Notes under the pieces: model-generated
What the model was told of the DNA's origin: nothing
Seen by the model: the letters and a program-made list of their open reading frames with translations, nothing else
Databases searched by the model: none
Translations under genes and position numbers: made by a program
Part shown: positions 1 through 31,815 of the stretch, piece after piece
How positions within the stretch are numbered: the stretch's first letter is position 1
How the letters are laid out: every line of letters starts with the position of its first letter
Origin: a virus
Reading direction: 5' to 3' (one strand)
DNA: 31,815 nucleotides
IMG/VR virus record: IMGVR_UViG_3300031857_000853
Coordinates: 1-31,815 of that record

Positions 1-1
1 A

Positions 2-40
2 GGAAATATGTTTGCTTTAAGTCGTATTTTAGGACAATAA
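2..40 (+). CDS. C-terminal end of an upstream virion-region gene (partial)
   Basis: An open frame enters the window at base 2 and ends at TAA 38-40, giving a tail that reads GNMFALSRILGQ. It stops 9 bases before the next start and points the same way, so it is probably the last codons of another tail or ejection gene of the late operon. Alternatively, an ATG at 8 would make a 10-codon peptide. Nothing about function can be read from so few residues. Confidence 0.45.
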   Translation, partial: GNMFALSRILGQ

Positions 41-49
41 GGATAGATC

Positions 50-1390
50 ATGGCTTTTAATATAGACCCTAGTATTGCTTTAAAGGTTAATACACCACAA
101 CAAATGTCTTTAGCAGATATGTTAAGTATTGCTCGTGGCGCTCAAGATTACAAACAAAGACAAAAGCTAAACCCTATTGAACTTCAACAAGCTCAATCTG
201 TATTAGAGCAAAATTTGGCCGCAGAAGAACTAGCAAAGAAAACTTTGCAACCTAAAATTGAACAACAGCAATTTCAAACAAAATCTGCTGGCACACAATT
301 AAACACACAACAATTAGAAAATACTAAAAAACACGCAGAAAATTTAATTCAAAACATATCCACTTTAATTACTAAACCTGATTTAACTCGTGACGATATT
401 GTTGCTCGCGCTACTGAATTAAATAAAAATGCTGGCGGTAATGAGCAATCATTAAATCAAACATTATCAGGCCTTCCTGAAAAAGGTAGCGTTAATGATT
501 ATAGAGCTTGGCTTGCACAAGGTTTAACTCGCTCTGTTGGCGCTTTAGGTCAAATAGAAAAATTAGCTCCAGCAGGTGTTTACCCAACACAATTACCTAA
601 CGTTGAGCCACAAAATGCACCTACACAACCTGTAGTATCGCCAAGCGTGACTACAGAAAACATGAATAAGCCTGCGCATAGTCAACCATCACAACTACCT
701 TACCCTGTAAGAACACCAACTACAATTACACCTTATGGCCCTACTGAAAAAGCAGATCAAGACGCAGGGTTTAAAACAAGAAATATGCTAATTGAGCGTC
801 AATCTAATTTAACTACTGACCGAAGAAATATTAATGAAACAATTAAAAAAGCTACAGAGATAAAAAAAGAATTAGGCGATTGGGCAACAGGATATAAAGG
901 CGCATTTTTAAGATGGATAAATACCGCAGCTGGAACTGAATTAGGCTCAACATATAAAGAATTGTCTAAAGATTTGGCTAATGTTCAAATACAAAACACT
1001 ATTGCCAAAGGTGGCTCATTAGACACCGTTAGTGGACAACAATTAGTGAAAGCAGCTAATGGTGACGAAACGTTTCCGCCTGATGTTTTAATTAATATTG
1101 CTAATCGTGCCAAAGCTGACATGACAGAACTTGATTTAAAAGCTACTGCGGCTCAAAAGTTTGGCCAAAAGTTTGGTGATAACAATTTTAAAGCTTTTCA
1201 ACAAATGTGGTCTAAAAACGCTGATTCTAAAATATTTGAGTTGTATAACATAGCAACAGACCCTGATTTAAGCGCTAAAGACAAAGAAGCTGCAAAAGCT
1301 AAATTATTTCCTAAAGGCGAAAAAGAACGTAAAGTTTTTATTGAAAAATACATGAACATTAAAAAACTTGAGGAAACAGGCTCACTATAA
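50..1390 (+). CDS. Probable internal virion (ejection) protein, 446 aa
   Basis: I do not recognise a named family with certainty. The protein is soluble, mostly helical-looking and rich in Gln, Lys and Ala. It has a Gln-rich, coiled-coil-like stretch at about 40-110, a Pro/Thr-rich linker at about 170-230 and a helical C-terminal half. It has no signal peptide or membrane span. It sits directly before a second large protein of the same character, overlapping it by one base (TAATG), in the place where P22-type phages keep the proteins injected with DNA (gp7/gp20/gp16). A role as a minor internal or ejected virion protein is therefore inferred from position and composition. The start has an AAGGA site about 8 bases upstream. 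Confidence 0.6.
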   Translation: MAFNIDPSIALKVNTPQQMSLADMLSIARGAQDYKQRQKLNPIELQQAQSVLEQNLAAEELAKKTLQPKIEQQQFQTKSAGTQLNTQQLENTKKHAENLIQNISTLITKPDLTRDDIVARATELNKNAGGNEQSLNQTLSGLPEKGSVNDYRAWLAQGLTRSVGALGQIEKLAPAGVYPTQLPNVEPQNAPTQPVVSPSVTTENMNKPAHSQPSQLPYPVRTPTTITPYGPTEKADQDAGFKTRNMLIERQSNLTTDRRNINETIKKATEIKKELGDWATGYKGAFLRWINTAAGTELGSTYKELSKDLANVQIQNTIAKGGSLDTVSGQQLVKAANGDETFPPDVLINIANRAKADMTELDLKATAAQKFGQKFGDNNFKAFQQMWSKNADSKIFELYNIATDPDLSAKDKEAAKAKLFPKGEKERKVFIEKYMNIKKLEETGSL

Positions 1391-3627
1391 TGGATGATTT
1401 CGTTCAATTTCTAACAGGTAGCGCAAGTAAATCACCTGTGCCTACTAATGTTGGTAATATAAGACCTGTTGGTAGCTCCACAGGTTTTCAACAATTTGAC
1501 ACGCCTGAAGCAGGTATCAAAGCTGTTGACGATCAATTAAGAATTTATGGTTCAAAACATAAATTAAAAACATTACGAGAAGTTATATCTAGATGGGCGC
1601 CGCCTTCTGAAAACGACACCGAAGCATACATAAAAAACGTATCTCAAAGAACAGGAATTAAACCTGATGAAGAAATTGACCTTTCTAATCCTACTATTCG
1701 TCACGTTATTAGTGGCCCTATTATTTTACAAGAGCAAGGCCTTAAAAAATTAAAAGGCACACCTCAAACTACAACGCAACAACCTACACCGCAACCGCAA
1801 GAACAACCTACGGATGAGTTTGTTAGCTTTTTAACAAAAGAGCCTGAAGTTACTGTTGAACCTAAAGAGGTTGCAAAAAAATCAGTTACTCAAACTAAAC
1901 AAGACGTAATTAAAGCGGTAGCTCCTCAACCACAGAAAACTACAGTTGGCGCTTCAACAACAGCATTGGCAGATGTTATTCCTAATTTAGCTGCTACAGT
2001 TGCAGACATTGGTGCTTATACATCTGCAAGATATGGCCTAAAAAAGACACCTGAAGAAGCTAGAAAAATTGCAGACGTTTATTCTGAAGGTTTTAAAAGC
2101 CCATTTGCAAAAATGACAGGTCTTGCTGGAACAGAAGAATATGCAAATGCACCTGTAAATAAAATAATGGATTTTATTGGTAGAAACGTTGAAAAAGGTG
2201 CAGATTGGATTGCTAAAAACACAGGCATGGCAACCGAAGATGTGCAAAACATTATTAATGCAGGATCATTTGTTGTGCCTGAAGTTGCTGGTAGAGTATA
2301 TGGCAAAGCAAAAGGCAAGCCTGTTGGCGAAACATTTACCGAACAATTTGCTAAACGTAAAGCAACCGAAACAGGCGTAGAAGCTCCTAAAGAATTTAAA
2401 TCACAAATATCTGAAGATGTATTGCGTGACATTAGACTTAAAAAATCTTCAGAACTACCTGTGCCTGTAGAATTAACAGAAGGTCAAGCATCACAAAACC
2501 CTGTGCTTATATCTCGTGAACGTAATGAGCGTGGATTTAAAGAAGCACACGCACAACGCTTTAATGAGCAAAACAAAGCTTTACAGGAAAACGCTAATAT
2601 TATTAAACAAAACGTAGCGCCTAATGTAACAACAACTGACTATGTTGCAGACGCTACTAATTTAATTGATTCAGTAAAAGCTATTAAAGAAGCTAACAAA
2701 ACTAAAACACAAGAAGCTTATAAAGCGCTAGAAGATGCAGCTGGCGGTAAGTTTCCTATTGATGGTAAAAAGTTTGCTAATAACGCTATTGAGAAACTTA
2801 CAGCCGAAGATAGATTAGATTATTTACCTTCTACTATTAAAAACAAATTAGATTCTTATGCAGCAGGTTCTAAAGAAATGAATTTTAATTTGTTTGAAAA
2901 CTTACGTTCTGATTTAGCGGCTGAAATGCGTAAAGCGGATAGAGCTGGTGACGGCAATATGAAAAACGTTTTAAGCGTAGTAAGAAATGAATTGGAAAAT
3001 TTACCAATGACAGAAGCTGACGCTAACTTAAAAGGATTGGCAGACAACGCTAGAAAAACTGCTAAAGCAGACTTTGACCTAGAAAAATCAAATCCTCTTT
3101 ATAGCAAAGTATTAAATGAAGCGGCTGATAGTAAAGACTTTATTCAAAACTTTGTTATTAGGTCTAAAAATGCCGATTTTGTAAAATCAATAGATTTACT
3201 AAAAGATGATCCTGTTGCATTAGAACATTTGCGTTCAGGCACAATGGACTATATTATTAGAGAATCTACAGACGCAAGCGGAAACTTTAGTAACGCTAAA
3301 TTTCAAAAAGCAATTGAAAATCTTAATGTAAATAAGAAATTAGATGTGTTGTTTGGTGAAAGCTCTAAACAACTAAAAGATTTAGCTGAAGTTGCAAAAA
3401 TTGTAGAAGCTAGACCAAGAGGTTCTTTTGTTAATGAATCTAATACAGCTACAGCTTTAGGCTCAATGGCTAAACAATACGGTGGTGAATTGATTAAAAG
3501 AATACCTGTTGTTGGCGCTGTTGTAGAACCTGCTTCACAAGTATTGCAACAAAGAAGAATAAATAAAGAGGTTAAAAAGTCTTTAAATCCACAACCAAAA
3601 ACAAAACTTTCAGATATAGGAAAATAA
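1390..3627 (+). CDS. Large internal virion/ejection protein with conserved N-terminal domain, 745 aa
   Basis: Residues about 30-118 form a domain often seen in phage virion proteins: GF..F.TPEAGI..VDDQLRIYG, then WAPPSENDTEAYI at 69-81 and an E..GL end. Comparable domains occur in internal structural proteins with or near muralytic modules, but catalytic activity cannot be claimed here. A Pro/Gln/Thr-rich linker follows (about 123-190). Next come a region with amphipathic/hydrophobic segments (about 190-310) and a long helical remainder with Lys/Glu/Asn repeats. The motif D(D/E)FV.FLT occurs twice, at residues 2-9 and 142-149. It is translationally coupled to the previous gene by a one-base overlap. 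Size and position suggest the main ejection protein, analogous to P22 gp16 or T7 gp16 (inference). Confidence 0.6.
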   Translation: MDDFVQFLTGSASKSPVPTNVGNIRPVGSSTGFQQFDTPEAGIKAVDDQLRIYGSKHKLKTLREVISRWAPPSENDTEAYIKNVSQRTGIKPDEEIDLSNPTIRHVISGPIILQEQGLKKLKGTPQTTTQQPTPQPQEQPTDEFVSFLTKEPEVTVEPKEVAKKSVTQTKQDVIKAVAPQPQKTTVGASTTALADVIPNLAATVADIGAYTSARYGLKKTPEEARKIADVYSEGFKSPFAKMTGLAGTEEYANAPVNKIMDFIGRNVEKGADWIAKNTGMATEDVQNIINAGSFVVPEVAGRVYGKAKGKPVGETFTEQFAKRKATETGVEAPKEFKSQISEDVLRDIRLKKSSELPVPVELTEGQASQNPVLISRERNERGFKEAHAQRFNEQNKALQENANIIKQNVAPNVTTTDYVADATNLIDSVKAIKEANKTKTQEAYKALEDAAGGKFPIDGKKFANNAIEKLTAEDRLDYLPSTIKNKLDSYAAGSKEMNFNLFENLRSDLAAEMRKADRAGDGNMKNVLSVVRNELENLPMTEADANLKGLADNARKTAKADFDLEKSNPLYSKVLNEAADSKDFIQNFVIRSKNADFVKSIDLLKDDPVALEHLRSGTMDYIIRESTDASGNFSNAKFQKAIENLNVNKKLDVLFGESSKQLKDLAEVAKIVEARPRGSFVNESNTATALGSMAKQYGGELIKRIPVVGAVVEPASQVLQQRRINKEVKKSLNPQPKTKLSDIGK

Positions 3628-3628
3628 A

Positions 3629-4372
3629 ATGTCAGTCAATTTATCACCAATAGGAAACGGAATAAGCTTTTTAGGAACTACAGGCCTGCCATTAGCAGGT
3701 GGTAAGTTATACACTTATCAAGCTGGCTCATCCACACCATTAGCTACTTATACAACTATTGACGGCACTATTGCTAACTCTAATCCAATTATTTTAGGTT
3801 CTGACGGAAAGCTTCCTGAAGAGTTATGGTTAACTTATGGCTATAACTACAAGCTAGTCTTAAAAGATGCAAATGAAGTTTTAATTTATACATACGATAA
3901 TATTTACGGTATTTTAGGAACTATTCCTACATCGTCATCTACTGTGCCTTCAGGCATGATTCTTTTATGGTCAGGTTCTATTGGTTCTATTCCAGCTGGT
4001 TATTATTTGTGTGACGGTTCAAACGGCACGCCTGATTTAAGAAATAGATTTTTAGTTGGTGCTGGTGATTCATATGCAGTCAACGCCACAGGCGGTTCTG
4101 CTGATGCAATTGTGGTATCTCATACACACACCGCAACTTCTGTAGTAACCGACCCAGGCCATACACATACTGTTTCTGTTAACAATCAAGGATCACAAAA
4201 CGGAAATGTATCAGGTGGCGGTTCAATGCCTACAACTGCTGGCGCAACTCTTACAACGGCCTCATCAACAACAGGAATTACAGTTGCTACAACTAACACA
4301 GCGTCAGGCACAAGCGGAACAGGTGCAAACCTTCCTCCATACTATGCACTTTGCTACATTATGAAATCATAA
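3629..4372 (+). CDS. Short tail fibre with phage tail-collar domain, 247 aa
   Basis: The N-terminal ~95 residues (LSPIGNGISFLGTTGLPLAG onward) match a domain that commonly begins phage tail-fibre or tailspike proteins. Residues about 108-150 form a phage tail-collar domain: SGMILLWSGSIGSIPAGYYL, CDGSNGTPDLRNRFLVG. Next comes a His-rich part with HTHT twice, at about residues 167-181, as in T4 gp12-like fibres where HxH motifs bind metal along the trimer axis. The end LPPYYALCYIMKS is typical of collar proteins. It is probably a receptor-binding or accessory fibre. It starts one base after the upstream stop, and the lysis genes follow. Confidence 0.85.
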   Translation: MSVNLSPIGNGISFLGTTGLPLAGGKLYTYQAGSSTPLATYTTIDGTIANSNPIILGSDGKLPEELWLTYGYNYKLVLKDANEVLIYTYDNIYGILGTIPTSSSTVPSGMILLWSGSIGSIPAGYYLCDGSNGTPDLRNRFLVGAGDSYAVNATGGSADAIVVSHTHTATSVVTDPGHTHTVSVNNQGSQNGNVSGGGSMPTTAGATLTTASSTTGITVATTNTASGTSGTGANLPPYYALCYIMKS

Positions 4373-4380
4373 GGACTATC

Positions 4381-4617
4381 ATGGAATTTCAATCTTTATT
4401 TAATATTTTAGTTGGTGCAGGTTTAACTGCTATTGGTTGGTTTGCAAGACAGCTATGGGAAGCCACACAAAATTTAAAAGACGATGTGCAAAAATTAGAA
4501 CTAAACGTATCAGATAACTATGTTAAAAAAATAGATATTAATGCACGTTTTGATAAGATTGAAGCAATTCTTGAACGACTATTTGATAAACTAGAATCAA
4601 AAGCTGATAAAAAATAA
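4381..4617 (+). CDS. Small membrane-anchored coiled-coil protein of the lysis cassette, 78 aa
   Basis: One N-terminal transmembrane segment (about 5-23, FNILVGAGLTAIGWFARQLW) is followed by a charged helix with a heptad-like pattern to the C-terminus (LKDDVQKLELNV ... FDKIEAILERLFDKLES). This layout is widespread next to holin genes in phages and resembles XhlA-type haemolysin/lysis proteins. It may help the holin or link it to the membrane (inference). I chose the ATG at 4381 because AAGGA lies 5 bases before it. An in-frame ATG at 4351 would overlap the fibre gene and lacks a ribosome site. The stop overlaps the next start (TAATGA). Confidence 0.6.
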   Translation: MEFQSLFNILVGAGLTAIGWFARQLWEATQNLKDDVQKLELNVSDNYVKKIDINARFDKIEAILERLFDKLESKADKK

Positions 4618-5009
4618 TGAGCATAGTAGATTCAGTTATTAGTATTGTAGGTTCTGTATTAGAAAAAGTTATTCCTGATACAAACAAACGCAAAGAAGCA
4701 CAAGAACAATTACAAACTTTATTAGCAGGTCAGGAGTTTCAACTTGCAATTGAACAGATTAAAGTTAATGCTATTGAGGCACAATCTGACAGCTTTTTTA
4801 AATCAGGCTGGAGGCCTTCTGTTGGCTGGATATGTTCTATTGCCTTTGGACTTCACTTCGTCATCTTACCCTTATTTAACTACTTTCTTATGCTATGCGG
4901 ACAACAACCGATTATTGTGCCTTTTCAAATGGACACTCTTTTAACTGTGCTTTTAGGTCTATTAGGCATGGGAACTTTAAGAACGTTTGAAAAAATTAAA
5001 ATTAAATGA
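4617..5009 (+). CDS. Holin, 3TM (gene-transfer-agent) family
   Basis: The holin forms holes in the inner membrane at the end of infection, releasing the endolysin. The 130-aa protein has an amphipathic N-terminus (DSVISIVGSVLEKVIPDTNK), a helical charged part and the signature FFKSGWRPSVGWICSIAFGL at about 62-81. This matches the Holin_3TM family as I know it (SGWRP..GW). Two clear membrane segments follow, at about 72-93 and 103-120, and the end is basic (EKIKIK). It overlaps the preceding gene by one base and the endolysin by four (ATGA), forming a compact lysis cassette. Confidence 0.85.
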   Translation: MSIVDSVISIVGSVLEKVIPDTNKRKEAQEQLQTLLAGQEFQLAIEQIKVNAIEAQSDSFFKSGWRPSVGWICSIAFGLHFVILPLFNYFLMLCGQQPIIVPFQMDTLLTVLLGLLGMGTLRTFEKIKIK

Positions 5010-5440
5010 AGTTAACGCCTCATTTTACTTTAAAAGAGTTATATGACTCTGAAATAGCTGATCGTCATAACATAAACAATATGCCTGACGATCCTGTCAT
5101 ATTAAATAACCTTAAATTTTTGGCTGATAATTTAGAAAAAGTGAGGTCTTTACTTGGTAAACCTATGCACATTAACAGCGGTTATCGTAGTCCTCTCGTC
5201 AATTCAAAACTTGGAAGCAGACCTACTAGCGCACATACTAAAGGTTTGGCTGCAGATTTTGTTTGCCCTGCCTATGGTAGTCCTCGTGACATTGTTATTC
5301 GTATTATGGATAGTGATATTGTTTATGATCAACTTATTTTGGAATTTGACCGCTGGGTTCATATTGCCTTTAATAAAGAAAACCCAAGAAAACAAAAACT
5401 AATTATTGATAAATCAGGAACTAGAACTTTTAAGGAGTAA
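5006..5440 (+). CDS. Endolysin, peptidase M15 (D-Ala-D-Ala carboxypeptidase-like)
   Basis: This is a zinc peptidase that cleaves peptidoglycan cross-links and so lyses the host. The 144-aa protein shows the M15_3 pattern. SGYRSPLVN lies at 58-66. SAHTKGLAADF at 75-85 supplies ligands His77 and Asp84. WVHIAF at 117-122 supplies the third ligand, His119. There is no signal peptide, so it needs the holin just upstream to reach the wall. The length is normal for phage M15 endolysins. Its ATG overlaps the holin stop by four bases. Confidence 0.9.
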   Translation: MKLTPHFTLKELYDSEIADRHNINNMPDDPVILNNLKFLADNLEKVRSLLGKPMHINSGYRSPLVNSKLGSRPTSAHTKGLAADFVCPAYGSPRDIVIRIMDSDIVYDQLILEFDRWVHIAFNKENPRKQKLIIDKSGTRTFKE

Positions 5441-5442
5441 TT

Positions 5443-5610
5443 ATGGCAACAAATATGAAATTAGAAAAATGTGAACCTTCTATCCGTCACGAGCAAAAAG
5501 AAATGCAAATGATGAAAGATTGGCAAAAAGAAAAAGCTAAAGTTGAAAAGCTTGCTAAAGACTTAAAGGCACATGAAAAAATGCCGATGAGCAAAGCTCA
5601 CAAGAAATAG
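5443..5610 (+). CDS. Small highly charged protein, 55 aa, unknown
   Basis: The reading frame starts at ATG 5443 with a good SD (AAGGAG, spacing 5) directly after the endolysin stop. The product is almost entirely Lys, Glu, Met and Ala, helical and soluble (e.g. EMQMMKDWQKEKAKVEKLAK), and ends in a basic tail SKAHKK. There is no recognised family. It is the second-last gene of the rightward transcription unit and overlaps the next small ORF by one base. A lysis-timing or late virion role is possible, but nothing in the sequence shows it. Confidence 0.6.
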   Translation: MATNMKLEKCEPSIRHEQKEMQMMKDWQKEKAKVEKLAKDLKAHEKMPMSKAHKK

Positions 5611-5720
5611 TGAACAATAACTTTGAAGTGTTTGTGGCGTTTACTATTAGCATTAGCCTTGTATGTATGTGCTATTTTCCTCTACATTTGGCTTTAGAAT
5701 ATATCATTTGCTATTGGTAA
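5610..5720 (+). CDS. Tiny hydrophobic protein with GTG start, 36 aa
   Basis: GTG at 5610 overlaps the preceding TAG (TAGTG) and opens 36 codons. After NNNFEV the product is nearly all hydrophobic (FVAFTISISLVCMCYFPLHL), ending in IICYW. It would be a single-span membrane protein ending the lysis operon just before a terminator. Such tiny membrane proteins near holins can be antiholins or lysis helpers, but this is inference from position only. There is no clear SD, so translation would depend on coupling. A non-coding alternative is possible. Confidence 0.4.
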   Translation: MNNNFEVFVAFTISISLVCMCYFPLHLALEYIICYW

Positions 5721-5725
5721 ATAAA

Positions 5726-5745
5726 AAAGGGCATTTCTGCCCTTT
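5726..5745. terminator. Bidirectional intrinsic terminator between convergent operons
   Basis: Inverted repeat AAAGGGC (5726-5732) and GCCCTTT (5739-5745) with a 6-base loop. Read on the minus strand, the stem runs into a T-rich tract (CCCTTTTTTATTT), so it is a good intrinsic terminator for the leftward operon ending with pqqA. On the plus strand the tail is CCCTTTCTTAATT, weaker but usable, for the lysis operon ending at 5720. Confidence 0.8.
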
Positions 5746-5794
5746 CTTAATTGGATATGTTTTTCTGAGGAACGCTATCCACCTTTTAAAGCTA

Positions 5795-5866
5795 CTATTT
5801 ATTCATAACATACATAGTAACTTCAAAACCAAATCTCATTTCTGTAACTGCTGGTTTAGTCCACAT
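5795..5866 (-). CDS. pqqA: PQQ precursor peptide PqqA, 23 aa
   Basis: PqqA is the ribosomal peptide substrate for pyrroloquinoline quinone. Host PqqD holds it, the radical-SAM enzyme PqqE cross-links its Glu and Tyr, and other Pqq proteins cut out and oxidise them. This minus-strand frame has 23 codons, the same length as the Klebsiella peptide I recall. It aligns to it without gaps: MWTKPA start, Arg11, Gly13, then GFEVTMY (13-19) with the two PQQ-forming residues Glu15 and Tyr19, and Asn22-Lys23 at the end. About 12 of 23 positions are identical to Klebsiella PqqA from memory. An AAGGA site lies 8-9 bases before ATG 5866. It is the last gene of the leftward early operon and is followed by a terminator. 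No pqqB-E genes occur in the window, so host enzymes must process it. Confidence 0.9.
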   Translation of the reverse strand: MWTKPAVTEMRFGFEVTMYVMNK

Positions 5867-5887
5867 AATATATATCCTTATTAAATC

Positions 5888-5902
5888 CAGGCTATTTGCC
5901 TG
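5888..5902 (-). promoter_or_regulatory. Small hairpin in the pqqA leader
   Basis: Inverted repeat CAGGC (5888-5892)/GCCTG (5898-5902) with a 5-base loop lies 9-14 bases upstream of the pqqA ribosome site, in the 84-base gap after the preceding gene. No T-tract follows, so it is not a convincing terminator. It could protect a processed pqqA transcript or modulate ribosome access. The gap shows no strong promoter. The pair TTGTTT/TAATCT with 16-base spacing is poor. Confidence 0.35.
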
Positions 5903-5950
5903 TAAATGTAAGATTACTTGGTTATGCTGGCAAAACAATCAGTAAAATCA

Positions 5951-6208
5951 TTATTTCTTACTTAATCTATTAGCTATAAGTTGAGCATACCCTGCTATGT
6001 CTAACCAATGATCAACTTCCTCAAAATTTCCATTTGCTATTCTAGCTATTTTAGTGCAGATTAAATCTAGCGACTCATTCATATCTAAAGGCAGATGATT
6101 TTCACCTTCAGCTATAACGGCTTTTAAATGTTGGGCAGTTTCAGCTACTTTTTGAAAATCACCATGAATACTATCCCTATTTTTTAAAATTTCATCTACT
6201 TTACTCAT
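5951..6208 (-). CDS. DUF6378-like phage protein, 85 aa
   Basis: A small helical protein of a type common in phages. It starts SKVDEILKNRDSIHGDFQKV and ends with K.ARIANGNFEEVDHWLDIA and GYAQLIANRL, matching my memory of DUF6378 (E.....GDF, K.ARI..GN...D.W.DIAGYA.L). The function of that family is not known to me. The start is placed at ATG 6208 because GGAGGAA lies 5 bases upstream. An in-frame ATG at 6220 would place that site inside the gene. It sits between a SprT-like gene and pqqA at the end of the leftward operon. Confidence 0.7.
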   Translation of the reverse strand: MSKVDEILKNRDSIHGDFQKVAETAQHLKAVIAEGENHLPLDMNESLDLICTKIARIANGNFEEVDHWLDIAGYAQLIANRLSKK

Positions 6209-6235
6209 AACTTCCTCCATAAAAGTAATATATAG

Positions 6236-6265
6236 CCCTAAAACGCACGTTATAGCCTTTTAGGG
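6236..6265 (-). other. Intercistronic hairpin at the end of the SprT-like gene
   Basis: Eight-base inverted repeat CCCTAAAA (6236-6243) / TTTTAGGG (6258-6265) with a 14-base loop that contains the stop codon of the upstream gene. The sequence TATAGCC also occurs twice, at 6232-6237 region and 6251-6257. There is no T-tract after it on the minus strand, so an mRNA-processing or stability element is more likely than a terminator. Confidence 0.4.
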
Positions 6266-6594
6266 TCAAATCCATAAAGGTTGGATACTTTGTCCGCCAG
6301 CTTATAAAAAGTCGCGCCATGGGCGTCCCAGTGCTTGTAACCTTTAGAATAAAGGGTTAGGTGACACATTTCATGCAATAACGTTTCACTTACGGTAGAA
6401 AAGTGCAAACAACGGCCTTTTGATATTTCTATTTTTAAATGTGGGTCACAATGAAAATAACCGTATGCCGCAGGGTCGTTAATTATTTTCCATTCTATTT
6501 TTGAAGCGGTTGGTAAATCGTATCGATCAAAGGGAGGCATGAGTCTAAACGCTGAATAAAGAGCTGCGATATATTTAGCGTTTAAAAGTGTCAT
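6250..6594 (-). CDS. SprT-like zinc metalloprotein, 114 aa
   Basis: The sequence has an HExxH zinc site, LLHEMCHLTLY at about 72-82 (His74, Glu75, His78). Downstream is HWDAHGATFYKLADKVSNLY with a likely third ligand, His88 or His92. This matches SprT/Spartan-type metallopeptidases, which in cells act on proteins linked to DNA. In phages the role is unknown, though a replication- or recombination-associated protease is plausible given the neighbours. It is short for the family, lacking the C-terminal zinc ribbon. The ATG overlaps the upstream stop by four bases. Confidence 0.7.
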   Translation of the reverse strand: MTLLNAKYIAALYSAFRLMPPFDRYDLPTASKIEWKIINDPAAYGYFHCDPHLKIEISKGRCLHFSTVSETLLHEMCHLTLYSKGYKHWDAHGATFYKLADKVSNLYGFDPKRL

Positions 6595-6791
6595 TTTTTA
6601 TATATCCAATTTTTGTCCCACATATCTTTATGGGGATCATCTTTATAAAAATCTTCCTTTGCTATTTTATCAATCTTTTCTTTTTTTTCTCTAGGTAGTT
6701 CGGTGGGATATTTTTCTTGCTTTTGAACCACATATTCTATAACGGAATAAGTTGAAGTAAGTGCATTTATATTTATGTTGTTAAAGTCCAT
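6591..6791 (-). CDS. Hypothetical protein, 66 aa
   Basis: Not recognised. The product begins MDFNNININALTSTYSVIEY and ends in a highly charged tail rich in Lys, Asp and Trp (DMWDKNWIYKK). I placed the start at ATG 6791, one base after the stop of the upstream phosphoesterase gene, because GGAAAGGAT lies just before it. A longer in-frame start at 6836 would overlap the upstream gene by 44 bases and has no ribosome site. The gene ends in a 4-base overlap with the SprT-like gene, so the two are probably translated together. Confidence 0.6.
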   Translation of the reverse strand: MDFNNININALTSTYSVIEYVVQKQEKYPTELPREKKEKIDKIAKEDFYKDDPHKDMWDKNWIYKK

Positions 6792-6792
6792 A

Positions 6793-8007
6793 TTATCCTT
6801 TCCAGCTAACCCATTCGGATTTATCTGAATTTTCAAATGATACGTCTACGTTTACAGGCATTGAGAAAGTTATGCCATGATGTGGATGCGTTATCCATAA
6901 AGCTTGACGTGGTGGCTCAAATCCAAAGTTATTACTATAAGCATATTCACAGTATCCTTTGAGCGATCCGTTCACAATCAAACGCTCTAATTGAATCAGT
7001 TGGTGGAAGTGACCTATAATCATAGTGTCGTATTCCATGTCTATTTGTGCGTTCCTAGAGCGCTTTTTATGGTCACCTCGTATGATAGGGCCTAGCGCAC
7101 CAATAACGCCATCACCGCCTCTAAATTGATCGCCGTGGGTTAATAAGTATTTATGATTGTAAACGGCATAGATAGCGTCAGGGCCGTCAGGTATTAGGAA
7201 AGATACTCGTTTATCCGACTCAAAGTGTTTGGCTAGGAATTGATAGGTAAGCCAATCAAACGATGTAAAGTTACGGCCTTTGTTTCTAATCTTGTGGGTA
7301 TTACGGCCATGGTTACCGCCTACGCATGGGACAAAGACGCGGCCAAATTGATTAGCTAGGGTTTCTATACACCAAATTAACACGCCAAATAGGTCAATAA
7401 CCACAGGCATAATCTCTGCGTCGTTAGTAGCCATTAATTCCTCGTGTATGTCACCTGACACCATATCACCGCCTAGGGCAAATACTATGCCAGGATATTT
7501 AGGATTAACCATGTGGTTGTTTAATAGATCAATAGCCACTTCAATCATGCGTTTAGCACGTTTGTGGGCTATTTTCATATTATATGAATTAACGTTGTTG
7601 ATTTGATTAGGGTCTACATTCTCTCCCCAATGCCAATCTGAAGCAAATAAGGTCGGCACGCCTGGAGCGGACTTGCTAGATGTAGGTTTTAATAGCCAGC
7701 TAGGAATAGACGGCTTTTTATCAACCATTTTTAGAATTTTAGATTTAACATAATTCTCACTTAATACATCACGATTGAATGATGCTATTTGAGCCTCTAG
7801 AGTTCTTATTTTATCTTTTAGTGCTATTTCAGGTGGGATTTGTATTTCAGGTGGTAGTGCTTTAAATAGGTTTGCTAACTTGGCTGCTTTTAATCTACCC
7901 TGTAAACAAGCTCGTTTAATACCTAATAACTCTGCTGCCTTTGTTTCACTGCCTGTCTTGTTAAAAGCTTCAACTGCCTCCATCATTTGTTGTTTGCTTA
8001 ATGACAT
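6793..8007 (-). CDS. Calcineurin-like metallophosphoesterase with N-terminal HTH, 404 aa
   Basis: Residues about 1-45 resemble a helix-turn-helix of the DNA-invertase/FIS type (AVEAFNKTGSETKAAELLGI, KRACLQGRLK). Residues 120-340 carry the full metallophosphoesterase ligand set: SDWHWGE (Asp124, His126), GGDMVSGDIH (Asp181), GGNHGR (Asn232, His233), LTHGDQ (His291) and GHFHQ (His333, His335). These enzymes hydrolyse phosphodiester bonds using two metals. The fused DNA-binding motif suggests a nucleic-acid substrate (inference). It is the largest gene of the leftward operon. The substrate cannot be told from sequence. Confidence 0.8.
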   Translation of the reverse strand: MSLSKQQMMEAVEAFNKTGSETKAAELLGIKRACLQGRLKAAKLANLFKALPPEIQIPPEIALKDKIRTLEAQIASFNRDVLSENYVKSKILKMVDKKPSIPSWLLKPTSSKSAPGVPTLFASDWHWGENVDPNQINNVNSYNMKIAHKRAKRMIEVAIDLLNNHMVNPKYPGIVFALGGDMVSGDIHEELMATNDAEIMPVVIDLFGVLIWCIETLANQFGRVFVPCVGGNHGRNTHKIRNKGRNFTSFDWLTYQFLAKHFESDKRVSFLIPDGPDAIYAVYNHKYLLTHGDQFRGGDGVIGALGPIIRGDHKKRSRNAQIDMEYDTMIIGHFHQLIQLERLIVNGSLKGYCEYAYSNNFGFEPPRQALWITHPHHGITFSMPVNVDVSFENSDKSEWVSWKG

Positions 8008-8117
8008 ATATGCGATCCAAATAAAAGTTCTAAAGTAAAAAAGAGGCCTAATAATAGACCTCCTGCTCCAAATACAAGTAATACTTTAATTATAAAATTT
8101 ATAAAACTATCTATCAT
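7998..8117 (-). CDS. Tiny membrane protein, 39 aa
   Basis: An open frame fills the 99-base gap between two genes and overlaps both ends by 10-11 bases. The product is one long hydrophobic segment with glycine spacing (FINFIIKVLLVFGAGGLLLG, then LFFTLELLF). It has no clear SD. Against it, the same DNA contains a good terminator-like hairpin with a T6 tract (8037-8062), which could itself explain the gap. Other tiny membrane ORFs in this operon make a real gene plausible. Confidence 0.45.
   Translation of the reverse strand: MIDSFINFIIKVLLVFGAGGLLLGLFFTLELLFGSHICH
8037..8062 (-). terminator. Intrinsic terminator-like hairpin inside the leftward operon
   Basis: On the minus strand GAGGTC pairs with GGCCTC (one G-U pair) around an 8-base AT loop and is followed directly by six T. 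It would end or attenuate leftward transcription before the phosphoesterase, SprT-like, DUF6378-like and pqqA genes. It overlaps the 39-codon membrane ORF. Confidence 0.5.
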
Positions 8118-8373
8118 GGTTTTTATGTTTTACTTCAATAAACTTTACATCTTTTAATAAGTTAGTTTCACCGTCAAATATAAGTTGCAAATTACATCCT
8201 CTTTGACGGTCTTTAGTGTTTGATGAGATAAAGCTAGCGTGGCCTTTTTTACCTCTGTAAACGTAATATTCTAAAATTACATCAGGTTTTGGTATTTGCA
8301 TCTTTTTAGGATTTAAAACGGATTGTATATCTAAACCATTAATTTGTTTAGCATAAAGTTCAATATTGAGCAT
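8107..8373 (-). CDS. Hypothetical protein, 88 aa
   Basis: Not recognised. It is a small soluble alpha/beta-looking protein with a basic middle (VYRGKKGHASFISSNTKDRQ) and a C-terminal strand-rich part ending VKHKNHDR. GAGGA about 8 bases before ATG 8373 supports the start. It overlaps the SleB-type hydrolase gene by 14 bases and the tiny membrane ORF downstream by 11. There are no cysteines arranged as a zinc site and no membrane span. Confidence 0.6.
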   Translation of the reverse strand: MLNIELYAKQINGLDIQSVLNPKKMQIPKPDVILEYYVYRGKKGHASFISSNTKDRQRGCNLQLIFDGETNLLKDVKFIEVKHKNHDR

Positions 8374-8749
8374 ATTTTAGTTCCTCTTGTTTATAAAAAA
8401 CCATGCGAGACCATTGAACAGTCTTTTTAAGCTTAAACCAGCTTACAGGTTTTTTGATTGAGTTATCGTGGAAATGTGTTGCGCCGTAAGAATAGTCAGG
8501 CTCTAGTTTGTGCATGATGCGCCATGCTAAATTAAGAAAATGTGGATTGATTTCTTTACGTTCAGGTGGTTTAACTTTTCCATACCAAGTAAATTGATTT
8601 GGCCTTTTCATTTCATAACACACTTGTTTTGGATCAAAGTCAGCGCGTCGCATTAAAACGTAACCCACTGATATTTGTGCTTCTTTTGACTCAACGCTAG
8701 ACTCCATGAATATGGTTTGCGCGAGGCATAGTAACGCCTGGTCGATCAT
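8360..8749 (-). CDS. SleB-type cell wall hydrolase, 129 aa
   Basis: The protein matches the Hydrolase_2/SleB fold, which cuts the glycan backbone of peptidoglycan. ALLCLAQTIFMESSVESKEA contains the catalytic-type Glu16. The rest also fits: VGYVLMRR, the substrate-cleft motif FTWY, and a C-terminal ATHFHDNSI...PVSWFKLKK. The start at ATG 8749 is chosen because GGGAGG lies 6 bases upstream. An in-frame ATG at 8797 would overlap the YqaJ gene. There is no signal peptide. It lies in the early leftward operon, far from the holin/M15 lysis cassette, which is unusual for a lysin. Confidence 0.75.
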   Translation of the reverse strand: MIDQALLCLAQTIFMESSVESKEAQISVGYVLMRRADFDPKQVCYEMKRPNQFTWYGKVKPPERKEINPHFLNLAWRIMHKLEPDYSYGATHFHDNSIKKPVSWFKLKKTVQWSRMVFYKQEELKYAQY

Positions 8750-8793
8750 ATAAGACCTCCCTGTGTAGTTGCCAAGTTGTATTATACCATTTT

Positions 8794-9429
8794 TCAATTT
8801 TTGTCATTTTCAAGACGTAGAATTAGGTCATCAACTTCAGTTAAGAACTGTTTTACTTCCAACTCCATTTCTTTGATCATTGATAAGTCTTTTTCTACTC
8901 TGCTAATAAACAAACGATTTTTAAATGGTAGCCTTGGGTCGTATGAAACAAAGTCTGCCCATTCACGACCTGTAACCCATAATTGACATTGGATTTGTTT
9001 GTAGTAATCGCCAGGCACTTTGTTTTCAAAAATATAATCTAAATGCGTGGTAGTATTAGGGCATTTGATTTCTACTAAATGTTTGTCACCAAGTAGACGA
9101 TCAGGGGATACGCCAAGCCATTTGATTTCAGGATGCTTCCAAAAGCCTGTCTTTTCTAAAAACGTGCCTGTAGCTGCCTCGTATGCCATGGCTGCCATGG
9201 GTTCGTTTTCTACTCCCCATGCCATCGCGTCATTAGAATAAGATTCTAGCGGTTGCATAGTTAACCTTTCAGCTACAAGGCGAGTTTTATATTTTTTACG
9301 ACCTATGGCCTCGCCTGTTTTACCTTTAGACATTACCTCTGCAATATTGCTAGCACTGACATATCCTAATTTTGCAGTAGCCCACTCAACCGAACCTTGC
9401 TCTAGATGTGTGCAATCGTTGGCGATCAT
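8794..9429 (-). CDS. YqaJ-type viral recombinase exonuclease
   Basis: This is a lambda-Exo-like 5'-3' exonuclease that makes single-stranded ends for an annealing protein. The 211-aa sequence has the PD-(D/E)XK core: WGVENEPMA (Glu74/Glu76), SPDRLLG (Asp110), VEIKCP (Glu120, Lys122) and YKQIQCQLWVTG with Gln147. The N-terminal part (QGSVEWATAKLGYVSASNIA) is the usual YqaJ start. Its ATG overlaps the stop of the upstream HTH gene by four bases. Three genes away lies the annealing protein, so the pair forms a two-component recombination system. Confidence 0.9.
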   Translation of the reverse strand: MIANDCTHLEQGSVEWATAKLGYVSASNIAEVMSKGKTGEAIGRKKYKTRLVAERLTMQPLESYSNDAMAWGVENEPMAAMAYEAATGTFLEKTGFWKHPEIKWLGVSPDRLLGDKHLVEIKCPNTTTHLDYIFENKVPGDYYKQIQCQLWVTGREWADFVSYDPRLPFKNRLFISRVEKDLSMIKEMELEVKQFLTEVDDLILRLENDKN

Positions 9430-9641
9430 TTTTGAGGCTCCAGCTTGTATTCAGCTACATGACAAACTTCTTTATATTTATTTTTTACTTTTTTAGTATT
9501 GGTTGTAATTTCATAGCCTTTTTTTCTTAAATTGAAAATAGTATCTGCTAACCGATAAATGCCTAATTGAGTCCATGCTTTTAGTGGATCAATCTTGCCA
9601 TGCTTTTCTAAATACTTTGTCAAACGTTCTTGTTGATTCAT
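9426..9641 (-). CDS. Small helix-turn-helix protein (HTH_39 type), 71 aa
   Basis: The sequence follows a pattern very common in phages: N..ERL..YLEK.GKIDPLKAWTQLGIYRLADTIFNLRKKGYEI, a winged-helix-like HTH from about residue 5 to 45, then a basic strand region ending in VAEYKL. It probably binds DNA, perhaps as a local regulator or recombination accessory (inference). GGAGGA lies 5 bases before ATG 9641. It sits between an exported peptide gene and the YqaJ exonuclease. Confidence 0.75.
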   Translation of the reverse strand: MNQQERLTKYLEKHGKIDPLKAWTQLGIYRLADTIFNLRKKGYEITTNTKKVKNKYKEVCHVAEYKLEPQK

Positions 9642-9649
9642 ATATCCTC

Positions 9650-9790
9650 CTAGAAACAGTTAGTAACGTTACCGCAGGTGGTGCAATTAATTATGCGGCC
9701 ATCTACGATATAGGTTTGTGTGTAACAAGCGTAAGCTTTGATTGCAAACAAAACGCCAATTAATCCTACGACTAAAATTAACTTTTTCAT
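9650..9790 (-). CDS. Exported cysteine-rich small protein, 46 aa
   Basis: A short frame with a very strong ribosome site (GGAGGAG, 5 bases before ATG 9790). The product has a classic signal peptide (MKKLILVVGLIGVLFAIKAY, cleavage expected after A-Y-A at about 21). A short mature part of about 25 residues has four cysteines, at 22, 36, 39 and 45 (CYTQTY, INCTTCGNVTNC). It is not a lipobox because residue -3 is Ala-Tyr-Ala rather than Leu. It would act in the periplasm or outer membrane, with disulphides likely. An exclusion or envelope-modifying role is possible but unproven. Confidence 0.7.
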   Translation of the reverse strand: MKKLILVVGLIGVLFAIKAYACYTQTYIVDGRIINCTTCGNVTNCF

Positions 9791-10327
9791 TTACTCCTCC
9801 AATTTAGATTTTTTAGTTGATAATGCTGAACGTATAGTCGTTATAACATCAGGTTGACTACCAAACCTTCTTTGAGCCTCTTTAAATATATCTTTTAAAG
9901 ACTCAATAGATTCTGCTTCATTGATAGCTTCTAAAACTTGGTTTATGTCCTCATCTGAAGCTGGTTGCTCTTGAGGCACATCCTCGCCTGCGTATATATA
10001 TAAACCAATTCCATGTAATGCAATAGCCTTGGCCAAACAACGTTGCATGGCTGTATTAACTGCCATGGCGTCAGGGTTTATAACGGCTTTATTCTTGTAA
10101 TCTAATACAGGTAGTTGAGCTGTCATAGATTTACCAAAAGCCGTCACCGAGCAAAATACCATTAGGGTATCGCCAAATTGTTTAGGCTCTTTATATTCCC
10201 AGGTGGCTGTTGGATCGCGTTGTAATAAAGTATCCACCGCCCACGCCCATGAAAGATAGGTTAGGTTTCCTTTCTTCTCTGTGTGGTCATTTACGTTGAT
10301 ACTGCGTAAATCGTTAAATGTGGTCAT
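9791..10327 (-). CDS. Single-strand annealing protein, DUF1071/Sak type
   Basis: Phage annealing proteins pair complementary single strands made by an exonuclease. The 178-aa protein has the DUF1071 signature: F.DLRSINVNDHTEKKGNLTYLSWAWAVD at about 4-32, SVTAFGKSMTAQLPVLD, and AMAVNTAMQRCLAKAIALHGIGLYIYAGED at about 87-116. The C-terminal third is acidic and variable. With the YqaJ exonuclease at 8794-9429 it forms a complete exonuclease/annealing pair. The start (AAGGG, 6 bases upstream) overlaps the stop of a 29-codon ORF by four bases. Confidence 0.85.
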   Translation of the reverse strand: MTTFNDLRSINVNDHTEKKGNLTYLSWAWAVDTLLQRDPTATWEYKEPKQFGDTLMVFCSVTAFGKSMTAQLPVLDYKNKAVINPDAMAVNTAMQRCLAKAIALHGIGLYIYAGEDVPQEQPASDEDINQVLEAINEAESIESLKDIFKEAQRRFGSQPDVITTIRSALSTKKSKLEE

Positions 10328-10413
10328 TTGATTCCCTTTGCTAGTTGAATAGATTTTTTAAAAGTAAAGCCTTTGCAATATAAAAACACAACGTTTCGGA
10401 TGTATTTGAACAT
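10324..10413 (-). CDS. Tiny basic protein, 29 aa
   Basis: ATG 10413 overlaps the stop of the preceding gene (TAATG), and its own TGA overlaps the start of the annealing-protein gene (ATGA). The product is basic and partly hydrophobic (FKYIRNVVFLYCKGFTFKKS). Being coupled at both ends argues that it is translated, even if its purpose is mainly to couple translation. GGAG lies 11 bases upstream. No family recognised. Confidence 0.55.
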   Translation of the reverse strand: MFKYIRNVVFLYCKGFTFKKSIQLAKGIK

Positions 10414-10697
10414 TAGAAAAAGTCTCCATGTTGGTGGCCTGCGTCATACATGGCATCGTATGGGCCTTGATATACGTTAGCCTCATTTAACTTTTTTTCT
10501 GTAATACCCATCGCTTCCTCAAAAAAGGCATTACTTATAGATTTAGCAAAAAGGTTAAGGCTTAACATATCGCCTTTTTGATTGGCCCAATATAAAGCAC
10601 GAATTGTGCCAGCTAGCTGTTCCATATCCATGTGGGCTAAAACTTCCACTGGGTCTGTGTCAATTAAGTCTTCCGCGTATTCTTGTTGAATAGTCAT
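10413..10697 (-). CDS. Hypothetical acidic protein, 94 aa
   Basis: Not recognised. A soluble helical protein starting TIQQEYAEDLIDTDPVEVLA with a central LAGTIRALYWANQKGDMLSL and a C-terminal GPYDAMYDAGHQHGDFF. I use ATG 10697 because GGAGG lies 5 bases upstream and the stop of the preceding tiny gene is one base away. The longer in-frame start at 10757 would read through that gene. Its place second in the early operon suggests a host take-over or regulatory role, which the sequence does not show. Confidence 0.6.
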   Translation of the reverse strand: MTIQQEYAEDLIDTDPVEVLAHMDMEQLAGTIRALYWANQKGDMLSLNLFAKSISNAFFEEAMGITEKKLNEANVYQGPYDAMYDAGHQHGDFF

Positions 10698-10698
10698 A

Positions 10699-10803
10699 TT
10701 AGCCTCCAAAGTGTTTAGAAAGTATTGGGTATAAGAAGTAAAGCCAAAGCGCTCCATATAGATATACTGCTAGAACTGTTACGATCATGCCTTTTGTTTT
10801 CAT
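10699..10803 (-). CDS. Tiny membrane protein, first gene of leftward operon, 34 aa
   Basis: ATG 10803 is preceded by GGAGGAAATT, a strong ribosome site. The product has a short basic start (MKTKG) and one hydrophobic span (MIVTVLAVYLYGALWLYFLY), ending LSKHFGG: a one-pass inner-membrane protein. It would be the first product made from the leftward early promoter. Phage proteins of this sort often alter the host membrane or exclude other phages, but function is unknown. Confidence 0.65.
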   Translation of the reverse strand: MKTKGMIVTVLAVYLYGALWLYFLYPILSKHFGG

Positions 10804-10832
10804 AATTTCCTCCATAAATTTAAAAACTACAG

Positions 10833-10861
10833 TTGCTATATTAAACAAATAGTTTTATATT
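10833..10861 (+). promoter_or_regulatory. Rightward early promoter
   Basis: -35 TTGCTA (10833-10838), spacer of 17, -10 TATATT (10856-10861): a good sigma-70 match. Transcription would start near 10868 and read the Cro-like gene (ATG 10904) and the replication operon. It overlaps the leftward promoter, so the two cannot easily be occupied at once. Confidence 0.65.
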
Positions 10862-10865
10862 GCAA
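10838..10865 (-). promoter_or_regulatory. Leftward early promoter
   Basis: On the minus strand: -35 TTGCAA (10865-10860), spacer of 16, -10 TAATAT (10843-10838). It would drive the operon that starts at ATG 10803. Its two boxes overlap those of the rightward promoter on the other strand. Confidence 0.55.
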
Positions 10866-10903
10866 GCATTATTTAAACATTTTTATTAAAAAGGATATAA
10901 AAT

Positions 10904-11080
10904 ATGACAGACAAAGAAATTATAGAATTCTACGGAGGTGGCACAAAACTTGCTAGAAAGCTGGGCTTGCTTACTCACCACGATAGGATTAAGGTGAATA
11001 ATTGGAAGGTTAGAGGTATTCCAGCCAAGATTAAGCTTCAATACCCTGAAATTTTCCTAAAACGTAAATTTAAAGATTAG
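10904..11080 (+). CDS. Cro-like helix-turn-helix regulator, 58 aa
   Basis: A short protein with a Cro/YdaS-type DNA-binding layout. FYGGGTKLARKLGL (9-22) gives helices 1-2, and RIKVNNWKVRGIPAKIKL (28-45) gives the recognition helix, followed by a hydrophobic patch and a basic tail. AAGGA lies 8 bases before ATG. It is the first gene of the rightward early operon and sits next to overlapping divergent promoters, the position of cro in lambdoid phages. It probably represses one or both early promoters. No CI-type partner is visible, so a lysogeny switch is not indicated. Confidence 0.75.
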   Translation: MTDKEIIEFYGGGTKLARKLGLLTHHDRIKVNNWKVRGIPAKIKLQYPEIFLKRKFKD

Positions 11081-11087
11081 AGGAACT

Positions 11088-11780
11088 ATGCACTATTTTC
11101 AACACAACATCGCCGACTACCGTAAGGACACAGGCCATTTGACCCTGCTAGAACATGGTGCTTACAGGCAGCTATTAGATCAATATTACCTAAACGAGCA
11201 ACCTTTGCCTTTAGATGAGAATAGATTAATGCGGTTACTGTCAGCTAGAAATAATGACGAAATAAGGGCAGTTTTAAGCGTTTTGGCCGACTTTTTTGAG
11301 AAAACCGAGCAAGGATATATCCACAAACGTTGCGAGGCTGAAATCGAGGCTTTTAGGGCTAAATCCGAATTGGCCTCTAAATCTGCAAAAATTAGGTGGG
11401 ATAAGCAACAAATGTCGGAATTCTCTGATAGAATGCAGATAGTTAGCGAACGGACTGCGAAACGTGTGCGAACGCATAGCGAACCCAATGCTAACCATAA
11501 ACCATTAACCATTAACCATAAACCATTAACCAATAATATAAAACCCTTGTCCGATTTTGATATGTTTTGGATTGCATACCCTAAAAAAGTTGGTAAAGAA
11601 GCAGCTAGAAAAGCCTGGGCTAAAGCTAACCCTGAATTAGCTACGGTATTAAATGCGTTGGAATGGCAAAAGGTAAGCCCACAATGGTTTAAAAACAACG
11701 GCCAATATATCCCTAACCCTTCCACGTGGCTCAACCAACATCGCTTTTTAGACGAAAAACCGCAGGAGCAGACATTTTGA
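11088..11780 (+). CDS. YdaU-like (DUF1376) replication initiation protein
   Basis: Residues about 1-105 form the DUF1376/YdaU domain: HYFQHNIADYRKDTGHLTLL, EHGAYRQLLDQYYL, then DFFEKTEQGYIHKRCEAEI. It is a winged-helix-type domain found in phage replication proteins at the O-gene position. A linker holds a 7-residue repeat (NHKPLTI, NHKPLTN). The C-terminal part (FDMFWIAYPKKVGKEAARKA ... YIPNPSTWLNQHRF) is also typical of phage replisome proteins. The repeat is mirrored in DNA as 21-bp direct repeats that may form the origin. It probably binds the origin and recruits the helicase loader encoded next. Confidence 0.8.
   Translation: MHYFQHNIADYRKDTGHLTLLEHGAYRQLLDQYYLNEQPLPLDENRLMRLLSARNNDEIRAVLSVLADFFEKTEQGYIHKRCEAEIEAFRAKSELASKSAKIRWDKQQMSEFSDRMQIVSERTAKRVRTHSEPNANHKPLTINHKPLTNNIKPLSDFDMFWIAYPKKVGKEAARKAWAKANPELATVLNALEWQKVSPQWFKNNGQYIPNPSTWLNQHRFLDEKPQEQTF
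11492..11532 (+). repeat. Two 21-bp direct repeats (iteron-like, possible origin)
   Basis: The 20-base unit beginning TAACCATAAACCATT occurs at 11492-11511 and again, without mismatch, at 11513-11532 (period 21). Each unit itself contains the smaller repeat AACCAT three times with 6-8 base spacing. An AT-rich stretch (CAATAATATAAAA) follows immediately. An iteron array next to AT-rich DNA inside the replication-protein gene is how lambda-type origins are built. Confidence 0.5.
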
Positions 11781-12235
11781 TTGATAACGAGAAAAAAGGC
11801 TTTAAGGACATGATGAATACGATTGCCCTTATTTATTCTAAACCTGAACCTACGCAAGACACATTACGCGTATGGTGGGCTAAACTAAATCAATATGAAT
11901 TTATGCAAGTAAGCCAAGCCTTTGATAGTTGGGTAGATAAAAATAAATATATGCCAAACATAGCAGATATTTTAGAAACCATAAAAATGCAACAGCCTAA
12001 AGAATTTATAAAAATGCTGCCTCGTAATCCAACGCCGTATGAAATAGAACATAATAAACAAAAAGCGAATGAATTATTATCTAAAATTGAATTGAAACCA
12101 ACTGACCCTAAAGCATGGGCGCATAAAATAATAGATTTGCATAGCCAGGGAAAATACAAATTAGAAATTGGAGTAAAGTTTGCAAGGGAGGCATTAAAAA
12201 ATAAATTTAATGAAAGGATTTTAAATGATGCTTAA
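11777..12235 (+). CDS. Possible helicase loader / replication protein, 152 aa
   Basis: The region MMNTIALIYSKPEPTQDTLR, VWWAKLNQYEFMQVSQAFDSW and NKYMPNIADIL resembles the N-terminal part of phage helicase-loader proteins (G40P/lambda P-like), as far as I can judge from memory. The C-terminal half is basic and helical. It directly follows the initiation protein, the usual O-P order. I favour a TTG start at 11777: AGGAG lies 8 bases upstream and TTGA overlaps the previous stop by four bases. An ATG at 11726 would need a 55-base overlap without a ribosome site. Family assignment is moderate. Confidence 0.5.
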   Translation: MIDNEKKGFKDMMNTIALIYSKPEPTQDTLRVWWAKLNQYEFMQVSQAFDSWVDKNKYMPNIADILETIKMQQPKEFIKMLPRNPTPYEIEHNKQKANELLSKIELKPTDPKAWAHKIIDLHSQGKYKLEIGVKFAREALKNKFNERILNDA

Positions 12236-12515
12236 AAAGTTTTCAGTTATTATTGAAGTTGAATTAGATCAAAAAAAATACGAGGAAGTGGAATCTTGGG
12301 GAGTAGCGCCTTCAGATTACATAGCTAGTATTATTTCAGACCACGCACGTGATAGAGGTTTAATATTAAAAACTTCTGTGACCGAAATAGAACACAGCCT
12401 ATATAAACGATTATGTGTTGCATCTGATGACTTTATAGGTAAAGATGCTATTGCCGACATTGAAGAAGCGGTATTAAAAAACAAAATGTGCATCGGCGGA
12501 AACTGCGAGGATTAA
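12225..12515 (+). CDS. Hypothetical protein, 96 aa
   Basis: Not recognised. After KKFSVIIEVELDQKKYEEVE comes VAPSDYIASIISDHARDRGL, which looks like an acidic alpha/beta protein. The C-terminal half contains three cysteines, the last two in KMCIGGNCED, which might bind metal. AGGA lies 6 bases before ATG 12225, with a second ATG at 12228. It overlaps the preceding gene by 11 bases and belongs to the replication operon. Confidence 0.55.
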   Translation: MMLKKFSVIIEVELDQKKYEEVESWGVAPSDYIASIISDHARDRGLILKTSVTEIEHSLYKRLCVASDDFIGKDAIADIEEAVLKNKMCIGGNCED

Positions 12516-12516
12516 T

Positions 12517-12690
12517 ATGGAATTCACACACGCTGTAATGGATAACGGCGATATGATTAGAAAATATCGTTGGTCTAATAAAGAAGCAAAATGGTATCAA
12601 GACACGCACAAAGATATTCAAGTTATTAAATTAACTACAGCACCAAAACAAAACGTGTTTGATTTAATTAAAGATGAACCATTATTTTAG
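12517..12690 (+). CDS. Hypothetical small protein, 57 aa
   Basis: A 57-codon frame filling the gap before the next gene. Text such as FTHAVMDNGDMIRKYRWSNK and a Trp/Tyr-rich centre suggest a small folded beta/alpha protein. The C-terminus reads NVFDLIKDEPLF. GAGG lies 8 bases upstream of ATG 12517, overlapping the end of the previous gene. No family recognised. It has normal codon use for its neighbours and starts just after the previous stop. Confidence 0.5.
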   Translation: MEFTHAVMDNGDMIRKYRWSNKEAKWYQDTHKDIQVIKLTTAPKQNVFDLIKDEPLF

Positions 12691-12698
12691 GAGGCAAT

Positions 12699-12881
12699 AT
12701 GGCGCATGAAGCTGGCAAAGGTGATATGTATCGACCAGTCGATCAAAAAAAGTTTGATGAGTCGTTTGACAAAATATTCCGTCAACGCATTAAAAACCAA
12801 AAGACATCTAGTGTAGACATGTATGAATACGAACTAGACAAATCAACAGGGGAGGTTATTAAAAAAAATGTTACTACATAG
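12699..12881 (+). CDS. Small conserved-looking phage protein, 60 aa
   Basis: It starts AHEAGKGDMYRPVDQKKFDE, resembling short proteins I have seen in replication regions of other phages (KGDxYRPVD). It is charged and helical, with a C-terminal [19 protein letters not shown] sits 5 bases before ATG 12699. Function unknown. It lies between unknown small genes and ssb in the rightward early operon. Confidence 0.6.
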   Translation: MAHEAGKGDMYRPVDQKKFDESFDKIFRQRIKNQKTSSVDMYEYELDKSTGEVIKKNVTT

Positions 12882-13071
12882 CTTTTATGGAACTAATTTA
12901 CCTATTACCACAAAAGACATTGAGTTTATGGAAAAAAGAAATATTAAAGTTCAAGAATTAAAAAGACAATTAGGCAAAAAATATATATTATTTAATGTCA
13001 CATCTATTCACAACAAAGGAGAGCAACATGGCGTCAGTAAACAAAGCAATCATAGTAGGAAATCTAGGTAA
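12868..13071 (+). CDS. Possible small protein overlapping ssb, 67 aa
   Basis: A 67-codon frame from ATG 12868 runs 14 bases inside the previous gene and 44 bases into ssb. It fills a 146-base gap that otherwise has no gene. The product is basic ([20 protein letters not shown]), and its last 15 residues are forced by the ssb reading frame. GGGGAGG lies about 12 bases before the ATG, rather far. It could be real, or the gap could just be an untranslated leader for ssb. Confidence 0.4.
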
Positions 13072-13438
13072 AGACCCTGAAGTTAGATTTTTACCCAACG
13101 GCGATGCAGTTTGTAATTTTAGCGTAGCCACCACAGAGTCTTGGAAAGACAAAGACGGCAAGAAAAACGAAAAAACAGAGTGGCACAATATAGTTTTATT
13201 TAGAAAGCTTGCAGAAATAGCAGGCGAGTATTTAAAAAAAGGCCGACCTGTATATTTGGAAGGCAGACTTCAAACACGCAAATGGCAAGACAAAGAAGGC
13301 CAGGAGCGCTATACAACAGAAATAGTAGCGGACACCATGCAAATGCTAGGTAGTCGTGAAGAAGCAAAAGAAGTGGCAAGCACAACAGCCACACCTCCTG
13401 CAAACTTTGATGACATGGCAGACGACGTTCCGTTTTAA
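13028..13438 (+). CDS. ssb: Single-stranded DNA-binding protein
   Basis: A bacterial-type OB-fold SSB that coats single-stranded DNA in replication and recombination. The 136-aa protein has the standard start ([20 protein letters not shown]), [39 protein letters not shown] and the acidic C-terminal tip DDVPF that recruits partner proteins. The tail linker is shorter than in host SSBs. ATG 13028 is preferred because AAGGAGA lies 5-8 bases upstream. The in-frame ATG at 12995 adds residues not found in SSBs. Confidence 0.95.
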
Positions 13439-13439
13439 C

Positions 13440-13631
13440 ATGAATGACGATTTTGACAGAGCTAGTGATTTAGAACAGACGGATCGTGATTTAGCCATTG
13501 AACGTGTCAGATCACAATCAAAAAGTTTTGAACCCACTGGCTTTTGTCTTAATTGCCGTGAGCCATCAAAAAAAAGATTTTGCAATATAGACTGCCGTAA
13601 TGACTACGAGAAAAGACAACATGACAGATAA
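13440..13631 (+). CDS. Small Cys4 zinc-finger protein, DksA/TraR-like, 63 aa
   Basis: The N-terminal half is an acidic helix (DDFDRASDLEQTDRDLAIER). The C-terminal half holds a Cys4 site with Cys36, Cys39, Cys48 and Cys52 (FCLNCRE, RFCNIDCRNDYE), very like the C-terminal finger of TraR/DksA, which bind the secondary channel of RNA polymerase. A related zinc ribbon used only for DNA binding is possible. It starts one base after the ssb stop codon. Confidence 0.65.
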   Translation: MNDDFDRASDLEQTDRDLAIERVRSQSKSFEPTGFCLNCREPSKKRFCNIDCRNDYEKRQHDR

Positions 13632-14073
13632 CTATTTACAAAAAATAATTAGATTAGTTGGTAAGCCACAAGTTGAGGTTGCCATAAACGCAATACAGAA
13701 TGCACCAATAGATTCACAATATCCCCTAGAAGTAATTATTAGAAAAGAGCAAACGTCTAGATCATTAAGTGCTAACGCTCTTATGTGGGCAGGCCCACTG
13801 AACGACATAGCACAACAAGCTTGGGTTCATGGCCGTCAATATTCAGCATTGGTTTGGCATGAATATTTTAAAGAACAGTTTTTACCTGAATTACATGATC
13901 CTGAAACAACCAAGGAAGGTTATAAAAAATACGAGGAAACGCCTGAAGGTAAACGCATACTTGTAGGATCAACCTCTAAACTTACAAAGCATGGGTTTAG
14001 TTTGTATATAGAAAATATATACGCTTATGGAGCAAATCTTGGCGTTAGATTTACAGAAACCTATCAAGCCTAA
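13621..14073 (+). CDS. ninB: NinB / Orf family recombination protein
   Basis: Lambda NinB (Orf) binds single-stranded DNA and SSB and can replace RecFOR in loading recombination proteins. The 150-aa protein has the family pattern: L.VIIRKEQTSRSLSANALMW, GPLNDIAQQAWVHGRQYSA, WHEYFKEQFLP, VGSTSKLTKHGFSLYIENIY and a final AYGANLGVRF. The start is put at ATG 13621, which overlaps the zinc-finger gene by 11 bases. An in-frame ATG at 13600 has no ribosome site. As in lambda it is followed by ninG. Confidence 0.85.
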   Translation: MTDNYLQKIIRLVGKPQVEVAINAIQNAPIDSQYPLEVIIRKEQTSRSLSANALMWAGPLNDIAQQAWVHGRQYSALVWHEYFKEQFLPELHDPETTKEGYKKYEETPEGKRILVGSTSKLTKHGFSLYIENIYAYGANLGVRFTETYQA

Positions 14074-14596
14074 AAAGTGTAAAATATGTAAAGCATACTT
14101 TACACCTACAAAACCGCTTCAGCAGGTGTGCCAATGGAAATGCGCATTAGATTTTGCAAACAATCAAAAAATTAAAAAGATTAAAAAAGAAGTAAAAGAA
14201 GCTAGACAAAAAATTAAAAGCCGTTCAGATTGGTTAAAAGAAACACAGGTTGTATTTAATAAATATATAAGATTAAGGGATCAAAATGACGGTTGTATTA
14301 GTTGTGGGTCAAAAAGTGCCAGCGCATATCATGCAGGCCATTACCGAAGCATTGGAAGTGCAGGACACTTACGATTTAACGAGCAGAACTGCCACCGACA
14401 ATGCGCAGCCTGTAACACCCATTTATCTGGTAACCTCATCCGATACCGACTCGGACTTATTAGAAAAATTGGAATACACGCTGTTGAAACACTCGAGTCT
14501 GATAACAACACAGTAAAATTGACAATAGATCAAATAAAATCTATAAAAGTGTTGTTTTCTGATAAAATAAAAGCTTATAATTCTAATACTAACTAG
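14027..14596 (+). CDS. ninG: NinG / Rap recombination nuclease
   Basis: NinG (Rap) is a structure-specific endonuclease acting on Holliday junctions and D-loops. An N-terminal zinc site (Cys18, Cys21, Cys35, Cys39 in PKKCKICKAYF / QQVCQWKCA) is followed by a long basic helix. An HNH-like core comes next: GCISCGSKSASAYHAGHYRS (Cys90, Cys93, His102, His105), LRFNEQNCHRQCAACNTHLS. It ends with LIRYRLGLIRKIGIHAVETL, as in lambda. The 189-aa length is normal. A TTG at 14039 has a better ribosome site (GGAG, 6 bases upstream) than ATG 14027, so the true start may be four codons later. It overlaps ninB. Confidence 0.85.
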   Translation: MEQILALDLQKPIKPKKCKICKAYFTPTKPLQQVCQWKCALDFANNQKIKKIKKEVKEARQKIKSRSDWLKETQVVFNKYIRLRDQNDGCISCGSKSASAYHAGHYRSIGSAGHLRFNEQNCHRQCAACNTHLSGNLIRYRLGLIRKIGIHAVETLESDNNTVKLTIDQIKSIKVLFSDKIKAYNSNTN

Positions 14597-14606
14597 GAAT
14601 CGTATT

Positions 14607-14888
14607 ATGAAAAAATCAACTTTAAGTTCTTACGCTCAAAAAGCTTATCAAGCTGGCATGGATGCAGAATATGATGCAGCCCATCAAAAATATTTTAAAG
14701 AACGTAAAGAATTAGAATCTTTAGCCGCTAAAAGATATGCAGGTGCAGAAAAGGCATCAGATAGAATTAATAAAAGCAAGTTTGTATCAAGAGAAAAACA
14801 TCATGGATTTCACGATGGCCGTTTAGGTGAACATAAAGGCGGAGCTTCTGAAAATAACGTGTATGAGCATCAAAGACGTAAAGACTAA
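14607..14888 (+). CDS. Hypothetical protein with C-terminal GG.SE..VYEH motif, 93 aa
   Basis: Not recognised. A charged, mostly helical protein (YQAGMDAEYDAAHQKYFKER). A His-rich section (KHHGFHDGRLGEHKGG) leads to the C-terminal GGASENNVYEHQRRKD. The same ending appears in the next gene (GGSSEKVCYEHKRYS), suggesting a shared tag or binding motif. It lies between ninG and the attenuator-like hairpin at 15105-15133. Confidence 0.55.
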   Translation: MKKSTLSSYAQKAYQAGMDAEYDAAHQKYFKERKELESLAAKRYAGAEKASDRINKSKFVSREKHHGFHDGRLGEHKGGASENNVYEHQRRKD

Positions 14889-14911
14889 TTAATAAAAAAA
14901 AGGAACTAGAT

Positions 14912-15094
14912 ATGGGTTACTACAACAAAGAAAAACTACCAAAAGGCGCAACAGCTTCAGACGCTTCAGGCGAACGTAAACTTGGTTTAAAAGGCGGCGT
15001 TGGTATGGGCAAAAAAGATGCAACTGGTGCTGATAAGCAATTTAAAGGCGGCAGTTCAGAAAAAGTTTGTTACGAACACAAAAGATATAGTTAA
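14912..15094 (+). CDS. Glycine/lysine-rich small protein sharing the VYEH-type tail, 60 aa
   Basis: The product is low-complexity, basic and glycine-rich (LGLKGGVGMGKKDATGADKQ), starting GYYNKEKLPKGATASDASGE. Its last 15 residues, GGSSEKVCYEHKRYS, match those of the preceding gene at most positions (GG.SE, then YEH.R). AAAGGAACTAG before ATG 14912 gives a good ribosome site. It probably lacks a compact fold and could be a nucleic-acid-binding or packaged basic peptide (inference). Confidence 0.6.
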   Translation: MGYYNKEKLPKGATASDASGERKLGLKGGVGMGKKDATGADKQFKGGSSEKVCYEHKRYS

Positions 15095-15104
15095 GTAAAC
15101 GAAA

Positions 15105-15133
15105 ACCCAAGTAGCGTTAGCTTCTACTTGGGT
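15105..15133 (+). terminator. Strong hairpin, possible terminator or attenuator
   Basis: Perfect 10-bp inverted repeat ACCCAAGTAG (15105-15114) / CTACTTGGGT (15124-15133) with a 9-base loop, in the 70-base gap between two small genes. The following bases (ATTCTAACC) are only mildly T-rich, so partial termination or RNA processing is as likely as full termination. Its place divides the replication genes from the GroES/methyltransferase block. Confidence 0.55.
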
Positions 15134-15164
15134 ATTCTAACCACTAATAATGGAGGTTTATTAA

Positions 15165-15410
15165 ATGGCTAATGTAAATTCTACCGATAGTTGCTTATCT
15201 TGTAAATTTTTTATTACAGGCGGCCAACTCGGTTCTTGTCATAGATATCCTCAAACATTTAACAAAGCACCTTCAGAATGGTGCGGTGAATACGTCTTTG
15301 CTAACGTAGCAAGAACTAAAGACGAAGTCACTCCTGAACCTATCCACGCACCACAGTTAGAATCAAAACCTATTCAGATTGAAAAAAAAACTTTGAGGAT
15401 TAAAAAATGA
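15165..15410 (+). CDS. Small cysteine-motif protein, 81 aa
   Basis: The N-terminal half carries four ordered cysteines: SCLSCKFF (Cys9, Cys12), GSCHRYPQTF (Cys23) and WCGEY (Cys38). This is a likely zinc or iron-sulphur site seen in many short phage proteins (C..C.F....G.CHRYP...W.CG). The C-terminal half is a Pro/Glu/Lys linker without fold. GGAGG precedes ATG 15165. Its last codons overlap the start of the GroES gene (ATGA), so the two are co-translated. Confidence 0.7.
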   Translation: MANVNSTDSCLSCKFFITGGQLGSCHRYPQTFNKAPSEWCGEYVFANVARTKDEVTPEPIHAPQLESKPIQIEKKTLRIKK

Positions 15411-15712
15411 TCAGACCTTTTGGCGATAAAATATTAGTTAAACCTATTGAACGTGAAAAGTCATCTATTCCAGGCTTTGTTATGCATGAGGAATATAACA
15501 TGGGAACAGTCATAGCTGTTGGCCAAGGTAAAAAGATCAAGGAAGGCCGATACGAACCTATGCCTGTTAATATTGGTGACAAGGTTAGATTTGGCACTAT
15601 GGGCAAAGATGAATATCTTAAATACCAACAAGTGACCGATAACGGTGAGAACTATCTTATAATGTCTTGGCAAGACGTATGTTTTATTGAGGAGGAAGAA
15701 AATGGCAACTAA
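15407..15712 (+). CDS. groES: GroES-like co-chaperonin, 101 aa
   Basis: GroES caps the GroEL folding chamber. The protein has the Cpn10 pattern: IRPFGDKILVKPIEREKSS at the start, a mobile-loop region around 23-31, GTVIAVGQGK (about 33-42), MPVNIGDKVRFG (about 51-62) and the final NYLIMSWQDVCFIE. The mobile loop (IPGFVMHEE) is altered compared with host GroES. No GroEL is encoded here, so it would work with the host ring, as T4 gp31 and other phage co-chaperonins do for coat folding. It starts inside the previous stop (ATGA). Confidence 0.85.
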   Translation: MIRPFGDKILVKPIEREKSSIPGFVMHEEYNMGTVIAVGQGKKIKEGRYEPMPVNIGDKVRFGTMGKDEYLKYQQVTDNGENYLIMSWQDVCFIEEEENGN

Positions 15713-15860
15713 ACCAGGTTTGTACGCAAATGTCCACGCAAAACGTGAACGCATTAAAGAAGGCAGTAAAGAACGCATGAGAAAGCCAGGCACAAAAGGC
15801 GCACCAACTGCTGAAGCTTTTAAAGAGTCTGCAAAAACAGCGAAAAAAAGAGTAAAATAG
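15702..15860 (+). CDS. Small basic phage protein, 52 aa
   Basis: A short, strongly basic protein reading GLYANVHAKRERIKEGSKER and RKPGTKGAPTAEAFKESAKT. This pattern (GLYANIHAKR.RI..GS.E.MRKPG..GAPT...F..SAKTAK) is common among phages, often near structural or packaging genes. Function unknown. GAGGAGGAA precedes ATG 15702, and it overlaps the GroES gene by 11 bases. Confidence 0.75.
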   Translation: MATKPGLYANVHAKRERIKEGSKERMRKPGTKGAPTAEAFKESAKTAKKRVK

Positions 15861-15885
15861 TCTATTAATAACAAAGGAGTAAATC

Positions 15886-16083
15886 ATGGCCATTAAGTTG
15901 GAGCTTGAAATCAAAGAAGCAGAATTAGCAGTAGCAGGTCTATATAAACTACCTATGGAAGTAGCAGAGCCAATCGTGCATAAGATTAAAGCTCAAGCTA
16001 TGCCACAAATAGCAGCCCAGCAAGAAGAGGCTAAAGCTAAAGAGGAAGTTAAAACAGACGAGCCTGCGCCAAATGCAGATTGA
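15886..16083 (+). CDS. Hypothetical small acidic protein, 65 aa
   Basis: The N-terminal 45 residues form an Ala/Leu/Glu-rich helix pattern (KLELEIKEAELAVAGLYKLP), and the tail is acidic and proline-containing (EEVKTDEPAPNAD). Similar short proteins often occur before methyltransferase/terminase genes in phages, but I cannot name the family. AAAGGAG lies 8 bases before ATG 15886. Its end overlaps the methyltransferase start by 11 bases. Confidence 0.55.
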   Translation: MAIKLELEIKEAELAVAGLYKLPMEVAEPIVHKIKAQAMPQIAAQQEEAKAKEEVKTDEPAPNAD

Positions 16084-17275
16084 ACAACGTCAGCTAACGG
16101 ACTTAATTCCGTATATAAATAACTCTAGGAAACATTCAGACGACCAAGTTGCGCAAATAGCAGCTTCAATTAAAGAGTTTGGATGGACTAACCCTATCCT
16201 AGTTGACGGTGATAACGGTATTATTGCAGGCCATGGTCGTATTATGGCGGCTAAAAAGCTAGGCATGACCGAAGTTCCTGTCATAGAATTAGCACACCTA
16301 TCCAATGAGCAACGCAAAGCGCTCATCATTGCCGACAATAAACTAGCCCTAAACTCTGATTGGGATACTAATCTATTGTCTATTGAACTAGCCGACCTAA
16401 AAGAATTGGGTTTTGACCTAAATTTAACAGGTTTTAATGCAGATGAATTAGCCAATATATTGCAGCCTGAACAAATAGAAGGTTTGACTGACGAGGATGC
16501 AACTCCTGAATTACCTGAAGAGCCTAAAACCAAACTAGGCGACATATATCAATTAGGTGATCATCGACTTATGTGTGGCGATAGCGCAAGCCTAGACGAT
16601 GCAGAAAAGCTTATGAATGGTGATTTAGCAGATTTAGTATTTACTGACCCACCATACAATGTTGCTTATTCAGGCAGAGGCGCTAATAATTTAGGCACTA
16701 TTAAAAATGACGATATGTCTGACAGTCAATTTGAGCAATTTTGCAGAGATATATTTACCACTTATCACACTTACATGAAGCCATTAGCTTGTATTTATGT
16801 ATGTCATCCTGACAGTCAATCAGGCCCTAAATTAGCTTTTGAGAAAACCTTTGCTGAACAATTTAAAAAATCATCTACTATTATATGGATGAAGCAATCA
16901 GCAGGCATGGGTTGGCAAGATTACAGAGCGCAACATGAGCCTATCTTATATGGATGGAAAGAAGGATCAGGCAAACATTTCTTTTGTGGCGACAGGACTA
17001 AAACAACAATATGGAAAATAGGTAGAGACGCTCAAGCTAGTTATGTGCATCCTACTCAAAAACCTGTAGCTTTACCTCAAGAAGCTATAAATAATAGTTC
17101 TAAAGGTATGGATGTCGTATTAGATTTATTTGGCGGATCAGGCTCAACTTTAATTGCTTGTGAAAAGATAGGTAGAAAATCAAGACTTATGGAGTTAGAC
17201 CCTAAATATTGTGACGTTATCGTCAAGCGTTGGGAAGATTTCACAGGTAGAAAGGCTGAACTTGTAAGTGTTTGA
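16073..17275 (+). CDS. ParB-domain / DNA adenine-type methyltransferase fusion, 400 aa
   Basis: Residues about 5-110 are a ParB/sulfiredoxin-like domain: LIPYINNSRKHSDDQVAQIA, SIKEFGWTNPILVDG and the nucleotide-site motif AGHGR at 52-56. Residues about 153-395 are an N6/N4 DNA methylase with DPPYNV (192-197), HPTQKP (326-331) and the SAM-binding LDLFGGSGST (350-359). Motif IV comes before motif I, as in beta-class enzymes. It probably methylates phage DNA against host restriction, or marks it for packaging. The latter is suggested by its place just before the terminase genes. No restriction enzyme partner is present. Confidence 0.9.
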   Translation: MQIEQRQLTDLIPYINNSRKHSDDQVAQIAASIKEFGWTNPILVDGDNGIIAGHGRIMAAKKLGMTEVPVIELAHLSNEQRKALIIADNKLALNSDWDTNLLSIELADLKELGFDLNLTGFNADELANILQPEQIEGLTDEDATPELPEEPKTKLGDIYQLGDHRLMCGDSASLDDAEKLMNGDLADLVFTDPPYNVAYSGRGANNLGTIKNDDMSDSQFEQFCRDIFTTYHTYMKPLACIYVCHPDSQSGPKLAFEKTFAEQFKKSSTIIWMKQSAGMGWQDYRAQHEPILYGWKEGSGKHFFCGDRTKTTIWKIGRDAQASYVHPTQKPVALPQEAINNSSKGMDVVLDLFGGSGSTLIACEKIGRKSRLMELDPKYCDVIVKRWEDFTGRKAELVSV

Positions 17276-17316
17276 TTTAGAACATCTAATTTTTAACACT
17301 TTTGGTCAATAAAAAG

Positions 17317-17664
17317 ATGCTAGAGCACGTTCCGACAGATAAGACAAGAGAGCAAGTATTAAGCGCTTCAGGACTAGGTTTGCCTCAAGTTCAAATAGCG
17401 GCACTACTTGGTATTTCCGACGTCACCTTACGCAAACACTATGAAAAAGAGTTGGCTGTGGGTAAAGCTACTGCGTCGGCTCAAATAGCAAAATCTTTAT
17501 ACAATAAAGCCGTATCAGGCGACACAACCGCAGCTATATGGTGGACTAAAGCACAAATGGGTTGGGGAGAGACCAATACGACTAAAGTAGGTAATATTGA
17601 CGGCACTCCGTTAGAAGGCATACAGATTACCTTTGTAAAACCAGGCGATGGATCAACAACTTAA
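17317..17664 (+). CDS. terS: Terminase small subunit
   Basis: The small terminase recognises phage DNA and directs the large subunit. This 115-aa protein has an N-terminal helix-turn-helix, LGLPQVQIAALLGISDVTLR then KHYEKEL, followed by an oligomerisation helix, AQIAKSLYNKAVSGDTTAAI with WWTKAQMGW. This is the pattern of many phage TerS proteins. I place the start at ATG 17317. A TTG at 17302 is in frame too, and neither has a clear ribosome site. The end overlaps the large subunit by 17 bases. Confidence 0.85.
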   Translation: MLEHVPTDKTREQVLSASGLGLPQVQIAALLGISDVTLRKHYEKELAVGKATASAQIAKSLYNKAVSGDTTAAIWWTKAQMGWGETNTTKVGNIDGTPLEGIQITFVKPGDGSTT

Positions 17665-18934
17665 AGAAGCATTAGGCAACGCTGCCTTCCCTGAAAAGCT
17701 ATCGTGTTTGTTTGAACCTGCACACTCACGCTATCGTATTTTATACGGTGGTCGCGGAGGGGCGAAGTCATGGGGAGTGGCTCGCGCTTTATTACTATTA
17801 GGCGCTAAAGACGTCAAACGTGTGCTATGCGCTAGAGAGTTTATGACCTCTATGAAAGACTCGGTGCATAAGCTATTGTCCGACCAAATAGATGCACTTG
17901 GCCTATCCTTTTTCTATGAAATCACACAAAACGCTATCCGTGGTCGTAACGGCACAGAGTTTGCCTTTGTAGGCTTAAAAAACAACATAGCGAATGTGAA
18001 GTCTTTTGAAGGTATAGATGTGTGTTGGGTAGAGGAAGCGCAAACCGTATCTAAAACCTCATGGAACGTGCTTATACCGACTATCCGTAAAGAACAATCA
18101 GAAATATGGATCACTTTCAACCCTGAATTAGAAACAGACGAAACCTATCAACGCTTTGTAGTCAACCCACCTGAAGATTCAATCATTCAAAAGATTAATT
18201 GGCAAGACAACCCATGGTTTCCTGAAACGCTACGCTTGGAAAAAGATGCGCTCCAGGCGCGAGATTTACAGGCCTATAACAACGTGTGGGAGGGTTTGTG
18301 CCGCTTAACTGTTGACGGTGCTATATTTGCCAATGAAATGAACATGGCCGAGCTACAAGGCCGCATCACTCGTGTGCCTTATGACGCTACCAAGCCTGTT
18401 CACGCTGTATTTGATTTAGGCTGGGCTGATCACACAGCTATTTGGTTTGTGCAATTCATTGGTATGGAAACACGTCTAATACGTTATTTGCAAGATACGC
18501 AAAAAACCATGAGCCATTATTTGCAGGAAATGCAAAAACTAGGCTATTTTTACGATACAATTCATTTACCACATGACGCTGAAAGTAAAAACATAGCGTC
18601 AAACGGCAGGTCTATTGATGACATAGTAAGAGCAGCAGGCTATAAAACAAACATACTGCCTCGCGTTCCTGTGGTTGATTCTATAAACGCTGCACGAACT
18701 ATATTCTCGTCTTGTTATTTCGATAGAGAAAATTGCGCGGATGGGTTACAATGCTTACGTCATTATAGATACGAAGTCGACCCTGATACAGGTCAGTTTA
18801 GTCGTAATCCACTCCATGACGTGTATTCTCATGGTGCTGACGCATTCCGATACATAGGACTTATGATTAGTGACAAAAAAGAACGCAAAGCTCAAAAACA
18901 AATAATTACGCCTGGCGCAAGCTGGATGGGATAA
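17648..18934 (+). CDS. terL: Terminase large subunit (ATPase-nuclease)
   Basis: The packaging motor: an N-terminal ATPase pumps DNA and a C-terminal RNase-H-like nuclease cuts it. Walker A is GGRGGAKS (34-41) and Walker B IDVCWVEEA (123-131). The coupling motif follows in WITFNPE. Nuclease acidic residues are Asp256 (FDLGWAD), Asp310 (PHDAES) and Asp398 (HGADAFRY). The 428-aa length and motif spacing fit the PBSX/Terminase_3 type rather than T4. Headful cutting is typical of such phages and agrees with a genome that appears permuted here (inference). Confidence 0.92.
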   Translation: MDQQLKEALGNAAFPEKLSCLFEPAHSRYRILYGGRGGAKSWGVARALLLLGAKDVKRVLCAREFMTSMKDSVHKLLSDQIDALGLSFFYEITQNAIRGRNGTEFAFVGLKNNIANVKSFEGIDVCWVEEAQTVSKTSWNVLIPTIRKEQSEIWITFNPELETDETYQRFVVNPPEDSIIQKINWQDNPWFPETLRLEKDALQARDLQAYNNVWEGLCRLTVDGAIFANEMNMAELQGRITRVPYDATKPVHAVFDLGWADHTAIWFVQFIGMETRLIRYLQDTQKTMSHYLQEMQKLGYFYDTIHLPHDAESKNIASNGRSIDDIVRAAGYKTNILPRVPVVDSINAARTIFSSCYFDRENCADGLQCLRHYRYEVDPDTGQFSRNPLHDVYSHGADAFRYIGLMISDKKERKAQKQIITPGASWMG

Positions 18935-18937
18935 CTT

Positions 18938-21013
18938 ATGGCAAAGAAAAAAACCGAAGCAGTCGATAACGATCCACGTATTGCAGACGCAATCCAATTC
19001 TTACAATTTGCAAATGAAGCTGATCAGATGAATAGATCAGAAGCATTAGAGGACTTAAAGTTCGCAGCAGGTGATCAATGGCCTGTTGAAATCCAAAATA
19101 GCCGAGTGCTTGAAGCTAGACCATGTTTAACAGTCAATAAAGTTGACGCATACTGCCGTCAAATTACCAATCAAATGAGGCAACAAAGACCACGCATTAA
19201 AGTGCATGGCATGAATACAGAATCAGACGCAAAAATGGCGCAAATCATACAAGGTATTTGCCGTCATATTGAAGTGCAATCAGACGCCGACCAAGCCTAT
19301 GACAAAGCAGGTGACTTTGCTGTAAGAATGGGCTGGGGATATTGGCGCGTTACTACTAAATACACACGAGATGATTCGTTTGACCAAGATATATACATCG
19401 AACAGATAGATAATCCTTTTACTGTCTATTTTGACCCTAATTCCTCTCAACCTGACGGCTCTGACGCTGAAAAGGTATTGATTACCACAGTCATTCCTAA
19501 AAAAGTATTTAAGAAAATGTATCCAAATGCCGAGATAGACCAAGGTTTTACTATGCGAGGCACAGGTGACCAAAATTCAGAATGGATTATGAAAGAGGAC
19601 ATCCGTTTAGCTGAATATTTCTACACAGAACGCAAGGCTATTAAGCTATGTTTACTATCAGATGGCACAAGCGTTGAGGAATCAGACTTACCACCACAAG
19701 AAGTATTAGACGCTTCAGGTATCACAATCTTGGATAAACGTGATTCCTATAAAAAACAGATCAAATGGTGCAAATTGACCGCTATGCAAGTGTTAGAAGA
19801 GGGCGAGTGGGCTGGTAAATATATCCCAATCGTGCCTGTTTATGGTCAAGAAACCGTTGTAGAGGCTAAAAAGAAACGCTTTGGCCTAGTTCGTATGGCT
19901 AAAGACCCACAAAGAATGTATAACTTTTGGCAAACTTCTCTTACCGAGTCAGTTGCATTAGCACCTAAAGCTAAATGGCTATTGGCTGAAGGACAAGATG
20001 AAGGCCACGAGAACGAATGGGCGCAAGCTAACATCAAATCTATGCCTGTTCTACGCTATAAACAAACAGACATTGATGGCAAACCAGCGCCTGTGCCACA
20101 AAGATTACAACCTGAACCACCACCAACAGGCGTTATGGCTGCAGCTCAATCTATGACTACTGATTTAATGCAAGTAGTCGGTATATTTGACCCAGCTCAA
20201 CTTCCTACAGGTAATTTATCAGGTAAAGCATTACAAGGTCAGCAACAACAAGTGGATATGACTAACTTCCACTACTATGACAACTTAACTCGCTCTATTC
20301 GTCAAACAGGCCGTATTATTCTAGACTTAATACCTAAAATCTATGACAAAGAACGTGTCATGCGTATTATTGGTGATGACGGCAAACCTGAAATATTGAC
20401 TATCAATCAATATGGTCAAGACGAAGAAGGCATTGATCGCATACTAAATGACGTCACAGTCGGTGAATACGATATTGTGATGGATACAGGCCCAGGTTAT
20501 AACTCTAAACGCCAAGAAGCAGTAGATTCGATGATGGCTTTATTTGCAGCCGATCCAACACTGATCCAACAAGCTGGTGACCTATTAGTTAGAAACATGG
20601 ATTTTCCAGGCGCTGATACGATTGCTGATCGTTTAGCCGTAAACAACCCATTAGCCAAAGTGGATGACAAGTCTAAAGTGCCACCAAGAGTGCAAATGGA
20701 ATTACAACAACTATCAGCTCAAAACCAACAACTACAACAAGCGGTTCAAGAGTTGCAAATGGTTATTAAACAACGTCAAGATATTGAAGGAGTCAAACAA
20801 GATGCAGAAACTAAACGTAAGCTCATGGATGTCACAGCTAAAGCAAACGATACTGAAGTTCGTGAAGAAACTCGTAGACGTGACACAGACATTGATAACC
20901 AAACTAAAATTGAAATTGAAGAGCTTAAAGCAACGGTTGCTCTCTTATTGGCAAGGATGAATGGCGAGAACGCAAAGCTTGTCAACGCTGAAACAATAGA
21001 ACGAGCTGTTTAA
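18938..21013 (+). CDS. Portal protein, P22 type
   Basis: The portal forms the dodecameric ring at one head vertex through which DNA enters and leaves. The 691-aa protein begins with the pattern of P22 gp1: EALEDLKFAAGDQWP, RPCLTVNKVDAYCRQITNQM and RQQRPRIKV. Further on are WGYWRVTTKY, NPFTVYFDPNS, DIRLAEYFY and a conserved LPTGNLSGKALQGQQQQVD region. The last ~100 residues are a Gln/Lys/Glu helix (QLSAQNQQLQQAVQELQMVI), corresponding to the crown/barrel region of the P22 portal. It follows terL by three bases. Confidence 0.92.
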   Translation: MAKKKTEAVDNDPRIADAIQFLQFANEADQMNRSEALEDLKFAAGDQWPVEIQNSRVLEARPCLTVNKVDAYCRQITNQMRQQRPRIKVHGMNTESDAKMAQIIQGICRHIEVQSDADQAYDKAGDFAVRMGWGYWRVTTKYTRDDSFDQDIYIEQIDNPFTVYFDPNSSQPDGSDAEKVLITTVIPKKVFKKMYPNAEIDQGFTMRGTGDQNSEWIMKEDIRLAEYFYTERKAIKLCLLSDGTSVEESDLPPQEVLDASGITILDKRDSYKKQIKWCKLTAMQVLEEGEWAGKYIPIVPVYGQETVVEAKKKRFGLVRMAKDPQRMYNFWQTSLTESVALAPKAKWLLAEGQDEGHENEWAQANIKSMPVLRYKQTDIDGKPAPVPQRLQPEPPPTGVMAAAQSMTTDLMQVVGIFDPAQLPTGNLSGKALQGQQQQVDMTNFHYYDNLTRSIRQTGRIILDLIPKIYDKERVMRIIGDDGKPEILTINQYGQDEEGIDRILNDVTVGEYDIVMDTGPGYNSKRQEAVDSMMALFAADPTLIQQAGDLLVRNMDFPGADTIADRLAVNNPLAKVDDKSKVPPRVQMELQQLSAQNQQLQQAVQELQMVIKQRQDIEGVKQDAETKRKLMDVTAKANDTEVREETRRRDTDIDNQTKIEIEELKATVALLLARMNGENAKLVNAETIERAV

Positions 21014-21020
21014 GTAACAA

Positions 21021-21049
21021 TTGATAAATAAGTAGTTTTGTAGTATAAA
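21021..21049 (+). promoter_or_regulatory. Sigma-70 promoter upstream of scaffold and coat genes
   Basis: -35 TTGATA (21021-21026), spacer 17, -10 TATAAA (21044-21049), each 5 of 6 to consensus, in the 84-base gap after the portal gene. Start of transcription near 21056. It would raise expression of scaffold and coat, which are needed in many copies. A small palindrome, CCAATG-GATT-CATTGG (21061-21076), lies just downstream in the leader. Confidence 0.65.
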
Positions 21050-21097
21050 GCAACAATCTACCAATGGATTCATTGGGTAAAAATCTTGGAGTATTCC

Positions 21098-22045
21098 ATG
21101 TCAGAAAAAGAAGCAGGAAGTGTAGTCACTTCTGCAAACGCAGAGGAGTTCTACGCAAATAAGTTGGGTTTAGCTGAACAGGCACCGATTGAGGCTGAAG
21201 TAGAAACACCTAAAGAGGAAGTTGCTACAACAGAGCCAACGGAACAAGCTGAAGTTGAGAGTGAACCAGAAACAACTGAAACAGAAACAAAAGCAACAGA
21301 GGAAAAGAAACCAAATCCAAAGCTTGAAAAGCGATTTTCAGAGCTAACAAAGCAACGTGAAGAGGCGCGTAAAGAAGCGGCTCGTGAACGTGAGGCTCGT
21401 GAAGCGTTAGAAAGTCGTATAGCAGAGCTAGAAGGAAAGGCTGAACCAAAACCTGTAGAGGAAAACGTAAAGCCACAGCCTAGTCAGTTTAATGACGCGT
21501 TTGAATACGCTGAAGCATTAGCTGAATGGAGTGCTGAACAAGCTATACTGAACAAAGAAAAGCAAGATGCAGAACGTAAAGCTCAAGAGGAACGTCAAAA
21601 ATTGGCAGAATCTTGGAAGCAACGCGAAGCAACTATTAAGGCGGATTTACCTGATTATGATGAAATGATTGCCTCGGCAGCAGACGTTCAAGTGAGCGAT
21701 GTTATCAGAGATGCGATTGTGGAATCCGATGTAGGCCCTAGAATCCTATATCATTTAGCAGAAAATCCTGAGCTAGTAGATGTGCTTAATTCGTCTAGTC
21801 CTGTTAAAGCCCTTCGTGAAATTGGAAAATTGGAAGCCAAGTTTGAGGCAAAAGCAGTCACAAAAGAAGTGCCTAAATCTGAAGCTGAACAAAAACCTCA
21901 AGTTGCACGCAGTAAAGCACCTGCACCTATAACTCCTATTAAAGCGAGTTCCGTAGTTGCTGATGTTGGCGTGGACACCAATGGTGAATTTCATGGCACT
22001 TATCAACAATGGCGTGAGGCTCGGAAAGCAGGAAGAGTAAGGTAG
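21098..22045 (+). CDS. Scaffolding protein
   Basis: Scaffold proteins guide coat assembly and then leave. The 315-aa protein is acidic, Glu/Lys/Ala-rich and almost wholly helical, with a disordered N-terminus (residues 1-75, Glu/Thr-rich) and a long coiled coil (KRFSELTKQREEARKEAARE). A central globular-looking part (DLPDYDEMIASAADVQVSDV) and a small C-terminal GTYQQWREARKAGRVR complete it. The basic end resembles the coat-binding helix-turn-helix of P22 gp8. ATG 21098 has GGAG 6 bases upstream. A TTG at 21086 is in frame but lacks a site. It lies between portal and coat, as expected. Confidence 0.85.
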   Translation: MSEKEAGSVVTSANAEEFYANKLGLAEQAPIEAEVETPKEEVATTEPTEQAEVESEPETTETETKATEEKKPNPKLEKRFSELTKQREEARKEAAREREAREALESRIAELEGKAEPKPVEENVKPQPSQFNDAFEYAEALAEWSAEQAILNKEKQDAERKAQEERQKLAESWKQREATIKADLPDYDEMIASAADVQVSDVIRDAIVESDVGPRILYHLAENPELVDVLNSSSPVKALREIGKLEAKFEAKAVTKEVPKSEAEQKPQVARSKAPAPITPIKASSVVADVGVDTNGEFHGTYQQWREARKAGRVR

Positions 22046-22077
22046 CAGGATATTAAACTCTTAAATAAGGAAATATC

Positions 22078-23316
22078 ATGGCTAATAATTTACTAACCAT
22101 TAGCAAGATCACTAACGAAGCGTTAATGGTCTTGGAAAACGAATTAACATTTACATCAGAAGTTGATCGTAACTATGACGACCAATTTGCTGTTGTTGGT
22201 GCAAAAATTGGTAACACAGTTAACGTAAGACGTCCTGGTCGTTTCATCGGCACAACAGGCCCAGCTCTTAACGTTGAAGACTTCAATGAAACTTCAGTTC
22301 CTGTTACTTTATCAACACAATTCCACGTTGACACACAATTTACTACACAAGACCTAGCATTGTCTTTAGACATGTTTAGTGACCGCGTATTAAAACCAGC
22401 TGTTGCAGCGATTGCGAATAAGATTGATCGTGACGGTCTTGTAACTGCTAAAAACAACACTGCTAACATTGTTGGCACTGCTGGCGTAGCACCTACAGGT
22501 TTAATCACATTCTTAACAGGTCAAGCTTACCTTGACTCTGAAGGCGCTCCACGTGATGGCCGTAGATCATGTATCGTTGAACCATTTACATCTGCAACTA
22601 TTGTTGACAGCTTAAAAGGTATCTTCAATCCACAAACAACTATCTCTGATCAATACACCAAAGGTTTAATGGGTCGTGATTCAGGTGGTATGAATTGGAA
22701 ATTAGACCAAAACGTTGTTTCACAAACATTTGGTTCTTATGCAACATCTGTTTTATCATGTAACGTTACAACAGCAACAGGCTTCCTAACAAGTGGTTGG
22801 GCTTCAAGCTCTAACATCACTATTGGTGCAGCTACTGCTAATGCTTCACTCAACCAAGGTGACGTAATTACTATTGCTGGCGTGTTTGGTGCTAACCCAC
22901 AAAACCGTCAATCATACGGTAAGCTTCGTAACTTCGTTGTAAATTCACCTGTAACAATTACTTCAGGTGGCACAGCTACAGTTAACGTTTCACCAGCTGT
23001 TATTACAGCAGGTCAATTCCAAAACGTAGTTGTAACATCAACAGGTTCACAAACTGTTACTCCATTCAATAACACAGGTGTTACATCACCACAAAATATC
23101 ATTATGCACAGAAATGCGTTCACATTAGCTATGGCTGATCTTGAATTGCCTGACGGTGTTCATTTTGCTGGTCGTGCATCTGACAAGGAAATTGGTCTTT
23201 CAATGCGTGTAGTTCGTCAATACACTATTAACAATGACTCAATTCCTACACGTCTTGATGTGTTATACGGTTGGGCGCCACTCTACCCAGAGTTAGCTTG
23301 CCGAGTAGCAGCTTAA
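22078..23316 (+). CDS. Major coat protein, P22 gp5 fold
   Basis: Forms the icosahedral shell. The 412-aa protein has features of the P22 coat family. At the N-terminus these are the pattern LTISKITNEALMVLENELTF and IGNTVNVRRPGRFIG. In the middle are FTTQDLALSLDMFSDRVLKP and ANKIDRDGL. An inserted beta-rich domain follows at about 215-345, rich in Thr/Val/Asn, equivalent to the P22 I-domain. The end is SMRVVRQYTINNDSIPTRLD, VLYGWAPLYPELACRVAA. Its length is close to P22 gp5 (430). AAGGAAAT lies 5-6 bases before the ATG. Confidence 0.93.
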   Translation: MANNLLTISKITNEALMVLENELTFTSEVDRNYDDQFAVVGAKIGNTVNVRRPGRFIGTTGPALNVEDFNETSVPVTLSTQFHVDTQFTTQDLALSLDMFSDRVLKPAVAAIANKIDRDGLVTAKNNTANIVGTAGVAPTGLITFLTGQAYLDSEGAPRDGRRSCIVEPFTSATIVDSLKGIFNPQTTISDQYTKGLMGRDSGGMNWKLDQNVVSQTFGSYATSVLSCNVTTATGFLTSGWASSSNITIGAATANASLNQGDVITIAGVFGANPQNRQSYGKLRNFVVNSPVTITSGGTATVNVSPAVITAGQFQNVVVTSTGSQTVTPFNNTGVTSPQNIIMHRNAFTLAMADLELPDGVHFAGRASDKEIGLSMRVVRQYTINNDSIPTRLDVLYGWAPLYPELACRVAA

Positions 23317-23317
23317 G

Positions 23318-23355
23318 TAATGTAACGGTTAGGGGATGTAAAAGTCCCCTACATT
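23318..23355 (+). other. Hairpin after the coat gene
   Basis: Stem TAGGGGA (23330-23336) / TCCCCTA (23345-23351) with an 8-base loop. Outer bases TAATG (23318-23322) and CATTA (23352-23356) can extend it with a bulge. No T-tract follows, so it more likely protects the abundant coat mRNA or slows readthrough than stops transcription. Confidence 0.45.
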
Positions 23356-23381
23356 AATCAAACAGAAAAGGAAAATTTATT

Positions 23382-23807
23382 ATGGCAAATCCAGGCCCAG
23401 CAGTGACCCAAAGCTCACATCCGCAGCTCGTTGGAACCAACCAAGCGCTTCGTTTGTTAGCTGTTTATCAAGGTGTTAATGCTAATGTAACAGGTGACAC
23501 AGTATTACCTATCATTAACTCAACATCTTACTCTGTAAAAAATGTTGTTATCACAAACGCTTCAATTAGCCTAACTACAGCTGCAGCAGGTTTATTTACT
23601 GCGCCAGCAGCAGGTGGCACAGCAATTGTTGCAAACGCAGCTTTATCTGCTTTAACAGGCCCTACTGTTGTGTCAGAAAGAACTGTAGCTTCAACAGCTG
23701 TTCAAACAGCTCAAAACTTATACGTTAACGTTGGAACTGCACAAGGTGCGGCTGCAACATTTGATGTGTATGTTTATGGCTACGACTTAACACAACAAAA
23801 TCCGTAA
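23382..23807 (+). CDS. Probable capsid decoration or minor structural protein, 141 aa
   Basis: No family recognised with confidence. The protein is Ala/Thr/Val-rich with few charged residues, typical of beta-rich virion surface proteins (e.g. RLLAVYQGVNANVTGDTVLP, YSVKNVVITNASISLTTAAA, FDVYVYGYDL). It sits directly after the coat gene, ahead of a strong terminator, in the same unit as scaffold and coat, so it should be made in large amounts. A head-decoration role is inferred. AAAGGAAAA precedes ATG 23382. Confidence 0.6.
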   Translation: MANPGPAVTQSSHPQLVGTNQALRLLAVYQGVNANVTGDTVLPIINSTSYSVKNVVITNASISLTTAAAGLFTAPAAGGTAIVANAALSALTGPTVVSERTVASTAVQTAQNLYVNVGTAQGAAATFDVYVYGYDLTQQNP

Positions 23808-23825
23808 GCATGCAATAATGAGAAG

Positions 23826-23854
23826 AAGCCATTAAATTTCTAATGGCTTTTTTT
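23826..23854 (+). terminator. Intrinsic terminator of the head-gene unit
   Basis: Stem AAGCCATTA (23826-23834) / TAATGGCTT (23841-23849), loop AATTTC, followed by a run of seven T (23848-23854). A textbook rho-independent terminator ending transcription of scaffold, coat and the 141-aa protein. Confidence 0.88.
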
Positions 23855-23865
23855 CTATTAAAGTT

Positions 23866-23871
23866 TATAAT
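23866..23871 (+). promoter_or_regulatory. Possible promoter -10 after the terminator
   Basis: A perfect TATAAT at 23866-23871 lies just after the terminator and 24 bases before ATG 23895. The -35 region falls in the terminator stem and does not match well (best TGGCTT), and there is no TGn extended -10. It may restart transcription of the fibre genes, but the evidence is weak. Confidence 0.3.
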
Positions 23872-23894
23872 TTAATTAATTCAAGGAAACAATC

Positions 23895-24242
23895 ATGGCT
23901 AATACCACAGTTATAAGACCAGCAGGAAAAACCTCTGTGATTGCTGTTACAGCTACATCATCAACTTCAATTACTATTACTCCAAACACTAACGACCAAG
24001 TTAATTATGCTGCATTTATCAATGCTGGCACTAAAGCTTGTGCTGTTACTGTTTCAAATTTACCTACTGCTCCAGCTTCAGTATTTCCAACAGCAGGCAC
24101 ACCAGGTGATTTTGTTTTACCAGCTAATATGATACTCCCTATGGTAATTGCAGTTCCTGCAGCTCCGTTCCAAGTCACTGCAATTTGTGGTGGAACTGAC
24201 ACAACAACTCTTTATGTAACCCCTGTTGGCGATCAATCTTAA
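23895..24242 (+). CDS. Hypothetical virion-region protein, 115 aa
   Basis: Not recognised. A Thr/Ala/Val/Pro-rich, beta-looking protein (VIAVTATSSTSITITPNTND, DFVLPANMILPMVIAVPAAP) with two cysteines in TKACAVTV and AICGGTD. Composition and place between head genes and large fibre genes suggest a small virion surface protein. It may be a second decoration protein or fibre-associated factor. AAGGAAAC lies about 8 bases before ATG 23895. Confidence 0.55.
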   Translation: MANTTVIRPAGKTSVIAVTATSSTSITITPNTNDQVNYAAFINAGTKACAVTVSNLPTAPASVFPTAGTPGDFVLPANMILPMVIAVPAAPFQVTAICGGTDTTTLYVTPVGDQS

Positions 24243-24250
24243 GGAAATAT

Positions 24251-26884
24251 ATGACTAGTCCTGCTCAATCATCTGTTCAGAATTTACTGCCTGTTCAAGC
24301 CTATTTTACGGTTACAGGCGATTTTATTGAGTTTATTGGGCAGAACAAGCCATTCTTTGCAACCATTGATCCTAATCAATCAGGCTTACACATTACTAAT
24401 AGCACGATTGATAGCACGACTATTGGTGCTACAACGCCTTCTACAGGTCATTTTTTATCAGGTCAAGTAGACGCTACTCCAACAGGTTCTACTGATATTG
24501 CAAATAAACAATATGTAGACTATGCAGTCGCAGGCGCTTCTTGGAAACCACCAGCAAATGCAGCTACAACCGTAAATATTACGCTTTCAGGCCTACAAAC
24601 CATTGATACCGTGCCTCTTGTAGCAGGAAACACAGTATTAGTTAAAGACCAATCAACTTTATCTGAAAATGGCATTTATATCGTATCAAGTGGCCCATGG
24701 TCTAGAGCGCCAGGTGCTGATACTTGGGCTGAATACGAAGGCGCTATTATTTATATTGAATCAGGCGGTCAAGCCACAACAGCTTGGTATTGCACGGCTC
24801 AACCTGGAGGCACATTAGGTGTTACGCCACTCCAATTCTTTAACCTATCATTTGCAGCAGGTTATACAGCAGGAACAGGATTAACATTAATTGGCACACA
24901 ATTTTCTATTACAAACACAGGTGTAACTGCAGGTTCTTACGGTTCATCAAGTAAGACTTTAACTGCACAAGTTAACGCACAAGGTCAATTAACTTCACTA
25001 TCTGAATCAAATATATCTATTGCAGGCTCACAAATTACAAGCGGAACTATTGGTTCTAGCTATTTATCAGGTTCTTACACAGGAATCACAACCGTTGGCA
25101 CATTAACAGGATTAACTGTATCAACTCCAATTGTAGGCGATATAACAGGTAACGCTGCAACTGCAACAACAGCAGGTTCAGCTACGACAGCCACTAATTT
25201 AGCAGGCGGTGTAACAGGCTCATTACCTTACCAATCAGGCCCAGGCGCTACAACATTTTTAGCACCTAGCACTAATGGCTATGTTTTAACTTTAGCCGCA
25301 GGCGTGCCTTCATGGGCTGCGCCAGCTTCAAGTGGTGTTACATCTGTTACAGCTTCTGCACCTTTATCTTCAAGTGGTGGTGCTACACCTAATATTAGTA
25401 TTACCCAAGCTACAACCTCTACAAACGGTTATTTATCATCAACCGATTGGAATACGTTTAATAACAAGGCTAATTCAGGCGCTAATTCAGACATTACGTC
25501 TTTATCAGGTATCACAGGCGCTATTTCAACACCAAATTACATATTATTTAATACTTCTTACGCAACAGCATTAACTGCTGGTCAATTAGGTTGGGATAAC
25601 ACAAGTAATACGCTTGCTTTAGGCATGATTGGCGGAAATGTAACTCAACACATAGGCGAGGATCAGTATTACTACGCAAAAGCTTCAAGCGCTATTACTA
25701 AAGGCCAAGTTTGTATGTTTACAGGCTCTGTTGGCGCTTCAGGCGTTATTACCGCAGCACCAGCAACAGGTATTACTGACGGAACTTACATTGTAGGTAT
25801 AGCAGCTGAAAACATAGCTTTAAATGGCTTTGGCTTAATTCAAACAGTCGGTGTATTAAGAAACGTCAACACTTCAGGTATTGGTGACGGTGAAATACTT
25901 TGGTATGACCCTGCTGTTACAGGCGGTTATACAGCTACCAAACCTACTGCACCTAACGTTAAAGCTCAAGTAGCAGCCGTAATTAATGGTAATTCGTCAG
26001 GTGGCGGTATTATTGCAATCAGACTTAATCCAGGATCACAATTAGGTGGCACAGACTCAAACGTTCAATTTAGCTCATTAGCTTCAGGTCAAACTATTAT
26101 CTATGACGCTGTGGCAGGTTATTGGAAAAACGCTACTTTAACAGCAGGTTCAGGCATATCTATTACAAATGGCGCAGGTTCTATTACGATTGAAAGCACA
26201 GGACTAGCTATTACTGATGATACAACCACAAACGCTACAAGATACCCACTATTTACTTCAGTTACCACAGGATCATTAACAACTGAATTTGTAAGCTCTA
26301 CTAAATTCCAATTTAATCCAAGCACAGGCGCTTTAACAGCAACTAGCTTGACACCAACAAACCCTGTAGGAACTGCTTATGGCGGCACAGGTGCAACATC
26401 ATTGGCTGCGGCTAATATTCCTGTCACTAACGTAGCTAATACATTTACTGCGGCTCAAACATTTAGTGGGTCATCTAGCACATTAGCAGCGGTATTTACA
26501 AACGCAGCTGAAGTAGTCACAGTATCAGCAACTGCAGCCACAGGCACAATTAACTACGATGTAACCACACAATCAGTTCTTTACTATACAACTAACGCTT
26601 CAGCTAATTGGACTGTAAACTTTAGAGCTTCAAGTGGCACGTCTTTAAACACAGCTATGTCAACAGGTCAATCAATGACTGTTGTATTCCTAGTATCACA
26701 AGGTGCAACTGCATACTATAATAATGCAGTCACTATTGACGGAAACTCTATTACACCTAAATATCAAGGTGGCACAGCATGGTCAAGTGGTAATGCTTCA
26801 GGAATAGACGCTTACTCATATACTATTGTTAAAACAGGTTCAGCTACATTCACAGTATTTGCATCACAAACACAATTTAAGTAG
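24251..26884 (+). CDS. Large tail-fibre/adhesin-like structural protein, 877 aa
   Basis: The N-terminus (residues 1-60: LLPVQAYFTVTGDFIEFIGQ, NKPFFATIDPNQSG) is followed by TGHFLSGQVDATPTGSTDIA and NKQYVDYAVAGASWKPP. VKDQSTLSENGIYIV (about 130-145) is a pattern common in phage tail fibres. The rest is Thr/Ser/Gly/Ala-rich beta repeats, with stretches typical of trimeric fibres (GSYGSSSKTLTAQVNAQGQL, SLSGITGAISTPNYILFNTS). The last ~120 residues form a beta domain ending FTVFASQTQFK. It is likely surface-exposed on the virion and involved in host contact. It lacks clear enzyme motifs. Confidence 0.7.
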   Translation: MTSPAQSSVQNLLPVQAYFTVTGDFIEFIGQNKPFFATIDPNQSGLHITNSTIDSTTIGATTPSTGHFLSGQVDATPTGSTDIANKQYVDYAVAGASWKPPANAATTVNITLSGLQTIDTVPLVAGNTVLVKDQSTLSENGIYIVSSGPWSRAPGADTWAEYEGAIIYIESGGQATTAWYCTAQPGGTLGVTPLQFFNLSFAAGYTAGTGLTLIGTQFSITNTGVTAGSYGSSSKTLTAQVNAQGQLTSLSESNISIAGSQITSGTIGSSYLSGSYTGITTVGTLTGLTVSTPIVGDITGNAATATTAGSATTATNLAGGVTGSLPYQSGPGATTFLAPSTNGYVLTLAAGVPSWAAPASSGVTSVTASAPLSSSGGATPNISITQATTSTNGYLSSTDWNTFNNKANSGANSDITSLSGITGAISTPNYILFNTSYATALTAGQLGWDNTSNTLALGMIGGNVTQHIGEDQYYYAKASSAITKGQVCMFTGSVGASGVITAAPATGITDGTYIVGIAAENIALNGFGLIQTVGVLRNVNTSGIGDGEILWYDPAVTGGYTATKPTAPNVKAQVAAVINGNSSGGGIIAIRLNPGSQLGGTDSNVQFSSLASGQTIIYDAVAGYWKNATLTAGSGISITNGAGSITIESTGLAITDDTTTNATRYPLFTSVTTGSLTTEFVSSTKFQFNPSTGALTATSLTPTNPVGTAYGGTGATSLAAANIPVTNVANTFTAAQTFSGSSSTLAAVFTNAAEVVTVSATAATGTINYDVTTQSVLYYTTNASANWTVNFRASSGTSLNTAMSTGQSMTVVFLVSQGATAYYNNAVTIDGNSITPKYQGGTAWSSGNASGIDAYSYTIVKTGSATFTVFASQTQFK

Positions 26885-26893
26885 GAATAGTTA

Positions 26894-29800
26894 ATGTCAC
26901 TATTATCAAGAATAGCAGTAGAGGCAGCTAGAGGTTTTGGTGTATTTTCCAAAAAAGGCGGTGTTTCTGCTACTTATCTTGCTGTAGCTGGAGGTGGTGG
27001 CGGCGGCAGTAATGCAAACACTTATAATGGCGGAACAGGTGGTGGCGGTGCTGGAGGATATCAAACATCTACTTTTTCTTTATCAACTCTTAATACATAT
27101 ACTATTACAGTAGGTGCAGGAGGTTCAGGAGCAACAGCTGGAACACCTGCAACAGGAAGTAATGGAGCTAATTCAGTTATTTCAGGAGCAGGTTTATCTA
27201 CCATTACATCAATTGGTGGTGGCGGAGGTGGTAAATCAGGAGCTTCAGGAAATGAAGGTGCAGCTGGTGGTTCAGGTGGCGGAGCGGGAACATCAGGAAC
27301 TGCAACTGTTTCAGGTGGAGCAGGAACATCAGGACAAGGTAATAACGGAGGTAGTTCGTCTTCTACAGGCGCAACTTATGGTGCAGGTGGTGGTGGTGGT
27401 GCAAGTGCAGTAGGCTCTAATGGATCAGGAAATAATGGTGGTAATGGTGGTGCAGGCTCTGCGTCATCTATATCAGGTTCAAGCGTAACTTACGCTGGTG
27501 GTGGAGGCGGTGGAGCTTACACACCTGGAACTGCTGGAACAGGTGGTTCAGGTGGCGGTGGCAATGGATCATTAAATTCAGGAACTTCAGGAACAGCCAA
27601 TTTAGGTGGTGGTGGTGGAGGTGGCGGATCAGGAAGCGGATCAGGAAGTAGTGGCGGCGCAGGCGGTTCAGGCATAGTCATCATATCTTACGCATCTGCT
27701 ACACCTTTATTCGTAGGTGGCACTCTTACTACTTCAGGTGGTAACCAAATACACACATTCACATCTTCAGGCACATTAAGCCCTCTTACACCTGTAACAG
27801 CTAGTTATTTAGTAGTGGCTGGTGGTGGTGGAGGTGGTGGTTATGGTGCAGGTGGTGCAGGAGGTTTACTTACAGGTTCTACAACTATCTATGCAGGCGC
27901 AACTTATGTAGTAACAGTTGGTGCTGGTGGAGCAGGTGGAAATGCAGCAACAAATGTTAGAGGAAGTTCAGGTTCAAATACAGTTTTAAGTGGCACAGGA
28001 TTAACTACATTTACTTGTATTGGTGGCGGTGGAGGTGGTGCTGACATAGCAGGTGGAAGTGGTGGTTCAGGTGGTGGCGGTGGTGTTCCTGGCTCAAGTG
28101 GAGCAGGAGGTGCTGGCACTTCAGGTCAAGGTAATAATGGTGGTAATGGAACAGGTTCAGGAGGAGCTTCAGGCGGAGGCGGAGGTGGTGCTGGAGGAGT
28201 TGGTGGAAACGCATCAGGTGGCACAGGAGGTGCTGGCGGTTTAGGTGTTTCATCATCAATTACAGGAACATCTTTATTTTACGCAGGTGGCGGAGGCGGA
28301 GGTGGTTCAACTACAGGAGCTTCAGGTGGTAGTGGAGTGGGTGGAAATGGCTCATCTGCATCATCAAATAATAATACATCAGGAACTCCTTTTACAGGTT
28401 CAGGTGGTGGAGGTGGTCGTGATAATAGAGGTTCTGACGGAAATTCAGGTATCGTTATCATCTCATACGCTGGCTCACAAGTATTTAACGGTGGTCTAGT
28501 CACATCATCAGGTGGTAATACTATCCACACATTTACAGCTACAGGTGCTTTAACACCACTTACTAATAACCTAAACAATTCTTTAAGGTTTAGAAGTAGT
28601 GCTAGTGCTTATTTAAATAGAACTTTAGGAACTCCAACTGATGGAAAAGTTTGGACATGGAGTGGTTGGGTTAAACGTGGAGCGCTTGGTTCTGGACTAT
28701 ATGGAATACAACATGCTTTTAGTGCAACAAATAATCAAGGTGGAATTTATTTTAGTGCAGACGCTTTAGTCATTCTTGATTATCCAACTTCTTTAAACTG
28801 TAATTTAGTAACAACGCAAGTTTTTCGTGACCCTTCTGCTTGGTATCATATAGTAGTTTCAGTAGATACAACTCAAGCTGTAGCAGCTAATAGAATTAAA
28901 TTATATATTAATGGTAACCAAGTAACTGCGTTTAGCACATCAACTTATCCAACTCAAAACACAATTTTAAGAATGGTTGCATCTGGAAATAGCGGTTCTA
29001 TTGGTCGCTATTATGACGGAACAAGCTATTACTATGACGGTTACATGACTGACATTAACTTCATTGACGGTCAAGCACTAGAACCATATTACTTTGGCAA
29101 TAATGACGCTAATGGTGTATGGAAACCAATTCAATATAAAGGCACATACGGAACTAACGGTTTCTACCTAACATTTAGTAACACAACATCTACTACAACA
29201 TTAGGCTACGATAGTTCACCTAACGGTAACAATTGGACAACTAACAACATTAGCTTAACAGCAGGCACAACCTATGATGCTATGTTAGATGTTCCTACTA
29301 ATACAAGTGCGACTGTGGCTAATTATGCTGTATGGAGTCCATTAGTTGGTTCTGTAGGTGTAACTTTATCTCAAGCTAACTTATCAGCAACATTTGATAC
29401 TGCTAGCGGAACTAGATATGGAACAATAGGAACAATAGGTGTTTCTAGTGGTAAATGGTATTGGGAATATGAATTTAGTGCTGGTGGCAATAGTGCATTA
29501 TTAGGAATTACTCAAAAACCATTTGCTGTTCAAATGGGAACATGGCCTGGTGAACAAACAGGTGATTACGGATATTTTGGAAGCAATGGCAATAAATATA
29601 CTGCTGGTTCAGGTTCAGCTTATGGCGCAACATTTACAACAGGTGATGTTATTGGTGTAGCTTTAGACCTAGACGCTGGAACACTTACTTTCTACAAAAA
29701 TAATACTTCTCAAGGCACAGCTTATTCAAGTATTAGTGGAACATTTTTCCCAGCTATTGGTAAAGGTATAACTGCAACAGGTATTACATCATTTATAAAC

Positions 29801-30925
29801 TTTGGTCAAAGACCATTCTCATACACACCTCCTACAGGCTATGTAGCACTAAACACATTTAACCTACCTACCCCTACTATATTACAGGGTAATAAGTATA
29901 TGGATGCAACGCTTTATAGCGGTCTTAATGCTCCACAGACTATTGTTAATCAAAGTCAATTTCAACCTGATATGGTATGGTTTAAGACTAGAAATGTTGT
30001 TGGAAATAATACAATATATGATGTAGTTAGAGGCGTTACAAAATTAGTATTTCCAAATTCTGCAAATGCAGAATCTACTTATAGTGGCGGATTAACTTCT
30101 TTTAATACAAATGGTTTTTCTGTTGCATATTCAGCAGATAGCAATTTTAATGCATCAGGATATACTTATGTAGCATGGAATTGGCAAGCTGGACAAGGCT
30201 CAACATCATCTAACACTTCAGGCTCTATTACATCTACTGTATCTGTAAATGCAACTGCTGGGTTTAGTATTGTAACTTATACAGGAGCAGGAACATCTGC
30301 TGGAACTGTAGGTCATGGATTAGGCGTTGCACCTAAACTTATTATTGCAAAAACTAGAACAAATGCACAAGATTGGGTTGTGTATCATTCTGTTTTAGGA
30401 ACAAATCAACTTCTTATATTAAACAGCACAAGTGCAGCTTCAACTATTTCAAATTATTGGGGTTCGTCAGCTCCAACTTCAACCGTATTTGGTGTTTATA
30501 CAGGTAATAACATAGGTAACAATAACTATTTAAATATTCCAATTGTAGCCTATTGCTGGGCAGAAATAGCAGGGTTTAGTAAATTTGGTTCTTACACAGG
30601 TAATAGCTCTACTGACGGACCATTTGTTTATTTAGGTTTTAGACCTAAATTTGTAATCTTTAGAGATTATACTAATGCTCACAGTTGGGTAATGGTTGAC
30701 TCATCAAGAAATACATATAATGTAGCTGGTGACTATTTAAGAGCAGAAAGCACAGCAGTAGAAAATGCAACTTATTCTGTAGCTAATAATACAGCAGTTG
30801 ACTTTTTATCAAATGGATTTAAGTTAAGAAATGCTGCAGTTAATAGTGGTGAAAATAATGGTTCATCTAATTACATATATATGGCATTCGCAGAAAACCC
30901 ATTTAAAAACGCTAACGCAAGATAA
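26894..30925 (+). CDS. Giant Gly-rich / LamG / SPRY adhesin, 1343 aa
   Basis: Probable receptor-binding adhesin. Two glycine-rich modules, about residues 30-300 and 303-560, start YLAVAGGGGGG / YLVVAGGGGGGG. Both end IVIISYA... then (N)xIHTFT..G.L(S/T)PLT, so they are an internal duplication. Such Gly-rich regions fold as polyglycine-II bundles in known phage adhesins. Residues about 563-736 form a LamG/concanavalin-like domain (WTWSGWVKRG, WYHIVVSVD, KLYINGNQV). Residues about 830-980 form a SPRY domain (GKWYWEYEF, VIGVALDLDAGTLTFYKNN, FPAIGKG). The C-terminal ~350 residues (DMVWFKTRN, YVAWNWQAG, FVYLGFRPKFVIFRD) match a domain often linked to SPRY in aquatic phages. No catalytic motif is visible. 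Confidence 0.8.
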   Translation: MSLLSRIAVEAARGFGVFSKKGGVSATYLAVAGGGGGGSNANTYNGGTGGGGAGGYQTSTFSLSTLNTYTITVGAGGSGATAGTPATGSNGANSVISGAGLSTITSIGGGGGGKSGASGNEGAAGGSGGGAGTSGTATVSGGAGTSGQGNNGGSSSSTGATYGAGGGGGASAVGSNGSGNNGGNGGAGSASSISGSSVTYAGGGGGGAYTPGTAGTGGSGGGGNGSLNSGTSGTANLGGGGGGGGSGSGSGSSGGAGGSGIVIISYASATPLFVGGTLTTSGGNQIHTFTSSGTLSPLTPVTASYLVVAGGGGGGGYGAGGAGGLLTGSTTIYAGATYVVTVGAGGAGGNAATNVRGSSGSNTVLSGTGLTTFTCIGGGGGGADIAGGSGGSGGGGGVPGSSGAGGAGTSGQGNNGGNGTGSGGASGGGGGGAGGVGGNASGGTGGAGGLGVSSSITGTSLFYAGGGGGGGSTTGASGGSGVGGNGSSASSNNNTSGTPFTGSGGGGGRDNRGSDGNSGIVIISYAGSQVFNGGLVTSSGGNTIHTFTATGALTPLTNNLNNSLRFRSSASAYLNRTLGTPTDGKVWTWSGWVKRGALGSGLYGIQHAFSATNNQGGIYFSADALVILDYPTSLNCNLVTTQVFRDPSAWYHIVVSVDTTQAVAANRIKLYINGNQVTAFSTSTYPTQNTILRMVASGNSGSIGRYYDGTSYYYDGYMTDINFIDGQALEPYYFGNNDANGVWKPIQYKGTYGTNGFYLTFSNTTSTTTLGYDSSPNGNNWTTNNISLTAGTTYDAMLDVPTNTSATVANYAVWSPLVGSVGVTLSQANLSATFDTASGTRYGTIGTIGVSSGKWYWEYEFSAGGNSALLGITQKPFAVQMGTWPGEQTGDYGYFGSNGNKYTAGSGSAYGATFTTGDVIGVALDLDAGTLTFYKNNTSQGTAYSSISGTFFPAIGKGITATGITSFINFGQRPFSYTPPTGYVALNTFNLPTPTILQGNKYMDATLYSGLNAPQTIVNQSQFQPDMVWFKTRNVVGNNTIYDVVRGVTKLVFPNSANAESTYSGGLTSFNTNGFSVAYSADSNFNASGYTYVAWNWQAGQGSTSSNTSGSITSTVSVNATAGFSIVTYTGAGTSAGTVGHGLGVAPKLIIAKTRTNAQDWVVYHSVLGTNQLLILNSTSAASTISNYWGSSAPTSTVFGVYTGNNIGNNNYLNIPIVAYCWAEIAGFSKFGSYTGNSSTDGPFVYLGFRPKFVIFRDYTNAHSWVMVDSSRNTYNVAGDYLRAESTAVENATYSVANNTAVDFLSNGFKLRNAAVNSGENNGSSNYIYMAFAENPFKNANAR
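26990..28560 (+). repeat. Duplicated glycine-rich coding module
   Basis: Two tandem modules in the adhesin gene, about 26975-27800 and 27805-28560, are dense in GGTGGTGG-type triplets coding Gly-Gly tracts. Each closes with the same sequence ATCATATCTTACGC/ATCTCATACGC followed by a TTCAGGTGG...ACACATTCACA block. The purine-rich triplet repeats invite length changes by slippage or recombination. Confidence 0.65.
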
Positions 30926-30934
30926 AGGAAAAAT

Positions 30935-31303
30935 ATGGCACATTTCGCACAATTAAACGATGAAAACCTAGTCACTCAAGTGATTGTAGTTGCTAACCAA
31001 GACACAGCCGATAAAGACGGTGTAGAGAACGAAGCAATTGGTATTGCTTTCTGCACAAACTTACTTGGTGGCAATTGGAAACAAACATCTTATAACGGCA
31101 AAATTCGCAAGAATTACGCAGGTATTGGCTATAAATATGACGCTAATTTAGACGCATTTATACCACCTCAACCTTACGCTTCATGGACATTAGACGAAGC
31201 TACTGCTCAATGGAAAGCACCTGTTGACTATCCAACAGACGGTGGTCGCTATACATGGAACGAGGAAACGCTAACTTGGGATGCAATCAATGAACAACTA
31301 TAA
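30935..31303 (+). CDS. Conserved tail-region protein of aquatic phages, 122 aa
   Basis: The pattern (A)HFAQLNDENLVTQVIVVANQ, IGIAFCTNLLGGNWKQTSYN, RKNYAGIGYKYDANLDAFIP and PYASWTLDEATAQW is familiar from fibre regions of cyanophages and other aquatic phages. It is annotated there simply as a phage or tail-related protein. It is a small, aromatic-rich folded protein, possibly a fibre cap or assembly factor. AGGAAAAAT precedes ATG 30935. It follows the adhesin gene by nine bases. Confidence 0.7.
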   Translation: MAHFAQLNDENLVTQVIVVANQDTADKDGVENEAIGIAFCTNLLGGNWKQTSYNGKIRKNYAGIGYKYDANLDAFIPPQPYASWTLDEATAQWKAPVDYPTDGGRYTWNEETLTWDAINEQL

Positions 31304-31607
31304 TTGGAAACTTGTAGAAGTAACCGCAGAGGATGATCTAATCACTCATGCTTATTACCATGTAACTGCAACTGACGGTGACAATACCGTGGAAACAGAA
31401 GGCAATTACTATTTTAAAGGCACAGAGATTGTTATTCCTTACGCAGAAGTTAGAGAAAAAACAATTCTAGATTGGATTGATCAGGAAACAACCGTAGATG
31501 GCGTTTCTAGTATAAAATCTCGTTTAGACGCACAATTATTAGAGCTTAAAAAAGACAAAAAAGTTGGCTTTCCATGGCTCGCTAACACATTTAAACCTAA
31601 TATTTAG
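31290..31607 (+). CDS. Small tail-region protein, 105 aa
   Basis: The protein begins MNNYNWKLVEVTAEDDLITH, then AYYHVTATDGDNTVETEGNY and TILDWIDQETTVDGVSSIKS, and ends WLANTFKPNI. Proteins of this form accompany the 122-aa protein upstream in fibre regions of aquatic phages. The function is unknown but probably fibre-related. I chose ATG 31290, overlapping the previous stop by 14 bases. An in-frame ATG at 31281 is also possible, and neither has a clear ribosome site. Confidence 0.55.
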   Translation: MNNYNWKLVEVTAEDDLITHAYYHVTATDGDNTVETEGNYYFKGTEIVIPYAEVREKTILDWIDQETTVDGVSSIKSRLDAQLLELKKDKKVGFPWLANTFKPNI

Positions 31608-31616
31608 GACAGATCA

Positions 31617-31815
31617 TGGCAAAACCAATAGACATTATATCAAGAGCAATGAAAGACATAGGTGCGTTAGCGTCAGGTGAAGTTCCAACCGCAGAGGAAG
31701 CACAAGACGCTTTTGATATGCTAAATGATATGATTGACCAATGGTCAAACGAGGACATGATTGTCTTTAATATCACAGAGATTATTTGGCCTGTTGTTGC
31801 AGGACAAGTTCAATA
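31617..31815 (+). CDS. gp4-like tail accessory / head completion protein (partial)
   Basis: Only the first 66 codons are in the window. The start AKPIDIISRAMKDIGALASG, then EVPTAEEAQDAFDMLNDMID and QWSNEDM, is the typical N-terminus of P22 gp4-type proteins. These attach under the portal, stabilise packaged DNA and begin tail assembly. TAGGACAGATC precedes ATG 31617. The rest, and presumably gp10/gp26-like genes, lie beyond the window end. Confidence 0.75.

Follow-up and report, generated by a model that had tools for sequence, protein, structure and literature searches.

Can a reading frame of only 23 codons in a small phage genome be a working gene for PqqA, the precursor peptide of the cofactor PQQ, and what would such a gene do for the phage? 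The stretch of DNA analysed here, a virus record 31,815 bases long that is referred to as the window, encodes a terminase, a portal protein of the P22-like family, a scaffold, a major head protein, a holin and an endolysin, and its first 20 kb matched no phage record by megablast. An earlier note on this DNA had proposed a phage-encoded PqqA in a 23-codon minus-strand frame with a good ribosome site, and both the frame and the site were recovered by translation and inspection of the sequence at these positions:

5795..5866, minus strand: pqqA, the 23-residue PQQ precursor peptide MWTKPAVTEMRFGFEVTMYVMNK, with Glu15 and Tyr19 present and with profile matches
5875..5879, minus strand: Shine-Dalgarno sequence AAGGA, 8 nt 5′ of the ATG, read from the sequence

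Translation of the minus strand from 5866 to 5795 yields MWTKPAVTEMRFGFEVTMYVMNK followed by a stop, a short peptide gene whose start, ribosome site and stop are all intact. The crosslinked pair of PqqA, 4 residues apart near the C terminus, is represented by E15 and Y19, both at the PQQ-forming positions exactly as the note had claimed. A comparison with PqqA profile HMMs, set beforehand as a check, matched both Pfam PF08042 (43.8 bits, E=2.3e-11, cut-off 21.1) and the NCBIfam equivalog TIGR02107 (46.5 bits, E=2.2e-12, cut-off 20), and the identification of a phage-encoded PqqA is well supported with both scores above their cut-offs. With a custom HMM made from 27 distinct Methylophilaceae-type host PqqA sequences the window frame scored 63.0 bits against 12.3 bits for the best frame of 50 dinucleotide-shuffled windows, and the match is therefore not a product of chance. 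Judged by its sequence, the frame is a full-length and intact PqqA and, by the same token, a real phage pqqA gene. The surroundings of the gene are as follows:

4617..5610, plus strand: convergent late genes (holin, M15 endolysin and a small hypothetical)
5722..5749: terminator hairpin (-16 kcal/mol, z -6.0) lying where the two operons converge, retained in the pqqA-less relative G132
5951..6220, minus strand: hyp89, the next gene upstream from pqqA, situated where the leftward recombination operon ends
6793..10327, minus strand: leftward recombination operon with an SbcD-like exonuclease, a RecE-like exonuclease and a Sak-like annealing protein

The final gene of the leftward operon is pqqA, with the strong hairpin terminator next to it and the late genes converging beyond, and it is placed between phage genes and not in a host remnant.

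The occurrence of the gene in other phages was investigated by tblastn with the window PqqA against 50,697 phage records, a collection in which MEP431-434, Venkman EXVC038S, phiMB624-A and HIM624-A, which are named in the taxonomy, were not encountered. Matches were found in nine deposited methylophages, namely P19250A, Venkman, MEP301, MEP401, MEP402 and four Melnitz genomes, for which the hosts on record are Methylophilales or Methylophilaceae, and also in the Manatee Spring podovirus (MW202481). The carriers range from a T4-like myovirus to several small phages and differ in type, Melnitz being filed in the Kyanoviridae and MEP401/402 in the Zobellviridae. None of the nine methylophage genomes names the gene as pqqA, and five of them (P19250A, Venkman, MEP301, MEP401 and MEP402) have no feature annotated at its position; gene callers miss a frame of this length, which the note had described as below the usual gene-calling length and easily missed. 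The annotated frame at pqqA lies on the opposite strand in Melnitz-1 and in the Manatee Spring record, and the hypothetical proteins annotated there antisense to pqqA (L126 4961-5056 in Melnitz-1, L127 2067-2195 in MW202481) are likely wrong-strand calls over pqqA. A match in 'Acinetobacter phage MD-2021a' was rejected as a phage pqqA, being host DNA in which pqqBCDE follows pqqA. That locus (L128, CAKLQF020000010.1 103210-113263), with pqqA, then pqqBCDE, polyphosphate kinase and fur, looks like bacterial chromosome and not phage.

A PqqA codon pattern, the register of which was confirmed on the window, matches at least 120 IMG/VR contigs, and a control pattern one base out of register (an extra N) matched 0 viral contigs and had 0 matches in the window. 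Among the matches listed, pqqA-bearing records reach 356 kb in size, and an SD-like motif precedes pqqA in 125 of 126 phage loci. The terminases of the pqqA-bearing records varied, with a Terminase_6N match in 16 of the 33 tested. On a 356,312-base IMG/VR contig (L020 / G153) one pqqA is found at 5880-5942. Another pqqA-bearing viral contig matched the Rfam beta_tmRNA and permuted tmRNA families at 4022-4393 (L042). A second viral kind of PqqA (IRLGFEVTMYF, VRLGFEITMYF and similar; L003, L008, L010, L014, L018, L028, L032 and L107) resembles non-Methylophilaceae PqqA, with several copies beginning 9-10 nt past the upstream frame, and its carriers are probably phages of other PQQ makers.

Two further features were assigned in the leader of the window gene:

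5888..5902, minus strand: leader stem-loop CAGGC-AAATA-GCCTG (-8.3 kcal/mol, z -2.1)
5911..5916, minus strand: candidate −10 box TAATCT, with 8 nt between it and the stem-loop that follows, proposed from other phage pqqA leaders

The box in the window is a weak match to the consensus, and scanning the window by itself for the consensus gave no more than chance would. Among the matches listed, 51% of the phage pqqA leaders have the stem-loop and about half fall under the stem-loop threshold, compared with 22% of the other intergenic leaders from the same pqqA-bearing contigs and 15% of shuffles. A stem-loop unique to pqqA was considered and rejected, since intergenic leaders elsewhere on these contigs are likewise above shuffles (z 6.9 vs 10.9). 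The sole distinctive leader trait is the arrangement of −10 box plus stem-loop, a −10-like box being present 9-14 nt before the stem in 27 of the 119 phage pqqA leaders among the matches listed (22.7%), in 3 of the 223 other phage leaders (1.3%), in 1.0% of shuffles and in 0 of the 156 host pqqA leaders. Stem position is kept and stem sequence varies in collinear relatives, with CAGGC/GCCTG in the window, ATACAT/ATGTAT in G122, CAAGC/GCTTG in G133 and GTAACAAG/CTTGTTAC at the same place in G123 and G124; the leaders of G122 and G133 fold no better than shuffled sequence. With the stem following directly on the −10 box, the mRNA would begin at the stem or close to it. The gene may have a promoter of its own that gives a small mRNA, the decay of which would be slowed by the 5′-proximal stem-loop; a 5′-end stem slows mRNA decay in E. 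coli according to works cited in PMC3997798. It is rather unlikely that the stem-loop is instead an operator or attenuator switching pqqA on and off, although inverted repeats beside a −10 box are typical of operators and several of the leaders have strong stems. The stem differs between lineages, and between the window and G122 despite their identical pqqA, which ill suits a single DNA-binding protein, and an Rfam search of the leader stem-loop matched no family. Instead of having its own promoter, pqqA could also be read through from the recombination operon.

In PQQ synthesis PqqD binds PqqA and PqqE crosslinks its Glu and Tyr, these being Glu-16 and Tyr-20 in that numbering (PMC10906245), and the conservation of the phage peptide as a substrate was assessed on 128 pqqA copies among the matches listed, comprising 116 distinct DNA sequences and 49 distinct peptide cores. 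The residues W2, K4, P5, G13, E15, T17 and Y19 are fixed by the pattern and their conservation was not counted as evidence. Among these listed copies the stop is exactly 22 residues after Trp2 in 128/128, the pattern-free residues Arg11 and Phe14 are each found in 128/128, and the likewise pattern-free positions 16 and 18 are confined to Val/Ile/Cys and Met/Leu, respectively. Over residues 6-12, the seven left free by the pattern, pN/pS is 0.43 in the listed copies and the constraint on them is therefore only moderate. The same frame with both Glu15 and Tyr19 was present in 97 of the 120 contigs among the matches listed. Two codon-pattern scans of IMG/VR found no viral PqqA without Glu15 or Tyr19, the scans seeing only a codon 15 not starting with G or a codon 19 not starting with T in otherwise pattern-matching copies, so that divergent variants could escape. 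Loss of the pair or of the frame in related phages, which the note had named as a point to check, was accordingly found neither among the matches listed nor in the codon scans. Two collinear relatives carry Thr for Lys at position 4 (MWTTPAATEM; G123 26904-26966 and G124 6922-6984), a change also seen in the host copies L252 and L263.

These data bear on the possibility, raised in the note, that the phage peptide titrates PqqD/PqqE as a decoy, blocking or redirecting PQQ synthesis and slowing host metabolism. A substrate analogue of 23 residues could compete for PqqD, and there is a difference between phage and host peptides at residue 6, with Ser in 32/128 phage copies among the matches listed against 0/179 host copies and Thr in 23/128 against 6/179. 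A decoy would however gain by losing the reacting residues, the remainder of the phage peptide is close to host PqqA, and an intact substrate simply becomes PQQ. Titration is therefore disfavoured by the retention of Glu15 and Tyr19 and is considered highly improbable.

The remaining genes of the pathway were then sought in the phages. With queries shown to detect Methylophilaceae operons, pqqB-E were found near pqqA in 0 of the 120 contigs among the matches listed, the search covering the stretch around pqqA. Each of 28 larger phage records contains exactly one PqqA, and PqqD or PqqE above cut-off was found in 0 of the 28, with two weak radical-SAM matches to PqqE far under the cut-off. The 356,312-base contig has a weak radical-SAM match to PqqE elsewhere on the contig (22.2 bits, below cut-off). 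A PQQ alcohol dehydrogenase was found in 0 of 22 records tested, window included. As far as these searches of their sequences reach, the pqqA phages carry no other gene of the pathway, and without pqqB-E and a PQQ dehydrogenase of their own they must therefore have both enzymes and dehydrogenase supplied by the host.

The window peptide is Methylophilaceae-type by genome scan, and together with the methylophage isolates, which agree with this, we infer that the window phage infects a Methylophilaceae methylotroph. Marine and freshwater methanol is turned over by members of this family (OM43, LD28). None of the 120 Methylophilaceae genomes searched lacked PqqA; copies numbered 4.28 on average (median 4, maximum 12), and 114 genomes had at least two. 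Methylophilales bacterium LSUCC0135 (L164 / G002), with 12 PqqA matches in a 2.1 Mb genome, is among the top two of the 120. Above cut-off, PqqE occurred once per genome in five Methylophilaceae genomes, and among 172 host loci, local stretches almost without exception chosen for a pqqA copy, just 43 had a pqqB match. One methylotroph has been described with five pqqA copies, of which three are stand-alone in the genome (PMC9851590). Several precursor copies beside single enzyme genes would suit the idea that precursor supply matters.

Methylotroph hosts need PQQ for methanol oxidation, and each PQQ consumes one PqqA molecule. Taking these results jointly, phage pqqA probably supplies precursor to host PqqD/PqqE, sustaining PQQ and methanol oxidation during infection. 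Host PqqD and PqqE would accept the phage peptide and crosslink Glu15 to Tyr19, and the remaining host enzymes would complete PQQ from it. It is proposed that PqqA, of which one molecule is consumed per PQQ and for which the hosts have several gene copies, would be the first step to fail when host transcription is taken over by the phage; with PqqA refilled, methanol dehydrogenase would stay loaded with PQQ and energy would continue to flow during infection. The presence of pqqA in unrelated methylophages points to a shortage of this single consumable in infected cells. Of the mechanisms considered, we infer that the boost of PQQ towards methanol dehydrogenase put forward in the note is the best supported. 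That PQQ made from the phage peptide serves another end, either occupying an outer-membrane PQQ receptor and thereby excluding a second phage or acting as an antioxidant, seems very unlikely. In E. coli, a phage whose receptor is the PQQ importer PqqU is indeed blocked by PQQ (PMC12124388), but with carriers as unlike as a T4-like myovirus and small phages a common receptor is unlikely, and the dependence of the host on PQQ for methanol oxidation is the simpler link.

The supply of precursor by phage pqqA also has to be reconciled with how the gene is distributed. Among the matches listed, the nearest neighbour is another phage copy for 113 of the 128 phage pqqA copies and a host copy for 7. 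The coding sequence of the window pqqA is identical to that of G122, with the nearest host copy 9/66 nt away. Related phages, in which the note had advised looking for the gene, have it at the site of the window in G122, G123, G124 and G133, and in the collinear G132 both leader and pqqA are absent with the terminator retained, leaving an empty site. Overall pqqA was found in 5 of 30 relatives of the window (searched by portal/terminase), the long relatives G125 (36 kb) and G132 (33 kb) being without it and many of the other relative records being incomplete. Given this patchiness, even closely related phages can do without pqqA, unless the pqqA-less relatives have other hosts. Venkman and the Manatee Spring podovirus share only about 85 bp, corresponding to the pqqA stretch (megablast, 10 kb compared), which fits a gene moving between unrelated phages, and because position and orientation differ across unrelated lineages, pqqA must have been gained repeatedly or moved between phages. 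A passenger copy of a host gene, caught by recombination and kept by chance with no benefit to the phage, would account for the patchiness among close relatives and the clean empty site in G132 but is scarcely credible given that only 7 of the listed copies are nearest to a host copy, that the frame is intact in 128/128 among the matches listed, that repeated gain or phage-to-phage movement is indicated and that host pqqA genes lack the arrangement of −10 box plus stem-loop.

A wider reading, possible but put forward tentatively, is that pqqA is a compact transferable expression cassette, made up of promoter, 5′-terminal stem-loop, ribosome site and 23 codons, and that unrelated methylophages repeatedly gained it because the supply of a consumed precursor, and not an enzyme, limits host energy metabolism in infection. 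Should phage pqqA act in the way suggested here, the gene choice of phages would reveal where infection puts the host under strain, in this case a consumable precursor and not an enzyme. Limitation by PQQ precursor is testable in existing pairs, with Venkman or Melnitz on H5P1 and MEP301 on FZCC2181.

Cyanophage psbA-type genes are known examples of a phage supplying a short-lived or consumed host component in infection; psbA however encodes a protein subunit, whereas PqqA, a ribosomal peptide, itself becomes the cofactor. Host PqqA of the Methylophilaceae (PF08042 / TIGR02107) has the same length, Glu15/Tyr19 and the RFGFEVTMY core, and the phage gene differs from it in lacking the rest of the pathway, in its copies mostly clustering together and in its other leader architecture. 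The stand-alone pqqA of methylotrophs (PMC9851590) is likewise apart from the pqqBCDE operon, with PqqA supply via copy number, but is chromosomal and owned by the host. Viral PqqA as such is already known (PMC7678222, PMC13188868). The T4-like methylotroph viruses VP_139/VP_266 from Lake Baikal, described in 2020, encode PqqA and were proposed to raise methanol oxidation (PMC7678222). They resemble the window in being viruses of presumed Methylophilaceae with PqqA, but there PqqA accompanies a viral methanol dehydrogenase in a single representative, whereas the window, from a small phage with a P22-like portal, and many unrelated phages have PqqA on its own, and a PQQ-dependent dehydrogenase in the same virus was seen in 0 of the 22 records tested, the window among them. 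A reservoir-sediment listing of viral pqqA/pqqD/pqqE from 2026 includes pqqA among auxiliary metabolic genes, classing it with phosphate-solubilising genes and giving, in the text searched, neither a sequence analysis nor expression signals (PMC13188868). The accessible parts of the published texts on Melnitz, MEP401/402, Venkman and MEP301 make no mention of phage PqqA, and the recurrent stand-alone pqqA of methylophages and its leader appear unreported in the open-licence PMC literature. Beyond the single peptide of the earlier note, the analysis thus adds the recurrence of pqqA across unrelated methylophages, its empty site and its candidate promoter/stem-loop leader.

Follow-up and report, generated by a model that had tools for sequence, protein, structure and literature searches.

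The predicted early promoters of both directions in a 31,815-nt stretch of viral DNA (the window; IMG/VR record IMGVR_UViG_3300031857_000853, positions 1-31,815) overlap around what is likely a single site for a Cro-like repressor. Judging from the sequence, we consider it probable that this is a collapsed lambda-type early control region, in which PL and PR share one operator and Cro would act as a negative-feedback timer and not as a switch. The timer is better supported than a switch because no repressor opposing Cro was detected. No near-identity match for the window DNA was found in the phage collection, and no Rfam family was found in positions 10300-11300.

Interlocked promoters in the window

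Both strands carry a -35/-10 pair within the same 33 bp, and every element of the overlapping opposite-strand pairs described in the first-pass annotation was found in its place (Table 1), the leftward pair being weak. The rightward promoter agrees with the consensus at 9 of 12 positions and the leftward promoter at 8 of 12, which is why the latter is missing from a 9-of-12 scan. The two -10 hexamers are distinct (10838-10843 and 10856-10861), and no single -10 serves both directions. Also present was the 8-of-9 inverted repeat with one -35 box in each arm, formed by TTGCTATAT (10833-10841) and TTGCAATAT (10865-10857), which lengthens to 12 paired positions of 14 (10833-10846 and 10852-10865). 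The window taken alone proves little, because the region has no more promoter-like sites than its shuffles do (6 versus 11.1 ± 3.2) and the 12/14 dyad is near chance (0.12 expected per 101 bp at this AT-rich composition). The AT content is 82% over the 100 bp.

Table 1 Features of the early region of the window, with predicted roles
Feature	Sequence	Position	Strand	Remark
Rightward -35	TTGCTA	10833-10838	+	Best rightward promoter of the upstream region
Rightward -10	TATATT	10856-10861	+	Spacer 17 bp
Leftward -35	TTGCAA	10865-10860	-	TTGACA or TTGACT in relatives
Leftward -10	TAATAT	10843-10838	-	Spacer 16 bp
33-bp dyad		10833-10865	.	14-nt arms, 12/14 paired, around AAATA; outer part consists of promoter hexamers
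Likely operator O1	AAACAAATAGTTT	10843-10855	.	AAAC-N5-GTTT, within the spacer common to both promoters
Degenerate second operator O2	AAACATTTTTATT	10875-10887	.	About 32 bp from O1; poor in the window
Apparent specificity cassette		10837-11011	+	Leftward -35, rightward -10, operators, cro codons 1-36
Cro-like 58-aa helix-turn-helix protein		10904-11080	+	phrog_8008 match, model, neighbours
First leftward gene, 34-aa hydrophobic peptide		10699-10803	-	GGAGG at 10809-10813; inferred start codon
114-aa leftward gene		10413-10757	-	No family match
Sak single-strand annealing protein		9791-10327	-	PL-like operon
HTH_39 winged-helix protein, 71 aa		9426-9641	-	Between Sak and YqaJ exonuclease
YqaJ-type exonuclease		8794-9429	-	PL-like operon
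DUF1376 / primosomal, replication protein		11088-11780	+	PR-like operon
Single-strand binding protein (SSB)		12995-13438	+	
NinB		13600-14073	+	
NinG		14027-14596	+	

Conservation of the interlock in related viruses

Relatives of the 58-aa protein were taken from viral contigs, 70 loci from one search and the best 80 of 114 from another. Clades A (the window type), B, C and E are those in which no CI was found, L097 stands singly, and clade D is the temperate type, nearly all of whose members have CI. Repeats of contigs already included (L073-L096, L099-L108, L125-L132 and L135-L144) went uncounted, and the partial or remote matches L068-L071 stand outside both the interlock and the operator counts. 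The interlock count covered the CI-less clades only, with 67 loci and 35 distinct 120-bp upstream regions, and promoters were scored as interlocked when the best-scoring rightward and the best-scoring leftward promoter overlapped by at least 22 bp. This was the case in 29 of the 35 upstreams, including that of the window, with an overlap of 24-25 bp (clade A 8/10, B 12/12, E 9/10, C 0/2, L097 0/1), and in 217 of 2100 first-order Markov controls of the same composition (79 of 2100 with both promoters at 6 bits or more). The 35 upstreams are mutually related, and the count therefore demonstrates conservation and not 35 independent events.

The hexamers vary yet remain promoter-like, the leftward -35 being TTGCAA, TTGACA or TTGACT and the rightward -10 TATATT, TATGAT or TATAGT, while L032 has TTGACA at both -35 boxes. 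Spacers are 16, 17 or 18 bp long in the leftward promoter and 17 or 18 bp in the rightward. Interlocking is not universal, since in clade C (two upstreams) and L097 the dyad is kept and the best rightward promoter lies downstream; in L015, L022 and L121 another promoter scores higher on one strand. The symmetry and spacing of the arms, which had been singled out for comparison among related phages, are not strictly kept, but clades A, B and E do retain interlocked promoters with the operator in their common spacer.

This conservation bears on the possibility that only the rightward promoter is real, the leftward -35/-10 being a chance product of AT-rich sequence and the leftward operon starting elsewhere. 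The 8/12 leftward match, the lack of a promoter-site excess and the 82% AT content of the 100 bp would all fit a lone rightward promoter, but clades B, E and C have a strong leftward element (TTGACA, TTGACT or TTGACG, with the -10 at 16-18), whose position ahead of the leftward gene is unchanged in B and E. We therefore regard a lone rightward promoter as unlikely.

Interlocked near-consensus promoters were also seen in unrelated phages, at no fewer than nine loci (for example L148:2001-2034, L176:1162-1195 and L207:1148-1181), between the start of a gene resembling the terminase small subunit (judged by eye) and an unknown gene, with no Cro-like neighbour.

A candidate Cro operator in the shared spacer

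Interlocking places the reverse complement of the other -10 after each -35, so that promoter sequence makes up most of the outer arms of the dyad. Promoter function leaves the inner AAACAAATAGTTT unexplained, and this is likely the Cro site. The earlier proposal that the 58-aa protein binds the dyad thus holds in altered form: the dyad likely contains the predicted site, but in its interior and not in the arms that bear the -35 boxes, and the AAC-N5-GTT core recurs in relatives.

Operator cores were counted in the 120 bp before cro at 89 loci (46 distinct upstreams), with a Markov expectation for WAAC-N5-GTTW of 0.015-0.045 per upstream. The motif occurs twice in every distinct upstream of clades B (12/12) and E (10/10), as two TAAC-N5-GTTA sites 33 bp apart in B and 32 bp apart in E, nine of the ten E upstreams carrying two copies of the same 13-mer, and at least once in clades C (2/2) and D (10/11). 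Clade A has the exact motif in 3 of 10 distinct upstreams, the window among them, and the other seven have AATC/GATT or mixed halves instead, with both halves changed symmetrically to AATC/GATT in L010 and L015 (by eye). Mixed halves also make up the single sites of L067 and L049. The second operator, O2, is well defined in clades B and E as well as in L049. Over the whole window, additional Cro sites were not enriched, either as AAAC-N5-GTTT with one mismatch (39 versus 30.9 ± 5.7) or as TTAAAC-N5-GTTTTA with two (12 versus 11.0 ± 4.1), and the sole other exact AAAC-N5-GTTT is at 10384.

The 58-aa Cro-like protein

The first-pass annotation had placed a Cro-like gene of 58 codons beside the promoters, and this was borne out by a gene start at 10904, a helix-turn-helix model and the replication genes that come next. 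The protein matches phrog_8008, a DNA-binding family, in sequence, and its AlphaFold model (pLDDT 93.4) has a helix at residues 25-37 that contains N32, N33, K35 and R37. Among solved structures the best matches, all of them weak, include the Cro proteins of N15, Xfaso 1 and P22 (Z 3.4-4.1, Foldseek E 5). The Pfam family P22_Cro falls below its cut-off (E 0.086), and the top Pfam match, YdaS_toxin (E 2e-4), scores 21.6 bits against a cut-off of 30, giving no YdaS assignment. A sequence search of solved structures returned splicing factors in its top rows, which were taken for chance, and P22 Cro at E 0.23. The gene of this small helix-turn-helix protein is the first of the rightward early operon, ahead of the replication genes, and a homologue in Acinetobacter phage fEg-Aba01 is annotated as Cro, with CI opposite.

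The conserved site and its coupled change with the protein suggest that the 58-aa protein may bind an operator at its own promoter. Residue 32 is N, S or Q with AAAC operators and Y or H with TAAC operators (Q in L067 and S in L049). The Cro tree has two starred branches only and does not separate clades B and E as one event or two, so the link between residue 32 and the operator is a lead only.

Early genes and the apparent absence of CI

The leftward genes (Sak, YqaJ) and the rightward genes (Cro-like, DUF1376, SSB, NinB, NinG) match those of PL and PR operons. Nearby, a leftward gene downstream of that for the exonuclease (8360-8797) encodes an endolysin-family protein (phrog_938), and a GroES-like co-chaperonin gene (Cpn10, E 4.6e-13) lies at 15407-15712, as one also does in a Manatee Spring relative. 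The early region of L145, a related Manatee Spring phage, is different and has no listed Cro homologue, its intergenic DNA having been inspected by eye. In L037, L039, L118-L120 and L124 the start of the first leftward gene is unlike the window type, with ribosome-binding site and promoter kept, and this gene may be swapped too. The HTH_39 protein (9426-9641) is a possible second regulator.

The CI-less group comprises 25 records, of which six are 31-39 kb long and the remainder are fragments. An S24 repressor domain was found in none of the 25, compared with 8 of 9 temperate-type records, in agreement with the earlier remark that an obvious CI partner is lacking, and an integrase domain in none of the 25, compared with 7 of 9. 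HTH_3 was seen in 1 of 11 records of the group (E 0.008, below its cut-off). The group thus seems to have lost the usual CI repressor, most firmly so in the six records of 31-39 kb, most records being fragments.

In temperate relatives a gene for an S24 (CI-type) repressor diverges from that of the Cro homologue, and in L053 cro is followed by a weakly CII-like protein (E 0.0012, below cut-off). In L053, PL reads TTGACT-ACAGT-AAACACCACGTT-TACTAT and PR reads TTGACA-ATAGG-AAACATGATGTT-TACTAT, and those of L058 are the same except for one base in PR. PL lies left of cI and PR before cro in both, and the spacer between the -35 and -10 of each promoter holds the operator in the same register; L133 and L067 have closely similar PL and PR operator sites. 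The window has nearly the L053/L058 register in both directions, on one operator. Given this shared register, the match of gene content to PL and PR operons and the failure to find CI or integrase, we infer that loss of the cI interval came first and that PL and PR then merged on one operator.

These results do not favor the bidirectional switch of the first-pass annotation. Nothing detected opposes Cro, and a single site lies between both -35/-10 pairs, so Cro should silence the two promoters together. A true two-state toggle would need an undetected leftward product, for example the HTH_39 protein (71 aa) or that of 114 aa, which represses the rightward promoter. The leftward operon does encode the winged-helix HTH_39 protein, and L031 has a similar 79-aa reading frame at the same place (by eye), but the HTH_39 gene is not adjacent to the promoter and was not seen among the leftward frames of L047 (by eye). 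With no second operator class seen and integrase and S24 in 0 of 25 records, we judge such a toggle to be very improbable.

Apparent exchange of operators with the DNA-binding half of cro

Related viruses appear to have swapped their operators as a cassette together with the half of cro that specifies DNA binding. The window and L098 (clade E) share 252 identical nt ending at 10836, the C of the rightward TTGC, within a tract of ~96-100% identity that begins at ~10350. To the right of this junction the operators differ, and cro codons 1-36 are ~56% identical while codons 37-58 are 85% identical; other aligned blocks of the two are ~81-89% identical. When a shared left flank was defined as no more than 6 mismatches over the 200 nt to the left of this junction, it was found in 9 of 1302 between-clade pairs, all 55-58% identical in codons 1-36, and in 51 within-clade pairs, whose lowest identity in codons 1-36 was 90% and whose median was 100%. 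The nine pairs represent two independent combinations, the window type with L098, and L023/L025 with L034/L040. A gapped comparison over 250 nt gave 100% for L026 with L045/L046 and 98.8% for L020 with L043/L044. Between chosen members of clades A and B (24 pairs), DNA identity is 88.5% in codons 37-58 (within-A 90.5%) and 55.4% in codons 1-36, and the use of identical codons at unchanged residues also differs (0.50 versus 0.71).

The flank identity, the contrast between codon halves and the codon use argue for recombination on either side of the operator and the DNA-binding segment of cro. Chimeric assembly could account for single contigs, but hardly for several. The left edge of the cassette would lie inside the interlocked promoter and its right edge at about codon 37 of cro, and the operators would be of two or more specificities (AAAC-N5-GTTT and TAAC-N5-GTTA). 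Specificity rules for Cro and its operators are known in lambdoid phages (Hall et al. 2005, as cited in PMC4488713). More tentatively, since we would sooner bet against it than for it, these CI-less phages may practice a heteroimmunity based on Cro only, in which collapsed PL/PR regions repeatedly exchange a cassette of ~175 bp and the different operator types permit escape from repression. If so, differing operators would let a phage evade the Cro of a co-infecting phage or the CI of a resident prophage, and superinfection-type competition would shape Cro in non-lysogenic phages. Of the leads from this work, this apparent exchange of a cassette is the most interesting.

The joint change of operators and the helix-turn-helix half of cro also makes it very doubtful that the dyad is mere promoter symmetry and that the 58-aa protein has its role elsewhere, perhaps as a toxin or antitoxin of the YdaS type: interlocked -35/-10 pairs do generate inverted repeats unaided and occur in unrelated phages without an adjacent Cro gene, and YdaS_toxin is the best Pfam match (E 2e-4, under the cut-off), but the AAC-N5-GTT core is kept and doubled where the hexamers differ and is found in temperate PL and PR.

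Discussion

Promoter and operator geometry, its conservation, the PL/PR register of the temperate relatives and the gene content, as read from the sequence, would fit a self-limiting early burst under a Cro timer. The phage would derive from a temperate phage of the lambda type, or have been put together in the same way, with PL (recombination genes) and PR (cro, replication and nin genes) on opposite strands of the same 33 bp. Host sigma-70 RNA polymerase would bind in one orientation or the other, presumably with steric exclusion, and both operons would be transcribed from the predicted starts over successive rounds after infection. As it accumulates, the 58-aa Cro, probably as a dimer, would occupy O1, cover both promoters and stop both operons, thereby setting the timing. 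Where a second site is clear, as in clades B and E, it lies about three helical turns farther downstream and may add repression of the rightward operon and of cro. If this is correct, the region would represent the textbook lambda switch in minimal form, with both early promoters on 33 bp and a single repressor, and would offer a small system for the sharing of interlocked promoters by RNA polymerase and for joint specificity change of a repressor and its operator.

The closest known arrangement is the lambdoid immunity region (OL/PL-cI-OR/PR-cro), of which L053, L058, L067, L133 and Acinetobacter phage fEg-Aba01 are temperate examples. It likewise has a Cro-like gene with recombination genes to the left and replication genes to the right, and in L053, L058, L067 and L133 the operator falls within the -35/-10 spacers of PL and PR, as in the window. 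In the lambdoid region, however, PL and PR are parted by cI and have operator sets of three, whereas those of the window are interlocked on one or two operators. The lambdoid region also has a divergent CI-type gene, whereas no CI or integrase was found in the group of the window.

Overlapping divergent promoters with a shared operator are familiar from bioA/bioB and tetA/tetR. No published account of interlocked PL and PR on one Cro operator was recognized in the literature searched, which is not proof of absence. The bidirectional promoters of E. coli, as described by Warman et al. (2026, PMC12825309), likewise place two mutually exclusive RNA polymerase orientations on one short stretch, but they share one -10, whereas each -10 of the window overlaps or abuts the other -35 and the predicted starts are ~37 bp apart. 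In the promoters they tested, basal transcription is reported to have been too low for competition, which set in once one direction was activated. The Pc and Pr promoters of pLS20 (PMC4207663) also overlap in opposite directions with a repressor site between them; the cited text describes a tetramer that loops DNA and activates its own promoter, whereas the window has a small Cro-like protein in a phage early region. Cro of phage PY54 (PMC4488713) similarly acts through a single palindromic site, in a phage described there as temperate with a CI repressor, unlike the window. The architecture is a variation on known overlapping divergent promoters with a shared operator, and this variant is new.
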